A stretch of 64,000 nt of DNA from Pedobacter cryoconitis (GTDB lineage Bacteria > Bacteroidota > Bacteroidia > Sphingobacteriales > Sphingobacteriaceae): assembly GCA_019352875.1 (NCBI GenBank), contig JAAAFW010000006.1:1146284-1210283 (forward strand). The letters are read 5' to 3'. The notes under the pieces were generated by a model. It made no database searches and was not told the origin of the DNA. It saw nothing but the letters and a program-made list of their open reading frames with translations. This document shows, piece by piece, positions 1-64,000 of this stretch. How positions within the stretch are numbered: position 1 is the first letter of the stretch; every line of letters starts with the position of its first letter. The position numbers and the translations under genes were made by a program.

Positions 1-987
1 CAGGATGCACTGGATCTGGTGGAATTCGCTAACGGTGCGGTTAATACTCCATGGGGGAAAGTACGTGCTGAGATGGGACACCCAGAGCCTTTTAATTTAA
101 AAATGCTTGGAGTCGGCAATGAGAATTGGGGCCCGCAGTATCTGGAACGACTGGAGTTATTTACCAAAGCATTAAAGAGTAAATATCCGGACATTCTGCT
201 CGTTAACAGTTCGGGTACAGATCCGGACGGGGAGCGCTTCGATCTGCTGAATACCTCTTTACGGAAAATGAAAGCAGATATTATCGATGAACACTATTAC
301 AGATCACCGGACTGGTTTCTGAAAAACGCGAACCGTTATGATAACTATGACCGGAAAGGATCCAAAGTTTTTGCCGGGGAATATGCCGCGCAAAGTAAGG
401 CTATTGCCAGCCCGGGTAATCAGAATAACTGGGAGTGTGCAATTGCCGAAGCTGCTTTTCTGACGGGTTTGGAACGTAATGCAGATGTTGTTCATATGGC
501 TTCTTATGCCCCTCTTTTTGCCCATGCAGAAGGTTGGCAGTGGACACCAGATATGATCTGGGTAGATAACCTGAATGTATATGGGACGCCAAATTACTAC
601 GTGCAGAAACTGTATTCACTTTATAAAGGAACAGACGTGGTCAGCATTTTGGAAGACAACAAATTTATTTCAGGTCAGCAAGGGATTTATGCTTCGGCTG
701 TTACCGACAGCCGGACAGGCGAACTGATTATCAAAATAATCAATCCCGGTAAGGAAACTCTCAGCAGGGAAATCCAGATTAAAGGAGGTTCAAAAGCTGC
801 TGCAACAGCACAGCTGATCCTGCTGCAGAATAATAACCCAGGTGCGGTGAACACCTTTGATAATGCCGTGAATGTAAGCCCTGAAACTTCACCGCTGACT
901 GTAAAGAATAATAAAATTAGTCTGGAACTGAAACCCTACTCCTTTAATCTGATCAGGGTTGATCTGAAAGGGAAAGGTGTTTTATAA
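1..987 (+). CDS. alpha-L-arabinofuranosidase, GH51, 5'-truncated by the window edge
   Basis: The reading frame is open from base 1, so this is the C-terminal part (about 328 residues) of a longer protein. GH51 enzymes remove terminal alpha-L-arabinofuranosyl residues from arabinan or arabinoxylan. The acid/base glutamate is visible in GNENWG (Glu codon at about 121-123) and the nucleophile glutamate in FAGEYA (about 379-381), spaced as in the family. About 150 residues follow, ending in a beta-rich segment that fits the C-terminal beta-sandwich of GH51. A GTG at 19 could be read as a start, but it lies inside conserved catalytic-domain sequence. The next gene, a GH43 arabinanase, begins 13 nt downstream, so the two are probably co-transcribed and act together on arabinan. 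The signal peptide and N-terminus lie outside the window. Confidence 0.9.
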   Translation, partial: QDALDLVEFANGAVNTPWGKVRAEMGHPEPFNLKMLGVGNENWGPQYLERLELFTKALKSKYPDILLVNSSGTDPDGERFDLLNTSLRKMKADIIDEHYYRSPDWFLKNANRYDNYDRKGSKVFAGEYAAQSKAIASPGNQNNWECAIAEAAFLTGLERNADVVHMASYAPLFAHAEGWQWTPDMIWVDNLNVYGTPNYYVQKLYSLYKGTDVVSILEDNKFISGQQGIYASAVTDSRTGELIIKIINPGKETLSREIQIKGGSKAAATAQLILLQNNNPGAVNTFDNAVNVSPETSPLTVKNNKISLELKPYSFNLIRVDLKGKGVL

Positions 988-1000
988 TATTTAAGATGCC

Positions 1001-2026
1001 ATGACAATATATAAACGAATTTGTAATCTGTTTTTTCTGCTGATACTCGTGTCGGCCAGTTTGAATAGCGCAGCACAGCAACCAGCCGGGCAGATTTCTG
1101 TACATGATCCGGTGATGATCAAAGCAGCAGGAACCTATTATCTTTTCTCGACAGGGATGGGGATTTCCGTATGGACTTCCCCGGATCTGAAGAACTGGAA
1201 ACCCGGCAAGCCGGTTTTTAGTTCTGGTCCGGTCTGGGCAGAGAAAGCAATTCCGGGGTTTAAAGGACATATCTGGGCACCTGATATTGTCTATAAAAAT
1301 AATAAGTATTATCTGTATTACTCTGTGTCTGCCTTTGGAAAGAATACATCTGCAATAGGTGTGGCAACTAGTCCGACACTCGATCAGGCGTCATCTGCCT
1401 ATCTTTGGACAGACCATGGAGAAGTGATCCGGAGTATCCCCGGGGAAACCAATTGGAATGCGATTGATCCTAATATTATTACCGATGAAAAAGGGCAGTC
1501 CTGGATGGTCTTTGGTTCTTTCTGGGACGGCCTTAAATTAATACGTATGTCGGCAGACCTATTGCATACTGACGGAGATATTTCTCAGATGCCAACCATT
1601 GCAAGCAGAAAGCAGGATCCCGGTTCAGCAAATCCGCCAGCACTGGAAGGGTTGCCGCAGGATGCGGGGGGGAACTCTATAGAAGCACCGTTTCTTTATA
1701 AAAAGAACGGTTTCTATTATTTGTTTGCTTCAGTTGATTATTGCTGCCAGGGCGTGAAAAGTACTTATAAAATGATTGTCGGGAGGTCAAAAAATGTAGA
1801 AGGGCCTTATCTGGATAAACAGGGTAAAGCAATGAATCGTGGTGGTGGCAGTCTTTTGCTGGAAGGCGATCAGAACTGGTATGGTACAGGACACAATGCT
1901 GTCGCTAATTTTGAAGGAACCGATTACCTGATTTTCCATGGATATGACGCACATGACCAGGGCAAACCGAAATTACGTATAGAAAAACTTGATTGGCCAG
2001 ACGGCTGGCCAGCTGTTCGTAAGTAA
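1001..2026 (+). CDS. arabinan endo-1,5-alpha-L-arabinosidase, GH43
   Basis: 341 residues. Residues 1-25 form a signal peptide (hydrophobic core FFLLILVSASL, cleavage after SAAQ), so the enzyme is exported. The five-bladed propeller of GH43 is supported by its three catalytic carboxylates: Asp36 in HDPVM (base), Asp156 in NAIDPNI (pKa modulator) and Glu228 in SIEAPF (acid). A GTGHNAV motif near residue 299 matches arabinanases. The expected role is cutting the alpha-1,5-arabinan backbone, with the GH51 enzyme 13 nt upstream releasing arabinose ends. A small GC hairpin (about 2041-2056) separates it from the convergent MFS gene. Endo rather than exo action is inferred from motif likeness only. 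Confidence 0.88.
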   Translation: MTIYKRICNLFFLLILVSASLNSAAQQPAGQISVHDPVMIKAAGTYYLFSTGMGISVWTSPDLKNWKPGKPVFSSGPVWAEKAIPGFKGHIWAPDIVYKNNKYYLYYSVSAFGKNTSAIGVATSPTLDQASSAYLWTDHGEVIRSIPGETNWNAIDPNIITDEKGQSWMVFGSFWDGLKLIRMSADLLHTDGDISQMPTIASRKQDPGSANPPALEGLPQDAGGNSIEAPFLYKKNGFYYLFASVDYCCQGVKSTYKMIVGRSKNVEGPYLDKQGKAMNRGGGSLLLEGDQNWYGTGHNAVANFEGTDYLIFHGYDAHDQGKPKLRIEKLDWPDGWPAVRK

Positions 2027-2055
2027 ACCTAAAAATTATGAGCGGCACATACCGC

Positions 2056-3339
2056 CTAAATCTCCTGATGTTCCTTGTCCTGTATTTCTGTTAAATTCAG
2101 GCCGAGAAGACTTTTGGTTTTTGTATAGGTAATTCCGGCGACCAGGATCGTCATACAGCCGCCAAAAACTACTGCTGGTACCGTTCGCATCAGTTTGGCA
2201 GTTAATCCCGACTCAAATGCCCCAATCTCATTTGAGGAGCCGATAAACATGCTATTTACTGCAGAAACCCTGCCCCGCATTTCATCCGGGGTAAGGAGCT
2301 GCATAATAGTAGAGCGAATCAGTACACTGATACTGTCAAAGGCGCCTTCCATGAAAAGGAAAACCAGTGTCAGGTAGAAATTCTTCGAAAGTCCATAGCA
2401 GATAATACTGGTGCCGAATCCGGCAACTGCGATCAGTAAATTCCTCCAGGGGCGGTTCATAGGGCTAATGCGGGTCATGGCTAACATAGTCAGCACTGCA
2501 CCCGAAGAAGCAGCCGCACGCATAAAACCAAGGCCTTCAGATCCAACTTTAAGGATGTCATTTGCGAAGACCGGCAGCAGGGCAACTGCACCACCGAAAA
2601 ATACAGAGAACAGGTCCAGGCTCATTGCGCCGAGCATGATTTTGTTCTTAAATACAAATTTAACACCTTCAGTAAGGCTGGTCACAATATCTTCTTTAGG
2701 TATAAAGCGCGGTGGGTGTTTACGTAGAAAAAAGATACAGACCAGGGCTACAGTTATAAAAAAGAGGATGACACTATAGGTGACGGTAATACCAAAAAAT
2801 CCATAGATCAATCCACCTACCGCCGGCCCCACAATAGAGGCTGTCATATAGGCTGAACTGTTCCAGGTACTGGAATTCGGATAGAGTTCCTTTGGAATAA
2901 TCTGTGCCATGATGGAGAAGGTCGCAGGGCTGAAAAAACCTCGGGCGATACCGATTCCGAAGACCATCGTATACATGATCGGGATAATATAGCTCACCGG
3001 AACGAAACGGTGCATATACGTCGTTGTGGCTATCAGCATGATCAGACTGCAGAGGAAAACTCCGGCAAAGATCTTAAACAGCAATGCTCTCTTTTCCGAT
3101 TTATCCGCAACATATCCGCCATAAAGGGCAATACTAATTGCAGGAATTGCCTCACAAAGACCTACCAGCCCCAGTGCCAGTGGGTCTTTTGTTAAATGGT
3201 AGATATGAAATCCGATAATAACGGCTTGCATCTGGTAAGCGAAGGTAAAGAAGAAACGCATACCAAGGTAAGATCTGAATTCCCTGAAACGCAGGGCAGC
3301 ATAAGGATCTTTTATATTGGGTATCTGGGGATTGTCCAA
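2056..3339 (-). CDS. MFS transporter, EntS/MFS_3-like exporter
   Basis: A 12-helix major facilitator protein of about 427 residues, resembling the EntS-type (MFS_3) exporters. It has the loop 2-3 signature (YGGYVADKSEKRALL), a long middle loop and a second half with a cytoplasmic MRGRVSAVNSMFIGSSNEIGA segment typical of this group. The substrate cannot be told. The frame extends to a TTG at 3357, but that codon is inside a consensus promoter -7 element (3355-3362), so transcription should begin near 3349. The TTG at 3337-3339 is therefore preferred. It follows the ThiE-like gene on the same strand but has its own promoter. A role in thiamine uptake is not indicated. Confidence 0.8.
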   Translation of the reverse strand: MDNPQIPNIKDPYAALRFREFRSYLGMRFFFTFAYQMQAVIIGFHIYHLTKDPLALGLVGLCEAIPAISIALYGGYVADKSEKRALLFKIFAGVFLCSLIMLIATTTYMHRFVPVSYIIPIMYTMVFGIGIARGFFSPATFSIMAQIIPKELYPNSSTWNSSAYMTASIVGPAVGGLIYGFFGITVTYSVILFFITVALVCIFFLRKHPPRFIPKEDIVTSLTEGVKFVFKNKIMLGAMSLDLFSVFFGGAVALLPVFANDILKVGSEGLGFMRAAASSGAVLTMLAMTRISPMNRPWRNLLIAVAGFGTSIICYGLSKNFYLTLVFLFMEGAFDSISVLIRSTIMQLLTPDEMRGRVSAVNSMFIGSSNEIGAFESGLTAKLMRTVPAVVFGGCMTILVAGITYTKTKSLLGLNLTEIQDKEHQEI

Positions 3340-3354
3340 TGGTGTTTTTTTGAA

Positions 3355-3384
3355 CAAATGTAATAGTTACTCGCTTTTTTACAA
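3355..3384 (-). promoter_or_regulatory. Bacteroidetes-type promoter for the MFS gene
   Basis: On the minus strand, TTG (3382-3384), exactly 19 nt, then TACATTTG (3355-3362). This is a full match to the Bacteroidetes sigma-A promoter layout. It overlaps the upstream-most possible start codon of the MFS gene, which decides the start in favour of 3339. Confidence 0.7.
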
Positions 3385-3401
3385 TAAAATATCAGATAAT
3401 C

Positions 3402-4034
3402 TTACCGTAGCTGTGCATAAAATTCACGATAAGCCTCACCCATATCTTCTGCCTGGTTTATCGCAGAAGATGCAGCGATTCCAAATACTCCGGTATCGAT
3501 CAAAGCGACGATATCTGCTGCGGTAATTCCACCGACTGCAATTATAGGTACGTTAGGCAAATGCGTATTCACTTCCTCCATCAGACTACTGAATCCTGCA
3601 GTGCCCAGCGGCATCAGGTCAGTTACTTTGGTTGTACTGGTTTTGAACGGTCCACAGCCAATATAATCTGCTCCGGCAGCGGCCAGCCGGATCGCATCTG
3701 CTGCGGTGTGTGCTGTGCCGCCAACGGTGAATTCTTCTCCCAGCTGTTCCTTGATAGCTTTGATAGGAGCATTTGTGTCTTCCAGATGAAAACCTTGTAT
3801 GTCGGCTAGTTTACTCAGGTGTATATGCTCGGTGACGATCAGTGTGGCGCCCCAGTCGTCGCAGATCTCTGCTATCGGGATAATATCGGCAAGCAGTTCC
3901 TGATCGTTTTTAGTCAGGCAGCGGTATTGTATCCATTTGGCACCAGATTCGCAAGCTATTCTTGCCTGATCGATATGGCTCAGTCCGGGTATATCGTGTG
4001 TAATGAAATGCAGTTTTTCTATATATTTTTTCAA
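3402..4034 (-). CDS. thiE: ThiE/TenI-family protein, probable thiamine phosphate synthase
   Basis: 210 residues with a TIM-barrel ThiE layout: WIQYR (34-38), GFHLEDTN (81-88), GGTAHT (105-110), GCGPFKTSTTK (126-136) and VGGI near the C-terminus. ThiE joins HMP-PP with thiazole phosphate to give thiamine phosphate. The phosphate-binding loops and the TSTTK segment are well kept. The Mg2+/diphosphate region is unusual: canonical enzymes read HLG(Q/K)xD after the barrel strand, while here it is HLEDTN, and the preceding acidic pair is TEH. It may be a divergent ThiE or a TenI-like paralogue. The start is TTG (MKKYIEK). It lies downstream of the TPP-riboswitch-controlled receptor, with a terminator-like hairpin between them. 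Confidence 0.72.
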   Translation of the reverse strand: MKKYIEKLHFITHDIPGLSHIDQARIACESGAKWIQYRCLTKNDQELLADIIPIAEICDDWGATLIVTEHIHLSKLADIQGFHLEDTNAPIKAIKEQLGEEFTVGGTAHTAADAIRLAAAGADYIGCGPFKTSTTKVTDLMPLGTAGFSSLMEEVNTHLPNVPIIAVGGITAADIVALIDTGVFGIAASSAINQAEDMGEAYREFYAQLR

Positions 4035-4098
4035 TTTTTTGTCTGTTAAAGGTGAATCAAGCCTAACGTTTAAATTAATCAGCGGCTATAAAATCAAA

Positions 4099-4141
4099 CA
4101 GCGGCAGAAACAAGGCTGGAATTGCTTTATTTCTGCCGCTG
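4099..4141 (-). terminator. intrinsic terminator after the TonB receptor
   Basis: A 12-bp stem (CAGCGGCAGAAA and its complement) with a 19-nt loop is followed on the minus strand by a T-rich run (TTTGATTTTAT). It ends the receptor transcript, though the T-run is interrupted and read-through to the ThiE-like gene is possible. Confidence 0.65.
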
Positions 4142-4163
4142 CAGGCAAATGTAGTAGTTTGGA

Positions 4164-6611
4164 TTAGAATCTCACATTCAGGGACAACAGGAAGTTGGTG
4201 CCAGCCTGTGGGAAATAGAAGTTCTCTGACAAACGGCTGCCGTCACTGACATAGCCGTAGGTATAACCGTTACTTTCATATTTCTTATTCAGGATATTGT
4301 TGGCCAGCAGGCCTACATTTATATTTTTAACACCTTTTATACTGAAATCATAACCCAGACGTACATTATTAACCCAGTAACCATTCAGTTTACGTTCCTC
4401 GCTTTGCGTATTATCCATGTATTGTTTACTCACATATTTACTTTGCAGTGCAACAGCGAAAGATTTTACCGGTTTAAATACCAATTCTCCGAACAGGACA
4501 GCAGAAGGCGAGAAAGAGATATTGGTATTTTTATAAGTATTCATCTCTTCCAGTTCTGAATCGTAGTTCATGATATATTCAGAAAATTCCTTGATTTTAT
4601 TTCTGCTTAACGCCGCATTCGCATTGACCATGAAGAATCTGCTGAGCGTATATGACCCGTCCAGCTCAACACCCATACGGTAACTGTCGGGTACATTCTG
4701 ACGGATATTTCCACCCACATCATTCAGCTTTCCTGTAACAACCAGCTGATCTTTATAGAACATTCCATAAACATTTAACCCTGCATTGAATGCCGACCTC
4801 TGAATCCTGTATCCAGCTTCCAGATCATAAAGTCTTTCTGCCTGAGGTAAGGTGTTTTTGACAGCATCTACGTAATCTGTACGGTTAGCCTCTTTATTAG
4901 CAATACTCATCGATGCATAGATATTGCTTCCCGGATCAAGCGTATAGGTCGCACCGACTTTCGGATTGAAGAAGTGCAGCTTGTCATGAATGTCAAGTGG
5001 TTTCTGATCATTGTCCTTACCCGTAATATCATACTTAATACCTCTGTATTGCAGGTCTGCGAAAAGGCTAAGCTGGTCTGCCGGGTTAAATGTGATTTTA
5101 CCGAAGATATTAAAGTCATCTTTATTACCGCGTCCGTCATAATAATGATCGCTGTTATTTAGTGTGGAAGCAACCTGCGACCAGATGATCTGTCCGTAAT
5201 GTTTACCTCTGTATTCGTTGTACCCACCACCCAGCGTCAGATTTAAGTTATCGAGTGCCTTGTAATTGAAAGCGTAGGTAACACCATAGAAATCATTGTT
5301 TAGCCATCTTCTGCGTATAAGGTCAGATTTCAGTACCTCTGCGCCATTGATTACCGGGTTAGGCAACGCATAATCACTAAATTTCTGAAGGTTCTTGAAC
5401 TCTTCATAATAACCCCTTCCGTAAGTATAATGCAAGGCGCCGTTAAATGAGAAACGAGGGTTGAATTGTTTGGCATAAAGTAATTGGTAGTGATCTTGCC
5501 AATAATTATCGGTCTGGTCTTTATAAGTAAAAGAGTTGTATTTACGGCTGTCTGAATTTAATAAGTTGGCTGCATCGGCCTCATTAAGGCCATTTCTGCT
5601 GATATAATCCAGCATACCCTGCTGATCATTCCGCAGTCGGGATTCCGGCACGCCGTTCCAGGATTGGTAAGTTCTTTCCGTACCGGAGAAGACATTCAGG
5701 CGAAGTAGATCCGTTTTACCATGGTACGCACCTGACAGGAAATAGGATTTGAGTAAAGAGGCGCCGCGGTCTACGAAACCATCAGATTGAATACGTGATA
5801 AACGACCGTCAAAGCTGAATTTATTGTCAATCAGTCCGGTTCCTATTTTTACCGTGTTTTTCAGTGTATTAAAAGATCCGTAACTTGTATTTACTTCTGC
5901 ATAAGGATCAAGAGAGGGAGCTGAGGTCTGAATATTCAGACTTCCACCGAAGGCTCCTGCTCCGTTTGTAGAGGTACCCACACCACGTTGAATCTGAATG
6001 TTCTCCACAGAGGAAGCAAAATCGGGCATGTTTACGAAAAAGGAGCCCTGGCTTTCACTGTCGTTGTATGGAATCCCATTGACTGTGACATTCACTCTGG
6101 AACCATCGCTTCCCCGGATCCGGATCCCGGTATAACCGACACCGGCACCGGCATCTGAAGTGACCACTACACCGGGTGTATTGTTAATAATAAACGGTAA
6201 GTCCTGACCGAAGTTATTTGCTGCGATCTCAGACTTGCTCACGTTTTTATAAGTAGAGGCCGATTTTTCAGCTGCACGGGTAGCCATTACAATAACTTCA
6301 TCGGCGAGATAGGCCGAAGGCGTGAGGCTAAAGTCGAGATTCAGATCTTGTTTTAGCTCAATTGTTTTTTCCAGAGGTTCGTAACCTACAAAGCTGATCA
6401 CAAGGGTGTAGGTTCCGGCTTTCTGCTTCAATTCGTAACTCCCTGCTGAATTGGTATTGGTACCGCCATTGCTGTTCTTCAGCCTGACACTGGCGCCGGA
6501 AAGGGCAGTGTTATTTGTCTTTTCAGATACCTTACCCGAAATTTTGAATTGAGCCAAAAGGCACAGCGGAGAAAGCATTGCTGCAAACACCACTATCAGT
6601 AACTTTTTCAA
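4164..6611 (-). CDS. TonB-dependent outer-membrane receptor under TPP riboswitch control
   Basis: 815 residues. A signal peptide (about 1-21) is followed by a carboxypeptidase-regulatory-like beta domain (about 22-100), the plug domain (about 115-225, with TPGVVVTSD, IRIRGSDG and QRGVGTSTNGAGAFGG) and a 22-strand barrel ending in NFLLSLNVRF, with the terminal aromatic residue needed for outer-membrane insertion. It imports a ligand using TonB/proton-motive energy. A TPP riboswitch lies directly upstream (6680-6808), so the ligand is probably thiamine or a precursor. This agrees with published comparative genomics of THI elements, which assigned riboswitch-linked outer-membrane receptors in Bacteroidetes to thiamine. 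The start is TTG (MKKLLIV), chosen for the signal peptide. An ATG at codon 12 would cut into it. Confidence 0.88.
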   Translation of the reverse strand: MKKLLIVVFAAMLSPLCLLAQFKISGKVSEKTNNTALSGASVRLKNSNGGTNTNSAGSYELKQKAGTYTLVISFVGYEPLEKTIELKQDLNLDFSLTPSAYLADEVIVMATRAAEKSASTYKNVSKSEIAANNFGQDLPFIINNTPGVVVTSDAGAGVGYTGIRIRGSDGSRVNVTVNGIPYNDSESQGSFFVNMPDFASSVENIQIQRGVGTSTNGAGAFGGSLNIQTSAPSLDPYAEVNTSYGSFNTLKNTVKIGTGLIDNKFSFDGRLSRIQSDGFVDRGASLLKSYFLSGAYHGKTDLLRLNVFSGTERTYQSWNGVPESRLRNDQQGMLDYISRNGLNEADAANLLNSDSRKYNSFTYKDQTDNYWQDHYQLLYAKQFNPRFSFNGALHYTYGRGYYEEFKNLQKFSDYALPNPVINGAEVLKSDLIRRRWLNNDFYGVTYAFNYKALDNLNLTLGGGYNEYRGKHYGQIIWSQVASTLNNSDHYYDGRGNKDDFNIFGKITFNPADQLSLFADLQYRGIKYDITGKDNDQKPLDIHDKLHFFNPKVGATYTLDPGSNIYASMSIANKEANRTDYVDAVKNTLPQAERLYDLEAGYRIQRSAFNAGLNVYGMFYKDQLVVTGKLNDVGGNIRQNVPDSYRMGVELDGSYTLSRFFMVNANAALSRNKIKEFSEYIMNYDSELEEMNTYKNTNISFSPSAVLFGELVFKPVKSFAVALQSKYVSKQYMDNTQSEERKLNGYWVNNVRLGYDFSIKGVKNINVGLLANNILNKKYESNGYTYGYVSDGSRLSENFYFPQAGTNFLLSLNVRF

Positions 6612-6679
6612 TTTTTTGTTCTTTTTTAGTAAAACCTGCTGTAAATAGGGGCACTTACAGTTTAGTTAAACTCCATAAC

Positions 6680-6808
6680 TCCAATCCCTCCGCCGGCATT
6701 ACCCGGATCAGGTGCATATTTGTAGCTATACCAGGGTATAGTTTTCAAATAATGGGTATGATCTCAGCCTGTCTTTGTGTTTCCTAAAAAAACAAGGCAC
6801 CCCTTTTG
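6680..6808 (-). ncRNA. TPP riboswitch (THI element)
   Basis: Read on the minus strand, the conserved blocks occur in order: GGGGTGCC (6796-6803), GGCTGAGATCATACCC, GCACCTGATCCGGGTAAT and GCCGGCGGAGGGA, ending near 6685. These match the thiamine pyrophosphate aptamer: the CTGAGA thi-box in the pyrimidine-sensor arm, and the CCTGATC...GCGGAGGGA pyrophosphate arm. About 70 nt separate it from the TTG start of the TonB receptor. That spacer holds a small CTGTAA/TTACAG hairpin that may be part of the expression platform. No strong terminator was seen there, so control may be translational. Confidence 0.95.
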
Positions 6809-6815
6809 ATATCGG

Positions 6816-6823
6816 CAAATGTA
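6816..6823 (-). promoter_or_regulatory. -7 element of the riboswitch/receptor transcript
   Basis: TACATTTG on the minus strand sits about 13 nt before the riboswitch's first conserved base, placing the RNA start near 6811. No clear -33 TTG was seen. It lies between the kinase stop and the riboswitch, so the receptor has a transcript separate from pnuC and the kinase. Confidence 0.6.
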
Positions 6824-6835
6824 TAAATAATTATT

Positions 6836-7360
6836 TTAGCTTTCTGCGAGGAATTCCTCTACGACCTCAATTGCATTTTGCAAACGGTTTTCTATTCCGC
6901 TGATGACTACATAACGTGCATCAAGTGCCTGCAGCTCTTTATGCCATATGTTCATAAAATGGTTCCTCTTTCCAGGGAAATTTCGCAAAGGATCATCCTC
7001 CCACGGCAGATCAATATCCATGAGCAGGTAGAGGTCATATTTTCTTTCCGGTAAGGTTTCCAATACAATTTTGGGAGTTTCTCCCAGTGTTGCGTCACTC
7101 CAGATCTTCACTGTCAAAAAAGTGGTGTCACAGAATATAAAGTCTTTTTGGGCTAGAGCTAATACAGAATCTTCTAGTGCAAGCTGCCCGTAGAACATAT
7201 TCTCTTCATCCTGAAGGGTGCAGGGGCCTTGGAGGGCAGCACAATAATACCGCGCATATTCCGAAACCCAGTGCGTACGGTAGTGTCTGGCCAGTAGTGT
7301 GGTGATGGTAGATTTGCCCGTACTTTCCGGGCCGACTACAGCGATCTTCCTGATATGCAT
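6836..7360 (-). CDS. NadR-type ribosylnicotinamide kinase-like ATPase
   Basis: 174 residues, the length of the stand-alone kinase domain of NadR. The Walker A loop is GPESTGKST (10-18). CDTTFLTVKIWS (about residues 76-87) and DLPWEDDPLRNFP (lid region) are typical of NadR kinase domains, which phosphorylate nicotinamide riboside to NMN. The adenylyltransferase domain of full NadR is absent. It starts 10 nt after pnuC ends, so the two form an operon: import followed by phosphorylation traps the vitamin. Because a TPP riboswitch and a receptor follow, the substrate could instead be thiamine. The sequence alone does not settle this. Confidence 0.8.
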   Translation of the reverse strand: MHIRKIAVVGPESTGKSTITTLLARHYRTHWVSEYARYYCAALQGPCTLQDEENMFYGQLALEDSVLALAQKDFIFCDTTFLTVKIWSDATLGETPKIVLETLPERKYDLYLLMDIDLPWEDDPLRNFPGKRNHFMNIWHKELQALDARYVVISGIENRLQNAIEVVEEFLAES

Positions 7361-7370
7361 AGTATTAATT

Positions 7371-8021
7371 TTATTGGGTTTCCGGGGTAGGCTCCGGGTT
7401 TTCCTGCTGCAAAAGAAATGATTTTTTCCATTGGATGTATCCCATCCAGGCTATTCCTATGTAAATCAGATACATAAAAGCTGTAGCATATAGCTCCCTG
7501 GAAAGATATACGCCAGTATAAAGGATGTCCACAGCTACCCAGATTAGCCAGTTCTGTAATACACGTCTGGCAAGCAACCATTGCGCAACCAGACTGCAGC
7601 CGGTACAGAAACTATCCATAAAGGGTAGTTTTGCATCTGTATGTGTCTTTAATAAATAGCCGGCAATCAGGGTAAAGGCCAGAACTGCCAGCACCGAAAA
7701 CCTGATATCTCTGTTGCTGATCTGATGGACAGGCATACTTTTGTCTCCGTCATTTCTCTTCTTCAGCCAGAAATACCAACCGTAAATATTCATCAGCAGA
7801 AAATAAAACTGCAGACCCATATCAGCATATAGTTTGCTACGGAAGCAGATAAATATGTAAATACTAACGCTGATGATAGCGAAAGGCCAGTTGAGTAAAT
7901 GATTTCTGGCCGCCAGCCAAACACAGATCAGGCCAGTGATGACACCACATCCCTCCAGCCAGCCGGTATGTTTTAAGAATACAACCGTACCGTGCATTAT
8001 AGAGTCCCAGGTAATCAGCAT
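7371..8021 (-). CDS. PnuC-family vitamin transporter (nicotinamide riboside or thiamine)
   Basis: About 216 residues, with seven or eight hydrophobic helices and the family segment NIYGWYFWL after LQFYFLLM. PnuC proteins carry vitamin nucleosides across the inner membrane by facilitated diffusion and depend on a kinase for trapping. The kinase gene follows after 10 nt. The frame is open to 8108, but an intrinsic terminator (8058-8094) and a -7 element TACATTTG (8025-8032) lie inside that extension, so the ATG at 8019-8021, or the one at 7995-7997, is the real start. Members called PnuT in Bacteroidetes are thought to carry thiamine, and the riboswitch neighbourhood makes that plausible here. 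Confidence 0.82.
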   Translation of the reverse strand: MLITWDSIMHGTVVFLKHTGWLEGCGVITGLICVWLAARNHLLNWPFAIISVSIYIFICFRSKLYADMGLQFYFLLMNIYGWYFWLKKRNDGDKSMPVHQISNRDIRFSVLAVLAFTLIAGYLLKTHTDAKLPFMDSFCTGCSLVAQWLLARRVLQNWLIWVAVDILYTGVYLSRELYATAFMYLIYIGIAWMGYIQWKKSFLLQQENPEPTPETQ

Positions 8022-8024
8022 AGT

Positions 8025-8032
8025 CAAATGTA
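8025..8032 (-). promoter_or_regulatory. -7 element for pnuC-kinase
   Basis: TACATTTG on the minus strand, 3 nt before the ATG at 8021. A TTG lies 24 nt upstream (8057-8059), slightly long. It implies a leaderless or very short leader for pnuC. Confidence 0.5.
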
Positions 8033-8057
8033 GGGAATGGCCACCAAATTTTTGCGC

Positions 8058-8094
8058 AAAAAAATCCGGCAGGACATGAACGTACCTGCCGGAT
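8058..8094 (-). terminator. intrinsic terminator of an unassigned minus-strand transcript
   Basis: A perfect 10-bp stem (ATCCGGCAGG with CCTGCCGGAT, 11-nt loop) is followed on the minus strand by seven Ts. No minus-strand gene lies immediately upstream, so it ends an unassigned RNA or protects pnuC from antisense read-through. Confidence 0.75.
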
Positions 8095-8340
8095 AATAAA
8101 CCAAACAAACTATTTATGAAGATTATCCTCCGGGCCGTAGCCGTCGAGGATGTTTTAATTCTAATTTACAGTCGTTGCATTCGGAATTTCGGCTGCTTTC
8201 TTTTGAACTTATATCTACAAAACGACGATTGTTCCGATCTAGTACGGGATAGCTATAAATCTTCAGGGATATTGAAATTCATGACGTTATCATGACTGCG
8301 GCTGTTCATAGCGCGGTTGTCTTAACCCTGAATTGAGACT
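8095..8340 (-). other. gene-free stretch, possible small structured RNA
   Basis: No supported gene between pnuC and the carB promoter. On the minus strand it ends at the terminator 8058-8094. It contains a hairpin at 8125-8151 with a 6-bp outer stem (ATCCTC/GAGGAT) and an inner GGC-TACG-GCC, a UNCG-class tetraloop. A stop-to-stop frame (8123-8278) has no ATG, GTG or TTG, and an 18-codon ATG frame (8253-8309) has no visible translation signal. A short non-coding RNA is possible. It resembles no RNA family I recognise. Confidence 0.3.
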
Positions 8341-8419
8341 AAAAATATCCAGTGCGCATTTAAAGCCGGAAAACTTAGGGTTTTTTGAAAAAAAAAGGCA
8401 TTTTTATCAGCTAATAATG

Positions 8420-8427
8420 TAACTTTG
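8420..8427 (+). promoter_or_regulatory. -7 element for carB
   Basis: TAACTTTG, a TAnnTTTG match, about 112 nt before the carB ATG. No TTG at ideal spacing. The leader begins at a CCCGAC/GTCGGG hairpin (8431-8448). Confidence 0.5.
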
Positions 8428-8430
8428 CAT

Positions 8431-8510
8431 CCCGACAGAACAGTCGGGCTTCCTTTCTAATATAGCAAGTATTCCCGCAAGCTATCAGGTCTCTAAGACC
8501 AGCATTTTTT
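8431..8510 (+). promoter_or_regulatory. structured carB leader
   Basis: Three small hairpins in the leader: CCCGAC/GTCGGG (8431-8448), TAGC/GCTA (about 8463-8484) and GGTCT/AGACC (8488-8500). A run of six Ts follows at 8505-8510, so the last resembles a weak terminator or attenuator. Its regulatory function is inferred only. Confidence 0.3.
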
Positions 8511-8539
8511 ACTAAAAACAAGTAGAATTTTAAAACCCT

Positions 8540-11356
8540 ATGCCTAAAGACACCTCCATACGTTCCGTATTGATTATTGGATCAGGACCTATTATCATTG
8601 GCCAAGCCTGTGAGTTTGATTACTCCGGCTCCCAGGCTGCGTTATCCCTCAAAGAAGAAGGAATTGAAGTTTCCATTATAAACTCCAATCCGGCTACAAT
8701 TATGACGGATAAGGTAATTGCAGACCATGTTTATCTCAGACCGCTGACGGTAGACTCTATTGAGCAGATTTTAATTGAACGGAATATCGATGCAGTCCTT
8801 CCAACTATGGGTGGACAAACCGCACTGAACCTTTGTAAAGAAGCAGAAGAACGTGGTGTGTGGGAAAAGCACGGTGTAAGAGTAATCGGTGTTGATGTTG
8901 CAGCAATTGAAAAAACTGAGAACAGAGAAGCATTCCGCCAGCTAATGGTAGATATCGGTGTAGGCGTTGCGCCTTCAAAAATCGCTAACTCTTTCCTGGA
9001 AGGTAAAGAAGCTGCACAGCAAATCGGTTATCCGCTGGTTATTCGCCCTTCTTATACACTGGGTGGATCAGGTGGTGGTTTCGTTCACAAGAAAGAAGAA
9101 TTTGATGCCGCGCTAAAACGTGGTCTGGAGGCATCTCCAACACACGAAGTATTGGTTGAGAAAGCTGTATTGGGCTGGAAAGAGTATGAGCTTGAGTTAT
9201 TAAGGGACAGTAATGACAATGTGATCATTATCTGCTCTATTGAAAACTTCGATCCAATGGGTATCCATACAGGAGACTCTATTACGGTTGCTCCGGCGAT
9301 GACGCTTTCTGATACCTGCTATCAGGAAATGCGTAATCAGGCAATTAAAATGATGCGTGCCATTGGTACTTTTGCCGGCGGATGTAACGTACAGTTCTCT
9401 GTTAATCCGGATAATGACGACATAATCGCTATTGAAATTAACCCAAGGGTTTCCCGCTCTTCAGCATTGGCAAGTAAAGCAACTGGTTATCCGATTGCGA
9501 AGATTGCTTCCAAACTGGCTATCGGTTATAACCTGGATGAAATAGAAAATCAGATTACTAAAACCACTTCAGCTTATTTTGAGCCGACGCTGGATTACGT
9601 AATCGTTAAGGTACCGCGCTGGAACTTTGATAAGTTCAAAGGTGCAAATATGGAGCTTGGTCTGCAGATGAAATCTGTAGGAGAGGTAATGGCTATCGGC
9701 CGTACCTTTATTGAAGCTCTTCAGAAAGCTTGTCAGAGTCTTGAAATCGGCCGTGCTGGTTTAGGTGCAGATGGAAAACATAACAGAAGCATCGACGAAA
9801 TTATGTACGGTCTGGAGCATGCAAGCTGGAACCGCTTATTCCTGATCAAAGATGCAATGAGCATGGGGGTTCCATTGGAATCTATCCGCAAAGTGACTAA
9901 AATTGATAAATGGTTTCTGGCACAGATTCAGGAACTTGTTTATCTGGAAACTGAGCTGAAACGTTATTCTCTGAATAATATCCCTAAAGACTTCTTCTTC
10001 AACTTGAAGCAGAAAGGTTTCTCTGATATTCAGATCGCTTACCTGTTGGGTAATGTAACTGAAGATGAGGTTTATGACCGCAGAAAAGCAATGGGTATCA
10101 GCAGGGTTTATAAAATGGTAGATACCTGTGCAGCTGAGTTCCCGGCACAAACCCCATATTTCTACTCGACTTTCGAGCAGGAGAACGAATCTATTCCTAC
10201 AGACAATAAAAAGGTAATTGTATTAGGTTCAGGACCTAACCGTATCGGACAAGGTATTGAATTTGATTATTCTTGTGTCCATGGTTTACTGGCTGCTAAA
10301 GAAAGTGGTTTTGAGGCAATCATGATCAACTGTAACCCGGAGACGGTTTCTACAGATTTCAACATGGCCGATAAGTTATACTTCGAGCCTGTATTCTGGG
10401 AACATGTACGTGAAATCATCGACCTGGAAAAACCAGTTGGTGTAATTGTACAGTTAGGTGGTCAGACTGCGTTGAAAATGGCAGAAAAACTGCATGAGAA
10501 TGGTATCAAAATCATTGGTACGTCTTATAATGATATGGATATCGCAGAAGATCGTGGCCGTTTCTCTGACCTGTTGAAAGAACTGGATATTCCTTATCCG
10601 AAATACGGTGTCGCAGAAAATGCAGAAGAAGCTATTGTTGTTGCAAATGAAGTAGGTTATCCGGTGTTGGTACGTCCAAGTTATGTATTGGGTGGTCAGG
10701 GGATGAGCATTGTAATCAATGATGAGGATCTGGAAAAGGCGGTAGTTAAACTATTGGGAGATCTTCCTGGTAACCGTGTACTGATTGATCACTTCCTGGA
10801 CAGGGCAGAAGAGACAGAGTCTGATTCTATCTGTGACGGAGAAGATGTACACATCGTTGGTTTAATGGAACACATTGAACCAGCAGGTATCCACTCTGGA
10901 GATTCATTTGCGGTATTGCCACCTTTCAGCTTGTCTGAAACTGTAATGAACAGTATGGAGACTTATTCTAAGAAAATCGCAAAAGCTTTAAATGTAATCG
11001 GCTTGCTGAACATTCAGTTTGCGGTTAAGGACGAAAAGGTATATGTGATTGAGGCGAATCCAAGAGCTTCCAGAACAGTTCCTTTCATTGCGAAGGCTTA
11101 TGACGTTCCTTACATTAACATTGCTGCAAAAGTGATGCTAGGTGTCAATAAACTGAAAGATTTCACGATCGAACGTAAGCTGGTTGGGTATGCGATTAAA
11201 GAACCTGTATTCTCTTATGATAAATTCCCTGAAGTTCCGAAAGAACTTGGACCAGAGATGAAATCTACAGGAGAGTCGATCCGCTTTATCAAAGATCTGG
11301 AAGACCCTTACTTTAGAAAATTATACACAGATAAATCTATGTATCTGTCTAAATAA
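8540..11356 (+). CDS. carB: carbamoyl-phosphate synthase large subunit, lacking the MGS domain
   Basis: 938 residues. CarB makes carbamoyl phosphate from bicarbonate, glutamine-derived ammonia and two ATP, for pyrimidines and arginine. Both halves begin with the nucleotide-binding strand (SVLIIGSGPIIIGQACEFDYSG at the N-terminus, IVLGSGPNRIGQGIEFDYS near 558) and carry ATP-grasp cores with RPSYTLGGSGGG and RPSYVLGGQGMS. The oligomerisation segment lies between them. The protein stops at LYTDKSMYLSK, right after the second ATP-grasp domain. The roughly 135-residue MGS-like allosteric domain of the E. coli enzyme (about 1073 residues) is missing, so UMP/ornithine control through it is not expected. 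Shortened CarB proteins occur in other Bacteroidota. carA is not in the window. Confidence 0.97.
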   Translation: MPKDTSIRSVLIIGSGPIIIGQACEFDYSGSQAALSLKEEGIEVSIINSNPATIMTDKVIADHVYLRPLTVDSIEQILIERNIDAVLPTMGGQTALNLCKEAEERGVWEKHGVRVIGVDVAAIEKTENREAFRQLMVDIGVGVAPSKIANSFLEGKEAAQQIGYPLVIRPSYTLGGSGGGFVHKKEEFDAALKRGLEASPTHEVLVEKAVLGWKEYELELLRDSNDNVIIICSIENFDPMGIHTGDSITVAPAMTLSDTCYQEMRNQAIKMMRAIGTFAGGCNVQFSVNPDNDDIIAIEINPRVSRSSALASKATGYPIAKIASKLAIGYNLDEIENQITKTTSAYFEPTLDYVIVKVPRWNFDKFKGANMELGLQMKSVGEVMAIGRTFIEALQKACQSLEIGRAGLGADGKHNRSIDEIMYGLEHASWNRLFLIKDAMSMGVPLESIRKVTKIDKWFLAQIQELVYLETELKRYSLNNIPKDFFFNLKQKGFSDIQIAYLLGNVTEDEVYDRRKAMGISRVYKMVDTCAAEFPAQTPYFYSTFEQENESIPTDNKKVIVLGSGPNRIGQGIEFDYSCVHGLLAAKESGFEAIMINCNPETVSTDFNMADKLYFEPVFWEHVREIIDLEKPVGVIVQLGGQTALKMAEKLHENGIKIIGTSYNDMDIAEDRGRFSDLLKELDIPYPKYGVAENAEEAIVVANEVGYPVLVRPSYVLGGQGMSIVINDEDLEKAVVKLLGDLPGNRVLIDHFLDRAEETESDSICDGEDVHIVGLMEHIEPAGIHSGDSFAVLPPFSLSETVMNSMETYSKKIAKALNVIGLLNIQFAVKDEKVYVIEANPRASRTVPFIAKAYDVPYINIAAKVMLGVNKLKDFTIERKLVGYAIKEPVFSYDKFPEVPKELGPEMKSTGESIRFIKDLEDPYFRKLYTDKSMYLSK

Positions 11357-11396
11357 TTATATGATGGTGCGTTCGTGAATGCACCATTTATTTAAG

Positions 11397-11432
11397 AGCC
11401 CTGATATCTTATAACGATATCAGGGCTTTTTT
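11397..11432. terminator. bidirectional terminator between carB and the DUF4920 gene
   Basis: A perfect 12-bp stem (AGCCCTGATATC and its complement, 7-nt loop) followed by Ts on the plus strand. It lies between convergent genes. A weaker GGTGC/GCACC hairpin is at 11366-11386. Confidence 0.85.
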
Positions 11433-11443
11433 ATGATTATAGA

Positions 11444-11917
11444 TCAGGGTTTATCTGACAGAATAACTACGCCGGTTGCCTCGTAAGCAATTTCTGCTTT
11501 TGGGCCGGTGATCCTGGCAATCTCTTCCGGAGACTTCTTCGCATCCTCTGCATAATGACGAAGTTTTTCCATGGAGATCGTTTGTTGTCTGGCCACGCCA
11601 TCAAGAACCACCGTCTTTCCCTCAATATCCAGAGGCATAAAAAAGGCATAATCTTTAAATGTAACCCGCATAGCTTCACCTTCTGGTGTTTTTAAAGTCA
11701 TCCAGCAACCTTTTTTCTTGCAGACCTCAATAACTTCTCCCGTTATCTTCATTGGTGCTTCCTGCTGCGTACCCAGTTGTTTTTCTATAGCAGCAACAGC
11801 TATGGGTTTGCCGGGGGTTACACCCGCGCCGAGGGAGGTTCCCTTAAAGACGGGTTCCTGCGCCACTGCTGCAAGACTGAGCAGACAGCAGCTAAATACG
11901 AGTAGTAGTTTTTTCAT
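11444..11917 (-). CDS. DUF4920 domain periplasmic protein
   Basis: 157 residues with a clear signal peptide (1-20, ending AAVAQ). The mature part has the DUF4920 hallmark CKKKGCWMTL with two cysteines (66 and 71), followed by MRVTFKDYAFFMP. The cysteine pair could bind metal or form a disulfide, but the family function is unknown. It has its own short upstream region and converges on carB across a shared terminator, so its neighbours say nothing about its role. Confidence 0.8.
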   Translation of the reverse strand: MKKLLLVFSCCLLSLAAVAQEPVFKGTSLGAGVTPGKPIAVAAIEKQLGTQQEAPMKITGEVIEVCKKKGCWMTLKTPEGEAMRVTFKDYAFFMPLDIEGKTVVLDGVARQQTISMEKLRHYAEDAKKSPEEIARITGPKAEIAYEATGVVILSDKP

Positions 11918-11978
11918 GGCGTTATAATGAGCTGATGTTTAATTATTTAGAATACTAATCTAATCAAATCAACCGATG

Positions 11979-13355
11979 TTATCCAAACAATAAATTAAAT
12001 ACGTCCTCAATCTTATTCACGCCGGTAATTTCCAGAGAATATTTCTCCCTGCTAATTCCCTTAAGGTTGTAATTGGAAACAAAAATTCTCTCGAATCCAA
12101 GTTTATCCGCTTCTGCAATCCGTTGTTCAATCCGGTTAACTGCGCGTATTTCTCCTGATAAACCAACTTCTGCCGCGAAACATATTTTAGAAGAGACGGG
12201 AATATCCTCATGAGATGATATAATGGCTGCCAGAATTGCCAGGTCAATAGCGGGGTCTTCTACTTTAATTCCACCTGCGATATTGAGGAAAACATCTCTG
12301 GTACTCAAACGGAATCCGCATCTTTTTTCCAGCACAGCCAGCAGCATGTTCATTCTTCGCGTATCAAAGCCCGTTGCAGAGCGCTGAGGAGTTCCGTAAG
12401 CCGCGGCGCTAACCAATGCCTGGGTTTCAATAAGCATCGGTCTGGCGCCTTCTAAAGTTGCTGAAATCGCAATGCCGCTCAATTCCTCGTCACGCTGACT
12501 TAGTAAAATTTCCGACGGATTTGAAACCTGTCTTAGTCCGGCGCTGTGCATTGCGTAGATGCCCAGTTCCGCTGCGGCACCAAACCGGTTTTTGATAGAA
12601 CGAAGAATGCGGTATACATGATGCCTGTCACCCTCGAACTGTAATACAGTATCAACCATATGCTCCAGGATTTTGGGCCCCGCGATCGTACCGTCTTTCG
12701 TAATATGCCCGATCAAAAATACCGGAACGCCGGTTTCTTTTGCGAATCTCAATAACTCGGCGGTGCATTCCCTTACCTGGGAGACACTGCCTGGTGTAGA
12801 TTCAATATGAGCAGAATGCAGCGTCTGAATGGAATCTATAATCAACACCTCTGGTTCCAGCAGTTCTATCTGTTTAAAGATATTTTGAGTGGAGGTTTCT
12901 GTCAGGATATAACAATCTGCCGCCGGGTCGGTGGTAATCCGTTCCGCACGCATTTTAATTTGCTGCTCACTTTCCTCTCCGGATATATAAAGTACTTTTC
13001 TGTCCCGAATATTTAAAGCCAGCTGGAGCATCAGCGTAGACTTGCCGATACCAGGTTCTCCGCCTATCAAAATTACAGAACCGGCAACCAGCCCGCCACC
13101 AAGTACACGATCCAGCTCCAGATCGCTGGTTGAAATTTTCTTTTCGGCCGTAGAAGCGATTTCAGTTACGCGGTTGGGTTTGCTTGCTCTTTTTCCACTG
13201 CTGGAAGTTTGCCACGCGGCGGCACCGGAACCCGGTTTTTCGATCACTTCTTCTACGAAGGTATTCCAGGAGTTACAAGAAGGACATTTGCCAAGCCATT
13301 TGGCGGATTCATATCCGCAGCTCTGACAAAAATATGCTGATTTAGTTTTAGCCAA
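11979..13355 (-). CDS. radA: DNA repair protein RadA (Sms)
   Basis: 458 residues, the usual length. An N-terminal four-cysteine zinc finger (Cys10, 13, 24, 27) is followed by a RecA-like ATPase with Walker A GGEPGIGKST (98-107), the RadA-specific KNRFG motif (255-259) and a C-terminal Lon-protease-like domain (about 290-455). RadA is a branch-migrating helicase that helps process recombination intermediates. The start is TTG (MAKTKSAYF), directly ahead of the zinc finger. It lies downstream of rng on the same strand, with a terminator between them, so it is probably a separate unit. Confidence 0.97.
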   Translation of the reverse strand: MAKTKSAYFCQSCGYESAKWLGKCPSCNSWNTFVEEVIEKPGSGAAAWQTSSSGKRASKPNRVTEIASTAEKKISTSDLELDRVLGGGLVAGSVILIGGEPGIGKSTLMLQLALNIRDRKVLYISGEESEQQIKMRAERITTDPAADCYILTETSTQNIFKQIELLEPEVLIIDSIQTLHSAHIESTPGSVSQVRECTAELLRFAKETGVPVFLIGHITKDGTIAGPKILEHMVDTVLQFEGDRHHVYRILRSIKNRFGAAAELGIYAMHSAGLRQVSNPSEILLSQRDEELSGIAISATLEGARPMLIETQALVSAAAYGTPQRSATGFDTRRMNMLLAVLEKRCGFRLSTRDVFLNIAGGIKVEDPAIDLAILAAIISSHEDIPVSSKICFAAEVGLSGEIRAVNRIEQRIAEADKLGFERIFVSNYNLKGISREKYSLEITGVNKIEDVFNLLFG

Positions 13356-13409
13356 TGGATTTTTTTTGAGTACGAATTTAAATGATTCCTGCCAGAAAAA
13401 GGCTATGAA

Positions 13410-13451
13410 ATAAAGAAGCCTGGCTGCAGGTGCAGTCAGGCTTTCTTTATT
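13410..13451 (-). terminator. terminator after rng
   Basis: A near-perfect stem (AATAAAGAAGCCTG pairing with CAGGCTTTCTTTATT, inner CTGCA/TGCAG) about 20 nt past the rng stop on the minus strand. Confidence 0.75.
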
Positions 13452-13469
13452 ATGTTTTGAACATGGGTT

Positions 13470-15020
13470 TTACAACTTTATTTCTTCGTCCTTGGAAGAG
13501 ATAAAATGAAACTCAGTTAATAAGTAAGAAGGAACGGCCTTCACTTTTATGCGCTGTCCGAATTTAAAGAACCATTTCCACTGAAGCGAATAAATACCTT
13601 TTTTGATAAAGGCTTCAATGTACGGGTGGACGCAAAGCGTAATGTCTTTCTCATTTTGCTCCCGTAAAATATAGTTCATATTGCTTTCAATATCGTCCAT
13701 CAGTACGATACTGGCTTTAATTTCACCTGAACCATGACACATCGGACATACTTCACTGGTTACGATATTCATTTCCGGGCGTACACGCTGGCGGGTAATC
13801 TGTACCAGTCCGAATTTACTCGGTGGAAGGATGGTATGTTTAGCACGGTCAAGCTGCATCAGCTCTCTCAGGTAGTCAAACAACATTTTACGGTTTACCG
13901 GTTTGTGCATGTCGATAAAATCGATTACCACTATACCGCCCATATCACGTAATCTGAGCTGCCTTGCAATTTCTTTAGCCGCTTCTTTGTTCACCTGAAG
14001 CGCATTGTCTTCCTGGTTTTCCTTATTAGCAGTCCGGTTACCGCTGTTCACGTCAATTACGTGCAGGGCTTCCGTATGTTCAACAACCAGGTAGGCACCG
14101 CCTGCGAGGTTTACAGTTTTTCCGAAGCCGTTTTTAATCTGCTTCTCAATGCCGAAGTGTTCGAAAATTGGTTCTTTATGTTTATATGGCTTAACGATTT
14201 TCTCCATATCAGGTGAAATCTCGTGTACATAAGAACGGATATCTTCAAACAGGCCGTTGTCGTTTACATATACGTTGGTGAAATCTGTACTCAGAATATC
14301 ACGAATGAGGGTAGACGTTCTGTCCATTTCTCCCCAAACACGTTTAGAAGGTTCAGCGTCCGGCAGTTTTTTAATGAAATTTTCCCATTTGGAAACGGAA
14401 TCCAGCAAATCCTTCTGTAATTCCTCTACTCCCTTACCTTCAGAAACAGTTCTGATGATAACACCGAAGTTTTTCGGCTTGATACTTTCTATAATCTTTT
14501 TCAGGCGGTTACGCTCTGTATTACTTTTAATTTTTTTGGAAATGGAAATTACATTGGAAAATGGGACTAATACAATATAACGTCCTGCAATAGAAAGATC
14601 GGAGCTTAAACGCGGACCTTTAGTCGAAATAGGCTCTTTAGCTATTTGGACAGGTATGAGCATGTTTTTGGTAACAACTTCAGATATTTTGCCAGCCTTG
14701 TTAATATCGGCTTCCAGCTTTAAATTATCTAATAGAGTACCGCTAACACTGCCATTCCGCTTAATTTTAGTAAGCTTTAATAAAGATTGAACTTGCGGAC
14801 CCAGATCGAAATAATGCAAAAAGGCATCTTTCTCATAACCTACATCAACAAACGCTGCATTTAGTCCCGGCATGATTTTTTTAATGCGGCCTAAATAGAT
14901 ATCGCCTACGGCGTAGTTTGTGTTGACGTGTTCCTTATGAAGTTCTACAAGTTGTTTGTCTTCAATCAAAGCTATGGTTACTCCCGCGGGAGATGAATCG
15001 ATAATTAATTCCTTTACCAA
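13470..15020 (-). CDS. rng: ribonuclease E/G (RNase G)
   Basis: 516 residues, the usual size for the Bacteroidota RNase G-type enzyme without the long RNase E scaffold tail. An S1-like RNA-binding domain is near the N-terminus (VGDIYLGRIKKIMPGLNAAFVDVG, about 38-61), followed by the RNase H-like and DNase I-like catalytic parts with VIDVNSGNRT and GGIVVIDFIDM, where the Mg2+-binding aspartates lie. The zinc-link cysteines are in CPMCHGSG. It makes endonucleolytic cuts in AU-rich single-stranded RNA for rRNA maturation and mRNA turnover. The start is TTG (MVKELIID). The 29-residue basic protein is encoded about 150 nt upstream, with a strong terminator between. Confidence 0.95.
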   Translation of the reverse strand: MVKELIIDSSPAGVTIALIEDKQLVELHKEHVNTNYAVGDIYLGRIKKIMPGLNAAFVDVGYEKDAFLHYFDLGPQVQSLLKLTKIKRNGSVSGTLLDNLKLEADINKAGKISEVVTKNMLIPVQIAKEPISTKGPRLSSDLSIAGRYIVLVPFSNVISISKKIKSNTERNRLKKIIESIKPKNFGVIIRTVSEGKGVEELQKDLLDSVSKWENFIKKLPDAEPSKRVWGEMDRTSTLIRDILSTDFTNVYVNDNGLFEDIRSYVHEISPDMEKIVKPYKHKEPIFEHFGIEKQIKNGFGKTVNLAGGAYLVVEHTEALHVIDVNSGNRTANKENQEDNALQVNKEAAKEIARQLRLRDMGGIVVIDFIDMHKPVNRKMLFDYLRELMQLDRAKHTILPPSKFGLVQITRQRVRPEMNIVTSEVCPMCHGSGEIKASIVLMDDIESNMNYILREQNEKDITLCVHPYIEAFIKKGIYSLQWKWFFKFGQRIKVKAVPSYLLTEFHFISSKDEEIKL

Positions 15021-15097
15021 AAGCTTTACATTTTAAGGGTTTGCGGCCCTTTTTAAACACATGGACTGAAGAGCGTGTATTTTAAAACAGGCTCTAT

Positions 15098-15160
15098 AAA
15101 AAAAAAGAGCAACGAATAACAGATACCCGGTCATCCCAGGTATCTGCCATTCGTTGTTCA
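15098..15160 (-). terminator. strong terminator after the AURKAIP1/COX24-type gene
   Basis: A long stem (about 20 bp with few mismatches, GAACAACGAATGGCAG pairing across GGTATCTG...CGTTGCTC) followed by nine or more Ts on the minus strand. It isolates the tiny gene from rng. Confidence 0.85.
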
Positions 15161-15173
15161 TGAAAAACAATTC

Positions 15174-15263
15174 CTATTTTTTCTTATGTCTGTTTTTTCT
15201 TAAACGTTTTTTACGTTTGTGGGTGGCCATTTTATGTCTTTTTCTTTTTTTACCGCTTGGCAT
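15174..15263 (-). CDS. 29-residue AURKAIP1/COX24-type basic protein
   Basis: A complete ATG-to-TAG frame encoding 29 residues, about two thirds Lys, Arg or His, beginning MPSGKKRKRHK and ending RKNRHKKK. The KRKRHKMATHKRKKRLRKNR pattern is that of the AURKAIP1/COX24 domain (DUF1713), related to mitochondrial ribosomal protein mS38. In Bacteroidota these mini-proteins are conserved and probably ribosome-associated. It lies between a TPR gene and rng with its own terminator, so it is likely a short separate transcript. Length cut-offs would miss it. Ribosome binding is inferred from family likeness and composition. Confidence 0.85.
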   Translation of the reverse strand: MPSGKKRKRHKMATHKRKKRLRKNRHKKK

Positions 15264-15299
15264 AACTTTTAGGTTTAAATATTTTAATAAATCTGTTTA

Positions 15300-16160
15300 T
15301 TAACTTTTGTTTTTCAGCTCAGCCACTTTCTTATCAATGAAAGATGATAAGGTTGGATTCGCTGCTAACTTTTTACTGCTTAAGTAAGCATCGATAGCTT
15401 CCTTATTTTTTCCCAGGTTTTCATAAGCCGTTCCCAGATAAAAGTAAGCATCTGGTGTAGGTTTCATGGCAATGATATCATTGAACCTGGTAATTGCTTT
15501 ATCAAATTGTCCGGATTTGATCGCAAACGTACCCAGACTCATATTAGCTCTCAGGTTTTTTGGATCTTTTTTAACTACATCCAGTAACATGGCAATTCCC
15601 GACATTGGTGCACCCATACCATTAACGATGGTAATTCCCAAACCTGTTTTTGCATCCAGGTTAGTGGAGTCAAGTGCAAAAGCGTTGGTATAAGCCATAT
15701 TTGCTTTCTGTAATAATACCGGTGTTGTTACACTATCTGTTGTCGTATCATACGCTTTCATCAGCCTGCCGCCAGCAGCTAACCAGTTATTCAGGGTCTG
15801 CTCTTTATTGGCAACGATTTCAAGGTATAATGCACTTGGTATAGTTTGTTCAACATCGTCCCATTTTTGTGCCAGTACTTTAGCGGCATTCAGCTGATCA
15901 TCGCCTGAAGCAGCCTGATAAGCATTTTCCAATGTAGCGATTTCTGCTGCTAAGTTAGCATTAATGGTGTTTTTTGCTTCAGTAGACACCTCAGTGAGGT
16001 TAATCGTACTATTTGCGGAAGATAACTGACCACCAGCCGGAACTCCGGCCTTCTCCTCCTTTGGTTTCACTAAGCCCTTAATATCTCTAGTAAACAAAAA
16101 AGCAACCAGCAGTACAACTGCCGCAATAATTAGTGTTTGTTTAGATCGGATAGTGTTCAT
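15300..16160 (-). CDS. membrane-anchored tetratricopeptide repeat protein
   Basis: 286 residues. One N-terminal transmembrane helix (about 7-25, LIIAAVVLLVAFLF) is followed by a low-complexity linker and a helical region. At least three TPR-like units lie in the C-terminal half (NMAYTNAFALDSTNLDAKTGLG, ANMSLGTFAIKSGQFDKAITRF, AYFYLGTAYENLGKNKEAIDAY). TPRs mediate protein-protein contacts and no catalytic motif is present. The HU gene ends 9 nt upstream on the same strand, so they are probably co-transcribed, which suggests a housekeeping role. The precise function is unknown. Confidence 0.8.
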   Translation of the reverse strand: MNTIRSKQTLIIAAVVLLVAFLFTRDIKGLVKPKEEKAGVPAGGQLSSANSTINLTEVSTEAKNTINANLAAEIATLENAYQAASGDDQLNAAKVLAQKWDDVEQTIPSALYLEIVANKEQTLNNWLAAGGRLMKAYDTTTDSVTTPVLLQKANMAYTNAFALDSTNLDAKTGLGITIVNGMGAPMSGIAMLLDVVKKDPKNLRANMSLGTFAIKSGQFDKAITRFNDIIAMKPTPDAYFYLGTAYENLGKNKEAIDAYLSSKKLAANPTLSSFIDKKVAELKNKS

Positions 16161-16169
16161 TTCTTTGAT

Positions 16170-16472
16170 TTAGGCCTCTACGCTCAGTTTTTTGGTGTTG
16201 TTTTTCACTTTGTCAACAAATACTTTTGCTGGTTTAAAACTTGGTACGAAGTGCTCAGGGATGATAATTGCAGTGTTTTTGGAAATATTCCTTGCAGTTT
16301 TCTGTGCTCTTTTCTTCACAACAAAACTACCAAAACCCCTAACATATACATTCTCGCCACCGATCATACTGGTTTTGATGACTTTGAAAAACGCCTCAAC
16401 GGTCTCTTGTACATCTACCTTTTCAATTCCTGTTTTCGTTGATATTTCTGAAATAATATCTGCCTTAGTCAT
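16170..16472 (-). CDS. HU/IHF-family DNA-binding protein
   Basis: 100 residues with the HU fold: two N-terminal helices (MTKADIISEISTKTG...), the dimer core VYVRGFGSFVVKKR, and an arm-like NISKNTAIIIPEHFVPSFKPAK segment with the proline used to intercalate DNA. It bends and compacts DNA. It is followed closely by the TPR gene. A -7 element lies upstream (16525-16532), giving a leader of about 50 nt. HU and IHF subunits cannot be told apart reliably here. Confidence 0.93.
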   Translation of the reverse strand: MTKADIISEISTKTGIEKVDVQETVEAFFKVIKTSMIGGENVYVRGFGSFVVKKRAQKTARNISKNTAIIIPEHFVPSFKPAKVFVDKVKNNTKKLSVEA

Positions 16473-16524
16473 ATTTTCTATTATTAATTGTTGTGTGTTT
16501 AATATTATAAGTGATTTGGGGTTG

Positions 16525-16532
16525 CAAAAGTA
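16525..16532 (-). promoter_or_regulatory. -7 element for the HU gene
   Basis: TACTTTTG on the minus strand, 52 nt before the HU ATG. No clear -33 TTG at ideal spacing. Confidence 0.5.
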
Positions 16533-16717
16533 TTGCTTTTTAATGAGATAGGAAAATAAAAGATCAATTATTTATCTGCTGAACTATCAGGGAATTGCAA
16601 GTTTTGTGTTTGCTACATCTTCCGAAAGCGTTTGACGGGATGTGCCGGATTACACTTATTTTAGCTACAAAGGGAAAAAAAATTGTTTAAAAATGCAATC
16701 TGCTGACAGATTACAGG

Positions 16718-16725
16718 TATTTTTG
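16718..16725 (+). promoter_or_regulatory. -7 element abutting the mutY start
   Basis: TATTTTTG with only 5 nt before the mutY ATG at 16731. If used, the transcript starts at or beside the start codon. Confidence 0.5.
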
Positions 16726-16730
16726 AGGTT

Positions 16731-17783
16731 ATGAATTTTCAGATAATTATCACCCGCTGGTATCAGGCAAACCACAGAATTTTACCCTGGCGTGCCAGCA
16801 CCGATCCATACGTTATCTGGTTATCTGAAATTATTCTCCAGCAAACCAGAGTCGAGCAGGGTTTACCCTATTTTAACCGCTTTCTTGCGGCTTTTCCGAC
16901 CGTTGCAGATTTTGCTGCAGCTTCAGAAACAGAAATACTTAAACTCTGGCAGGGGCTGGGGTATTATTCCAGGGGAAGGAATATGCTTTATACTGCCAGG
17001 GAGGTAATGGAGCTTCATCAGGGCGTTTTTCCGGTCGCCTATGATGCGTTAATCAAGTTAAAAGGAATAGGTGCGTATACCGCTGCTGCGATCTCTTCAT
17101 TTTCTTCCGGAGAATCGCGGGCGGTGCTGGACGGTAATGTTTTTCGGGTGCTTTCCCGCTATTTTGGCATCGATATTCCCATAAATTCTACTGCCGGAAA
17201 ATCTACGTTTTCTACACTAAGCCAGTCATTGATCGAGGGGCAGGACGCTGCGCTTTATAACCAGGCAATTATGGAATTTGGCGCACTGCAGTGTAAGCCG
17301 AAGTCTCCAAATTGTGCAATTTGTCCTTTGCAGGACGGGTGTGCCGCTTATGCCGGAAACCTGGTCAATCAGCTGCCGGTTAAGCTGAAAACAGTAAAAA
17401 TTAAAACAAGATATTTAAATTATTTGTTCTGTTTGAAAGACGGGCAGGTGTTGGTTAATAAAAGGATAAAAGAAGATATCTGGCAGCATCTTTACGATTT
17501 TCCTCACATTGAGACTGTGCAGGCTGCAGAACCTGGAGATCCTGAGTTCAGTTCTCTATTGCAGGAAATGTTTGGAAAAGACGTGGTGTTAAGGCCCTTA
17601 ATGGAGATGAAACATCTGCTTACACACCAAATTATATATGTCAAGTTTTTTGCATTAGATAATTATATCACTAACTTTAATATGGACGCAGAAGTGAATT
17701 GGGTATCCTGGCAAGAACTGGATGAACTTCCGCAACCAAAAATTCTAACCAAATTTATTCAATCTGTAAACATCAATAGCTAA
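16731..17783 (+). CDS. mutY: A/G-specific adenine DNA glycosylase MutY
   Basis: 350 residues. It removes adenine mispaired with 8-oxoguanine. The catalytic Glu33 is in WLSEIILQQTRV, the helix-hairpin-helix is LKGIGAYTAAA (about 110-120), the catalytic Asp134 is in VLDGNVFRV, and the [4Fe-4S] cluster cysteines are 188, 195, 198 and 204 (C-x6-C-x2-C-x5-C). The C-terminal part (about 225-345) is the NUDIX-like domain that recognises 8-oxoG. ssb starts 10 nt downstream, so the two repair/replication genes are likely co-transcribed. Confidence 0.97.
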   Translation: MNFQIIITRWYQANHRILPWRASTDPYVIWLSEIILQQTRVEQGLPYFNRFLAAFPTVADFAAASETEILKLWQGLGYYSRGRNMLYTAREVMELHQGVFPVAYDALIKLKGIGAYTAAAISSFSSGESRAVLDGNVFRVLSRYFGIDIPINSTAGKSTFSTLSQSLIEGQDAALYNQAIMEFGALQCKPKSPNCAICPLQDGCAAYAGNLVNQLPVKLKTVKIKTRYLNYLFCLKDGQVLVNKRIKEDIWQHLYDFPHIETVQAAEPGDPEFSSLLQEMFGKDVVLRPLMEMKHLLTHQIIYVKFFALDNYITNFNMDAEVNWVSWQELDELPQPKILTKFIQSVNINS

Positions 17784-17793
17784 ACCAAATTTC

Positions 17794-18219
17794 ATGTCAG
17801 GTATTAACAAAGTAATTTTAGTAGGTCATTTAGGTAAAGATCCTGAAGTGCGGCATCTTGATGGTGGTGTCACAGTAGCTAGTTTCCCTTTAGCTACTTC
17901 CGAAACGTATAACAAAGAAGGAAAGCGTATAGAACAAACGGAATGGCATAATATCGTGTTATGGCGCGGGCTTGCTGAGGTCGCATCAAAGTATTTGCAA
18001 AAAGGAAAACTGGTTTACATCGAAGGCAAACTACGAACGAGGTCTTTTGAAGATAAAGAACGGGTTAAAAAATACGTAACTGAAGTCGTGGCGGAGAACT
18101 TTACATTACTTGGCAGGAAGAGCGACTTCGAAAACACTCCTGTTGCTGCTGCAACCCCAAAACATGAAAACGATTACGCCGAGCCGGAAGATAATGCAAC
18201 CGGTGATCTGCCGTTTTAG
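17794..18219 (+). CDS. ssb: single-stranded DNA-binding protein
   Basis: 141 residues. The OB fold (1-105) begins SGINKVILVGHLGKDPEVR and contains the WHNIVLWRGLAEVASKYLQKG strand pair. A flexible tail follows, ending in the acidic tip DLPF that docks partner proteins such as RecG and RecO. It coats single-stranded DNA in replication and repair. Ten nt separate it from mutY. A perfect palindromic terminator follows at 18244. Confidence 0.96.
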   Translation: MSGINKVILVGHLGKDPEVRHLDGGVTVASFPLATSETYNKEGKRIEQTEWHNIVLWRGLAEVASKYLQKGKLVYIEGKLRTRSFEDKERVKKYVTEVVAENFTLLGRKSDFENTPVAAATPKHENDYAEPEDNATGDLPF

Positions 18220-18243
18220 GCGGTAAGCGAACAATTTTTCTTT

Positions 18244-18300
18244 TCTAAGACATAAAAAAACCTGCGTATCACTGATACGCAGGTTTTTTTATGTCTTAGA
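18244..18300. terminator. perfect 28-bp palindromic bidirectional terminator
   Basis: The 28 bases 18244-18271 are the exact reverse complement of 18273-18300, with one base between them. The centre is GC-rich (CCTGCGTATC) and flanked by A7/T7, so it works as an intrinsic terminator in both directions between convergent ssb and the DUF4270 gene. Confidence 0.92.
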
Positions 18301-18306
18301 TTATTT

Positions 18307-19740
18307 TTAAGGATTGGACTTTATATAGTAAATATTCAATCTTATCCTTTTGTTGTCTGTATTGTGAAATGATCCCAGTCTTGCCCGGCTTACGCTGGTT
18401 GGATAAGGGAACAGGTTGAACTCTGTAAATGGCGTGGCAGCAAGGAAAGTGCCGTAGTCTACCGTTTTACCATCAATTAAGTCCTGGATATAATTGGTTA
18501 CCTCGAAAGTATAAGTGTTTTTGGCTTTGTCGTAGAAGCCGCCAAAAGTATTGGGTAGAGGACGAGGATCTCCGGTTGGATTAGTTGAGCTACCTGGGTT
18601 ACCGTCCGGCAGCAGCTGTCTTTGTGACGCCAGGTCATATCTGTATAACGCAAGTCTTAAAGGAGCTTTAAACGGAATCGTATCCGTCGGGTTACTAAGT
18701 TCTACAACCAGTTGTGCTTTGCTGACAATCAGCGAACCGCCAATTTTTTCTTTCAGCTGGGTCAGATAAGGGAAAGAGATCTTATTTCTCAAACCGCCTG
18801 CCTGGAGGTAAGTTACCTGTGTTTGTGTTTTAGAGGCTATGTTTTCGTTAACGGCATCAGCGTAATTGTGTTTGACTGAAGCTGCAACATAGTTGGTGTT
18901 GGCCGAAGTTGCGCTCGTGACAACTGGAAATTTACTAACTACTGTATCAATTGCAGTCGTGGTAGATGCGCTCTGTTTTCTGAAATAGATTTCCATGCTT
19001 GCTCCGTCTGCGGTAGTCATATCAAGGAATACAACAGCACCTTTGGCGCTGGTTGTCGTTGCCTGAACTTTCAGGCCTTTAAAGGCAGCTTTAAATCTTT
19101 TGTCATTCGCTAAAGTAGCCGAATCCAGCTTTAGGATTTTATCCTGGATCATTGCTGTAGACAATTTGATTCTCAGTTGAGGATTTGCAGAAAATATTGT
19201 ATCAGGTTTGCCGGTAACAATATTTGTAATCTTTACCCTGGTATTTGGCTGTACTGCTTTATTTACATTAGCCAGAACATCATCGGCGGGATAAGTTGCA
19301 TTGCTTAGAAATGTTTTTTGATCTAACAGGTTTGAATTAAGCTGTTTGACAGTAATATTAAGAACCGAGGCTGTATCTCCATAGTAACGTTCCACGCTAG
19401 TCCCGCTTGTATAAGGCAAAACTAAAACGGCCGAATCAATCTGTGTATTTTTACCAAAGGTAAAACCAGACCCTGGTGCAGCAACAGACATTACTACTTC
19501 TGCATTTGTCGAGCCGAAGATTTCATCTTTCAGTTCCCCAAGCGGGTATCTTGCCATATTATAGGTGCTGGCCGGATCGTCTATTTGTGTAGCGCTTAAA
19601 ACAGTTGCAGTATCGAGCAGTTCACCTCTGATTGATTCAGTCGGGCTTAATTCCAGACCAACATCACCAGAATTTTTACAAGAGGATAAAAGAAAAAGAC
19701 TTATCAACAAGGTTAATAAGTCTAGTTTTTGAAATTTCAT
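18307..19740 (-). CDS. DUF4270 family lipoprotein
   Basis: 477 residues. A lipoprotein signal (LLSSC, Cys21) is followed by a Thr/Ser-rich, beta-strand-rich extracytoplasmic region without enzymatic motifs, and residues matching DUF4270 throughout (for example DDPASTYNMARYPLGELKDEIFGST). The family is confined to Bacteroidota and of unknown function. It starts 22 nt after the truncated starch-synthase-like gene and is probably co-transcribed. It may be surface-exposed, but no export motif was checked. Confidence 0.83.
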   Translation of the reverse strand: MKFQKLDLLTLLISLFLLSSCKNSGDVGLELSPTESIRGELLDTATVLSATQIDDPASTYNMARYPLGELKDEIFGSTNAEVVMSVAAPGSGFTFGKNTQIDSAVLVLPYTSGTSVERYYGDTASVLNITVKQLNSNLLDQKTFLSNATYPADDVLANVNKAVQPNTRVKITNIVTGKPDTIFSANPQLRIKLSTAMIQDKILKLDSATLANDKRFKAAFKGLKVQATTTSAKGAVVFLDMTTADGASMEIYFRKQSASTTTAIDTVVSKFPVVTSATSANTNYVAASVKHNYADAVNENIASKTQTQVTYLQAGGLRNKISFPYLTQLKEKIGGSLIVSKAQLVVELSNPTDTIPFKAPLRLALYRYDLASQRQLLPDGNPGSSTNPTGDPRPLPNTFGGFYDKAKNTYTFEVTNYIQDLIDGKTVDYGTFLAATPFTEFNLFPYPTSVSRARLGSFHNTDNKRIRLNIYYIKSNP

Positions 19741-19762
19741 ATATTATTTAATAAAACCTGTG

Positions 19763-20593
19763 TTAAACGATGGATACTAATTCGTCGTTCGATATTTCTT
19801 CATATAAGCTGTAGAAATTCTCGAAATTTTCGGTTAAATTAAAGGCTAAAGTTGGTTTATTTGAATCTTTAACAAACTTTAACACATCAGCTTCAATTTT
19901 TTCATCAGCAAGTACAACAGCATCAGCATAAGTTATCGCACCGATATGCATCGTATTACAGTTCGGATTAACATACATGCTGGTGTCTTCAGCCGTCATG
20001 TTATTCATCACTGCTTTTTCATGCATTGAGCTGTCCATTGTTTCCGTGAAGCAGTTCTCATAAACGGAATACACCACTTTTGAATTTTTAAAAGTAGGAT
20101 CGTTTTTATAAGATGTCTTGATGTAAGCAGGGACCAGCGAGGTCATCCAGCCGTGGCAATGCACGATATCCGGTGCCCATCCCAGCTTCTTAACAGTTTC
20201 CAGTGCACCTTTGCAAAAGAAGATCGTTCTTTCGTCATTGTCAGCATAGAATTTGTTTTCTTTGTCCCGGAAGACATACTTGCGCTGGAAATAATCTTCG
20301 TTATCCAGGAAATACACCTGCATACGTGCTGCTGGTATAGATGCAACTTTGATAATCAGTGGGTTATCATTGTCGTCAATCATAATGTTCATTCCTGATA
20401 AACGAATTACCTCATGAAGTCGATTCCTTCTCTCATTGATATTGCCAAATCTTGGCATCAGAATGCGGATTTCTAATCCTTTTTCCTGCATTGCCTGAGG
20501 AAGTTGACGGGTAATCTCTGAAATTTTCGTGAGTTCGAGGAAAGGCGACATCTCGTGTGTAACAATCAGTAGCTTCGTTTTTGCCATCTCCAT
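19763..20593 (-). CDS. starch/glycogen synthase N-terminal (GT5) domain protein
   Basis: 276 residues, about half of a GlgA. It matches the N-terminal Rossmann domain of GT5 glycogen/starch synthases: an opening LLIVTHEMSPFLELTKISEITRQLP like the KVGGL region, MPRFGNINERRNRLHEV, YFQRKYVFRDKENKFYADNDER and DIVHCHGWMTSLVPAYIK. The C-terminal GT-B half, which carries the nucleotide-sugar binding residues, is absent, and the N-terminal KxGGL ADP-glucose loop is altered to LTKISE. It ends in frame with a normal stop and is followed by DUF4270, so it is a stable short form and not obviously a fragment. Enzymatic activity is doubtful. Confidence 0.8.
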   Translation of the reverse strand: MEMAKTKLLIVTHEMSPFLELTKISEITRQLPQAMQEKGLEIRILMPRFGNINERRNRLHEVIRLSGMNIMIDDNDNPLIIKVASIPAARMQVYFLDNEDYFQRKYVFRDKENKFYADNDERTIFFCKGALETVKKLGWAPDIVHCHGWMTSLVPAYIKTSYKNDPTFKNSKVVYSVYENCFTETMDSSMHEKAVMNNMTAEDTSMYVNPNCNTMHIGAITYADAVVLADEKIEADVLKFVKDSNKPTLAFNLTENFENFYSLYEEISNDELVSIV

Positions 20594-20636
20594 ATTTTGA
20601 ATAAATATTTATGTTAAAGAAAAGATAATCAAGGGG

Positions 20637-20667
20637 CAAAGGTAAGCATTTTATTCAAATTTATCAA
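20637..20667 (-). promoter_or_regulatory. promoter for the GT5-DUF4270 pair
   Basis: On the minus strand, TTG (20665-20667), 20 nt, TACCTTTG (20637-20644): a good Bacteroidetes promoter, with a leader of about 40 nt. It lies back to back with the panC promoter region. Confidence 0.65.
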
Positions 20668-20738
20668 TAAATTGGCTATATGTTTTGTTGGGATTATATA
20701 AATGCTCAACTTTGGACTTTGAAATTTTACAACCCGGT

Positions 20739-21581
20739 TTGGAAGTTATAAATCATATTGCGGCATTAAAAGTGTCGTTGAGGTCAGCCCGGCTGGCTCA
20801 GCAGAAAATCGCCCTTGTTCCAACAATGGGAGCCTTGCATAAAGGACACGTCTCTCTGGTCAAAAAAGCCCAGGAGCTCGCAGATATAGTTGTTTGCAGC
20901 ATTTTTGTTAATCCCACTCAATTTACTGACCCGAAAGATCTTGAAAAATATCCCAGGCCGCTTGAGCACGATATCCGTATGCTGGAGCAGGCAGGATGTG
21001 ATTTCGTCTTCATGCCATCGGTTAAGGAAATGTATCCGGAGCCTGAAAACTGGCATATCGATCTTGGTCCGGCAGAATTCCTGCTGGAGGGAGAGTTCAG
21101 AAAAGGGCACTATCAGGGGGTTACGCAGATCGTAAAGAAACTATTTGATGCGGTAAATCCTGATCTTGCATTTTTCGGACAGAAAGATTATCAGCAGGTG
21201 CTGATGATCAAAAATATGGTGAATTATTTTCATTTGCCGGTTGAGCTGGTTTCCTGCCCCATTATCCGTGAGGAAGATGGCCTGGCAATGAGCTCAAGGA
21301 ATATTCACTTAACTGCAGAAGAAAGGGTGCAGGCTTTGGCGCTGAGCCGTTCTTTATATTATATCAGCGATCATTTCGGTGAGATCAAAATACCTCAACT
21401 GCTGGAAAATGCCAGAAAACTGGTGCGGGATACACCCGGAGTGGAGCTGGATTATCTGACCATTGCCGATGGAGATACGTTATTACCGGTTGATGAGCAG
21501 TCCGGGAAATCTGGTTTAGTTGCGTTGATCGCAGCAAAAGTTGGTCAAACCAGGCTGATAGATAATATCATCCTTAACTAA
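20739..21581 (+). CDS. panC: pantothenate synthetase
   Basis: PanC condenses pantoate and beta-alanine with ATP. The HIGH-type motif is in VPTMGALHKGHVSL and the KMSKS-like loop in GLAMSSRN. IFVNPTQF, FFGQKDYQQ and the pantoate-binding region are present. The frame extends upstream to a TTG at 20685, but family alignment starts at EVINHIAALK, so the TTG at 20739 (about 280 residues) is chosen. No ATG occurs before the conserved core. panD follows after 35 nt, giving a compact pantothenate operon. Confidence 0.95.
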   Translation: MEVINHIAALKVSLRSARLAQQKIALVPTMGALHKGHVSLVKKAQELADIVVCSIFVNPTQFTDPKDLEKYPRPLEHDIRMLEQAGCDFVFMPSVKEMYPEPENWHIDLGPAEFLLEGEFRKGHYQGVTQIVKKLFDAVNPDLAFFGQKDYQQVLMIKNMVNYFHLPVELVSCPIIREEDGLAMSSRNIHLTAEERVQALALSRSLYYISDHFGEIKIPQLLENARKLVRDTPGVELDYLTIADGDTLLPVDEQSGKSGLVALIAAKVGQTRLIDNIILN

Positions 21582-21616
21582 TACGTCTTTAGATAGGCGT
21601 CTAAAAAAAAATTATC

Positions 21617-21967
21617 ATGATTATTGAAGTTTTAAAATCAAAAATACACCGCGTAAAGGTAACTCAGGCAGAATTAAATTATGTAGGCAGTATTACTATC
21701 GATGAAGATCTGATGGATGCCGCTAATATTATTGCCAATGAAAAAATACAAATTGTGAACAATAACAACGGCGCACGGTTTGAAACTTATGTAATCCGCG
21801 GAGAGCGTGGATCAGGTATGATCTGTCTGAACGGAGCAACTGCGCGTTTGGTCCAGGTAGGTGATATTCTGATTATCATGTCTTACGGATCACTGCCAAT
21901 CGAAGAGGCGAAACTGTATAAGCCGATTCTTGTATTTCCTGATGATCATAATCATCTGCTGAAATAA
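21617..21967 (+). CDS. panD: aspartate 1-decarboxylase
   Basis: 116 residues, the standard length for this pyruvoyl enzyme, which makes beta-alanine for PanC. The self-cleavage site Gly24-Ser25 is visible in YVGSITID, where Ser25 becomes the pyruvoyl group. Lys9 (LKSKIHR), Arg54-region and Tyr58-region residues and the ENNNGAR-like segment (VNNNNGARF) are present. It follows panC in the same operon. Confidence 0.97.
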
Positions 21968-22004
21968 TACTATGGTTGCATAGTAATTATTAGCCCGGAA
22001 ATAC

Positions 22005-22012
22005 TAAATTTG
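22005..22012 (+). promoter_or_regulatory. -7 element for the acyl-CoA dehydrogenase gene
   Basis: TAAATTTG, 30 nt before the ATG at 22043. No TTG at ideal spacing. Confidence 0.45.
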
Positions 22013-22042
22013 GTGAAAACGTATTTCTAAGATATAATTATT

Positions 22043-23182
22043 ATGCAATTTCAACTTAGCGAAGAACAATCGATGATTCAGCAGGCTGCGCGTGATTTCG
22101 CGCAGCAGGAGTTAAAACCCGGAGTCATTGAAAGAGATGAACATCAGAAATTTCCTGTAGAACAGGTCAGGAAACTAGGTGAGCTTGGATTCCTGGGAAT
22201 GATGGTGTCTGAAGAATTTGGTGGCAGCGGACTCGATGCAGTCTCCTATGTGCTGGTCATGGAAGAACTCTCTAAAATAGACGCTTCAGCTTCGGTTGTG
22301 GTTTCTGTCAATAATTCACTGGTTTGTTATGGCCTGGAAGCTTTCGGGTCGGCAGAACAGAAAGAAAAATATCTCAAACCGCTGGCTTCAGGAGAAATAA
22401 TCGGGGCGTTCTGCCTTTCCGAACCTGAAGCAGGTTCTGATGCAACATCACAACATACAACAGCAGAGGATAAAGGTGATTATTATCTGCTTAACGGAAC
22501 AAAAAACTGGATTACCAATGGTAGTACGGCTTCTGTTTATCTGGTTATAGCACAAACCGATCCTTCATTAAAACATCATGGTATTAATGCTTTTATAGTC
22601 GAGAAGGGTATGGAAGGTTTTACTATCGGTCCAAAGGAGAACAAAATGGGGATACGCGGATCAGATACGCACTCATTGATGTTTAACGATGTGAAAGTTC
22701 CTAAAGAAAACCGTATCGGTGAAAATGGCTTCGGATTTAAGTTTGCGATGAAGACACTGGAAGGTGGCAGAATAGGTATCGCGGCGCAGGCCCTCGGTAT
22801 CGCAGCGGGAGCATATGAGCTGGCATTGGCCTATGCTCAGGAAAGAAAATCATTTGGGAAGCCAATTTCAGATCATCAGGCAATCGCTTTCAAACTGGCT
22901 GATATGGCTACTAAGATTGAAGCTGCAAGAATGCTGGTATACAAAGCTGCCTGGTTAAAAGATCAGGGACAGTCCTATACGCTGGCCGGATCAATGGCTA
23001 AACTATATGCTTCTAAAGTCGCTATGGAAGTCACGGTTGAGGCAGTGCAGGTGCATGGTGGTTATGGGTTCGTAAAAGAATACCATGTAGAGCGGCTCAT
23101 GCGCGATGCGAAAATTACCCAGATCTATGAAGGGACTTCAGAAATTCAGCAAATGGTAATTTCAAGAGAGATTCTGGACTAG
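22043..23182 (+). CDS. acyl-CoA dehydrogenase, short/medium-chain type
   Basis: 379 residues. This FAD enzyme introduces the alpha,beta double bond in acyl-CoA and passes electrons to ETF. It has the three family segments: an N-terminal helical domain, a middle beta domain with AFCLSEPEAGSDA and KNWITNG, and a C-terminal helical domain with GRIGIAAQALGIA and the catalytic Glu363 in QIYEGTSEIQ. It is most like butyryl-CoA dehydrogenases, but chain-length preference cannot be read from sequence alone. It stands alone, with a -7 element 30 nt upstream. Confidence 0.93.
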   Translation: MQFQLSEEQSMIQQAARDFAQQELKPGVIERDEHQKFPVEQVRKLGELGFLGMMVSEEFGGSGLDAVSYVLVMEELSKIDASASVVVSVNNSLVCYGLEAFGSAEQKEKYLKPLASGEIIGAFCLSEPEAGSDATSQHTTAEDKGDYYLLNGTKNWITNGSTASVYLVIAQTDPSLKHHGINAFIVEKGMEGFTIGPKENKMGIRGSDTHSLMFNDVKVPKENRIGENGFGFKFAMKTLEGGRIGIAAQALGIAAGAYELALAYAQERKSFGKPISDHQAIAFKLADMATKIEAARMLVYKAAWLKDQGQSYTLAGSMAKLYASKVAMEVTVEAVQVHGGYGFVKEYHVERLMRDAKITQIYEGTSEIQQMVISREILD

Positions 23183-23204
23183 TTCTGATAGGACCTTGTT
23201 CGGG

Positions 23205-23323
23205 TCTCGTTTGACTGTTCTTTTACTCTCGTTCGACTGAACCCCACACCGCACCCACAGGAAACCCACACGTACCCACAGTGAACCCACAAGATGGTGT
23301 GTTTTTGTGGGTTCACTGTGGGT
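23205..23323. repeat. helically phased CCCACA array
   Basis: CCCACA begins at 23243, 23254, 23265, 23275 and 23286 (spacing 11, 11, 10, 11). TGTGGG, its inverse, begins at 23306 and 23317 (11 apart). The upstream 13-mer pair is 22 nt apart. All spacings are close to multiples of one DNA turn. Confidence 0.7.
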
Positions 23324-23327
23324 TTTT
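23274..23327 (+). terminator. terminator formed by the end of the CCCACA array
   Basis: A 19-bp stem (23274-23292 with 23305-23323, 12-nt loop) followed by a T-run. It can end the acyl-CoA dehydrogenase transcript, about 100 nt past its stop. Confidence 0.7.
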
Positions 23328-23592
23328 GACCGAAAACACAAAGTAACACTGCATCAGACCCCGAATACCCCATGCAACTCAATTCAAGCTTCTGATTGTA
23401 TACTGTTAGAGTCTTGTTAGACCTTTGTTCTTAATTGGCCTATCTTCATAAGGGGTTGGCCCAATTAAACCCTAACGTTGGCCTAACCTCAGAGGTTCAA
23501 AGTTATTCAGGAAATATATATGGGATTTTGAATAAAAAGTGCTGGTGGTTTTACACTGCAGCAAGAGTTGTAAAACACTTGGAATTAAATAA

Positions 23593-23634
23593 GTTACAAA
23601 AAAAGAGGCTGCATGCAGCCTCTTTTTTTGTAAC
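23593..23634. terminator. perfect 42-bp palindromic terminator
   Basis: 21 bases (GTTAC, A7, GAGGCTGCA) and their exact reverse complement with no spacer. A7 and T7 flank the GC core, so it terminates in both directions. On the minus strand it lies about 20 nt past the holin-like gene. Confidence 0.88.
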
Positions 23635-23653
23635 TCTGTTCTGATGAAAGCGC

Positions 23654-24001
23654 TTATCTTTCGCTTTCGCCGGCAACTGCACCAAATATACCTTTGATCA
23701 GCGCAACAACTATGGCAAGAAATGCTGCAGCAAAGAATCCGCTGGTATGGAAAGAATTCATCATGCTGTCAACCAGAAGTATCATTAGCACTGTAATTAC
23801 AAATGACATCAGGCCCAGCGTCAGGAAATTAATAGGAAAGGTCAGGATCCTCAGAATCGTACCAATCGTAGCGTTTGCCAGTGCGATTAGAATTGCAGCT
23901 AATACTGCAGAGCCAAATCCGTCGATATGTACTCCGGGAACGAGGTAGGAACCCAGCAGCATAGCCAGTCCCATTAATAAGATTTCAATAATTAACTTCA
24001 T
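23654..24001 (-). CDS. four-helix membrane protein, phage holin (DUF360) family
   Basis: 115 residues with four predicted membrane helices: LIIEILLMGLAMLLGSYLV, VLAAILIALANATIG, LTLGLMSFVITVLMILLV and FFAAAFLAIVVALIKGIFG. This matches the PF04020 'phage holin' family, which despite its name is a widespread chromosomal membrane protein of unknown function. No phage genes are nearby, so a lytic role is not implied. A terminator follows immediately. Confidence 0.8.
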   Translation of the reverse strand: MKLIIEILLMGLAMLLGSYLVPGVHIDGFGSAVLAAILIALANATIGTILRILTFPINFLTLGLMSFVITVLMILLVDSMMNSFHTSGFFAAAFLAIVVALIKGIFGAVAGESER

Positions 24002-24019
24002 AATGTTTAGCTTTATCGG

Positions 24020-24445
24020 ATGTTTAAGCGTTTATTTTGTCTGCTGGCCTGGAGTACAGGAGCAGTATGTTTGATTGCGTGTAATACTGCAAATAACAGG
24101 CCACTTTCGGTCGGTTTTTCGGCAGATAGCAACAGTATTGTGTTTAAGCAGATTGATCCGGCCGGACTGCAATTGCTGCGCGAGGATCTCCCCGCAGATT
24201 CCGCATTTGGTACCCTTGTCCGGGTAATGGAGAAAGATCTTGGAGAAGATACCGAAAGAGATGTTTCAGGAGTGTTCAGTGTTACCGACAGTAGTCTTGT
24301 GTTTACGCCTGACCATGCTTTTTCAAAAGGGAAAGATTATTTGGTGGTCTCTTATCTCAACGCACGTTTTGCGACTGCAGGGATGTTGCTGAAAGGAAAA
24401 ATGGATCATCAGCTAAAGCCGGAAGAGTATAAGCTGTCTTACTAG
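24020..24445 (+). CDS. hypothetical lipoprotein
   Basis: 141 residues. A lipobox ending CLIAC (Cys21) predicts a lipid-anchored protein. The mature part reads like an Ig-like or extracellular-repeat fold (DSNSIVFKQIDPAG, VFSVTDSSLVFTPDHAFSKGKDYLVVSY). I do not recognise a family. It is divergent from the holin-like gene with 18 nt between starts. A near-match -7 element (TAGCTTTA, 24008-24015) is 4 nt before its ATG. Confidence 0.65.
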   Translation: MFKRLFCLLAWSTGAVCLIACNTANNRPLSVGFSADSNSIVFKQIDPAGLQLLREDLPADSAFGTLVRVMEKDLGEDTERDVSGVFSVTDSSLVFTPDHAFSKGKDYLVVSYLNARFATAGMLLKGKMDHQLKPEEYKLSY

Positions 24446-24562
24446 CTGTACGACTACAAACGCAAATTTCTTTTTAATAGAATTCTGAAATTCTGTAAAT
24501 TAGCTGTGACAGGTTCCGGTCTTTCATAGCAGGGTTTATTTTTATTTATGAAATTAAATCCA

Positions 24563-24570
24563 TACATTTG
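24563..24570 (+). promoter_or_regulatory. -7 element for the rimP-nusA transcript
   Basis: TACATTTG, with a T-rich block 19 nt upstream as a weak -33. The RNA start would be near 24576, giving a leader of about 57 nt. Confidence 0.6.
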
Positions 24571-24588
24571 CAAGAAATAGAGGGGTAA

Positions 24589-24620
24589 GAGGGGGCTGGT
24601 GTCCCCTCTTTTCTTTTACC
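24589..24620 (+). promoter_or_regulatory. hairpin in the rimP leader
   Basis: AAGAGGGG/CCCCTCTT with an 8-nt loop, followed by TTTCTTTT. It resembles a terminator inside the leader and could act as an attenuator or RNA-stability element. Confidence 0.45.
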
Positions 24621-24632
24621 CGCAAATTGGTT

Positions 24633-25097
24633 ATGCAAGTAGAGAAGAGAGTAACAGCATTAGTTGAAGAAAAGATTTCTGACAGACCGGAACTGTTTCT
24701 GGTTGAGGTCAGGATGTTGCCAAACAATAAGCTCATTATCCATGTAGATGGAGATGAAGGAATCAGTATTCAGGATTGCGCAGCGATCAGCAGGCACGTT
24801 GGTTTTCATTTGGAAGAAGAGAATACCATTGAAAAGGCCTACAATCTGGAAGTATCCTCTCCCGGAGTAGGCGAGCCACTGAAGCTTAAAAGACAGTATC
24901 AGAAGAATATCGGACGTGACTTAAGCGTTAAACTGTCTGACGGTCAATTAAAGGAAGGTAAACTCCTGTCAGTGGATGCAGAATTCATTACAATTGAGGA
25001 GAAAGTAAAAGAAAAAGGGAAAAAAGCTCAATTGGTTGAAACCAGTCTGAACTTTGATCATATATTAGAAACAAAGGTTTTAATTTCATTTAAATAA
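24633..25097 (+). CDS. rimP: ribosome maturation factor RimP
   Basis: 154 residues from the ATG at 24633. A TTG at 24627 is possible but less likely. The N-terminal domain contains LFLVEVRMLPNNKLIIHVDGDEGISIQDCAAISR and YNLEVSSPGVGEPL, the latter being the family signature. The C-terminal SH3-like domain follows (about 90-154). RimP assists 30S assembly. nusA begins 1 nt after its stop, as in most bacteria. Confidence 0.95.
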   Translation: MQVEKRVTALVEEKISDRPELFLVEVRMLPNNKLIIHVDGDEGISIQDCAAISRHVGFHLEEENTIEKAYNLEVSSPGVGEPLKLKRQYQKNIGRDLSVKLSDGQLKEGKLLSVDAEFITIEEKVKEKGKKAQLVETSLNFDHILETKVLISFK

Positions 25098-25098
25098 A

Positions 25099-26334
25099 AT
25101 GAGCAATATTAATTTAATCGATTCATTTCAGGAATTCAAAGAGTTCAAGAACATCGACCGTCCTACAGTAATCAGTGTACTGGAAGAAGTTTTTCGCAGT
25201 ATGCTGCGTAAAAAATACGGGACCGATGAGAATTGCGATGTAATTGTTAACCCGGACAACGGGGATTTGGAGATCTGGCGCACAAGAAAAGTAATGGAAG
25301 ACGGATTTTCGGAGGATGATGACCTGGAGATCGAATTGTCAGAAGTGAAACAACTGGATGCAGATATGGAAGTCGGTGATGACTATATCGAACAGATCAC
25401 ACTGGAAAGCTTTGGCCGTCGTGCAATTTTAGCTGCGCGTCAGACTTTGGTTTCTAAAGTTCTGGAACTGGAAAAAGACGAAATTTTCAAAAAATATAAA
25501 GACAGGGTTGGTGAAATTGTTACCGGTGAGGTATACCAGGTCTGGAAGAAAGAAACGCTGGTACTGGATGACGAAGGCAATGAGTTGCTGATGCCTAAGA
25601 CAGAGCAGATTCCTGCGGATTATTTCAAAAAAGGAGACTCTGTGAGAGCGGTGATCCTGAAAGTGGATATGATGAACAGTACACCAAAAATCATCATTTC
25701 CAGAATTGCTCCTGAATTCTTACAACGTTTGTTTGAGATTGAGGTGCCAGAGATCTTTGACGGTCTGATCACGATTAAGAAAATTGTTCGTGAACCAGGT
25801 GAACGTGCCAAGGTTGCAGTAGAGTCTTATGACGACAGAATTGACCCGGTAGGGGCATGTGTTGGTATGAAAGGTTCTCGTATCCATGGTATTGTCAGAG
25901 AATTAAAAAATGAAAATATCGACGTGATTAATTTCACAAACAATATTTCACTCTATATCACCAGGGCATTAAGTCCTGCAAAAATCACTTCCATTAAGCT
26001 GGACGATGTGACTAAACATGCTTCGGTTTATCTGAAGCCTGATCAGGTTTCACTGGCTATCGGACGTGGTGGACATAATATCAAACTTGCAGGTAAACTG
26101 ACAGGTTATGAAATCGATGTTTACCGTGAAGCAGGTGAGGAAGATGAAGATGTGGATATTGAAGAGTTCTCGGATGAGATCGATAGCTGGATCATTGACG
26201 AATTGAAAGCAATTGGTTGTGATACGGCTAGAAGCGTACTAGCTTTATCAGTGGATGAGCTGGTTAAAAGAACTGACCTGGAAGAGGAAACGATCAAAGA
26301 AGTGATCAGTATCTTGCAGTCAGAATTTGAATAA
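25099..26334 (+). CDS. nusA: transcription termination/antitermination factor NusA
   Basis: 411 residues. An N-terminal RNA-polymerase-binding domain (1-130) is followed by S1 (about 135-200, VGEIVTGEVYQVWKKETLV) and two KH domains (about 205-345, with VGACVGMKGSRIHGIVREL and SLAIGRGGHNIKLAGKLTG). A short acidic and helical tail (about 346-411) has an HhH-like pattern (SVLALSVDELVKRTDLEEETI). NusA modulates pausing, termination and antitermination. It is part of the rimP-nusA-infB cluster. Confidence 0.96.
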   Translation: MSNINLIDSFQEFKEFKNIDRPTVISVLEEVFRSMLRKKYGTDENCDVIVNPDNGDLEIWRTRKVMEDGFSEDDDLEIELSEVKQLDADMEVGDDYIEQITLESFGRRAILAARQTLVSKVLELEKDEIFKKYKDRVGEIVTGEVYQVWKKETLVLDDEGNELLMPKTEQIPADYFKKGDSVRAVILKVDMMNSTPKIIISRIAPEFLQRLFEIEVPEIFDGLITIKKIVREPGERAKVAVESYDDRIDPVGACVGMKGSRIHGIVRELKNENIDVINFTNNISLYITRALSPAKITSIKLDDVTKHASVYLKPDQVSLAIGRGGHNIKLAGKLTGYEIDVYREAGEEDEDVDIEEFSDEIDSWIIDELKAIGCDTARSVLALSVDELVKRTDLEEETIKEVISILQSEFE

Positions 26335-26345
26335 ACGTTTTCTTG

Positions 26346-26389
26346 TGAAATTGTCTGATGTTGCCACAGGCAGGTGTCAGACAGTTTCA
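26346..26389 (+). promoter_or_regulatory. stem-loop between nusA and infB
   Basis: A 13-bp stem (TGAAATTGTCTGA with TCAGACAGTTTCA, one G-U pair) and an inner TGCC/GGCA. No T-run follows, so it is unlikely to be a strong terminator. It may protect or process the nusA-infB mRNA. Confidence 0.45.
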
Positions 26390-26520
26390 ACATAGTTAAA
26401 AACAAATAAATACGGAAATAGGGCAGGCTTTTATACCTTTTTAAAAAGAGGAATTAGGCATGCTAAAGCCTTAAACCGATAAAATCAATTTGTAAAGGAT
26501 GAAAAAACAAGAATAAACGT

Positions 26521-26528
26521 TACTTTTG
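26521..26528 (+). promoter_or_regulatory. -7 element for infB
   Basis: TACTTTTG, 29 nt before the infB ATG. The nearest TTG is 28 nt upstream, longer than ideal. It suggests infB can be transcribed separately. Confidence 0.45.
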
Positions 26529-26557
26529 TATAAGAATTAAGAAAAAATAGGATATCA

Positions 26558-29500
26558 ATGTCAGACGACAAACCAATAATTTTATTTAAGGCAGTTAAGG
26601 AACTTAACGTAGGGATAGCTACGGCCGTTGAGTTTTTAGAAAAGAAAGGCTTTTCTGTTGAGAATAAACCCACTACTAAACTCTCCCGTGACATGTATAA
26701 TGCATTGCTCAAAGAGTTTCAGGGAGATAAAATCGTAAAAGAAGAAGCCAATCAGATTGTTATTGGTAAAATTCGTCGTGATGAACCGGAAGTAACTGAG
26801 AAAGTTGCTGAGGCACCTAGAAAAAATGTGGAATTTGAAAATGAAGGCATTTTAGTTAAAAACCTTCATACATATACGCCTCCTGCTGTTGAGAAACAGA
26901 AAGAAGAGGCTCCGGCTCCTGTTCAGGAAACAGCAGCGGAAAAAGAACCTGAAAAAGCAGACGATGCAGCAATTAAAGGTGTCAAGATAGTTGGGAAAAT
27001 TAATCTTGATGAATTGAATGCGAAAACACGCCCTGCTAAAAAAGAAGAGGCTCCTGCAGCTAAACCTGTTCAGACTGAAGCGGCTCCGGCAGCTCCGGTA
27101 CCGGAACCGGTTAAAGTGGTAGAAGAAACTCCTAAGGCAGAAGCGCCAAAAGCTGAGGAAGCAGTTAAGCCGGTTGAGAAACCTGCAGCAGAACCTGCGC
27201 CAAAAGCTGAAACACCTCAGCCTGCAGCACCAATCAAAACAGAAGAAAAACCCAAACCTGTGGAATCACCCGTTGCTAAAGCAGAGCCGGTGAAAGAAAA
27301 CCAAGCGCCTAAACCTACCCAGCCTGAAGAGGTTGAGGTTATAAAAGCCCGATCGGTTAAACTTTCCGGACCTAACATTATTGGTAAAATTGTCTTGCCG
27401 ACAACACCAGAACGTAAGTCACAACCTGTGGCTTCTTCCGGTGACAGCAATGACGCCAAAAGAAAACGTAAGCGTAAAAAGACGCCAGGCGCACCCGGTC
27501 ATACCGGTACAGGCCAGAATCAGTCCGGTAGTGGACAAAGTGGTAACAGTGCAGCACCAGCAAGACCAGCAGGAGCTCCTACATTTACCAACAGACCTGA
27601 TTTTCGAAACAACACGAATAATACGGCTAACAGGCCGAATTTCAGAAATAGCAAACCTGGAGGAGGCCCTAAAGAGGAGCCGACTGAAAAGGAAATCCAG
27701 GATCAGATTAAAGCAACACTTGCACGTTTAAGCGGAGCAGGTAAGTCAGGTAAATTTGCACAGCGTGCGAAATTACGCCGTGGAAAACGTGACGACGTTG
27801 CTTTATCAGCTGAGGAAGCAGCTATGGAGCAGGAGCTTCAGTCTAAAGTACTGAGAGTAACTGAATTCGTAACTGCAAATGAACTGGCCAGCATGATGGA
27901 TGTACAGGTAACCAAAATTATCGGAACCTGTATGAGTCTTGGTATGTTTGTTTCCATTAATCAGCGTCTGGATGCAGAAACATTAACTATTGTAGCCGAT
28001 GAGTTCGGTTATGAAATCCAGTTTGTGAAACCAGATGATGAAAGTGACAGCATTATTGAAGAAGCAGATGCTCCTGAAGATTTAATTCCAAGAGCACCGA
28101 TTGTTACGATCATGGGTCACGTCGATCACGGTAAAACTTCCCTGCTGGATTATATCAGGAAAGCTAATGTTGTAGCCGGTGAGGCAGGGGGTATTACCCA
28201 GCATATCGGTGCCTATATGGTAACCACTCCGACAGGTAAACAAGTAACATTCCTGGATACACCGGGTCACGAAGCCTTTACGGCGATGCGTGCACGTGGT
28301 GCGAAAGTAGCAGATATTGCAATTATCGTTATTGCAGCGGATGATGCTGTGATGCCTCAGACAAAAGAGGCAATCAGTCATGCGCAGGCAGCAGGAGTTC
28401 CATTGGTATTTGCCTTTACAAAAATTGACAAACCAGGTGCTAACTCAGATAAAATCCGTGAGCAGTTATCTATCATGAATATCCTGGTTGAGGATTGGGG
28501 CGGCAAGTTCCAGTCTCAGGAGATCTCAGGTAAGAGCGGTTTAAATGTAGACCTGTTACTGGATAAAGTATTACTTGAAGCTGAATTGCTGGAATTAACA
28601 GCAAATCCTAATAAACGTGCAACCGGTAGTGTAATTGAAGCAACTCTGGATAAGGGTCGTGGTATTGTAACTACAGTTCTGGTACAGGCAGGAACACTGA
28701 AAGTTGGTGATCCGATCCTGGCAGGAAGTTACAGCGGACGCGTAAAAGCATTGTTCAACGAACGTGGGCAGAAAGTTCCTCAGGCAGGCCCGTCAGTACC
28801 AGTTCAGGTATTGGGTATGCAGGGCGCACCTACTGCAGGTGATAAGTTTAATGCAGTAGAGAGTGAATCTGAAGCAAGAGAAATTGCTAATAAGCGTTTA
28901 CAGTTAATGCGTGAGCAAGGACTGAGAACTCAGAAACATATTACTTTAGATGAGATCGGTCGTCGTCTGGCTATCGGTAACTTTAAAGAACTGAACCTGA
29001 TCGTTAAAGGTGACGTGGATGGTTCAATCGAGGCACTAGCCGATTCATTACTGAAACTGTCTACTGAAGAAATTCAGATTAACATTATCAGTAAAGCAGT
29101 TGGTCAGATCTCTGAATCTGATGTATTGCTGGCTTCGGCTTCTGATGCAATTATCATTGGATTCCAGGTACGTCCTTCTTCAGGTGCAAGAAAGCTTGCT
29201 GAAGCAGAACAAATTGATATCCGTTTATACTCGATCATCTATGACGCGATCAATGAGATCAAGGCAGCGATGGAAGGTATGCTTGCCCCTGAATTCCAGG
29301 AGAAAATTACGGCTAACGTCGAAATTAGAGATACCTTTAAGATCACTAAAGTTGGTACAATCGCAGGATGTATGGTACTTGACGGAACAATTACACGTAA
29401 CAGTAAGATCCGTATCGTCAGAGATGGTGTGGTTATCTACACCGGCGAGCTGGCTTCACTGAAACGTTATAAAGATGATGTGAAAGAAGTATCCAGAGGT

Positions 29501-29596
29501 TACGAATGTGGTCTAAACATTCAGAACTTTAATAATATTGAAGTTGGAGATATTGTTGAAGCCTACGAACAGGTTGAAGTAAAGAGAAAGCTATAA
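26558..29596 (+). CDS. infB: translation initiation factor IF-2
   Basis: 1012 residues. A small N-terminal IF2-N domain (1-60) is followed by a long Pro/Ala/Glu/Lys linker and a basic KRKRKRKK patch (60-400), a second IF2-N-like domain (about 425-490), then the GTPase core with GHVDHGKTS (near 517), DTPGHEAF and the G4 motif [10 protein letters not shown]-Tu-like domain II, the IF-2 middle domain and the fMet-tRNA-binding C-terminal domain (ending VEVKRKL) complete it. It brings fMet-tRNA to the 30S subunit. The repetitive linker produces long spurious frames in other phases. Confidence 0.97.
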
Positions 29597-29617
29597 TAAG
29601 CTTTTAAATACTATAAA

Positions 29618-29654
29618 AAAGCCCTGTAGTTTTAATACTGCGGGGCTTTTTTTT
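29618..29654. terminator. bidirectional terminator between infB and the glycan cluster
   Basis: AAAGCCCTGTAGT pairs with ACTGCGGGGCTTT (two G-U pairs) with A-run and T-run flanks. It serves both infB and the convergent glycosyltransferase operon. Confidence 0.8.
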
Positions 29655-29669
29655 ATTTTTAAGGTGAAC

Positions 29670-30683
29670 TTAACGGTTAAAGAGTGCCTGTTTTGTTAGT
29701 TTACGGATTTGTTTGGGGGTAACAAATGACCATTCGAACAGCTCGTTCTTAAAATAGAGGCTGAAAATATTCTTGTTGCTTTTTTGTCTGACGATCGCGA
29801 ACCATTTTTCGAATAATATTTCGTTGAAACGTTGCTCGGGATATAATTTAACCTTTGTATTCCTCTCTTTAAGGACTTCTAACAGCTTAAGATATCCAGA
29901 AGGGTGTTTGCCTTTAAATGTATGACAAATGATCTCGTGATGTAACCTGATCAGGGTTTCGTCGCGGGGAATTCCCAGGTTCAAATGCATTTCGCTAATG
30001 ATGTCTTTTTCTGCAGCAACCATACGGTCAGATTGCAATGTTGATATATTCGTGTCGTGTACTCTGTAAGATACGAGCACGTGATCTAAGTTTGCAACAC
30101 CATATTTTAGCGAAATCCGGTAGCTTAATTCAAAGTCTTCAGCAGGAGCGAAATTTCTATAGCCGCCAACGGCTAACATTGTTTTTCTGTTCATCATTAA
30201 GGATGAATTGATAAAGGGATTGCCGAACAGCAGGTGAATGCCCATATCCTGCACTGCTCCGGTTTCAATCTGCATAAATCCGGTTTCTGCTCCCTTCTCA
30301 TCAATGATGCATGCATGTCCGCCGCATAAATGAACTTCTGGGTGACTTTCGAAATAAGCTACCTGCAGCTTCAGCCTGTCGGGGGCAGCTATGTCATCAC
30401 TATCCAGTATTGCGTAGTAGGTGCCCTTAGCCTGCTGGATGCCGAGCTCTCTCGTGTAACTTAACCCCTTATTCGTTTTATTGCTAATCAATCTGATTCT
30501 GGAGTCATTAAACTGCTCTATAATGGCTAAGGTTGCGTCTGTAGACCCATCATTGACGATGAGTAACTCAAAATCGGAGTAGCTCTGATCCAGTACACTT
30601 TGGATGGAATCTTTAATGTAAAGCTCTCCATTATAAACTGCCATAAATACGGTAACGTGTGGTTCGCTTACATTTTTATCCAT
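29670..30683 (-). CDS. glycosyltransferase family 2
   Basis: 337 residues. A GT-A fold with VTVFMAVYNGELYI at the N-terminus, NDGSTD (44-49), the metal-binding DSDD (94-97) and AEDFELSYRI (near 180) as the acceptor/base region. It transfers a sugar from a nucleotide donor to a growing glycan. The sugar is unknown. It is last in the minus-strand cluster and overlaps the fucosyltransferase gene by 16 nt, so they are translationally coupled. Confidence 0.9.
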   Translation of the reverse strand: MDKNVSEPHVTVFMAVYNGELYIKDSIQSVLDQSYSDFELLIVNDGSTDATLAIIEQFNDSRIRLISNKTNKGLSYTRELGIQQAKGTYYAILDSDDIAAPDRLKLQVAYFESHPEVHLCGGHACIIDEKGAETGFMQIETGAVQDMGIHLLFGNPFINSSLMMNRKTMLAVGGYRNFAPAEDFELSYRISLKYGVANLDHVLVSYRVHDTNISTLQSDRMVAAEKDIISEMHLNLGIPRDETLIRLHHEIICHTFKGKHPSGYLKLLEVLKERNTKVKLYPEQRFNEILFEKWFAIVRQKSNKNIFSLYFKNELFEWSFVTPKQIRKLTKQALFNR

Positions 30684-31522
30684 TTTTCGGGTATGATTTG
30701 ATTGGTATCATTATTATTGGTCCATTTTTCCGGACCAATTACAATCTTATTTGGGTTTTCATTTAACCATGCAGCCCACCAGCTGAAACTGCTGTTCGCG
30801 ATGATATTATGTTTGCAGGAACTCATCAGCTGCATATCTATATGACTATTGCCGCCATCATTTCCCGAAATATAGAATTTCGGACCATCGAAATCAAGAT
30901 GCTCTCTGCACCACTGAAGATCGTCGGAGAAAATATAGAATACAGGATTTTCAAGCGAGGCACTCATTTTACTAATTGCCTTTTTATAATAATCAAGGGA
31001 ACACAGACCCCCTAAAAGCTCGTCCTTAAGGTAATCACCCCTTCTGATATGCACCGATACGCTGGTCGTGCTCTTAATCGACTGCATATAGCTGGTATTA
31101 TCTTCGTTCAGTAGATTATTAAACCTGAATTCAGCCCGTATTTTTTTTTCTATATCTATAAAATAACCTTGATTCTGCCAATATCCCCAATACAACATGG
31201 GTTTTTTGTTATGGAGTATATCCTGGTCGAAAGCGAAAAAATTATCCTCGACCTTGTAGGTGTTTTTTAACATTAAAACTCTTCGCACTTTGCGGTATAT
31301 CCAGGATCTGATATGAGGACTATACAGATTTACGGTGAAAAGCGACGCCTGGGGAGGATGAATACCAAATACCCGGGTTAGTTCGAAGCCGTTATGGAGC
31401 GTATAATTCTCGTATCCGGATAAATCTGTTTTGACAGATTTATGCCGGTGAGATAAAGCCAGATAAAAAGCATACTGAAACATCTGATTTCCCAGACCGC
31501 CCAGGATTTTGACTACTTTCAT
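30668..31522 (-). CDS. alpha-1,2-fucosyltransferase-like protein, GT11
   Basis: 284 residues. It has the GT11 layout: GGLGNQMFQYA at 8-18, the GDP-fucose-binding HIRRGDY at 158-164, FSDDLQWC (about 198-205), and a final motif MQLMSSCKHNIIANSSFSWW (230-249). These enzymes add fucose in alpha-1,2 linkage to galactose in O-antigens and capsules, sometimes mimicking host H antigen. It overlaps the next glycosyltransferase by 16 nt. GDP-fucose synthesis genes are not in the window. Confidence 0.9.
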   Translation of the reverse strand: MKVVKILGGLGNQMFQYAFYLALSHRHKSVKTDLSGYENYTLHNGFELTRVFGIHPPQASLFTVNLYSPHIRSWIYRKVRRVLMLKNTYKVEDNFFAFDQDILHNKKPMLYWGYWQNQGYFIDIEKKIRAEFRFNNLLNEDNTSYMQSIKSTTSVSVHIRRGDYLKDELLGGLCSLDYYKKAISKMSASLENPVFYIFSDDLQWCREHLDFDGPKFYISGNDGGNSHIDMQLMSSCKHNIIANSSFSWWAAWLNENPNKIVIGPEKWTNNNDTNQIIPEKWIKM

Positions 31523-31553
31523 TTTAAAAGAGATTATAGGGGCAAACGGATTA

Positions 31554-32726
31554 TTACACAGGTATTGACTCTAGAATGGTTTTTCGATAAGCATTTGCGA
31601 AATTTTCGAACGAAAATTCCCGTTTGACTGTATCATATGCATTTTGACTTACTTTTTCCAGTTCGCTCCTTTTCTGCAGGAGTTCAGTGAATTTTAGCAC
31701 AAAACTGGCAATAATTTGATCTTCATCAACAGGGTTTTTAATAAGGTAACCGTTGCCTTTATGTTCACCAATGTAAGCATTCAGCTCTCCTACCTCGGTA
31801 GAGATTGGTATAAGTCCAAAACTCATTCCTTCTAAAATTACCATAGGAAGCCCCTCTCTTCTTGAAGTCAATAAAACTACGTGAGCTCTTTTGTAAAATT
31901 CATTTAAGACGGACTTATCATAGATGGCACCAGCTAGCTGGATGTTCTGAGGCATATCTTCCGAGTCTTCGAAATCGCCAATTACGGTGAATTTAAGTGG
32001 TAAAGCTAATTTTTGACATCTTTCAGCAATTGACTTAACGATATGGAATCTTTTCTCGGGGCTGTTTCTTGCGACAAAAAGAACCTCGAGAATACCGTTA
32101 AAATCCTTTTTCTGAAAAGGTTGTTCAATGTCAACAAAATTAGGAATGATCTCGACGCGTTCTAGATAGCTTTCCTCTATATGATTCTCTGCATAATGAT
32201 TTTTGAGCTGCTCTAATAATTTTTCGCCAAGTACAATTCTCTTGTCGATTCGCCGTGTATAAGGTAAACTACGCCATTCAGAACCTTGTTTAAAATCAGC
32301 AAAATTGTGGAGGAGATCTATAATTGTTACGTGTGGTTCCAAAAGCGGAATCATCTCATATAAGAACTCACTATTACCTCCAAAAACGACTGGCGATTTT
32401 TGCTTGTTGATCATTTTAGCCAGCTTTTTGTACATGTGTTTTTTATAACTGACCTTTTCTGCCCATCTACCCAGATTAATAACTGTAGAATTGGATTCAA
32501 ATTCGTTTTTAAAGCCCTCGTTTCCGGATTTGGTCGTAATAAAACAGATAGGGTCCAAGGCCTTAAATAATTTTAGAAGGCTGATATGTACACGTTCTGC
32601 TCCTCCAAATGCCCAGGTGTAAAAGAAGAAGAACAATTTTCTTTCTTTATTAAGTCCTGTATGTATTCTTGGATAATCTAAAAGTGCAGTGAAATTACTA
32701 TAAGATCGTTTTATTTTTTTTATCAT
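31554..32726 (-). CDS. glycosyltransferase family 4
   Basis: 390 residues, GT-B fold. The C-terminal half carries the GT4 hallmarks: LEVLFVARNSPEKRFH (donor-domain start), and the E-x7-E motif in REGLPMVILEGMSFGLIPIS (near residue 290). The N-terminal acceptor domain has WAFGGAERVHISLLKLF. It is a retaining transferase acting on a surface glycan. The gene and its neighbours look more AT-rich than the flanking housekeeping genes, as usual for such clusters. Confidence 0.9.
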   Translation of the reverse strand: MIKKIKRSYSNFTALLDYPRIHTGLNKERKLFFFFYTWAFGGAERVHISLLKLFKALDPICFITTKSGNEGFKNEFESNSTVINLGRWAEKVSYKKHMYKKLAKMINKQKSPVVFGGNSEFLYEMIPLLEPHVTIIDLLHNFADFKQGSEWRSLPYTRRIDKRIVLGEKLLEQLKNHYAENHIEESYLERVEIIPNFVDIEQPFQKKDFNGILEVLFVARNSPEKRFHIVKSIAERCQKLALPLKFTVIGDFEDSEDMPQNIQLAGAIYDKSVLNEFYKRAHVVLLTSRREGLPMVILEGMSFGLIPISTEVGELNAYIGEHKGNGYLIKNPVDEDQIIASFVLKFTELLQKRSELEKVSQNAYDTVKREFSFENFANAYRKTILESIPV

Positions 32727-32775
32727 ATTATCCTTATTAAAGCTGTAACCCTTAGCCGTCCAGCGTAATTATAAT

Positions 32776-33738
32776 TTAGTCATTCTGAATAAATGCCTTA
32801 ATCCTTTTAGATATGTCATCCGTAGGGATGTCGAAAGGGAGCAAATGAAATAAAATATTTCTGGCTTTTTCGGTACGTCTTTTTGAAAAAGCAAAGAGAA
32901 GTCTAAATGGTATAGCCAATAAAAGCTTCGTCCGGTTAAAAGATCTTCCTGTATTCATGTGAACTTTGATGGCAACATAATACTTTAGAAGAATGGCGTC
33001 GGAATCCCTGAAACCTTTAACTAACTGGTCTCTGAATTCAATATTAAGTTTGTGAGCTCCAATAAAATGCTGATAAACCAGCCGATCATCATAATATAGT
33101 TTGTAACCTTTCAGAGTAAGCCGAAGGCAATATTCCGTATCTTCTGCTGATAGAACATTAACTTCACTCTCCACCAGAAAGGATTGATAATCTTTATACA
33201 TGTTAAGGTAGACTGATCGTCTGGTTACCAGACCTGCACCCCATAGCCTCGATCCAGGTTTAAGTATTCCATTCTTATCTGCCTGAGGTCCGGTTGCATA
33301 ATCTTGACTATGTGCTGCAAACCAATCAGGGAGTTCAGACGCATCAGTTGCAGGAATGCCCCGGCCACCAGCGGCTGCAACTTCGGGCATCGTATGGAGA
33401 ATGTTATATGCTTTTTCTATATAGTCAGGTGCAAGCCAGTTATCATCATCGCATATAATCAGAAATTCATATTCTGCAGCCTGGATCGCCTTCTGGAGCG
33501 CGAATAATTTACCTGGCTTGGATTCTTTAATGATTCTGAATGGGATATTTTCGGGAGAATTGGCATTCCAGATGGTTTCTGCTATTTTAATGGTGTCGTC
33601 AGAAGACCCGTTGTCTGCCAAAATTACCTCCCAGTGAATGGATGGAGATACTATTTGCTGTGCGATATGAATTATTGTTTGACTCAGTCTTGCCGCCCCA
33701 TTATGGGTGCAGATAATAATCGTCATTCCGTTTTTCAT
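32776..33738 (-). CDS. glycosyltransferase family 2
   Basis: 320 residues. GT-A features: TIIICTHNGAARL, ADNGSSDDT (41-49), the acidic CDDDNW (96-101), WGAGLVTRRSVY, and AEDTEYCLRL as the general-base region. The C-terminal part has amphipathic, basic segments (SKRRTEKAR) that may lie on the inner membrane. Donor and acceptor are unknown. It sits between the ABC exporter and the GT4 gene. Confidence 0.88.
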   Translation of the reverse strand: MKNGMTIIICTHNGAARLSQTIIHIAQQIVSPSIHWEVILADNGSSDDTIKIAETIWNANSPENIPFRIIKESKPGKLFALQKAIQAAEYEFLIICDDDNWLAPDYIEKAYNILHTMPEVAAAGGRGIPATDASELPDWFAAHSQDYATGPQADKNGILKPGSRLWGAGLVTRRSVYLNMYKDYQSFLVESEVNVLSAEDTEYCLRLTLKGYKLYYDDRLVYQHFIGAHKLNIEFRDQLVKGFRDSDAILLKYYVAIKVHMNTGRSFNRTKLLLAIPFRLLFAFSKRRTEKARNILFHLLPFDIPTDDISKRIKAFIQND

Positions 33739-33854
33739 GTACTTTATTTATTTCTAATAACCCCAAACTTTTTGGCGTAGTTAGCTTAGTCGTCTATTTT
33801 TAGGTTAATTTAGGTTTCCACATTTAGAAGGGAAGAGGAATTCGCGCCGCTGTG

Positions 33855-35687
33855 TTATTGTTCCACGAAAGTTTGTAATTCAATCAATCTGCTATAGATG
33901 CCTTTTTGCCGTAATAATTCATGATGTGTACCCTGTTCAACAACTCTTCCCTGATCAATCACCGCAATCATATCTGCATTCATAATTGTACTAAGTCTAT
34001 GTGCAATGACAATGGAAGTCCGGTTTTCCATTAATTTGTTTAATGCATCCTGAACCAGTTTCTCTGATTCAGTATCCAGTGCAGATGTGGCTTCATCCAA
34101 CAACATCACAGGGGGATTAGCTAATACAGCTCTGGCAATACAAATTCTTTGTCTCTGTCCTCCTGAAAGCTTATTTCCGCTGTCTCCGATATTGGTGTCA
34201 TAACCATTTTCTGTATTTATGATGAAACTGTCAGCATTCGCGATTTTTGCTGCTTGTATGATTTCTTCCCTGGTAGCAGACGGATTAGCAAAAGATATAT
34301 TATTCGCGATAGTATCGTTAAACAGGATTGATTGCTGGTTAACGGTACCGAGCTGAGCCCTGATGCTTAGCATGCTAAGTGATTTCAGATCATGTCCGTC
34401 TATCGTTATTCTACCGGCCTGAGGATCGTAGAATCTTGGAATCAAATCCATTAACGTTGTTTTTCCACCACCCGAGGGCCCTACAAGCGCTACAGTCTGT
34501 CCTTTTTTAATGGTCAGGTTAATATCGTGCAGAATTGTTTTTTCACCATAACTAAAACTGACCTGCTCAAATTTAATGCTGTCCGAAAATGTATTCAGCT
34601 GAATGGCGTCCGGAACATCAACGAGTTCTGGTTTTGTATCGATCAAATCCAGTACCCTTACGCCTGCAGCAATACCGGAATGGATACCACTAAATGAATC
34701 GGTAATAGCCTTGATCGGCTGCATGACCTGAGAAAAAATGGCTATATAAACCAGGAATTTTGCAGGGGTTAATTCACCCTGGTGATTCAAAATCATTGTC
34801 CCTCCGTAAAGTACAATAAAAACGACAACGAGTACACCCAGCGTTTGTGATACGGGGGATGCTAATTGTTGTCTCCTGATCATTTTTCTGGTTAGATTAG
34901 AATAAAAAATATTCTCGTCGTCAAATTTAGTTTTGATTCTTTCAGAGGCATTAAAGGCTTTGATGATTTTAATACCACCTAACGATTCGTCTAAAAACCC
35001 AATCATCTTCGCAAAAGATTCATGTGCCTGTTTTGCTTGTTGTCTTAACCTTTTAACGATTTTACTGATTATGAATCCTGATATAGGAATGACCAGCAAA
35101 GCAAATAGCGTTAGTTTGACCGAAATCGACAAAAGTACACCGACAAAGAACATTAATTGTACAGGCTCTTTAAAAAGGACCTGCAGCGTATTGGTGACGG
35201 TAAATTGTACCACCTGAACATCAGATGCTACTTTAGAAATAATGTCACCTTTGCGTTCATTGCTGAAGTAACCGACATGGAGATCCATAATATTATTGAA
35301 CACAGTTTTTCTCAGATTCAATAAAGTATGAACTCTTAGATCTTCCATAAATCTTTGCGAAAAGTAACGAAAGAAGTTAGCTAGAAATACACAGACAACA
35401 ATGACAGCACAGACAACTTTTAAAGTATATAGCTTTCCATAGGCAGTAATACAATATGCAATATATTCATTGAACCGACCGACTAGGTCGAAAGAAGAAA
35501 CGTTCTGTATTAACGTTGAGGGATGGTCATTCGCCCCGGAAACAAATAGAGTCTCCAGCAGCGGTCCTAATAATGTAAATAAAAAGGTGTTAAATAATAC
35601 AGCAAGAATAGTTGCTACCGCATATGGAATTGCAAACTTCTCTATGGGTTTTGCAAATGATAAAAGTCTGAAATATGTTTTGATCAT
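33855..35687 (-). CDS. ABC exporter, MsbA-like (fused permease and ATPase)
   Basis: 610 residues. The N-terminal half is a six-helix exporter domain (about 20-330). The C-terminal nucleotide-binding domain has Walker A GPSGGGKTT (near 400), the Q-loop, the signature LSGGQRQR (near 505), Walker B VMLLDEATSALD (near 529) and the H-loop IAHRLST. Such half-size transporters flip lipid A-core or lipid-linked glycans across the inner membrane as dimers. Because it is embedded among glycosyltransferases, it probably exports the product made by this cluster or a lipid-linked intermediate. Multidrug export is the alternative. Confidence 0.9.
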   Translation of the reverse strand: MIKTYFRLLSFAKPIEKFAIPYAVATILAVLFNTFLFTLLGPLLETLFVSGANDHPSTLIQNVSSFDLVGRFNEYIAYCITAYGKLYTLKVVCAVIVVCVFLANFFRYFSQRFMEDLRVHTLLNLRKTVFNNIMDLHVGYFSNERKGDIISKVASDVQVVQFTVTNTLQVLFKEPVQLMFFVGVLLSISVKLTLFALLVIPISGFIISKIVKRLRQQAKQAHESFAKMIGFLDESLGGIKIIKAFNASERIKTKFDDENIFYSNLTRKMIRRQQLASPVSQTLGVLVVVFIVLYGGTMILNHQGELTPAKFLVYIAIFSQVMQPIKAITDSFSGIHSGIAAGVRVLDLIDTKPELVDVPDAIQLNTFSDSIKFEQVSFSYGEKTILHDINLTIKKGQTVALVGPSGGGKTTLMDLIPRFYDPQAGRITIDGHDLKSLSMLSIRAQLGTVNQQSILFNDTIANNISFANPSATREEIIQAAKIANADSFIINTENGYDTNIGDSGNKLSGGQRQRICIARAVLANPPVMLLDEATSALDTESEKLVQDALNKLMENRTSIVIAHRLSTIMNADMIAVIDQGRVVEQGTHHELLRQKGIYSRLIELQTFVEQ

Positions 35688-35706
35688 GATTAATGAGGAT
35701 GGCTAT

Positions 35707-36504
35707 TTATACCTGTGCGTAGCCGTCGTCGCACCAGGATGATTTATCAGCTAATGTTCGTTTATAAATGACGTCATTCTGGGCGGAGTTGGCTCTTGAA
35801 TTTATTTTATGATAAATATGGTAGCATAATGCTGCCATTTTCAATCGTCTCCTTTGCACACCTGAATGTAGCAGGCGCGCACCGAATTCATAATCTTCTC
35901 CTCCCCAGCCTTCAAAATTATTAAAATAACCATTAACTGCGATATAATCTTTTTTCCAAAAAGCCAGATTGCAACCTTTGATATGGTACGGGTTAGAGGG
36001 ATCAAATATAAACAACCATTTCATGAAAGGTAGCCTAAGCGCATTAAATCTGCTGTAAAGGCCTTTTGAAAAGATTGAAAAAGTAATTTCCCCGCTTTTA
36101 AGAATCTCCTTCGACTTGCATTCGGTAAGCATAGCCCTGCTTCCCTGTACAAAAAAACCATGTTCAGCTGCACTTCTATGATCTTTTACGAAATTTGGAT
36201 CTAATATAATATCACCGTCAATTTCTATAATATAGTCAGATTTGACTTCTTTTACAGCCTTATTAAGTATTCTGCTTTTCCGGAATCCTTTATCTTCATG
36301 CCATATATGAATGAGAGGAATTTTATAACGGTCTCTGCAGCTCTCGATCAGATCCGCTGTGACCTGCGAAGAACCATCATCCGCTATGATAATTTCATTG
36401 GGCATACAGGTTTGCTGAGCAATGCTCTTCAAGACAAGCTCAAGAGCCCCCGGCCAGTTGTATGTTGAAACTATTAAAGCAACGGATGCTTTTTGATTTT
36501 GCAT
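35707..36504 (-). CDS. glycosyltransferase family 2 with galactosyltransferase-like C-terminus
   Basis: 265 residues. The GT-A core has LIVSTYNWPGALELVLKS, ADDGS (41-45) and the DxD motif in IEIDGDII (Asp96, Asp98). A C-terminal segment FEGWGGEDYEFGARLLHSG matches the Glyco_transf_7C region found in galactosyl- and N-acetylgalactosaminyl-transferases and chondroitin-type polymerases. A hexosyl or hexosaminyl transfer is likely. It starts 23 nt after the preceding glycosyltransferase and ends 19 nt before the ABC exporter. Confidence 0.88.
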   Translation of the reverse strand: MQNQKASVALIVSTYNWPGALELVLKSIAQQTCMPNEIIIADDGSSQVTADLIESCRDRYKIPLIHIWHEDKGFRKSRILNKAVKEVKSDYIIEIDGDIILDPNFVKDHRSAAEHGFFVQGSRAMLTECKSKEILKSGEITFSIFSKGLYSRFNALRLPFMKWLFIFDPSNPYHIKGCNLAFWKKDYIAVNGYFNNFEGWGGEDYEFGARLLHSGVQRRRLKMAALCYHIYHKINSRANSAQNDVIYKRTLADKSSWCDDGYAQV

Positions 36505-36527
36505 TCTTTAAATTTTGATCGGATTGT

Positions 36528-37433
36528 TTAGCTATTTATTATTTTATAATTTTTATACTCGCCAATTCTCCAACCTGTTACCTGTTCTATACGATGAAGC
36601 ATTAATCTTCTGAATGATAAAGCAATTTTTTTAGGATTATGTTTGAAAACCCAGTCCTGATTTGCAATTGTTTCTTTCATGGTAAGAGGGTGGCTATCTG
36701 TAAATGGAGCGAGAATATCTGCGACAGTCCCGAAATCAAATGTTTTATAGTCTTTATACTGTTCTTCGGTCTTGTCTTGCGACTGATAGTAATTATTGAA
36801 GCGTTTTACTTTACCCAGCAGCAGATCCGGATTTCTGCAATAGGAATAATGGAAAATTCTTGCATTCAACAAAAGCACATTCAGCTTTCTGCTGTTTGTC
36901 TGTCGCAAATAATCTTCATGACTAGGATAGATTCTGAATCCCTGGGAGTCTTTGTAGGAATATACTCCGGGTAAATTACGCACTATACGAATCTCCCGGC
37001 GATGCCATCTTCTGGTTGTTCCGATATGTTTATAGTCCCCTATAAAGTGATAGAAATTAAACAGAAACCCCTCAACTCCGGGATCGTTTAAATTATCTTC
37101 CATCGCTTTTTTTATTTCAGCAAGACTATCTTCATGAAATACCTCGTCAGATTGAATATGAAATGCCCAGTCTCCGGTGCAGGCTTTTAAGCCAATATTT
37201 GCCTGTTGTGCAAACACCTGGCCTCCTTTAATAAGTTCATCGTCCCATACAGTGTCAATTATTTTGATTTTCGGTGACCCTATAGCTTCTATGGCTTCAC
37301 GTGTACCATCATCTGACTTTCCTACAACAGCAATGAATTCATCACACAACGGCAGGATAGAAAGTATAGATTCTATAACCGGATACCCGTAGGTAAAGCT
37401 GTTTCGCATATAGGTAAAACCACTAATCTTCAT
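36528..37433 (-). CDS. GT2-like glycosyltransferase with atypical DxD
   Basis: 301 residues. The N-terminal half is GT-A-like (GFTYMRNSFTYGYPVIESILSI, FIAVVGKSDDGTRE), but the metal site reads HIQSDEVFH instead of a standard DxD. A C-terminal region with WHRREIRIVRN, FHYSYCR and HPLTMKE is conserved in a family often annotated only as glycosyltransferase. It is placed in the same operon direction as the others. Activity and sugar are unknown. A -7 element lies about 47 nt upstream (37480-37487). Confidence 0.72.
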   Translation of the reverse strand: MKISGFTYMRNSFTYGYPVIESILSILPLCDEFIAVVGKSDDGTREAIEAIGSPKIKIIDTVWDDELIKGGQVFAQQANIGLKACTGDWAFHIQSDEVFHEDSLAEIKKAMEDNLNDPGVEGFLFNFYHFIGDYKHIGTTRRWHRREIRIVRNLPGVYSYKDSQGFRIYPSHEDYLRQTNSRKLNVLLLNARIFHYSYCRNPDLLLGKVKRFNNYYQSQDKTEEQYKDYKTFDFGTVADILAPFTDSHPLTMKETIANQDWVFKHNPKKIALSFRRLMLHRIEQVTGWRIGEYKNYKIINS

Positions 37434-37479
37434 GTTGGAGTCTTGTTTTAGTTAAACGTATCGTGTTCTTTTTTTGCGA

Positions 37480-37487
37480 CAAATATA
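37480..37487 (-). promoter_or_regulatory. -7 element inside the glycan cluster
   Basis: TATATTTG on the minus strand in the 193-bp gap between the GT32 gene and the next glycosyltransferase. No -33 TTG. It suggests GT32 and the other seven genes may be separate transcripts. Confidence 0.4.
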
Positions 37488-37626
37488 AATTTTATGTTAA
37501 GGAACTGACTGATAACGAGTGTGAATAAAATAAAAACAATCTTGCTAAAGACAGTTTAATTTGTCCTTAACCTTTTTTTATGCCAGAATGATTTGCCGCT
37601 AGGTATTTTATAGGGAGTATTTAATT

Positions 37627-38283
37627 TTAAGGTTTTAAAACCGGTGTCGTTAATTGCTTCTGTTTCCAATGGTCAGCCTTTTTTTCATAGAGAAAGAATT
37701 TTCCTAATTTGTATTTGACTTTTAAATGTCCATCGTAATCTGTACCTAATAAACGGAATTTGGTTTCAGGATGTTGTGCCAGCGTTTCATTGATCGCTTT
37801 AGTGTAAACCGTCGGACCTGTCATCTGATGTACATCGTGGGGATAACGGTTATGGCTGATATTGTCTAAGACCAGCTCGATTGCTTTTTCGAGAAAAGGA
37901 TGACCAGCACTAAAAATCAATGCCCATTGTGCGAAAAAGACTGGGTCGCCTTCCTTTGTAATTATAGCGACATCGTCCTCTTGAATAAAGCTGTCCAGAC
38001 GCGAGTTAATACCACTGTCAATATCCAGATAAATACCACCTTTTTTATATAAAACAGCATACCTGAAGAAATCTGCTTTTGCAGCACCGATGTTGAGCCG
38101 ACGATAAGCTTCGTTCATTTCGGATCCATATTCTTGCTGTAAAAATGCCGAAATCCTATCGTCATCATAGAACTCATACGTATATTCCGGATTTTTCTTT
38201 CTGAACCGGGCAATATGCCAGCGGGTAATCATCGGAAGTTCTTTTGATTTAAAAGTCTGGTGTATTGTCTTTGGTATAGCCAT
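37627..38283 (-). CDS. glycosyltransferase family 32 (DxD sugar-binding)
   Basis: 218 residues. IPKTIHQTFKS opens the protein, and AAKADFFRYAVLYKKGGIYLDIDSG (67-91) contains the DxD (Asp87, Asp89), the two diagnostic segments of the Gly_transf_sug/GT32 family related to yeast Och1 and bacterial capsule transferases. It would add a hexose to a surface glycan. It is first in the cluster in transcription order, separated from the rest by 193 bp. Confidence 0.88.
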   Translation of the reverse strand: MAIPKTIHQTFKSKELPMITRWHIARFRKKNPEYTYEFYDDDRISAFLQQEYGSEMNEAYRRLNIGAAKADFFRYAVLYKKGGIYLDIDSGINSRLDSFIQEDDVAIITKEGDPVFFAQWALIFSAGHPFLEKAIELVLDNISHNRYPHDVHQMTGPTVYTKAINETLAQHPETKFRLLGTDYDGHLKVKYKLGKFFLYEKKADHWKQKQLTTPVLKP

Positions 38284-38757
38284 TGAGTTGCCTGGATTGA
38301 GGTTTTTCTAGTGTTAGAATAGACGGCGCAAGTTAAAACATTTCTTTCAGGATACCTTAAACGGATTCTCCAAGGCTTCCGTTCCGATAGATTATTAAGA
38401 AACGAAGTTTTAATATATTAGTTAGGTTTGTCTTAAAAACAGGACTTTCCTGACTTTTCAGGATGTATTATCCAGAAAAGCAAACAATAGGAGTACGGAC
38501 GATTAACAACTGACAGAATGCCGACGTTCGATTTTGCGGATAAAAAATATATCTGTTAATACACTAGTAGAAGCGATATTTTAGCGTGTATGAGTTAATT
38601 GTTTGGTTTATAGTTTGTTCTGGTTTTTGCGGCTGCTTGTTTTTTAAAGCAGCATTCTACGGATCCGAATTTCTGTACAGTTGTTAATTTACGGATTGAA
38701 AGCAATTTTACTGAACTGAATAAATATGTTAAATTTGGAACGGAGTTTGTGTAACTG
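38284..38757. other. AT-rich intergenic region between the GT32 gene and ompA
   Basis: Divergent promoters are expected here. The ompA promoter is at the right end. A minus-strand frame at 38595-38795 has an unconvincing, low-complexity translation, and nothing else is recognisable. Confidence 0.5.
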
Positions 38758-38787
38758 TTGTGAGAATTAAAAATTTGTTTAATTTTG
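38758..38787 (+). promoter_or_regulatory. consensus promoter for the OmpA-family gene
   Basis: TTG (38758-38760), exactly 19 nt, TAATTTTG (38780-38787). It is one of the best matches in the window. The leader of about 50 nt is A/T-rich, with an A-rich tract just before the ATG, as seen for strongly translated genes in this phylum. Confidence 0.8.
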
Positions 38788-38843
38788 CTACACAAAAAAA
38801 TTATACAATTTAAAATTTGTTTAACCTTAAAAAAGAAAAAATT

Positions 38844-40187
38844 ATGAATTATTCTACTTTAAAGAAGGGGTTGGCGTTTTCTGTTGTTGCGGTTATGGGA
38901 GCATCTACGCTTGCATCTGCACAGGAAACTCCTGAGTCCTCGTCTTCAGCCAAGGTATTTGGCGGAAGAGGCCAGTACAGAACCTGGACAATCGGTGTTA
39001 ATGGTGGTGTTATGTCTCCATTCTTAGCTATCGGTGGTAAAAATGATTTCACTAACGCTGACGTTAACTTAGGTTACGGTGTTTCATTGAAAAAACAATT
39101 AGGTCATGCTTTCGGATTAGAAGGTAATGTATTCCGTGGTAAAGTTTCTGGTACTAACAAAGACTTTGCTGGTGGTAGCCAATTTGACCGTAAAGACTTC
39201 GAAACTCAACTTGGTTATGCAGTTGATTTAAGAGGTGTTGTTAACGTTGCAACTGTTGATTTCTTACGTCGTGAGAATTCAGTTAACTTCTTCGTTACTG
39301 CTGGTTACGGTTTAGTAGCTTATGCTCCAAAATTCACTACTGGTTCTGGTCAAGTTGTTGACTGGAAAGATAAAGCTGGTGAGTCTAACGGATCAGGTGA
39401 TAAAAAATATGTAAAAGAAGCATATATCCCAATTGGTGCTGGTGTTAAATTTAAAGTTTCTGACCGTGTTGCGTTTAACTTAGGTTACACAATGCACTTT
39501 GTTGACAGTGATAACTTTGACGGAACTTACGCAAAAGGAAATAATGATAAATTCTCATACGGTTACGCTGGATTAGAATTCTCATTAGGATCTAAATCTA
39601 AACCAGATTTAAACTGGGTTAATCCTTTAGCTTTAATGTATGATGAATTGAAAGATCCATCTTTACGTCAAGAAGTTGAAGCATTAAAAACTCGTGTTTC
39701 TAATGTTGAGAAATCTGTTGAAGATTTGAAAAAAGATAGCGATGGTGACGGTGTTTCTGATCAATTCGACAAATGCCCAGGTACGCCTGCAGGTACTGCT
39801 GTTGATGGTTCAGGATGTCCACTTCCAGTAGCTACAGCTCCTGTTGCAAACGCTAATGTAACTGGTTTCGAAACTATCCAATTTGAATTCAACTCTTCAG
39901 TTTTAAAAACTGAAGCTTATCCAACTTTAGATAAATTATCTTCAGTTTTACGTGAAAACGGTGGTAAAGCCTTAGTAAAAGGTTATGCTTCTAGCGAAGG
40001 TACTGCTGCATATAACCTGAAGTTATCTAAAGACAGAGCGAATTCTGTTAAAACTTACTTAGTAAACTCTGGTGTTTCTTCAAACCAAGTAACTACTAAA
40101 GGATTTGGTGAAGCTAATCCAATTGCTTCTAACGATACTGAAGAAGGTCGTATCCAAAACCGTCGTGTTGAAACTTCAAGAAACTAA
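38844..40187 (+). CDS. OmpA-family outer-membrane protein with TSP3 calcium repeats
   Basis: 447 residues from the ATG at 38844. The in-frame TTG at 38817 would add nine residues ahead of the signal peptide. A signal peptide (1-26, ending ASAQ) is followed by an N-terminal barrel (about 45-270), a short coiled segment (EVEALKTRVSNVEKSVEDLKKD), a thrombospondin type-3-like repeat (DSDGDGVSDQFDKCPGTPAG) and the C-terminal OmpA domain binding peptidoglycan (about 345-447, with KGYASSEGTAAYNLKLSKDRANSVKTYL). Its codon use is visibly biased (GGT, GTT, TTA, ACT, GAA), unlike its neighbours, which suggests very high expression as a major surface protein. Confidence 0.93.
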   Translation: MNYSTLKKGLAFSVVAVMGASTLASAQETPESSSSAKVFGGRGQYRTWTIGVNGGVMSPFLAIGGKNDFTNADVNLGYGVSLKKQLGHAFGLEGNVFRGKVSGTNKDFAGGSQFDRKDFETQLGYAVDLRGVVNVATVDFLRRENSVNFFVTAGYGLVAYAPKFTTGSGQVVDWKDKAGESNGSGDKKYVKEAYIPIGAGVKFKVSDRVAFNLGYTMHFVDSDNFDGTYAKGNNDKFSYGYAGLEFSLGSKSKPDLNWVNPLALMYDELKDPSLRQEVEALKTRVSNVEKSVEDLKKDSDGDGVSDQFDKCPGTPAGTAVDGSGCPLPVATAPVANANVTGFETIQFEFNSSVLKTEAYPTLDKLSSVLRENGGKALVKGYASSEGTAAYNLKLSKDRANSVKTYLVNSGVSSNQVTTKGFGEANPIASNDTEEGRIQNRRVETSRN

Positions 40188-40204
40188 TCTTTCTTAAACA
40201 ACAT

Positions 40205-40241
40205 AAAAAGAGGGCCCTGATTCAGGGCCCTCTTTTTTTTT
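40205..40241 (+). terminator. terminator after the OmpA-family gene
   Basis: An 11-bp GC-rich perfect stem (GAGGGCCCTGA) with a minimal loop and nine Ts, about 20 nt past the stop. Confidence 0.9.
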
Positions 40242-40304
40242 ATACTCCATCCTGGAAAGGCAGCTTCTCCTGTAGAAAGTCTGCATGAATGATCGTTTAT
40301 TTTA

Positions 40305-40312
40305 TACATTTG
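40305..40312 (+). promoter_or_regulatory. -7 element abutting the DUF6728-like start
   Basis: TACATTTG, 4 nt before the ATG at 40317. It would drive the DUF6728-ridA-rarD-recG group with a leaderless first gene. Confidence 0.5.
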
Positions 40313-40316
40313 TTAT

Positions 40317-40448
40317 ATGTATTTTTTCAGAAAAAAAGATCCTGATCGACCAACGAGTACTGACATTAAAATTATGCATGTCATTAATGTAGTTGCTATC
40401 ACAGTTTTTCTGACCGGGATTATTTTAAAACTTTTACACCTGATTTAA
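40317..40448 (+). CDS. 43-residue DUF6728-like membrane protein
   Basis: A complete ATG-to-TAA frame. It begins MYFFRKKDPDRPTSTDIK, close to the YFFRKKDPNRP signature I recall for DUF6728 mini-proteins of Bacteroidota, and ends in one hydrophobic helix (INVVAITVFLTGIILKLL). A one-helix inner-membrane protein with a basic cytoplasmic N-terminus is predicted. ridA starts 1 nt after its stop and a -7 element lies 4 nt before its start, which both support a real gene. Function unknown. Confidence 0.72.
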   Translation: MYFFRKKDPDRPTSTDIKIMHVINVVAITVFLTGIILKLLHLI

Positions 40449-40449
40449 G

Positions 40450-40830
40450 ATGAAGAAAATTATCAACACTTCTAATGCCCCTGCTCCGATTGGTCCATAT
40501 AGTCAGGCTGTCCTGGCTAACGGTTTTCTATATGTTTCCGGACAAATCCCTATTAATCCTGCAACAGGAGAATTAAGCAAAGATTCTATTAAAGCGGAAA
40601 CTGAACAGGTTATGAGAAACCTGAACGCTGTGCTTATGGAAGCCGGTTTTGAGTTCAAACATATTATAAAAACAACTATATTTTTATCTGATATGGCTTT
40701 GTTTAATGAGGTCAATGAGGTTTATGCCGGTTATTTTAAGTCTGAGTTCCCAGCCCGCGAAACAGTAGCTGTAAAAGGTCTGCCTAAAGCGGTCAATGTA
40801 GAAATATCTGTTATTGCTTATAAAGGATAA
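40450..40830 (+). CDS. ridA: RidA family enamine/imine deaminase
   Basis: 126 residues, the standard size. It hydrolyses reactive 2-aminoacrylate and related enamines made by PLP enzymes. Family residues are visible: NAPAPIGPYSQAV, the catalytic arginine in ARETVAVKGLPK, and the closing VEISVIAYKG. It acts as a cytoplasmic trimer. It follows the mini-protein gene by 1 nt and precedes rarD directly. Confidence 0.93.
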   Translation: MKKIINTSNAPAPIGPYSQAVLANGFLYVSGQIPINPATGELSKDSIKAETEQVMRNLNAVLMEAGFEFKHIIKTTIFLSDMALFNEVNEVYAGYFKSEFPARETVAVKGLPKAVNVEISVIAYKG

Positions 40831-40831
40831 G

Positions 40832-41737
40832 TTGGAAAAGTCTAATTTGAAGTACCTGCTTGCGGCATTGGGCTCTTTTGCACTCTGGGGCTTTTTTGCA
40901 ATTCCGCTCAGGAACATCAAATCATTTCCTGCCGAAGAAATTTTGTATTATCGGATCTTTACCTCTCTGATCTGCATTTGGGTGGCAATCCTGCTTTTCA
41001 GACGGAAACAATTGAAAGCAGATATCCAGGTTATCAGAGAAATAACACCAGCCAAAAGAAAGACGTATTTCTGGCAGTTATTACTGGCCACTGTTTTTCT
41101 AATGATGAACTGGTATACCTTTATCCATGCTGTCAATAACGTTAGTCTTACCTCTGCGGCATTTGCTTATATGGTCTGTCCGTTATTGACAGCATTTGGT
41201 GGCTTTCTGATTCTAAAAGAACCATTATCCGGATTGAAACTTCTTTCTCTGGGACTAGCGCTGGTTAGTATTGTTTTCCTCGCTACGGGTTCCCTGACGG
41301 AAGTATTGTGGTCCACTGTGATCGCTTCTTTTTATGCGGGCTATCTGATTATTCAACGTAAGATGCAGGGGCTTGATAAGCTAAATGTGCTTGCAGTGCA
41401 GTTTGCTTTAGCAGTGTTCATTCTGCTGCCTTTTTATTTTTTCAGGCATCATGGTTTTCCGGACAGCTCTTGGTTTTGGCTGAATATCCTGGCAATAGCA
41501 GTGGTATTCACTATCATTCCTTTATTTTTGAGTTTATATGCACTAATCGGAATCCCGTCTTCAACATTGGGGATTATGATTTATATCAATCCGATTATAG
41601 CATTTGCTGTAGCTATCCTATATTTCGGTCAGCTTATTAGCCTGAATCAGGTTTATGCTTATGCTACACTTTTATTTTCTGTAATTTTATTCAACTCGAA
41701 GCAGCTTAGAGAAATCTTTGCCGCAAAATCCAATTGA
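40832..41737 (+). CDS. rarD: RarD-like EamA family transporter
   Basis: About 301 residues with ten membrane helices in two EamA repeats. GSFALWGFFAIPLRNIKSFPAEEILYYRIFTSL and the second-half LYALIGIPSSTLGIMIYINPIIAF are characteristic of RarD (first described as chloramphenicol-sensitive protein). The substrate is unknown. The frame reaches a TTG at 40814 inside ridA, but the TTG at 40832, right after the ridA stop, is preferred. recG overlaps its end by about 20 nt. Confidence 0.85.
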   Translation: MEKSNLKYLLAALGSFALWGFFAIPLRNIKSFPAEEILYYRIFTSLICIWVAILLFRRKQLKADIQVIREITPAKRKTYFWQLLLATVFLMMNWYTFIHAVNNVSLTSAAFAYMVCPLLTAFGGFLILKEPLSGLKLLSLGLALVSIVFLATGSLTEVLWSTVIASFYAGYLIIQRKMQGLDKLNVLAVQFALAVFILLPFYFFRHHGFPDSSWFWLNILAIAVVFTIIPLFLSLYALIGIPSSTLGIMIYINPIIAFAVAILYFGQLISLNQVYAYATLLFSVILFNSKQLREIFAAKSN

Positions 41738-43847
41738 ACTCTTGCTGAATGCTGATCTAGATACAACTATTGAGTTTCTGAAAGGGGTAGGACCCAAGAG
41801 AGCCGAAGTGCTGCAGAAAGAACTGGGTATTTATACCTATGGGGATCTGCTTGGTTTTTACCCTTTCCGTTATATTGATAGAACCAGGTTTTATAAGGTG
41901 TCAGAACTGGATCCGGATCTTCCTTATGTACAGATTCTCGGCCGGATCACAGGAAAAGAAACCATTGGTGAAAAGCATAAAAAGCGAATTGTTGCCCGTC
42001 TAACTGATGAAACCGGAACTATAGAATTGGTCTGGTTTCAAAGTCTGAAATGGGTAGACGAGCATGTTATGCGTGGTAAAGTGTATATTGCTTTTGGCAA
42101 ACCAACGGTATTTAATGGCAGCTTCAGCATATCCCATCCTGAGCTCGAGCCTTATCCAAGACCCGCAACTGTTACAGGAAATTTAACACTGCAACCGGTT
42201 TATAATTCGACTGAAAAACTAAAGAAGTTTTCAATTGACAGTAAAGGTATTCAGAAGCTGCAGGCTTTGGTTATTACAAACTGTCTGTCTGAAGTAAGGG
42301 AAACGCTTCCTGCTTATATTCTGGAAAAATATAAACTTATCAGCCGCAAAGAGGCTTTGCTTCATATTCATTTTCCCGCCGACAGTAAAATGCTGCAGCA
42401 TGCGCAGCGCAGATTAAAATTTGAAGAGTTATTCTTCATTCAATTACAGCTTCTGGCTAATAAGCAATTCCGGGAACTTAAGTTTAAAGGACACCGTTTT
42501 AGCCTTGTTGGAAATTATGTTCATACCTTTTACCAGGAAATTCTCCCCTTCGCATTAACAAATGCGCAGAAAAGAGTAATAAAAGAGATCCGTACAGATA
42601 CACAGCGTGGTATTCAAATGAACAGGCTTGTGCAGGGAGATGTGGGTAGCGGTAAAACCGTCGTCGCGCTGATGAGCATGTTGCTTGCGAATGACAACGG
42701 ATTTCAGGCTTGTATGATGGCTCCTACAGAAATTCTGGCAAGGCAGCACTATCAGTCTATCTTTGAATTGGTAGGTGATCAACTGATTAGGGTGGCTATT
42801 CTAACCGGTACAACAACCAAAAAGCAGCGTACGCTTTTGCATGCACAGCTGGAGGCAGGTGAGATAGATATATTGGTTGGTACACATGCCCTTATTGAAG
42901 ACAAGGTAGTTTTTAAGAATTTGGGTCTTGTTGTTATTGATGAGCAGCACAGGTTTGGAGTTGAACAGCGGGCGAAACTGTGGCGTAAAAATGCAGTACC
43001 GCCTCATATCCTGGTCATGACTGCAACACCAATTCCACGTACGCTGGCTATGACGATCTACGGTGATCTGGATGTTTCTGTGATAGATGAATTACCTGCC
43101 GGACGTAAACCTATTGACACCCGGCATCTTTATGAGGGTCAGCGTCTACGCATGTTTGGCTTCATGAAGACTGAGATCGCCAAAGGGAGACAGGTTTATG
43201 TGGTTTATCCACTGATTAAGGAGAGTGAAAAGCTGGATCTGCTCCATCTGGAAGCAGGCATTGAGCAGATGCGGTATCAGTTCCCTCTGCCGGATTATCA
43301 GATCAGTATTGTCCACGGTAAGATGCCAAATGCAGACAAACAGTTCGAAATGGATCGTTTTATTACCGGTAAGACCCAAATTATGGTGGCTACTACCGTT
43401 ATAGAAGTTGGTGTAAACGTTCCGAATGCGTCAGTGATGATCATTGAGAATGCAGAGCGCTTCGGTCTCTCCCAGCTGCACCAGCTACGGGGCCGTGTGG
43501 GTAGGGGTGCTGAACAAAGTTTCTGTATTCTGATGTCTGGGAATAAATTAAGTAAGGAAGGCCGTAAAAGGCTGGAGACAATGGTGAGAACAAACAACGG
43601 TTTTGAAATCTCAGAGATAGATCTCGAATTGCGTGGGCCTGGGGATCTTTCAGGTACGCAGCAAAGTGGTGTGCTCGACCTAAAGCTGGCAGACCTGGTT
43701 AAAGATCAGCAAATTCTTCAGGAAGCCAGAAATACAGTTATTGATATTTTCCAGCAGGATCCCCTGCTTACTTTACCGGAAAACGCGCTGTTGAAGCGAT
43801 TTACCGATAAAAAAAACAGAGGTATTGCACTGGATAAAATTTCTTAA
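41718..43847 (+). CDS. recG: ATP-dependent DNA helicase RecG
   Basis: 709 residues. An N-terminal wedge domain (KGVGPKRAEVLQKELGIYTYGDLL at about 20-45 and an OB fold to about 250) is followed by two RecA-like domains with Walker A GDVGSGKT, the DEQH box (VIDEQHRFGVEQR), TATPIPRTLAMT, and motif VI in QLRGRVGRG. RecG remodels stalled replication forks and branched DNA. The start is taken as TTG at 41718, overlapping rarD by 20 nt (translational coupling). An in-frame TTG at 41742 is an alternative. Its TAA overlaps the stop of the convergent serine hydrolase gene. Confidence 0.95.
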   Translation: MPQNPIELLLNADLDTTIEFLKGVGPKRAEVLQKELGIYTYGDLLGFYPFRYIDRTRFYKVSELDPDLPYVQILGRITGKETIGEKHKKRIVARLTDETGTIELVWFQSLKWVDEHVMRGKVYIAFGKPTVFNGSFSISHPELEPYPRPATVTGNLTLQPVYNSTEKLKKFSIDSKGIQKLQALVITNCLSEVRETLPAYILEKYKLISRKEALLHIHFPADSKMLQHAQRRLKFEELFFIQLQLLANKQFRELKFKGHRFSLVGNYVHTFYQEILPFALTNAQKRVIKEIRTDTQRGIQMNRLVQGDVGSGKTVVALMSMLLANDNGFQACMMAPTEILARQHYQSIFELVGDQLIRVAILTGTTTKKQRTLLHAQLEAGEIDILVGTHALIEDKVVFKNLGLVVIDEQHRFGVEQRAKLWRKNAVPPHILVMTATPIPRTLAMTIYGDLDVSVIDELPAGRKPIDTRHLYEGQRLRMFGFMKTEIAKGRQVYVVYPLIKESEKLDLLHLEAGIEQMRYQFPLPDYQISIVHGKMPNADKQFEMDRFITGKTQIMVATTVIEVGVNVPNASVMIIENAERFGLSQLHQLRGRVGRGAEQSFCILMSGNKLSKEGRKRLETMVRTNNGFEISEIDLELRGPGDLSGTQQSGVLDLKLADLVKDQQILQEARNTVIDIFQQDPLLTLPENALLKRFTDKKNRGIALDKIS

Positions 43848-45052
43848 TCTTCGTCACTTCCCGGAAGAGATCCCGATCCACTGTATGCTCCTTTTCGGAT
43901 AACTGGTACACCGAGGTGTTTATAAAGTTCATCTAAATGCAATAAACTTCCATTAGTGAGGTTGCCCAGAAATACAATTACAATGTTTTTGTCCAGATCT
44001 CTGACATATATATGTCTGAACCCATGCCACCATCCTGTGTGGTAGACCACCTTTCTGCCTTTATCTCCGTCGAACATTCTCCAACCATATCCATAGTTAA
44101 AGTGACCGTTGACAGGTTTATTATGTCCGGTATAAGCTGAATCCAGGCTCGCTTGTGTGAGCAATCTTCCAGTCTTTAGCGCATTGTCATATAAAACAAG
44201 GTCGTGAACTGTGCTGTATATTCCTTTGTCTCCGACAGGGCCATCGAGAAAGTTCTGTACAACCGAATACTTCCATGTGCGGTCATGACCGACAACATCT
44301 ACAGGTATTTTAGGATAAACTGTCGTTGAATATACATGCGTATTTTTCATGCCTGCCGGTTTAAAGACATGATCCATCATATAGTCTGAATAGGGTTTGC
44401 CCGTTACCTTTTCTATAATGGATGCCAGCACCATGTAATTGGAGTTATTATAGTGAAACCTGGTATCCGGCTTGGCATAACGGTTAGGTTTGTATTCTGC
44501 GATCAGGTTCATGACGTCCATGTTGCTCATCGGTTTCTTCTTATCTTTCCATACGCCGTCACTGAAGTACACGTAATTCATCATTCCACTACGGTGTGTA
44601 AGTAATAACCTGATAGTCACTCCTTCGTAGGGAAAATCGGGGAAGAATTTTTTGACATCATCAGTCAGGTGGAGTTTGCCTGCTTCTATCAGTTGCATAA
44701 TCGCTACACCTGTAAAGGTCTTGGTTATAGAAGCCAGTTCAAATTCTGAGTTAATTTTAAGGCTGTCTCTGTGCAAGTAGTCTGCCCAGCCTAAAGACTT
44801 TTCATAGAGTATTTTACCGTCTTTGGCAACAAGCATATTTCCGTTAAATCCGTATTTTTTATGTAGGTTCTGGGCGAAATCAGCAATCCATTTATCTCCT
44901 TTTTCAGGATTATAAACCAATAAAAGACTATCTTTTTTATCGTCACTCACTGTCCGGATTTTCGGATCCGATATTTTTTTTTCGGAATTGGAGCAGGCAC
45001 TAAATGTAGATACAGCGAGTAGCGCTGCGAAGGTAATTATACGATAAGTCAT
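43844..45052 (-). CDS. serine hydrolase lipoprotein, class C beta-lactamase family
   Basis: About 402 residues from the ATG at 45050-45052. The frame opens earlier at 45091, but the lipoprotein signal (MTYRIITFAALL...FSAC, Cys20) begins here. The penicillin-binding fold is shown by S-x-x-K in ASITKTF, Y-x-N in YNNSNY and the HTG triad in YHTGWWHGF. Such proteins are esterases, peptidases or peptidoglycan-modifying enzymes, and true beta-lactam hydrolysis is uncertain. It ends 4 bp inside recG's stop region (convergent). Confidence 0.85.
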   Translation of the reverse strand: MTYRIITFAALLAVSTFSACSNSEKKISDPKIRTVSDDKKDSLLLVYNPEKGDKWIADFAQNLHKKYGFNGNMLVAKDGKILYEKSLGWADYLHRDSLKINSEFELASITKTFTGVAIMQLIEAGKLHLTDDVKKFFPDFPYEGVTIRLLLTHRSGMMNYVYFSDGVWKDKKKPMSNMDVMNLIAEYKPNRYAKPDTRFHYNNSNYMVLASIIEKVTGKPYSDYMMDHVFKPAGMKNTHVYSTTVYPKIPVDVVGHDRTWKYSVVQNFLDGPVGDKGIYSTVHDLVLYDNALKTGRLLTQASLDSAYTGHNKPVNGHFNYGYGWRMFDGDKGRKVVYHTGWWHGFRHIYVRDLDKNIVIVFLGNLTNGSLLHLDELYKHLGVPVIRKGAYSGSGSLPGSDED

Positions 45053-45163
45053 GAATTGGTTTAGTCTTTTTTGAAGCTCGAAAAATAACACTATTACCGC
45101 TTAAAACGCAAAAGAGTTTTAAACATTATAAAAGACTTTACATTCTTGTATACATATAAACCT

Positions 45164-45171
45164 TATTTTTG
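45164..45171 (+). promoter_or_regulatory. -7 element for fumC
   Basis: TATTTTTG with a TTG 15 nt upstream (45146-45148, shorter than ideal). The leader is about 80 nt, A-rich before the ATG. Confidence 0.5.
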
Positions 45172-45252
45172 TAATGCTTCGTTTTTTTAACAGAGCAAAA
45201 CTATTTTTGAGTAGAAACAGAATAAAATTACATCAAATTAAATACAGAACAA

Positions 45253-46650
45253 ATGACTTTTAGAACCGAACACGACACCATGGGCGAAGTGCAGGTACCT
45301 GCCGATAAATATTGGGGGGCACAAACTGAACGTTCACGTAATAACTTTAAAATCGGACCTGAAGCTTCTATGCCGAAAGAGATTATCCATGCTTTTGGTT
45401 ATTTGAAAAAAGCTGCAGCACTGGCGAATAATGAGCTTGGTGTTCTGTCTGCTGATAAAGCAGAATGGATTGCTAAAGCTTGTGATGAAGTTATTGCAGG
45501 TAAACTTGATGATCAATTTCCACTGGTAATTTGGCAAACCGGTTCAGGCACGCAAAGCAATATGAATGCGAATGAGGTAATCGCTTACCGCGCACACGTA
45601 CTGAATGGCGGTGACCTGGCAGACGTTTCGAAAATTCTGCATCCTAATGATGATGTGAATAAGTCACAGTCTTCGAATGATACTTATCCGACAGCAATGC
45701 ATATTGCAGCTTATAAACAGGCTGTTGAAATAACAATACCGGGACTGGAAAAATTACAGCACACTTTACAAGCTAAGGCTGTAGAATTTGCCGATGTAGT
45801 TAAAACAGGCAGAACCCATTTTATGGATGCTACGCCGCTGACGCTGGGCCAGGAGTTTTCGGGCTATGCACAGCAGTTGACAAATAGTATCCGCGCAGTA
45901 AAAAATGCCCTGGTTATGATTACTGAACTAGCATTAGGTGGTACCGCTGTTGGTACTGGGCTGAACACACCTAAAGGTTATGATGTATTGGTAGCTGCGA
46001 AAATTGCAGAACTGACTGGATTACCTTTTGTTACTGCACCTAATAAATTTGAAGCACTGGCAGCACATGATGCGATGGTAGAGCTTTCTGCAGCTTACAA
46101 ACGTACAGCTGTAGCATTAATGAAAATAGCCAATGATATCCGTATGCTTAGCTCCGGCCCGCGTTCGGGAATTGGCGAAATTGTCATCCCGGATAACGAA
46201 CCAGGTTCTTCTATCATGCCAGGTAAGGTTAACCCGACTCAGCCGGAAGCTTTAACAATGGTTTGTGCACAGGTAATGGGTAATGATGTTACTGTTGGTA
46301 TTGGCGGAAGTAACGGGCATTTTGAATTAAATGTGTTTAAACCAGTTATTGCAGCGAATGTGCTCCAGTCCGGAAGGTTATTAGGTGATGCTTGCGTTTC
46401 ATTCAATGATAACTGTGCTGTTGGTATTCAGGCAAATCTTCCTGAGATTAAGAAACATCTGGAGAATTCACTCATGTTGGTTACAGCCCTTAATCCGCAT
46501 ATCGGATACGAGAATGCTGCTAAAATTGCTAAAAAAGCACATAAGGAAAACAAAACTTTGCGTGAAGCTGCAATTGAACTTGGTTTGCTAACCAGTGAGC
46601 AATTTGACCAGTGGGTTAAACCTGAAGATATGGTGGGTAGCCTGAAATAA
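45253..46650 (+). CDS. fumC: fumarate hydratase class II
   Basis: 465 residues. It interconverts fumarate and malate in the TCA cycle without an iron-sulfur cluster. Family signatures: [16 protein letters not shown] (substrate site), [18 protein letters not shown], and [15 protein letters not shown] (near 318-332), carrying the catalytic serine loop. It is a cytoplasmic tetramer. A hypothetical lipoprotein gene begins 1 nt after its stop and is probably co-transcribed. Confidence 0.97.
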
Positions 46651-46651
46651 T

Positions 46652-47149
46652 ATGACGAGATATCATTATCTTTTTTTGTCATTTATCCTGCCAGCATTTT
46701 TGGCTTGTGAACGCAGGCCAAATGTGCAAGGAAACGGAGAAGTATTTTTACAGGGTATCTGGAATCAGGACAGTATTCCCAATGCGGAAAAGTTAATGAC
46801 CTACACCAGTCATCAGATCAAATTTACCTGCGATTCTTTTTATGTAGATATGACTACGCATTCAAAAGTAAACTATTACGAAGATCCTTGTTATAATAAT
46901 GGGGTTTGGAAGGAGTATGCAAAAGGTGTATATGAGGTTCGTAAAGATAGCCTGTTTCTGGAAGGTACTTATACCAAATCAAATTATAAGCAGAAAGTAT
47001 CTGGTTGTTATACTATAGGGATTTACAGGAAAAGTTTTCTGATTATCCCTGCGGAGAAAGGTCAGTTATATTTGCAGAATCTAAGCGATCAGCGTGATGT
47101 GCATTTAGCACTTAAACAGGAGATCGTCTGTATTCCAAAAGAACTATAA
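46652..47149 (+). CDS. hypothetical lipoprotein downstream of fumC
   Basis: 165 residues with a lipobox (PAFLAC, Cys19), so it is a lipid-anchored envelope protein. The mature part is rich in Tyr and Lys, contains the cysteine pair DPCYNNGVW and SGCYTIG, and looks like a small beta-barrel, lipocalin-like at most (TYTSHQIKFTCDSFYVDMTTHS). I do not recognise a named family. It starts 1 nt after fumC, which suggests co-transcription but gives no functional link. Confidence 0.65.
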   Translation: MTRYHYLFLSFILPAFLACERRPNVQGNGEVFLQGIWNQDSIPNAEKLMTYTSHQIKFTCDSFYVDMTTHSKVNYYEDPCYNNGVWKEYAKGVYEVRKDSLFLEGTYTKSNYKQKVSGCYTIGIYRKSFLIIPAEKGQLYLQNLSDQRDVHLALKQEIVCIPKEL

Positions 47150-47152
47150 TTT

Positions 47153-47188
47153 TATTCAGCCTGTGGATACACAGGCTGAATTTTGTTT
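47153..47188 (+). terminator. terminator after the fumC operon
   Basis: A perfect 12-bp stem (ATTCAGCCTGTG, 4-nt loop) followed by TTTTG. Confidence 0.85.
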
Positions 47189-47242
47189 TGAGCCGTTCTT
47201 AAAGAGGGCTCTTTTTATTTAATTAATAGCATAAATTGCTCT

Positions 47243-48034
47243 ATGAAACAGTTTAAAAAGTTGTTTTTTCTAATTGCCATTCTGGCCTATCTTCCATTTA
47301 ATGTATCGGCCTGGGGTCTTACCGGACACCGGATTGTAGGGCAGATCGCCGATTTTTATCTGAGTGCAAAAGCACGGAAAGCGGTGAAGAAAGTTTTAGG
47401 TACAGAAAGCCTTGCCATGGCAAGTAACTGGCCTGATTTTATCAAGTCCGATACCAGCTATAATTACATGGGCAGCTGGCATTATGTGAACCTTCCGGAA
47501 GGTTTGGATCAGCAGGGTGTTTTTAATTTCCTGGATTCTTTCCAGGACGCAAATGTCTACAGTAAAATCCCTGAAATGACTGCCATTTTAAAAAATAAAA
47601 ATTCCAGTCCGGAAGCACAACAACAAGCAATGCGTGTGCTGATTCACTTGGTCGGAGATCTGCATCAGCCTATGCATACAGCCAGAAAGGACGATTTAGG
47701 TGGTAATAAGATTCAGGTGAGCTGGTTCGGACAGCGGTCAAATCTACACAGAGTATGGGACGAGGGCCTGGTAGACTACCAACAGCTGAGCTATACAGAA
47801 TACGCCAATGCAATCAATCATCCGACTAAAGCACAATTTCAAGCCTGGAGCCACGACAGCCTTAAAGATGCTGTTTTTCAAAGCTACCAGATTTGTAATG
47901 ATATTTATAAAGCCACTCCGGCAGAAGCCAAGTTGAGCTATAACTACAATTTTAAGTTTGTAGATGTAGTTAATCAGCAGTTATTAAAAGGTGGGATCCG
48001 ACTAGCTGAAATCATCAACAGGATATACGGATAG
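47243..48034 (+). CDS. S1/P1-type secreted nuclease
   Basis: 263 residues. A signal peptide (1-23) leaves mature Trp24 (WGLTGHR), whose free amino group is a zinc ligand in this family. The other trinuclear-zinc ligands are visible: His29, Asp65, His80 (WHYVNLP), His135, Asp139, His145 (HLVGDLHQPMH), His169 and Asp173 (NLHRVWDEGL). Such enzymes degrade single-stranded DNA/RNA and 3'-nucleotides outside the cytoplasm, probably for phosphate or nucleoside scavenging. It is a single-gene unit with a terminator directly after. Confidence 0.94.
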   Translation: MKQFKKLFFLIAILAYLPFNVSAWGLTGHRIVGQIADFYLSAKARKAVKKVLGTESLAMASNWPDFIKSDTSYNYMGSWHYVNLPEGLDQQGVFNFLDSFQDANVYSKIPEMTAILKNKNSSPEAQQQAMRVLIHLVGDLHQPMHTARKDDLGGNKIQVSWFGQRSNLHRVWDEGLVDYQQLSYTEYANAINHPTKAQFQAWSHDSLKDAVFQSYQICNDIYKATPAEAKLSYNYNFKFVDVVNQQLLKGGIRLAEIINRIYG

Positions 48035-48052
48035 TCTATTTATTTAATTCAT

Positions 48053-48096
48053 AAAAAGGGCTGCTGCAAAAAATTAATTTGCAGCAGCCCTTTTTT
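48053..48096 (+). terminator. terminator after the S1/P1 nuclease gene
   Basis: An 18-bp perfect stem (AAAAAGGGCTGCTGCAAA with its complement, 7-nt loop) and T-run. Confidence 0.92.
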
Positions 48097-48185
48097 GTTT
48101 GGGATCCTGACCGGTGTATTTACCTATTTGTATAATTGTGAAAACCTTTTATAAGCGCGCCTGTTCTGGACGTACATCAAAACCA

Positions 48186-48647
48186 ATGAATATGGAAAAT
48201 ACAACAGTTAACCCGGAAACATTAAACGATCTGATTCAAATCAATAATGATCGCGTTGCCGGTTATGAAAAAGCAATTGAAGAATTACAGCCAGAAGATA
48301 GCGACCTGAAAAGTTTATTCGTCAGGATGATTTCCGAAAGTCATCAGTACAAACAAGGACTGGCATCTGCTGTACAGGGTACAGGCACAGAGCTGGAAAC
48401 GGGTACAACGACTTCAGGCAAAATTTATCGGGCATGGATGGACGTGAAAGCTGTTTTTACAGGACACGACAGAAAAACTATCCTGAGCAATTGTGAGGCT
48501 GGGGAAGATGCGGCTCAACGTGCCTATAAATCTGCTTTGGAAGAAGATGACTTATCTGCGGCCAACAGAGATCTGATCAGCGGTCAAAAAGCTGAGCTAA
48601 GAAAATCACATGACGAAATTAAGGCATTAAGAGATCAGCAGGGCTAA
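48186..48647 (+). CDS. DUF2383 / PA2169-type four-helix-bundle protein
   Basis: About 153 residues from the ATG at 48186. The frame opens at a TTG or ATG further upstream, but that part (48114-48185) reads as leader. The protein is all-helical: LNDLIQINNDRVAGYEKAIEEL, KSLFVRMISESHQYKQGL, KIYRAWMDVKAVFTGHDRKTILSNCEAGEDAAQRAYKSAL and ISGQKAELRKSHDEIKAL, matching the ferritin-like DUF2383 family. Roles in stress or envelope response have been suggested for relatives, but function is unknown. No metal-ligand pattern was checked. Confidence 0.85.
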   Translation: MNMENTTVNPETLNDLIQINNDRVAGYEKAIEELQPEDSDLKSLFVRMISESHQYKQGLASAVQGTGTELETGTTTSGKIYRAWMDVKAVFTGHDRKTILSNCEAGEDAAQRAYKSALEEDDLSAANRDLISGQKAELRKSHDEIKALRDQQG

Positions 48648-48690
48648 CCAATTTTTTGGTCACAGCCACTGATAGGTGTGTTAAGACGAT

Positions 48691-48725
48691 GGAGCCTGGT
48701 CTGCAAAGACCGGGCTCTCCGTTTT
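48691..48725 (+). terminator. terminator after the DUF2383 gene
   Basis: GGAGCCTGGTCT pairs imperfectly with AGACCGGGCTC around a GCAA loop, followed by GTTTT. Confidence 0.65.
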
Positions 48726-48789
48726 AATTGGGTTTAAGTATTTTTTTTCTGATTCTGGGTTAGTTTACAGGTGTTTATATAAAAAAAAT

Positions 48790-48797
48790 TATATTTG
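48790..48797 (+). promoter_or_regulatory. -7 element abutting the TPR-protein start
   Basis: TATATTTG, 4 nt before the ATG at 48802, predicting a leaderless mRNA. Confidence 0.5.
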
Positions 48798-48801
48798 CGT
48801 T

Positions 48802-49473
48802 ATGTATAAACTCTGTTTGGGACTAGTTTTTCTGGTAAATATAGTTCCGGCGTCTGCACAGTCCAGTAATTATGTACTGCAGGAGCCATATATCAGTTCG
48901 GGCGCTATCAATATTGCTGTGTCAAGGGACGACGGAGATTTGTACTTTGAAGAAGGTGAAAAAAATGAAAAAAGCGGCGACCTGAACGATGCCATTACTT
49001 TTTTTGGTAAAGCTGCTTTTGAATATAATAATGTAAGGAATTTTTCCAGATATGGTGCATCTCTGCTTAGGCTGAGCCATGTTCATTATCTAATGCAGCA
49101 CTATACCGAAGCGGAGCAGGTTATTCTTAATGTTGCTTTAAAAACATACTCAAAATCGGGAAACAGATTGGGGCAGATGGCCTCCTATAATCAGTTAGGG
49201 AGAATTTACCTGGCTTCGAACAAACTGACCCAGTCTATGTGGTTCTATACGCAGCAGGGGATTCTCGCCAAGCAAACAAATAGCAATTTGAACTACATAG
49301 ATTCTATGCTAGGCATCATAAGAGTTAAGATTAAGAAACGGGAGTACGCTATGGCTCTGAAAGATATACAGCGGGTTGAATTGCTGACAAAGAATACAAA
49401 TACTCCACAGTATCAGGTGCAGCTGCGCCAGGTAAGAGCGGTAATTGCAGAGAAAAAAGCGGGTATCAGGTAA
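48802..49473 (+). CDS. secreted TPR-repeat protein
   Basis: 223 residues. The signal peptide (1-20, ending ASAQ) exports it. The mature part has about four TPR-like helix pairs (DAITFFGKAAFEYNNVRNFSRY, LRLSHVHYLMQHYTEAEQVILN, ASYNQLGRIYLASNKLTQSMWF, MALKDIQRVELLTKN) as found in periplasmic scaffold or sensor modules. No enzymatic motif is present. It resembles the N-terminal part of TPR-containing sensor proteins of Bacteroidota, but no kinase or DNA-binding domain follows. It stands as one gene with a terminator after it. Confidence 0.75.
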   Translation: MYKLCLGLVFLVNIVPASAQSSNYVLQEPYISSGAINIAVSRDDGDLYFEEGEKNEKSGDLNDAITFFGKAAFEYNNVRNFSRYGASLLRLSHVHYLMQHYTEAEQVILNVALKTYSKSGNRLGQMASYNQLGRIYLASNKLTQSMWFYTQQGILAKQTNSNLNYIDSMLGIIRVKIKKREYAMALKDIQRVELLTKNTNTPQYQVQLRQVRAVIAEKKAGIR

Positions 49474-49580
49474 TTATTTTGATACCCATGGCAGCGGCTT
49501 TGAAATGCAGCATGTTTTTTGTAAAAAGAATTATGCAACTACTGGTTATTCATGTATTTAATTATTTTTGATAAAGATTA

Positions 49581-49615
49581 CAGAAAAGAGACAGTGAGAT
49601 ACTGTCTCTTTTCTG
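49581..49615 (+). terminator. terminator after the TPR gene
   Basis: A perfect 15-bp stem (CAGAAAAGAGACAGT, 5-nt loop). The T-run is within the stem end. Confidence 0.8.
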
Positions 49616-49681
49616 TTTAATTATGAAATTGGTACCATATTGGTTGTTACTGTAGAAATGGATTTTAAATTATTAAAAGAG

Positions 49682-51841
49682 ATGTTGAAAAGAGTATTAT
49701 TAGTCACCTTCACAGCAGCAATCCTGGCATGTCAGGCAGCTCCGAAGCCGCAGCAGCTTGTTGAAGGCATTCCTAATATTAAACCTGATGAGCAGCAAGG
49801 CCTGGTTTTGAAGGAAATTGTGACGCTTATAGAGAACTATAACTATAAGAAGATACCATTGAATGATTCAATATCTTCCCTGATACTGGATAAATATGTC
49901 AAGTCCCTGGATCCGTATAGAAGCTATTTCCTGGCATCTGACATCAAAGATTTTGAGCAATTCCGTTTTACACTGGATGATTCATTCCGAGCAGGAGACT
50001 TAAGTGCTCCGTTTTACATATTTAATGTCTATTCCAAAAGATATAATGAAACTCTGGATTATGCTATGGCGCAGATTAAGGACAAGTATGATTTCAATAA
50101 GAATGATACTTACGTCTTTGACCGCGAGAAAATGCCATGGGTTACATCTGTATCTGCTTTAAACGAAATCTGGAAGAAAAGAGTAAAATATGAATTAATT
50201 AATCTGAAAATTGCCGGAACTCCCGAAGCAAAAAATGTAGAAACGCTGACCAAAAGATATCAGAATCTGAAGTCGCAATCGGCTAAATTGAATAATCAGG
50301 ATGTATTTCAGATGGTGATGGATGCATTTACGGAGACAATAGATCCACATACCAATTATTTTAATCCGGCAAATGCTGAGCGTTTTAACGAAGATATGGC
50401 CCGTTCCTTTGAAGGGATAGGCGCGAGACTGCAATTAGAAAATGATATTCTGAAAATTGCTGAAATTATTCCGGGAGGACCTGCTTTTAAAAGTAAATTA
50501 CTGAATACAGGTGATAGAATTGTGGCTGTTGCACAGGCAACAGGTGATTTTGAAGATATTATAGGTTGGAGAATTGAAAGCTCTGTAGCAAAGATCAAAG
50601 GACCTAAAGGCACAAAAGTACGTTTAAAAATCATTCCGGTAGGCCAGGATATGTCTTCTAAGCCCGTTATTATTGAGTTGACAAGAGAGAAGATCATTAT
50701 GGAAGATCAGTCGGCCAAAAAGGAAGTGAAAACGATTCAATCAGATGGTCATACTTACAAAATAGGTGTAATCAGTGTGCCTGCATTCTATGCAGATTTT
50801 AAAGCTGCCAATGCTGGTGACCCTAACTATAAGAGTACAACCCGTGATGTGAAGTTATTACTGGATACACTGAAAAGGATCGATAAGGTCGATGCAATCA
50901 TGATGGATTTACGTGCAAATGGCGGCGGTTCGCTTGTAGAATCTATTGATCTTACTGGTTTATTTATTGATAAAGGTCCGGTTGTACAGGTAAAAGATCT
51001 GAAAGGTCAGATTCAGGTGAACAGCGATGAAAATGCAGGTGTATCCTGGTCAGGACCAATGGGGGTAATGGTAGATCGTTTGAGTGCATCCGCCTCAGAG
51101 ATTTTCGCAGGAGCAATTCAGGATTACGGACGTGGTATAATTATCGGTACACAGACTTACGGTAAGGGGACGGTTCAATCATCTATTAATCTAAATAATT
51201 TACTTAACCCTTCATTGGTGCAGCGACTGGCTATGCTGATTCAGAAAAGCTCAGGAGCCGCGGTTAAAGTTAATGGTACTGGTGCAGCTGCAGCAGCACC
51301 ACCTCAGCTAGGACAGATTAACCTGACTATGGCTAAATTCTATCGTGTTAATGGTAGCAGTACACAGCATAAGGGCGTAATGCCTGATATCGTCCTGCCT
51401 TCATTCTATCCATTGGATAAAATCGGAGAAGATACAGAGCCATCGGCTTTGGCGTGGGATGAGATTCGTCAATCTAATTTTATTCCTGTCGCAGACCTCA
51501 GCGGCCTTAAACCAGAACTGATCAAAAGACATGACGCAAGGATGGAGAAGTCTCTCGACTACAAAGCGCTGATAGATGACATCGAAAGCATGAAGAAGCG
51601 TGAGCAGGAGACTTCAGTAACTTTAAATGAGACTCGATTGAAAGCTGAAAGAGATAGCCTGGAAGCAAAGAATCTAGAGAAAATAAACAAACTTCGTGCT
51701 TCCCGCGGCTTGCCTGCAGTAAAAAAAGGAGACAAGATCAAAAAAGATGAGAGCTTTGATTTCATACAAGACGAAAGCCTGCATGTACTTGCAGACCTGA
51801 TGGAATTGGAACCTAAACCTCGTCCTAAAGTTAATCCTTAG
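49682..51841 (+). CDS. carboxy-terminal processing protease (Prc/Tsp, S41)
   Basis: About 719 residues from the ATG at 49682. An earlier in-frame start at 49640 would put residues before the lipoprotein signal. A lipobox (AAILAC, Cys17) anchors it in the periplasm. An N-terminal helical domain (about 30-225) is followed by a PDZ domain (about 240-330, with FEGIGARLQLENDILKIAEIIPGGPA) and the S41 protease core with the Ser in RLSASASEIFAGA and the general-base Lys in TYGKGTVQ. The C-terminal Prc extension (about 560-719) is rich in charged helices. It trims or degrades proteins with specific C-terminal tails. Confidence 0.94.
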   Translation: MLKRVLLVTFTAAILACQAAPKPQQLVEGIPNIKPDEQQGLVLKEIVTLIENYNYKKIPLNDSISSLILDKYVKSLDPYRSYFLASDIKDFEQFRFTLDDSFRAGDLSAPFYIFNVYSKRYNETLDYAMAQIKDKYDFNKNDTYVFDREKMPWVTSVSALNEIWKKRVKYELINLKIAGTPEAKNVETLTKRYQNLKSQSAKLNNQDVFQMVMDAFTETIDPHTNYFNPANAERFNEDMARSFEGIGARLQLENDILKIAEIIPGGPAFKSKLLNTGDRIVAVAQATGDFEDIIGWRIESSVAKIKGPKGTKVRLKIIPVGQDMSSKPVIIELTREKIIMEDQSAKKEVKTIQSDGHTYKIGVISVPAFYADFKAANAGDPNYKSTTRDVKLLLDTLKRIDKVDAIMMDLRANGGGSLVESIDLTGLFIDKGPVVQVKDLKGQIQVNSDENAGVSWSGPMGVMVDRLSASASEIFAGAIQDYGRGIIIGTQTYGKGTVQSSINLNNLLNPSLVQRLAMLIQKSSGAAVKVNGTGAAAAAPPQLGQINLTMAKFYRVNGSSTQHKGVMPDIVLPSFYPLDKIGEDTEPSALAWDEIRQSNFIPVADLSGLKPELIKRHDARMEKSLDYKALIDDIESMKKREQETSVTLNETRLKAERDSLEAKNLEKINKLRASRGLPAVKKGDKIKKDESFDFIQDESLHVLADLMELEPKPRPKVNP

Positions 51842-51861
51842 TACAGGACAGCTCTTTAATC

Positions 51862-51902
51862 AAAACGCCCCTAAAAGTATATGACTTTTAGGGGCGTTTT
51901 TT
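51862..51902. terminator. terminator between prc-like and SPFH genes
   Basis: A 17-bp perfect stem (AAAACGCCCCTAAAAGT, 5-nt loop) and T-run. It serves convergent genes. Confidence 0.92.
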
Positions 51903-51916
51903 GTTGGCAGGAAATA

Positions 51917-52840
51917 TTAAGGATCTTTCCTTTGCATTTGCATAGCCATCATCTCTTTCATTGTTTTATTCATCCCTTCTGTAGATCCATCAAGGAAAAT
52001 CACATTTCCTTCACTGTTCTCTGCGAACTGTTTGATGGATTCTGTCCACATTGTAAATAGAATTACTGAGATGTCCAGATTAGCTTGTTCCATCTCTTGT
52101 GCTGCCTTGGTCATACCATGGGCAACTTCAGCACGGAATAAAGCAATACCCTGACCACGCAACTGCGCGGCTTCTCTTTCTGCTGCAGCGGCAATCTTAA
52201 TTGCATTACCATCTGCTTCTGCACCTTTTGTTTTGGTAATCAAAAGTGCCTGACCTTCATTTTCTGCAGCAGCTTTCAGGTTATGAGAAGCAACTACGCG
52301 GCTCATCGAACGCATAATTTCATCGTCGAAAGTGATATCATTCAACTGCAAATCCTGCAGGTGATATCCCCAGGATTCCAGAACCTTGTCGATTTGTTCT
52401 TTCACATGCTCCACAATTTCATTTCTTTGCGCCAATACATTTGCCTGTTTCTGTGTGGCAACATACGCACGAATAGATCCTTCAATAGTACGAATCAGTG
52501 CCTGCATCAGATTGCTTGCGTCTACGAACTTAAAAGCGACGTTTTTGATAGTTTCTTCTCCCTGATCCAAGACAGAATAGAGCAGCATCGCTTTAAAATA
52601 TACGTTTGCTTGATCTTGGGTTACAGCCTGAAATGATAGCTCTACAGAGCGGTTTTGAATAGATATCCTGGAATGTATGACTTCGATTAAGGGTATTTTA
52701 AAGCTCAGTCCCGGTCTGAGCTGTCGGCGATATTTGCCGAATACAGTGACAACTCCGATCGTACCTTGTTTAACGGTGACAAAGGAGCTGAAGAGGATGA
52801 TAACTACAAAAAAAATCAGGAAGTAGAGTACGTAAGCCAT
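51917..52840 (-). CDS. SPFH/band-7 membrane protein, QmcA/stomatin-like
   Basis: 307 residues. One N-terminal membrane helix (VLYFLIFFVVIILFSSFVTV) is followed by the SPFH core (TIGVVTVFGKYRRQLRPGLSFKIPLIE) and a coiled-coil stalk rich in Ala/Glu (KAAAENEGQALLITKTKGAEADGNAIKIAAAAEREAAQLRG). Such proteins form large ring oligomers organising membrane microdomains and often regulate proteases. No NfeD partner gene lies beside it. It stands as a single gene. Confidence 0.9.
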   Translation of the reverse strand: MAYVLYFLIFFVVIILFSSFVTVKQGTIGVVTVFGKYRRQLRPGLSFKIPLIEVIHSRISIQNRSVELSFQAVTQDQANVYFKAMLLYSVLDQGEETIKNVAFKFVDASNLMQALIRTIEGSIRAYVATQKQANVLAQRNEIVEHVKEQIDKVLESWGYHLQDLQLNDITFDDEIMRSMSRVVASHNLKAAAENEGQALLITKTKGAEADGNAIKIAAAAEREAAQLRGQGIALFRAEVAHGMTKAAQEMEQANLDISVILFTMWTESIKQFAENSEGNVIFLDGSTEGMNKTMKEMMAMQMQRKDP

Positions 52841-52901
52841 AATGATATTGAATTAATGTAAATGTTATAATATAAGAAAATATCCCCGGATAGCCACGGT
52901 T

Positions 52902-54047
52902 TTACTGAAGAGAGATCCGCTGTTCTTTGAAGCTAAGCCCGTGTCCGGGAAAATCCTGACTAGTTAAAGTAGCCATTTTCCAGAATGCAGTATGTAGCGG
53001 ATCAATGGTCAGGCCATTCAATTTATCCTGTTTAACAGAGATGACGTCTGCGTAAAGAAAATCGCCATTGGCTTTGATCCTGATATCCATTAGTGGTGCG
53101 AAGCCATTAGGGCCTTTAAGACTAAACTGTCCGTAAGTGCAGAAATTACCCAGGCTATAAGCAATAAATTTATTCTTATAGACCTCTACTGCCCTTGTGA
53201 CGTGCGGACCATGGCCTAGTACAAGATCAGCTCCGGCGTCAATTACGGCATGTGCGAATGCATAGACGTTTCCGCGGTTTTCCTTGTAGAAGATTTCGTC
53301 TGTTCGGGGTACATGCTCGAAATTTGCACCTTCAGCGCCGCCATGGAAGGAAACAATTACAATATTGACCTGTTTTTTAAGGAATGAGACCAGGGCTTTT
53401 GCGCTGTCTATCTGATTGATGGAGACTGTGTTTTCGTTTGGTGCGAAAGCGCAGAATCCATATTTTACACTGTCTTTTTCAAAAATACTATAGGGATGGG
53501 ATGTCAGCCCGGCATAATTAATCTCCAGAGAATCGAGTAATGCCATGCTTCTTCTGCGGCCTTTATTGCCGAAATCACCGACATGATTATTAGCCAGGCT
53601 TAATAAGTTAAAACCGGCTTCTTTATAAATACCGGCATAGGCTTCAGGCATTCTGAAAGCAAAGCAGCTGTTTCCTAATGTGTCTTTACATTTAGTGGAT
53701 TTTCCGGAATCAAGAAAGCTTCCTTCAAGATTTCCAAATACTATATCTCCGTTAAGATAGGATGATACATTCTTAAAGCTATCCCGGCCGTGACGTGGTG
53801 GGAGGCCTGAAGGAGAAGGATAGGCCGAACCCAGCATAATATCTCCAACAGCGATTACCTTGATGGTGTCTTTTCCAGCACCGGCTAATGTATCCTGAAT
53901 AATTGATGTCGTATCAACCGACGAATTAATTGTCCCTGCAGTACCCGAACAGCTGAGTAGCATCGGAATAGTAAAGACTATAGTCAGGGTTATTAACAGC
54001 TTTACATAAATTTTTACAGGGCGAATCATTTGCATCGTAATTAACAT
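52902..54047 (-). CDS. CapA-family lipoprotein (poly-gamma-glutamate-type metallophosphatase fold)
   Basis: 381 residues. The lipobox LLSC (Cys33) predicts a lipid anchor. The PGA_cap fold motifs are in order: VGDIMLGSAYP, FGNLEGSFLD, LANNHVGDFGNKG, FHGGAEGANFEHVPR and GHGPHVTRAVEVYKNKFIAYSLGNF, with the Asp/Asn/His residues expected for a calcineurin-like metal site. CapA in Bacillus is needed for poly-gamma-glutamate export, but no other cap genes are here, so the role is open. Start codons at 54047, 54035 and 54029 are possible. Confidence 0.85.
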   Translation of the reverse strand: MLITMQMIRPVKIYVKLLITLTIVFTIPMLLSCSGTAGTINSSVDTTSIIQDTLAGAGKDTIKVIAVGDIMLGSAYPSPSGLPPRHGRDSFKNVSSYLNGDIVFGNLEGSFLDSGKSTKCKDTLGNSCFAFRMPEAYAGIYKEAGFNLLSLANNHVGDFGNKGRRRSMALLDSLEINYAGLTSHPYSIFEKDSVKYGFCAFAPNENTVSINQIDSAKALVSFLKKQVNIVIVSFHGGAEGANFEHVPRTDEIFYKENRGNVYAFAHAVIDAGADLVLGHGPHVTRAVEVYKNKFIAYSLGNFCTYGQFSLKGPNGFAPLMDIRIKANGDFLYADVISVKQDKLNGLTIDPLHTAFWKMATLTSQDFPGHGLSFKEQRISLQ

Positions 54048-54053
54048 CTGGGA

Positions 54054-54094
54054 TAAAAAAAAAGTCCTTCTAATTTTAATCAGAAGGACTTTTA
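54054..54094 (-). terminator. terminator after the NlpC/P60 gene
   Basis: AAAGTCCTTCT pairs with AGAAGGACTTT (10-nt loop), with a nine-base T-run on the minus strand. Confidence 0.85.
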
Positions 54095-54109
54095 AATATT
54101 TTTTAGTTT

Positions 54110-54664
54110 TTATTCTTCAATCAGATCTTTTTTGCCTGATTCCAGGATTCTTCCGCCTTTATAAAAGAACCTTGAATAATAGGGCTCGTTCAAATTGCTG
54201 ATTACAACTCCTCTGGATGAAGATGCATGTGCAAAGCGGTTATCACCTAAATAAATACCGATATGTGTAATACTTTTGCTCTTGATTTTAAAGAATACCA
54301 GATCTCCCTCTTTCAGTTCATCTTTTGGCAGAGGATCTACCATACTGAATATATCTCTTGAATTTCTGAGTAAGGTTGTATTGAAAACTTTATCGTAAAT
54401 GGCTTTTGTGAAAGCTGAACAGTCGATTCCTTTTTGAGTGTTACCACCAAAGCGGTAAGGAGTTCCGATCCATTCGTAGATAAATTTGTAGAGTTTTACG
54501 TTAGATGTCGCGTCGACTGCAACACCCATAACCTGCGAAAAATATTGTGAGGCTAGGTTATCAGGATCTGCTAATTTATTGGTTTCTTTAGTTTTGGTCT
54601 GTGCATTTAATGCTGTAATACTGCATAAGGTGACCAGGCTAGAAAACAAAAATTTTTTTATCAT
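54110..54664 (-). CDS. NlpC/P60 family cysteine peptidase (C40)
   Basis: 184 residues with a signal peptide (1-21). The catalytic triad is visible: Cys82 in GIDCSAFTKAIY, His134 in SITHIGIYLG and His146 in RFAHASSSRG. RFGGNTQKG precedes the cysteine as usual. These are cell-wall endopeptidases cutting gamma-D-Glu-diaminopimelate bonds in peptidoglycan stem peptides. There is no cell-wall-binding domain. It is separate from the CapA-like gene because a terminator lies between. Confidence 0.92.
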   Translation of the reverse strand: MIKKFLFSSLVTLCSITALNAQTKTKETNKLADPDNLASQYFSQVMGVAVDATSNVKLYKFIYEWIGTPYRFGGNTQKGIDCSAFTKAIYDKVFNTTLLRNSRDIFSMVDPLPKDELKEGDLVFFKIKSKSITHIGIYLGDNRFAHASSSRGVVISNLNEPYYSRFFYKGGRILESGKKDLIEE

Positions 54665-54861
54665 GTTACACTGTTAAGTTTGGGTAAACGGTACTTGCAC
54701 TTAAACGTACACCACCAGGGCTTATTGTCAGGTTGTCAAAACTATGTAATTTAGTTATGTTATCCAAATGTTATCTGTGCATTCACGGCAATTTAACACT
54801 TTTACATTGATTTGATATCATGCATTTTACAGTATTTCTTCGATATATTACAATAATAAAG

Positions 54862-54869
54862 TAGATTTG
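54862..54869 (+). promoter_or_regulatory. -7 element for pdhA
   Basis: TAGATTTG, 29 nt before the ATG at 54899. No clear -33 TTG. Confidence 0.5.
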
Positions 54870-54898
54870 CTCTCATAAATAAAAATCAATAGCCAAAA

Positions 54899-55894
54899 AT
54901 GAGTGCAGTAGAAATTAATAAAGATACCTATCTGAAGTGGTTTGAGTCGATGTTGCTGATGCGTAAATTCGAAGAGAAAACTGGTCAACTTTACGGACAA
55001 CAAAAGATCCGTGGTTTTTGTCACCTGTACATTGGACAGGAGGCTGTTGTAGCCGGAGCTATATCTGCGCTACAGCCTGAAGACTCCATGATCACAGCTT
55101 ACCGTGATCACGCTCATGCTTTGGCTAAGGGTGTTAGTGCAAACAGCATCATGGCCGAAATGTATGGAAAAGCAACTGGCTGTTCCAAAGGTAAAGGCGG
55201 TTCGATGCACATGTTCAGTAAAGAACACAACTTCTATGGCGGTCACGGTATCGTGGGTGGCCAGATCCCTCTGGGCGCTGGTATAGCTTTCGCTGAAAAA
55301 TATAAAGGAACAAAAAATGTAAACGTTTGCTATATGGGTGACGGTGCAGTTCGTCAGGGCGCGCTGAATGAAGCCTTTAATATGGCTATGTTATGGAAAC
55401 TTCCTGTAATCTTTGTTTGTGAGAACAATGGTTATGCTATGGGAACTTCTGTAGAGCGTACTACTAATATGCTGGATATCTATAAAATCGGTTTAGGTTT
55501 TGATATGCCATGCGCACCGGTTGACGGTATGGATCCTGTTGCAGTACACAATGCGATGGATGAAGCTGCTCAGCGTGCAAGAAACGGTGAAGGTCCGACT
55601 TTCTTAGAAATGAGAACTTATCGTTACCGTGGACATTCAATGTCCGACCCTGCAAAATACCGTACAAAAGACGAACTGGAAGAATATAAAGCTAAAGATC
55701 CGATTGAATCTGTAAGAGAGATCATCTTAAAAGAAAAATATGCTGATGAGGCATGGATTGAAGAAATCGAAGCTAAAGTAAAACAGATCGTTGATGAATC
55801 AGTGAAATTCGCTGAGGAATCACCTTGGCCGGAAGCATCAGAATTATATACTGATGTTTATGTGCAGCAGGACTATCCATACGTCCTGGATTAA
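54899..55894 (+). CDS. pdhA: pyruvate dehydrogenase E1 component alpha subunit
   Basis: 331 residues. It is the thiamine-diphosphate subunit that decarboxylates pyruvate. The ThDP motif GDGAVRQGALNEAFNMA begins near residue 146, with GGHGIVGGQIPLGAG before it, and the phosphorylation-loop region YRYRGHSMSDPAKYR is present. The beta subunit does not follow. Instead the E2 gene begins 32 nt downstream, so E1-beta is encoded elsewhere, as I recall for other Bacteroidota. A 2-oxoisovalerate E1 is the alternative, but the sequence resembles pyruvate enzymes. Confidence 0.93.
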   Translation: MSAVEINKDTYLKWFESMLLMRKFEEKTGQLYGQQKIRGFCHLYIGQEAVVAGAISALQPEDSMITAYRDHAHALAKGVSANSIMAEMYGKATGCSKGKGGSMHMFSKEHNFYGGHGIVGGQIPLGAGIAFAEKYKGTKNVNVCYMGDGAVRQGALNEAFNMAMLWKLPVIFVCENNGYAMGTSVERTTNMLDIYKIGLGFDMPCAPVDGMDPVAVHNAMDEAAQRARNGEGPTFLEMRTYRYRGHSMSDPAKYRTKDELEEYKAKDPIESVREIILKEKYADEAWIEEIEAKVKQIVDESVKFAEESPWPEASELYTDVYVQQDYPYVLD

Positions 55895-55926
55895 TTTTTG
55901 AACATATTTCAATTTGATATTATAGA

Positions 55927-57564
55927 ATGGCTGAAGTAGTTAAGATGCCCAAGATGAGCGACACCATGACCGAAGGGGTAATGGCGAAGTGGCATAAAAA
56001 AGTTGGCGATAAAGTAAAAAGCGGTGATGTACTGGCTGAAGTGGAAACTGATAAAGCGACCATGGATCTGGAATCATACTGGGACGGAACTATGCTGTAT
56101 ATCGGTGTAGAAGAAGGAAAAGCAGTACCGGTAGATGCTGTTATCGCTGTAATTGGTAAAGAAGGAGAAGACTATAAGGCTGCTCTTGATGCGGAAGGAA
56201 CTGCTGCTCCGGCTGCAGCTGCAGAAGCACCTGCCAAAGAAGAAGAAACTAAAGAGGCACCAGCGGCAACAGGCGCAGCATTAACAGATGCAGATCTGGA
56301 AAAAATGGGCGTTACAGTAGTACGCATGCCTTTATTAAGTGATACAATGACTGAAGGCGTAATTGCTGAATGGCATAAAAAAGTTGGAGATCAGGTTAAA
56401 GATGACGACATTCTTGCTGACGTAGAAACCGATAAGGCTACTATGGAAGTTATGGGTTATGCTTCAGGAACTTTACTGCACATTGGTGTAGAAAAAGGTG
56501 CTGCAGCTAAAGTCAATGGTATTATTGCGATTGTTGGCCCGGAAGGAACTGACATTAGCGGTATCCTAAGCCAGGGCGACGCACCAGCTAAACCTACTGC
56601 AGATGCTGCAACTGCTGCACCTGTTAAAGAAGAGGCTGTGGCTGAAGCACCATCAGAAGCTGCACATTCAAGTGACGGCAGCCGTTTAAAAGCATCTCCT
56701 TTAGCTAAACGTATAGCAAAAGAAAAAGGAATTGATTTATCTCAGGTATCAGGTAGTGCTGATGGCGGAAGAATCATTAAAAAAGATATTGAGAACTTTA
56801 AACCAGCTGCAGCTCCTGCGAAAGCAGAAGGAAGTGCTGCAACTGAAAAAGCTGCTCCATCTATCCCAGCGTTTATTGGTGAAGAGAAATACACAGAGAA
56901 ACCAGTTACACAAATGCGTAAGGTTATTGCCAAACGTCTTTCTGAAAGCTTGTTCACTGCTCCTCACTTTTATCTGACTATGAGTATTGATATGGACGGA
57001 GCAATCGCTGCCCGTGCAAAAATCAATGAATTCTCGCCAGTTAAAATCTCGTTCAATGATATGGTACTGAAGGCAGTTGCTGTAGCATTGAAACAACATC
57101 CTAATGTGAATTCTTCATGGTTAGGGGATAAAATCCGTTACAATGAGCATGTGAACATCGGTGTAGCAGTAGCTGTAGAAGATGGCTTACTTGTGCCTGT
57201 AGTAAGATTCGCAGATGGAAAATCTCTTTCTCATATCTCTGCAGAAGTTAAAGACTTTGCGCAACGTGCAAAAGCTAAAAAGCTTCAGCCTGCAGATTGG
57301 GAAGGATCTACATTTACGATCTCTAACCTGGGTATGTTCGGAATAGATGAATTTACCGCGATTATTAATCCGCCTGATGCTTGTATTCTGGCTATCGGAG
57401 GAATTTCACAAGTGCCAGTGGTTAAAAATGGCGCTGTAGTTCCTGGAAATGTTATGAAAGTAACCTTAAGCTGTGATCACCGTGTAGTAGACGGCGCAAC
57501 AGGTTCTGCATTCCTGCAAACACTGAAATCGTTACTGGAAGAACCAGTTAGATTATTAGTTTAA
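55927..57564 (+). CDS. dihydrolipoamide acetyltransferase (pyruvate dehydrogenase E2)
   Basis: 545 residues in five parts: lipoyl domain 1 (1-78, lipoyl Lys43 in ETDKATMDLE), an Ala/Pro/Glu linker, lipoyl domain 2 (about 128-205, Lys170 in ETDKATMEVM), the peripheral-subunit-binding domain (about 255-290, SPLAKRIAKEKGIDLSQVSG), and the CAT catalytic domain (about 320-545) with the active-site histidine in SCDHRVVDGATG. It moves acetyl groups from E1 to CoA. It is paired with pdhA; E3 is not in the window. Confidence 0.95.
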   Translation: MAEVVKMPKMSDTMTEGVMAKWHKKVGDKVKSGDVLAEVETDKATMDLESYWDGTMLYIGVEEGKAVPVDAVIAVIGKEGEDYKAALDAEGTAAPAAAAEAPAKEEETKEAPAATGAALTDADLEKMGVTVVRMPLLSDTMTEGVIAEWHKKVGDQVKDDDILADVETDKATMEVMGYASGTLLHIGVEKGAAAKVNGIIAIVGPEGTDISGILSQGDAPAKPTADAATAAPVKEEAVAEAPSEAAHSSDGSRLKASPLAKRIAKEKGIDLSQVSGSADGGRIIKKDIENFKPAAAPAKAEGSAATEKAAPSIPAFIGEEKYTEKPVTQMRKVIAKRLSESLFTAPHFYLTMSIDMDGAIAARAKINEFSPVKISFNDMVLKAVAVALKQHPNVNSSWLGDKIRYNEHVNIGVAVAVEDGLLVPVVRFADGKSLSHISAEVKDFAQRAKAKKLQPADWEGSTFTISNLGMFGIDEFTAIINPPDACILAIGGISQVPVVKNGAVVPGNVMKVTLSCDHRVVDGATGSAFLQTLKSLLEEPVRLLV

Positions 57565-57580
57565 TCGAGATCAAATAATT

Positions 57581-57606
57581 AAAAAGCTGCTTCGGCAGCT
57601 TTTTTT
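57581..57606 (+). terminator. terminator after the pdhA-E2 operon
   Basis: AAAAAGCTGC, TTCG tetraloop, GCAGCTTTTTT: a compact stable hairpin 16 nt past the E2 stop, overlapping the region just before the hisS -7 element. Confidence 0.93.
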
Positions 57607-57623
57607 ATGCCTTTTACTTTTTG

Positions 57624-57631
57624 TACTTTTG
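57624..57631 (+). promoter_or_regulatory. -7 element abutting the hisS start
   Basis: TACTTTTG, 5 nt before the ATG at 57637. It rules out the in-frame ATG at 57607, which lies upstream of the predicted RNA start. Confidence 0.55.
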
Positions 57632-57636
57632 CCCGC

Positions 57637-59040
57637 ATGTCAAACATCAAACCATCCTTAGCCAAGGGTACCCGTGATTTTTCACCTCAGGAAATGGTGA
57701 AGCGTAATTTTATTTTTGATACCATTAAAGATGTATTTAAAAAATACGGGTATGCTGAAATTCAGACTCCATCCATGGAAAACCTGTCTACCCTGACCGG
57801 TAAGTATGGTGATGAAGGCGATAAGTTAATCTTTAAGATCCTGAATTCAGGAGACTATTTAGCTAAAGCCAATCAGACGCATTTGGAAGAAATGAATTCA
57901 TCTGCCCTAATTTCTTCGATCAGTGAAAAAGCACTGCGGTATGATCTTACTGTTCCTTTTGCAAGGTATGTAGTCATGCATCAGAACGATATAGCTTTAC
58001 CTTTTAAACGTTTCCAGGTGCAGCCGGTATGGCGTGCAGACAGACCTCAAAAAGGACGCTACAGAGAATTTTATCAATGTGATGTTGATGTAGTGGGTTC
58101 GGCGAGTTTGTTGAATGAGGCTGAATTCGTACTTATTTATCAGGAAGCCCTTACTAATCTGGGGATGAAAGATTTTACTATTAAAATTAATAATAGAAAG
58201 ATCCTGAGTGGTATTGCTGAGATTATTGGTAAGCCGGAACTGATCATCGATATGACAGTTGCGATTGACAAACTTGACAAAATCGGTTTGGATGGTGTGA
58301 TCAAGGAGTTACTTGATCGTGGGTTTACTGAAGCAGATATCGATAAACTGAAACCAGTTATTTTGCTGGAAGGTAATAATGAGACTAAACTGAGTCAATT
58401 GAAAGAAGTGCTTGCTGCTTCAGAAACAGGACTCAAAGGAATTGAAGAATTGGAGCAGGTTTATAGTTATGTGCGGAATTTGCTTTCCGGAAGTCAGCTT
58501 AAATTCCCTGATCTGGAACTGGACATTACCTTGGCAAGGGGATTAAATTATTATACGGGCTGTATTTTCGAGGTAAAAACTAATGAGGCGGCTATGGGCA
58601 GCATCGGCGGTGGCGGGCGATATGATGACCTGACTGGCATGTTCGGGCTGAAAGGATTGACCGGAGTTGGGATATCTTTCGGAGCTGACCGTATCTACGA
58701 TGTGATGGACGAACTTAAATTGTTCCCGGAATCAGCAACAGCCGGCACGACCGTATTAATTAGTAATTTTGATGCGCAGGCTGAACTTTATGCGCTGCCG
58801 GTACTACAGCAGTTTCGTGAGGCTGGTATTGCAGCTGAACTTTACCCGACTTCAGCAAAACTTAAAAAGCAAATGAGCTATGCAGATGCTAAATCCATCC
58901 CGTATGTTATTCTGATCGGAAGTGATGAAATGGAAAGCGGAAAACTGACCCTTAAAAATATGCAAAGTGGTTCTCAGCAACAATTAAATGCAGAGGAAAT
59001 CACTTCAATCTTAATACAGGAGATTAACAGCGCAGATTAA
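57637..59040 (+). CDS. hisS: histidyl-tRNA synthetase
   Basis: About 467 residues from the ATG at 57637. The frame opens at 57607, but the first ten codons precede the family start (SNIKPSLAKGTRDFSP) and overlap the promoter. The class II core shows motif 2 (FQVQPVWRADRPQKGRYREFYQCDVD), the histidine-specific LARGLNYYTGCIFEV loop, motif 3 (VGISFGADRIYDVM) and the C-terminal anticodon-binding domain (about 370-467, VLISNFDAQAELYALPVLQQFR). It charges tRNA-His. A terminator follows. Confidence 0.95.
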   Translation: MSNIKPSLAKGTRDFSPQEMVKRNFIFDTIKDVFKKYGYAEIQTPSMENLSTLTGKYGDEGDKLIFKILNSGDYLAKANQTHLEEMNSSALISSISEKALRYDLTVPFARYVVMHQNDIALPFKRFQVQPVWRADRPQKGRYREFYQCDVDVVGSASLLNEAEFVLIYQEALTNLGMKDFTIKINNRKILSGIAEIIGKPELIIDMTVAIDKLDKIGLDGVIKELLDRGFTEADIDKLKPVILLEGNNETKLSQLKEVLAASETGLKGIEELEQVYSYVRNLLSGSQLKFPDLELDITLARGLNYYTGCIFEVKTNEAAMGSIGGGGRYDDLTGMFGLKGLTGVGISFGADRIYDVMDELKLFPESATAGTTVLISNFDAQAELYALPVLQQFREAGIAAELYPTSAKLKKQMSYADAKSIPYVILIGSDEMESGKLTLKNMQSGSQQQLNAEEITSILIQEINSAD

Positions 59041-59060
59041 TGCGCTATCAGTTCTTTGAG

Positions 59061-59106
59061 AAAAAGCAGAAAATGTTCCCAGGAATGTTTATCTGCTTTT
59101 TTTTAT
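59061..59106 (+). terminator. terminator after hisS
   Basis: AAAAAGCAGA pairs with TCTGCTTTTT around a 21-nt loop, with extra Ts. Confidence 0.8.
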
Positions 59107-59223
59107 TGCTGGCAGCTCCTTTCGAATTAGCCTTACCAGCGGCAGGTTTTTGTAGATATCGGTAATGATAACATAATAGAACAAACTCCGTCCAATATTG
59201 TTAAAATCTCAAAGGACAATCTT

Positions 59224-59991
59224 ATGAGAACTATATGGAAAGGGTCGATTGGATTTGGGCTGGTCAATATACCAGTCAAATTATATGCTGCTGTTCAGAC
59301 AAGCCGTTTAGATTTGGATATGCTGGACGGTAAAGATCATTCCAGAATCAAGTATCAGCGGATTAATGAACATACGGGTAAGGAAGTGCCCTATAATAGA
59401 ATCGTGAAGGGCTATATGCTGGACGAACAGTATGTAATACTAGATGATCATGATTTTGAGGATGCAAGTCCGGAAAAGAATAAAATGATCAATCTGGAGA
59501 ACTTTGTCGGCATAGAGGAGATTAATCCGATTTATTACGAAACCTCTTATTACGCCCTGCCCGAAAAACAAGGTAAGAAAGCATATTCCCTGCTTCTCAA
59601 AGCACTGACGGGGGCAAAAAAAGCAGGTGTAGCCCGCTTTGTGTTACGCAGTACAGAGAACCTATGTGTGATACATCCGCTCGATGACGTATTGGTTATA
59701 ACTAAGATCAGATTTGATGAAGAAATACGGTCAACTGAAGAATTGGATATACCCAAGCCAGATACAATCACTAAGAAAGAGCTCGATGTGGGTTTGGCGC
59801 TAATTAAGCAATATACATCACCATTTGACATTGAAGGGTTCAAAGACGAATATAATGGAGAGCTACTCAAAATTATTAAGGCCAAAGCCAAAGGGAAACG
59901 GGTAAAAATCAAGAAACTGAAAGTCGCCGAAGAAAAAAGTGATGACCTTTATAGTCAGCTGATGCAGAGTTTGGGTAAAAAAGGTGCCTGA
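59224..59991 (+). CDS. ku: Ku protein (non-homologous end joining)
   Basis: 255 residues. It opens MRTIWKGSIGFGLVNIPVKLY, the bacterial Ku signature, and has the Ku core beta-barrel to about residue 190, then a C-terminal basic tail (KAKAKGKRVKIKKLKVAEEK). Ku homodimers bind DNA ends and recruit LigD. ligD is not beside it in the window, although it may be elsewhere. The next gene on the opposite strand, a response regulator, ends directly at its stop. Confidence 0.95.
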   Translation: MRTIWKGSIGFGLVNIPVKLYAAVQTSRLDLDMLDGKDHSRIKYQRINEHTGKEVPYNRIVKGYMLDEQYVILDDHDFEDASPEKNKMINLENFVGIEEINPIYYETSYYALPEKQGKKAYSLLLKALTGAKKAGVARFVLRSTENLCVIHPLDDVLVITKIRFDEEIRSTEELDIPKPDTITKKELDVGLALIKQYTSPFDIEGFKDEYNGELLKIIKAKAKGKRVKIKKLKVAEEKSDDLYSQLMQSLGKKGA

Positions 59992-60375
59992 TCAGCTGCC
60001 TTGACCTAGAATATCTTCAATTTTCTTTAATAAAACATCAATGTCAAAAGGTTTGGCGAGAAAACCATTAGGCTTTTCAGGGCCATGTTCTATGTTTTCG
60101 TCTGTATAACGCGCAGAAATCATCAGTACAGGAATTTTTCTGGTTTGTTCCTGTGAGCGGATCAGTGCAAGCAAGTCTCTGCCATCTACATCCGGAAGCA
60201 TGATATCAAGAATAATAAGGTGTGGTTTATGCAGATGTATATGATGCAAAATATCTGCGCCTTTATCCAATCCGGTTACTGTATAGGCCTCACTTTGCAG
60301 TATGAGTGTGATCACATCTAGAATTGCATGGTTATCTTCAACAACAAGTACATTTTTATTGATTGACGGATCCAT
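59992..60375 (-). CDS. receiver-only response regulator
   Basis: 127 residues, only a CheY-like receiver domain. The acidic pocket is Glu13/Asp14 (VVEDN), the phospho-acceptor is Asp57 (LDIMLP), the switch residue Ser87 (MISAR) and Lys108 (LAKPF). No output domain follows, so it may pass phosphate to a partner or act by binding, as CheY or Spo0F do. No sensor kinase is adjacent. It ends 1 nt past the Ku stop (convergent). Confidence 0.92.
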   Translation of the reverse strand: MDPSINKNVLVVEDNHAILDVITLILQSEAYTVTGLDKGADILHHIHLHKPHLIILDIMLPDVDGRDLLALIRSQEQTRKIPVLMISARYTDENIEHGPEKPNGFLAKPFDIDVLLKKIEDILGQGS

Positions 60376-60394
60376 GATGTTATCTGCGAGTACA

Positions 60395-60402
60395 CAAATA
60401 TA
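60395..60402 (-). promoter_or_regulatory. -7 element for the response regulator
   Basis: TATATTTG on the minus strand, 19 nt before the ATG. No TTG at ideal spacing. Confidence 0.4.
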
Positions 60403-60470
60403 TCAAAAACAAGGACTGTTTATGTAACTTCAGAATTATATAAACAAAAAATACAGATAAACTTCAGATT

Positions 60471-61781
60471 TTATGCCTGTTTATTCAATTTTGGCTGATA
60501 GGTGTCGGTTTTTACCACAGCTTTTAGTTCCTGAAGTATCGTATACAGGCCAAAGTTCGTACGGTTAACATAAATGAAGTGTTTAACGCCTCTAGCTTGT
60601 TTAAACTCTGGCATTTTTGCAATTTTTTCACCATAAAGATAAAGTTTGTCAAAAAACTCAGGTTGGCTGAAATCGAAGGTTTTGCTGGTATAAGGCTTGG
60701 CAAAAAGCTGAATCATTTCCAGGTAAGCCTGATAATAAAAGTCCACCTGGCTTGGAGAATCGCCTGGAAGAATCATTTCCAGTTTACGGAAAGCCTGTAT
60801 AGTTTTTTCCCGGTCATTAATTACATCTGTAGAGATTAGGGAGAAGAAAGGCTGGTAAAAATCCTCGGGCATCTCTTTGATACAACCAAAGTCAATGACA
60901 CCAAGTTTCTCATCGGGTGTAATTAGGAAGTTCCCAGGATGCGGGTCAGCATGGACGGCTCTGAGCTCATGCTGCTGGAAATTATAAAAGTCCCATAAAG
61001 CCTGGCCGATTTTATTACGAAGCTTCTGTGAAGGATTAGTTGCCAGGAATTCTCGTAAATGTTTACCTTCAATCCAGTCCATGGTTATAATTCTCTTGCC
61101 TGACAATTCGGGGTAGTAACGTGGAAAAACTACATTATCGAGCACTACGCAAGCATTGGTAATCTCTATAGACCTCCTCACTTCGAGCTCATAATCTGTT
61201 TCTTCAAGCAGACGCTCTTCAACCTCAGCGATATAAATATTAAGTTCTTTTTCACTCATCCCCAGCAGACGGAAAGCAAAAGGTTTGACCAGTTTGAGAT
61301 CTGAGGAAATACTGTCACCTACACCGGGATACTGAATTTTAACGGCGAGTTTCAGTCCGTTCAGCTCTGCCTCATGTACCTGACCAATAGATGCAGCATG
61401 AGTAGAACTGAGTTTAAATTTATCATAGATCGCTTCCGGAGTTTTACCGAAATTCTTTGTAAAAGTACGTACGATCAGCGGTCCAGAAAGGGGTGGCGCA
61501 TTATATTGAGACTGTGTGAATTTATCTACATAAGACTTAGGCAGGATATTTTTATCCATACTGAGCATCTGTGCGATTTTTAAGGCGCTGCCTTTTAGTT
61601 CACTTAGTGACTTGTAAATGTCGGTTGCATTGTCTTCATTCAACTGAGCTCTGTCCAGATCAGGATTGAATAGTTTCTTAGAATAATGTTTGATATAGTT
61701 CCCGCCGATCTGGAAGCCGGTCTTTACGAATTTGGCAGACCTTTCAACTTTGGTAACCGGGATACTCTCTTGCTCGTTCAT
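60471..61781 (-). CDS. AarF/UbiB/ADCK-family atypical kinase
   Basis: 436 residues. It has an ADCK3-like N-terminal motif ALKIAQMLS (residues 66-74), where the usual KxGQ reads KIAQ, the A-rich loop AASIGQVH (129-136), the catalytic Lys148 in AVKIQYPG, the loop VHADPHPGNFL and VIDFGC for metal binding. Relatives (COQ8, UbiB) support ubiquinone synthesis. Bacteroidota make menaquinone, so the role here is open, perhaps lipid or quinone homeostasis. It follows the TetR-family gene by 11 nt and is probably controlled with it. Confidence 0.9.
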   Translation of the reverse strand: MNEQESIPVTKVERSAKFVKTGFQIGGNYIKHYSKKLFNPDLDRAQLNEDNATDIYKSLSELKGSALKIAQMLSMDKNILPKSYVDKFTQSQYNAPPLSGPLIVRTFTKNFGKTPEAIYDKFKLSSTHAASIGQVHEAELNGLKLAVKIQYPGVGDSISSDLKLVKPFAFRLLGMSEKELNIYIAEVEERLLEETDYELEVRRSIEITNACVVLDNVVFPRYYPELSGKRIITMDWIEGKHLREFLATNPSQKLRNKIGQALWDFYNFQQHELRAVHADPHPGNFLITPDEKLGVIDFGCIKEMPEDFYQPFFSLISTDVINDREKTIQAFRKLEMILPGDSPSQVDFYYQAYLEMIQLFAKPYTSKTFDFSQPEFFDKLYLYGEKIAKMPEFKQARGVKHFIYVNRTNFGLYTILQELKAVVKTDTYQPKLNKQA

Positions 61782-61792
61782 GCAGGCTCAGT

Positions 61793-62437
61793 TCAGATAG
61801 TAAAAGATTTTTTATTTCTGGAGAGGAACTTTCCGTATTCCAGTAAATTATCCAGCGGAGAACGCTGTAACAGATCAAAAGTAACGTTGATACCCTTTTC
61901 AATGGCCTCATCTGTTTTCTCGAAGTCTGTGCTGTCGTCATTAACCCAGAAGTTCAGAATAAAGCCAAATTGTACCCATAAAGCATCTTTATATCGCTTT
62001 GTCAGAAATTTACGGTCTGCGATTTCTCCATTTTCCAGACCCTCAGTGATCAGTTCATCAGCAAAGTTTTCAAAGATTGGTCTCACACCGGAAAGTACGT
62101 CCGGAGCACTGAGTCTTTTAGGTGATCTACCTAACGAGTAGATTATAAAGCTTCTGTCTTTTTTTAGCAATTCTGTATAGCTGTAGAAAAAAGATAACAT
62201 TTTATCTCTGGAAGAATACTGCGGCCAAACTTCCTGGCCACGGATGGCAGTTAAAGTCTCTACCGTTAATTCAACCCATATTATTTTTTCAATGCTGTCA
62301 AAAGACGCGAAGAAACTGTAGAAGTCTGCTTCGGATATTTTCAGTTTCTTAACAAAACTGTAGACAGATTTCGGTTGCTCATCATGTGTAAGCACATAAT
62401 CGATATAACCATTTCTAATTTGTTGCGCAGTTGCCAT
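61793..62437 (-). CDS. TetR/AcrR-like regulator
   Basis: 214 residues, TetR-type. The N-terminal segment (about 1-50, QQIRNGYIDYVLTHDEQPKSVYSFVKKLKISEADFYSFFASFDSIEK) is a helix-turn-helix region of the pattern expected, though shorter and more divergent than in classical TetR. The C-terminal ligand-binding domain resembles TetR_C_23 proteins of Bacteroidota. It precedes the AarF-like gene by 11 nt, so it likely regulates that operon and itself. Ligand unknown. Confidence 0.8.
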   Translation of the reverse strand: MATAQQIRNGYIDYVLTHDEQPKSVYSFVKKLKISEADFYSFFASFDSIEKIIWVELTVETLTAIRGQEVWPQYSSRDKMLSFFYSYTELLKKDRSFIIYSLGRSPKRLSAPDVLSGVRPIFENFADELITEGLENGEIADRKFLTKRYKDALWVQFGFILNFWVNDDSTDFEKTDEAIEKGINVTFDLLQRSPLDNLLEYGKFLSRNKKSFTI

Positions 62438-62592
62438 AATTGTTTTATTAATGAACGAATTAAAGGAGAGATTAGTTTGGACTTTAGCTTTTAATCACCT
62501 GTGTTTCAAACGCAAGTTCCTGAGTTTTCGATAAAAAGTAGTCATATGAGCGCAATGTTACGTTCATCAGTTTTTATTTAGCGTGTTTTACG

Positions 62593-62600
62593 TATTTTTG
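62593..62600 (+). promoter_or_regulatory. -7 element deciding the TTG start at 62607
   Basis: TATTTTTG, 6 nt before the TTG at 62607. The GTG at 62583 lies upstream of the element, so it cannot be on this transcript. Confidence 0.5.
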
Positions 62601-62606
62601 TTCAGC

Positions 62607-62948
62607 TTGAAAGCACATCGTCAACATATCAGTCAGATACTGGCACTTCTGTTACTCTGCGTGTTTGCAATAGCATTAACACCATGGAGTTCGCTGCATC
62701 ATCATCAGGAGCAGCAGGAGAGTTGTGCGAAACCTGGAGACTTTTGCCAGCATAAAGTGCATATCAGTAAACAGCAGCATAATTGTCTTGTCTGTTCGGC
62801 TCATTTCGAAAAGGATTATAGTAAAACCAGCCATACACCGGCTGTCAGCGTCGACGGTAGTTATTTTCGCTATGCAGACCTTATAGCGCATGCAGGATAT
62901 ACCGCCTTAATCAGTCAGTCGCTTCGCGGCCCTCCTTTGTATAGTTAA
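62607..62948 (+). CDS. His/Cys-rich small membrane-anchored protein beside a TonB receptor
   Basis: About 113 residues from the TTG at 62607. One N-terminal hydrophobic segment (ILALLLLCVFAIALTPW) is followed by a His-rich patch (SLHHHQEQQ), cysteines in SCAKPGDFCQH, and HNCLVCSAHF, ending SLRGPPLYS. The His/Cys content and the terminal RGPP resemble small proteins found near metal-linked TonB receptors (DUF2946-like). A metal-related role, for example copper or zinc, is suggested only by composition and the neighbouring receptor gene, which starts 118 nt downstream. Confidence 0.6.
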   Translation: MKAHRQHISQILALLLLCVFAIALTPWSSLHHHQEQQESCAKPGDFCQHKVHISKQQHNCLVCSAHFEKDYSKTSHTPAVSVDGSYFRYADLIAHAGYTALISQSLRGPPLYS

Positions 62949-63066
62949 TTCCTGGCGAACTATTCGCTGTAATTCCGGGCAAAATGCGCGGATGAATAAT
63001 TGTACAATTGATCAGGCATATCTGTTTGCTTCGGCATAATAGAGGTGCCAATTTTAAGAAATTTTT

Positions 63067-64000
63067 ATGAAGAAGATATTTCTGCTCATAGCTTTGCTAT
63101 GTTCAGTTTTTGCTGCATTTCCTGTTTTTGCAGTAGATAATGCAGTGTTGAGAGGTAAAATCACTGACACTCAAAACCAACCGTTGCCAGGGGCAACAAT
63201 CAGTATTCCAGATTTACGTATTTCAGCTATTGCAGCGGCGGACGGAACATTTAAGTTTAGCCAGGTTCCGACAAGAGGAACAGCACTGGTTCAAGTAAGT
63301 TATATTGGCTATCAGACCATTACCAGAACTATAAACTTTTCAAGTCCCGGTGATTTGGATTTCGTGCTTAAAGCCAGTGTGATTGAGGGGCGTGAAGTAG
63401 TTATTACTGGTACAGCGTCGAGCTCAGATAACCGTAAGAACAGTACTTCTGTGACTACCGTAAGTAAAGATGACCTGCTTTACCGCCCATCTACAAATCT
63501 GATGGATGCCTTGAGCCGGGTGCCGGGTGTGTCCCAGGTTACAACCGGGCCTGCTATATCTAAGCCGGTAATCCGCGGGCTGAGTTATAATCGTGTCGTT
63601 ACATTGAACAATGGCGTTAAACAACAAGGACAGCAATGGGGAGATGAACACGGAGTTGAGATTGACCAGTACAGTGCAGACCGGGTAGAGATTCTCAGAG
63701 GACCCGCGAGTCTGATGTATGGCTCAGATGCATTAGGAGGTGTAATCAATATTTTGGACGCACTTCCCGCGCCGGAAGGAACGCTAAGAGGTGAGTTTCT
63801 AACCAACTATGCAACTAACAACGGCATGACCGGTAATTCATTAATGTTGCAGGGCAATGAAAATGGGTTGGTTTATAAAGTAAGAGGATCTTATAAAAAT
63901 GCCTATTCTTATAAGACGCCAACTGAGTATGTGCCTAATTCAGGTTTCAATGAAACTAATTTTGAAGGTCAGATAGGGTTGAATAAAAAATGGGGATATG
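63067..64000 (+). CDS. TonB-dependent receptor, 3'-truncated by the window end
   Basis: The first 311 codons of a receptor that runs past base 64000. A signal peptide (about 1-22, ending FPVFA) is followed by a carboxypeptidase-regulatory-like domain (about 25-115, GKITDTQNQPLPGATIS) and the plug (about 125-230) with VPGVSQVTTG, KPVIRGLSYNRV and VEILRGPASLMYGSDALGGVINI. The following sequence begins the barrel. The plug has QQWGDEHGVEIDQYSADRVEI, close to what I recall for zinc- or copper-linked receptors. With the His/Cys-rich gene upstream, metal uptake is plausible. There is no riboswitch here. Confidence 0.88.
   Translation, partial: MKKIFLLIALLCSVFAAFPVFAVDNAVLRGKITDTQNQPLPGATISIPDLRISAIAAADGTFKFSQVPTRGTALVQVSYIGYQTITRTINFSSPGDLDFVLKASVIEGREVVITGTASSSDNRKNSTSVTTVSKDDLLYRPSTNLMDALSRVPGVSQVTTGPAISKPVIRGLSYNRVVTLNNGVKQQGQQWGDEHGVEIDQYSADRVEILRGPASLMYGSDALGGVINILDALPAPEGTLRGEFLTNYATNNGMTGNSLMLQGNENGLVYKVRGSYKNAYSYKTPTEYVPNSGFNETNFEGQIGLNKKWGY

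Follow-up and report, generated by a model that had tools for sequence, protein, structure and literature searches.

A TPP riboswitch variant with an additional J2/4 helix beside a pnuC-kinase pair in Pedobacter cryoconitis: a candidate thiamine acquisition module of Bacteroidota

In Bacteroides thetaiotaomicron, TPP-associated OMthi and pnuT-tnr3 operons have been described; PnuT was reported to move thiamine in E. coli, the tnr3 product was named thiamine pyrophosphorylase, and the transport operons were unchanged with thiamine in RNA-seq (PMC5613172). An optional stem of TPP aptamers, P3a, belongs to the P2/P3 junction; of 907 sequences, 552 contained it (Barrick and Breaker 2007, PMC2258182). 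For the J2-4 segment, the available part of PMC6414600 notes only a small difference, and the corresponding parts of PMC9495366 and PMC11751092 describe no insert there. In a model put forward for E. coli, the base of the P5 stem is paired with the downstream element in the apo state, and a compact three-way junction forms when TPP orders P1, J2-4, and P4 (PMC11751092).

The window, a 64,000-nt stretch of Pedobacter cryoconitis DNA, comes from a genome of 4.93 Mb, and the closest named relatives of its pnuC are from Pedobacter. On the minus strand, pnuC is followed by a NadR-type kinase gene, a TPP aptamer, a TonB receptor gene, a thiE-like gene, and an MFS gene (Table 1). The locus is real and conserved, and the TonB receptor is probably an outer-membrane receptor for thiamine. 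The start of carB lies at 8540, divergent from pnuC.

Table 1. Positions in the window of the genes, promoter motifs, and RNA elements of the locus
Feature	Position	Strand	Evidence or remark
Terminator-like hairpin and T run, upstream of pnuC promoter	8058-8093	-	by eye; many Pedobacter loci have a similar one
-7 promoter motif TACATTTG of pnuC	8032-8025	-	3 nt before ATG
pnuC-type transporter gene, 216 aa	8021-7371	-	PF04973, 204 bits; TIGR01528, 112.8 bits (cut-off 42.45); 4qtn, E 2.3e-15; trees
NadR-RNK-type kinase gene, 174 aa, PF13521	7360-6836	-	profile matches; distribution; residues
-7 promoter motif TACATTTG of receptor transcript	6823-6816	-	immediately 5' of aptamer
TPP aptamer, variant	6814-6668	-	RF00059, 39.3 bits, E 1.2e-5
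ACCC, P2 3' strand, a few bases past CUGAGA	6754-6757	-	columns 66-69 pair with 17-20 in 25/26 rows
J2/4 insert, 40 nt	6714-6753	-	helix 6751-6746 with 6722-6717; inner hairpin 6741-6736 with 6731-6726
Hairpin 3' of aptamer, C-run in loop (CCCC at 6651-6648), candidate expression platform	6639-6660	-	single-sequence folding
TonB-dependent receptor gene, TTG start	6611-4164	-	domain matches
thiE/tenI-like gene, 3' of receptor	4034-3402	-	domain matches
MFS exporter-like gene, 3' of thiE-like gene	3357-2056	-	syntenic in many Pedobacter loci

We take the motif TACATTTG to be the Bacteroidetes -7 element (consensus TAnnTTTG). Of the 45 pnuC loci of relatives (L009 to L053), 37 have it no more than 22 nt from an in-frame start codon, usually with a gap of 4 nt, against a background of 1.9% of random 22-mers. 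It also lies within 40 nt upstream of 49 of 51 receptor elements that carry the aptamer insert described below. Given its position before the start codon, the pnuC mRNA is probably near-leaderless and has no riboswitch. The prediction of two promoters, with no room for a riboswitch ahead of pnuC, is well supported by these motif positions. An earlier sequence-only reading of this DNA had proposed the same gene order and strand, a TPP aptamer with its own promoter motif before the receptor, and a pnuC-kinase pair under a separate promoter motif without a riboswitch. Gene and domain matches confirm the first, a full-model RF00059 match (39.3 bits) with TACATTTG right before the aptamer bears out the second, and the recurrence of the motif in relatives' pnuC loci upholds the third. 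That reading ended its region at position 8032, which is not the start of pnuC (ATG at 8021) but is the first base of the TACATTTG motif.

At gathering scores, Rfam searches gave no match anywhere in the window. At lax thresholds, the window aptamer matched the whole RF00059 model (positions 1 to 105; E 1.2e-5 for 2.1 kb) with a score below the gathering cut-off of 54.3 bits, which is a search threshold and not a structural feature; because of this score, the element is classed only as a variant of RF00059. We attribute the low score to a 40-nt hairpin between P2 and P4, in J2/4. The RF00059 core is present in the form of P2, P3, CUGAGA, P4, P5, and AGGGA, as judged from the full-length model alignment of the window element and from the consensus pairs of 26 elements, and the insert separates the 3' strand of P2 (ACCC) from P4 (ACCUGAU). 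The sequence-only reading mentioned neither the J2/4 hairpin nor the sub-cut-off score, nor did it mention the second pnuC paralogue or the missing match to thiamine pyrophosphokinase (TPK), to which we return below.

The length of J2/4 is bimodal. Among 103 parsed elements, a non-random set drawn from pnuC-related loci and chosen hits with identical elements counted once, 43 had a J2/4 of 3 to 6 nt, 60 had one of 21 to 98 nt, and none fell between; in elements with AACCC, the parsed insert takes in one C of P2. A closed hairpin, with at least four pairs between the outer 14 bases on each side, was found in 58 of the 60 inserts, the exceptions being L112, whose insert was cut short by the parser, and L114. 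Inserts fold with a mean z-score of -3.8 relative to dinucleotide shuffles, and the arms of an insert pair better with each other than with arms swapped between elements (median fraction of equally good swaps, 0.017). The insert sequence is free and often made up of purine-rich short repeats.

Covariation was scored on 26 elements chosen from the 60, with inserts of 21 to 42 nt, one row of which (L062) is misaligned at its 5' end. From this alignment, RNAalifold recovered the J2/4 helix unaided. The helix pairs in 96.8% of cells (53.3% in shuffles), with 59 cells showing changes on both sides (shuffle mean, 16.4) and a covariation score of 1.047 (0.221 in shuffles); none of 500 shuffles matched the pairing, the double changes, or the covariation score, and shifting the partner strand lowered pairing to 19 to 60%. 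We class the riboswitch as a structural variant within a known class, and our confidence in the J2/4 helix is high.

Two other identities for such elements were considered and rejected. The insert is distinct from P3a: when ACCC near CUGAGA was not made a condition of parsing, all 65 elements (65 of 65) still had ACCC only a few bases from CUGAGA, with the insert following ACCC. Nor are the weak RF00059 hits of 62 to 75 nt in the genus truncated aptamers, as those that were fetched proved to be complete and to carry long J2/4 inserts, the hits having covered mostly their 3' half.

Each of the 60 inserted elements stands before an uptake gene (a receptor gene in 51 cases, pnuT in 9), and inserts were found in 0 of 22 elements before non-uptake genes (9 thiC, 9 methyltransferase-like, 2 thiS, 1 thiD, and 1 thiM). 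Canonical J2/4 spacing was found in 21 receptor elements and in all 25 further elements, among the 60 loci L129 to L188, that lie outside the strict pattern. The pnuT element of this genome (L006), also outside the strict pattern, is compact and canonical, an exception among pnuT elements. Inserts occur in Pedobacter, Mucilaginibacter, Daejeonella, Membranihabitans, Ancylomarina, and relatives. Every inserted element that was checked scored below 54.3 bits: the window element (39.3), L119 (53.1), L055 (50.2), L154 (52.7), L155 (41.8), L164 (37.7), and L166 (32.0). A TPP match was present in 59 of 60 genomes of the genus and exceeded the Rfam cut-off in 45 of the 60. We found no report of a J2/4 helix in TPP aptamers in the open-licence literature searched, and an earlier mention elsewhere is possible.

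Behind the aptamer, a hairpin with CCC in its loop is predicted for 37 of 51 inserted receptor elements, compared with 3 of 21 canonical receptor elements and 2% of letter shuffles. RNAalifold gave only three GGG-CCC pairs for this region, so the candidate platform hairpin rests on single-sequence folding. Pairing between the C-run and G-runs of P2 or P4 is conceivable and would undo the aptamer. No T-run terminator was seen by eye behind the window aptamer. Start codons of the receptors behind inserted elements (n = 51) were TTG in 32 cases, GTG in 4, and ATG in 3, with 12 not read.

The source genome encodes ThiL and gave no PF04263 match for TPK; the use of imported thiamine would thus depend on a thiamine kinase. 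We therefore compared the distributions of TPK, searched with PF04263 only (thiamine kinases of the ThiK/APH type lie outside the resulting no-TPK count), and of the window's kinase family, searched with one sequence at E 0.001. The count covered 80 of 216 genomes: 24 of 25 class genomes (G209 was left out), both family members from other genera, 20 genomes of the genus, and 34 reached via pnuC loci; genomes marked "same phylum" fell outside it. TPK was found in 13 genomes, the kinase family in 71, and both in 4. All 67 genomes without TPK had the kinase and all 9 without the kinase had TPK (Fisher p 3e-9), a p-value that is inflated because the 54 genomes beyond the class and family sample either belong to the genus or entered the set by way of pnuC loci. 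Among the 26 genomes of that sample, 4 with TPK had the kinase and 4 lacked it, and 18 without TPK had the kinase and none lacked it (p 0.0047); counted by genus, the corresponding numbers were 0 and 3 with TPK and 17 and 0 without (p 0.0009). In the four genomes with both genes, the kinase match was to open frames of 733 to 800 aa, one of which was scanned and contained the kinase together with DUF4301.

The replacement is also visible in gene order. In 11 of 11 TPP-receptor-pnuT loci, a TPK gene lies directly after pnuT or within 0.8 kb; the NadR-type kinase takes this same slot behind its Pnu transporter, and no TPK was found in pnuC-kinase loci by tblastn with one TPK query. The kinase is followed on the same strand by a TPP element and receptor in 21 of the 26 loci L009 to L034 (the strict pattern gives 18) and, among the 20 kinase loci (genomes) of other families, in 7. 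Five of these seven belong to family f4, one to f5, and one to f9. In the five f4 loci, an ArfB-like gene (scanned in one) lies between the kinase and the TPP-receptor unit, and in two more f4 loci the TPP-receptor is about 7 kb from the kinase. Within the stretch read, 11 of the 20 other-family loci showed no TPP-receptor link, and Mucilaginibacter loci had no receptor hit adjoining the pnuC-kinase pair.

The NadR-RNK motifs (Walker A, E..R, DT, and D..R) are present in the kinase. Three kinase groups share K85, D117, G155, and A163, positions at which the aligned NadR letters are different; this comparison used four distinct NadR sequences, with only two or three letters aligned at 155 and 163. 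The NMN adenylyltransferase domain is absent (TIGR01526, 95.8 vs 341 bits, kinase part only).

This genome has three TPP elements, one of which stands directly before a second pnuC paralogue (pnuT), and other genomes of the genus also have a separate TPP-controlled pnuT. The family name TIGR01528 was rejected as evidence for nicotinamide riboside (NR): it does not discriminate, since the TPP-controlled pnuT of this genome also passes (73.5 bits vs 42.45). In one tree, Bacteroidales transporters of pnuC-kinase loci and those of TPP-receptor-pnuT loci form a single group (31 rows, support 99); in a second, 13 of 16 kinase-linked transporters of other families group with 10 TPP-controlled pnuT (23 rows, support 100). 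The kinase is thus repeatedly partnered with transporters whose close kin are TPP controlled, and this one kinase family accompanies three separate transporter groups. The window pnuC, which has its own promoter motif, is placed apart from the 10 TPP-controlled pnuT. For E. coli PnuC, a proven NR transporter, the shortest path and the best identity (34%) are those to the window's clade, although the placement of this clade relative to the PnuC proteins of E. coli and N. mucosa has a support of only 36, with long branches.

Window residues W158 and W161 form the WxxW pair aligned with W182 and W185 of N. mucosa PnuC, and a window Gln aligns with N. mucosa position 171, which is Met in E. coli; we take N. 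mucosa 182, 185, and 171 to be binding-site residues. The sequence-only reading had proposed comparing binding residues of PnuC on structures. Run on sequence, this check was evenly split: at nine positions the proven NR transporters agree with the window's clade, and at nine others they agree with the TPP-controlled pnuT clade.

We infer the substrates, the direction of control, and the mechanism of the platform within a single proposal, a two-transcript thiamine acquisition module. A first transcript, from the near-leaderless promoter, would supply the inner-membrane Pnu transporter and the NadR-type kinase. The kinase would trap incoming thiamine by turning it into thiamine monophosphate, which ThiL, encoded elsewhere, would then convert to TPP, and the pair would thereby replace the PnuT and TPK pair of other Bacteroidota. 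A second transcript would start at the variant aptamer and carry the receptor, which would bring thiamine across the outer membrane, with the thiE-like and MFS genes. At high TPP, the aptamer would close and receptor expression would fall, probably without a terminator; control might run via the hairpin, whose C-run loop could pair with aptamer G-runs in the P2 5' strand or the P4 3' strand. The extra helix would turn the three-way junction into a four-way junction in which the helix is kept and its sequence is free.

Whether the pair handles thiamine or NR had been left open by the sequence-only reading. The mutual replacement of kinase and TPK and the TPP-receptor neighborhood favor thiamine, the residue comparison stands at 9 to 9, and on balance, from comparative evidence, we consider thiamine the somewhat more probable substrate. 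Counting against thiamine, the pair is not under a riboswitch, the kinase is present in 4 of 13 TPK genomes, 11 of 20 other-family kinase loci show no TPP-receptor in the stretch read, and, in the transporter, E. coli PnuC is the nearest relative of the window's clade, the WxxW pair and Gln are kept, and the residue count is even. Inner-membrane thiamine transport could also do without the window pnuC, because a second, TPP-controlled pnuT is present. The pair might instead be an ordinary NR salvage pair, in which PnuC and a ribosylnicotinamide kinase yield NMN, taken on to NAD by PncC and NadD, and the receptor is adjacent through hitch-hiking. The family names and scores, the separate promoter motif, the proximity to E. 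coli PnuC, and the residues C33, N44, W161, and Y184, which the window's clade shares with PnuC of both E. coli and N. mucosa, agree with this explanation, and NMN could be used, given that the NadR-RNK motifs are kept and NadD and PncC-like proteins are encoded in this genome. We nevertheless regard NR salvage as unlikely, since TIGR01528 also names the TPP-controlled pnuT, and since salvage of NR leaves unexplained the mutual replacement of kinase and TPK and the TPP-receptor linkage in several families and gives no account of how thiamine is phosphorylated in receptor genomes without a TPK match. A division of labor, with the kinase acting on thiamine or on both substrates, the window pnuC clade carrying NR or both, and the TPP-controlled pnuT serving as the main thiamine transporter of the genus, seems to us quite improbable. 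It accommodates the two Pnu paralogues of this genome, the pairing of three separate transporter groups with the same kinase family, and a genome (G162) with a kinase-TPP-receptor arrangement and no pnu gene among the matched neighboring ORFs. However, in six Sphingobacteriaceae-type genomes (G062 to G065, G069, and G071), which have the kinase and no TPK, the single TPP hit lies before the receptor, so that the window-type pnuC is the only candidate seen (Pnu genes behind TPP hits only were considered).

As for the J2/4 insert, it might be a passenger, the junction simply tolerating expansion by hairpin-forming repeats that leave sensing and control unaffected. Its variable length (21 to 98 nt), its free and often repetitive purine-rich sequence, and its absence from 21 receptor elements and from the pnuT element of this genome make this a credible explanation, toward which we are nonetheless somewhat doubtful. 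A passenger would account poorly for the gap between 3 to 6 nt and 21 to 98 nt in the length distribution, for a stem kept by compensatory change, and for the position of all 60 inserted elements ahead of uptake genes, and in E. coli it is J2-4 that TPP orders together with P1 and P4 (PMC11751092).

Returning to the thiamine module, its broadest form would be that a branch of NadR-type kinases is the missing thiamine kinase of much of Bacteroidota, that its Pnu partners are misnamed as NR transporters, and that uptake genes of the pathway carry four-way-junction TPP aptamers hidden by the Rfam cut-off; we would give this an even chance. We found no report of a NadR-type thiamine kinase in the open-licence literature searched, and an earlier mention elsewhere is possible. 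If true, the proposal would supply a step that is missing from vitamin B1 salvage across a large phylum, correct the assignment of a common gene pair to vitamin B3, and explain why standard annotation misses TPP riboswitches of uptake genes in Sphingobacteriaceae. The inserted elements would also offer a natural set of four-way-junction TPP aptamers for the study of how a junction couples sensing to control.

In comparison with known systems, the window aptamer resembles RF00059 in its P2, CUGAGA, and P4-P5 core, its AGGGA end, and its place before thiamine uptake genes, and differs from canonical elements in a J2/4 of 40 nt, compared with 3 to 6 nt in 43 parsed elements. Its helix lies in J2/4, after the 3' strand of P2, whereas P3a lies at the P2/P3 junction. 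The locus is like the B. thetaiotaomicron OMthi and pnuT-tnr3 operons in its TPP-associated receptor and in a Pnu transporter with a phosphorylating partner. That partner is the tnr3 product in B. thetaiotaomicron, presumably TPK, and here it is a NadR-type kinase, the pair having its own promoter motif and no riboswitch. Compared with the RNK domain of NadR (1lw7, 8x7f, 9x6f, and 6gye), the kinase has the same motifs but no adenylyltransferase domain, and it differs at K85, D117, G155, and A163. The transporter belongs to the same Pfam family as the PnuC proteins of E. coli and Neisseria mucosa (4qtn) and shares WxxW and other residues with them, but its partner kinase sits in the place that TPK holds in related transporter groups.

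TTG is the start codon in 32 of the 51 receptor genes that lie behind TPP aptamers with an extra hairpin between P2 and P4 (J2/4 insert), with the codon not read in a further 12; the window receptor starts at 6611. The long J2/4 inserts of three loci (L093, L096, and L110) consist of short repeats, purine-rich or AAGTT-like, which form imperfect hairpins.

At the locus of TPP-controlled pnuT in the window's own genome (L006), and at the pnuT loci among L089 to L104, the next gene is a conserved flavoprotein resembling acyl-CoA dehydrogenases and monooxygenases, for which a role in thiamine metabolism is not obvious. The L006 copy scored below the NF045629 cut-off.

Near the NadR-type kinase, some genomes of family f4 have DUF4301 fused to the kinase or encoded after it, and in several an ArfB-like ribosome rescue gene (one copy scanned) lies between the kinase and the TPP element. 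Downstream of the TPP element in L120, L128, and L136 to L139 is a gene resembling methyltransferases; in L120 and L128 the gene after it appears by eye to be a ThiL/AIR-synthase relative. Many Pedobacter loci carry a sequence resembling the window's terminator-like TTTGGTTTATTATCCGG..CCGGATTTTTTT.

Coordinates of features at the window, kinase, pnuT, and other TPP loci
Feature	Location	Strand	Remark
Flavoprotein gene	L006:8842-7754		PF08028
Kinase + DUF4301, f4	L195:2191-4386; L214:1558-3111		PF14134
ArfB-like gene, f4	L195:4389-4790		equivalents in other f4 loci
Two neighboring TPP matches	G074:C19:7948-8182	same	
Two neighboring TPP matches	G159:C4:1534146-1534670	same	
Terminator-like sequence	window 8105-8057	-	upstream of pnuC promoter
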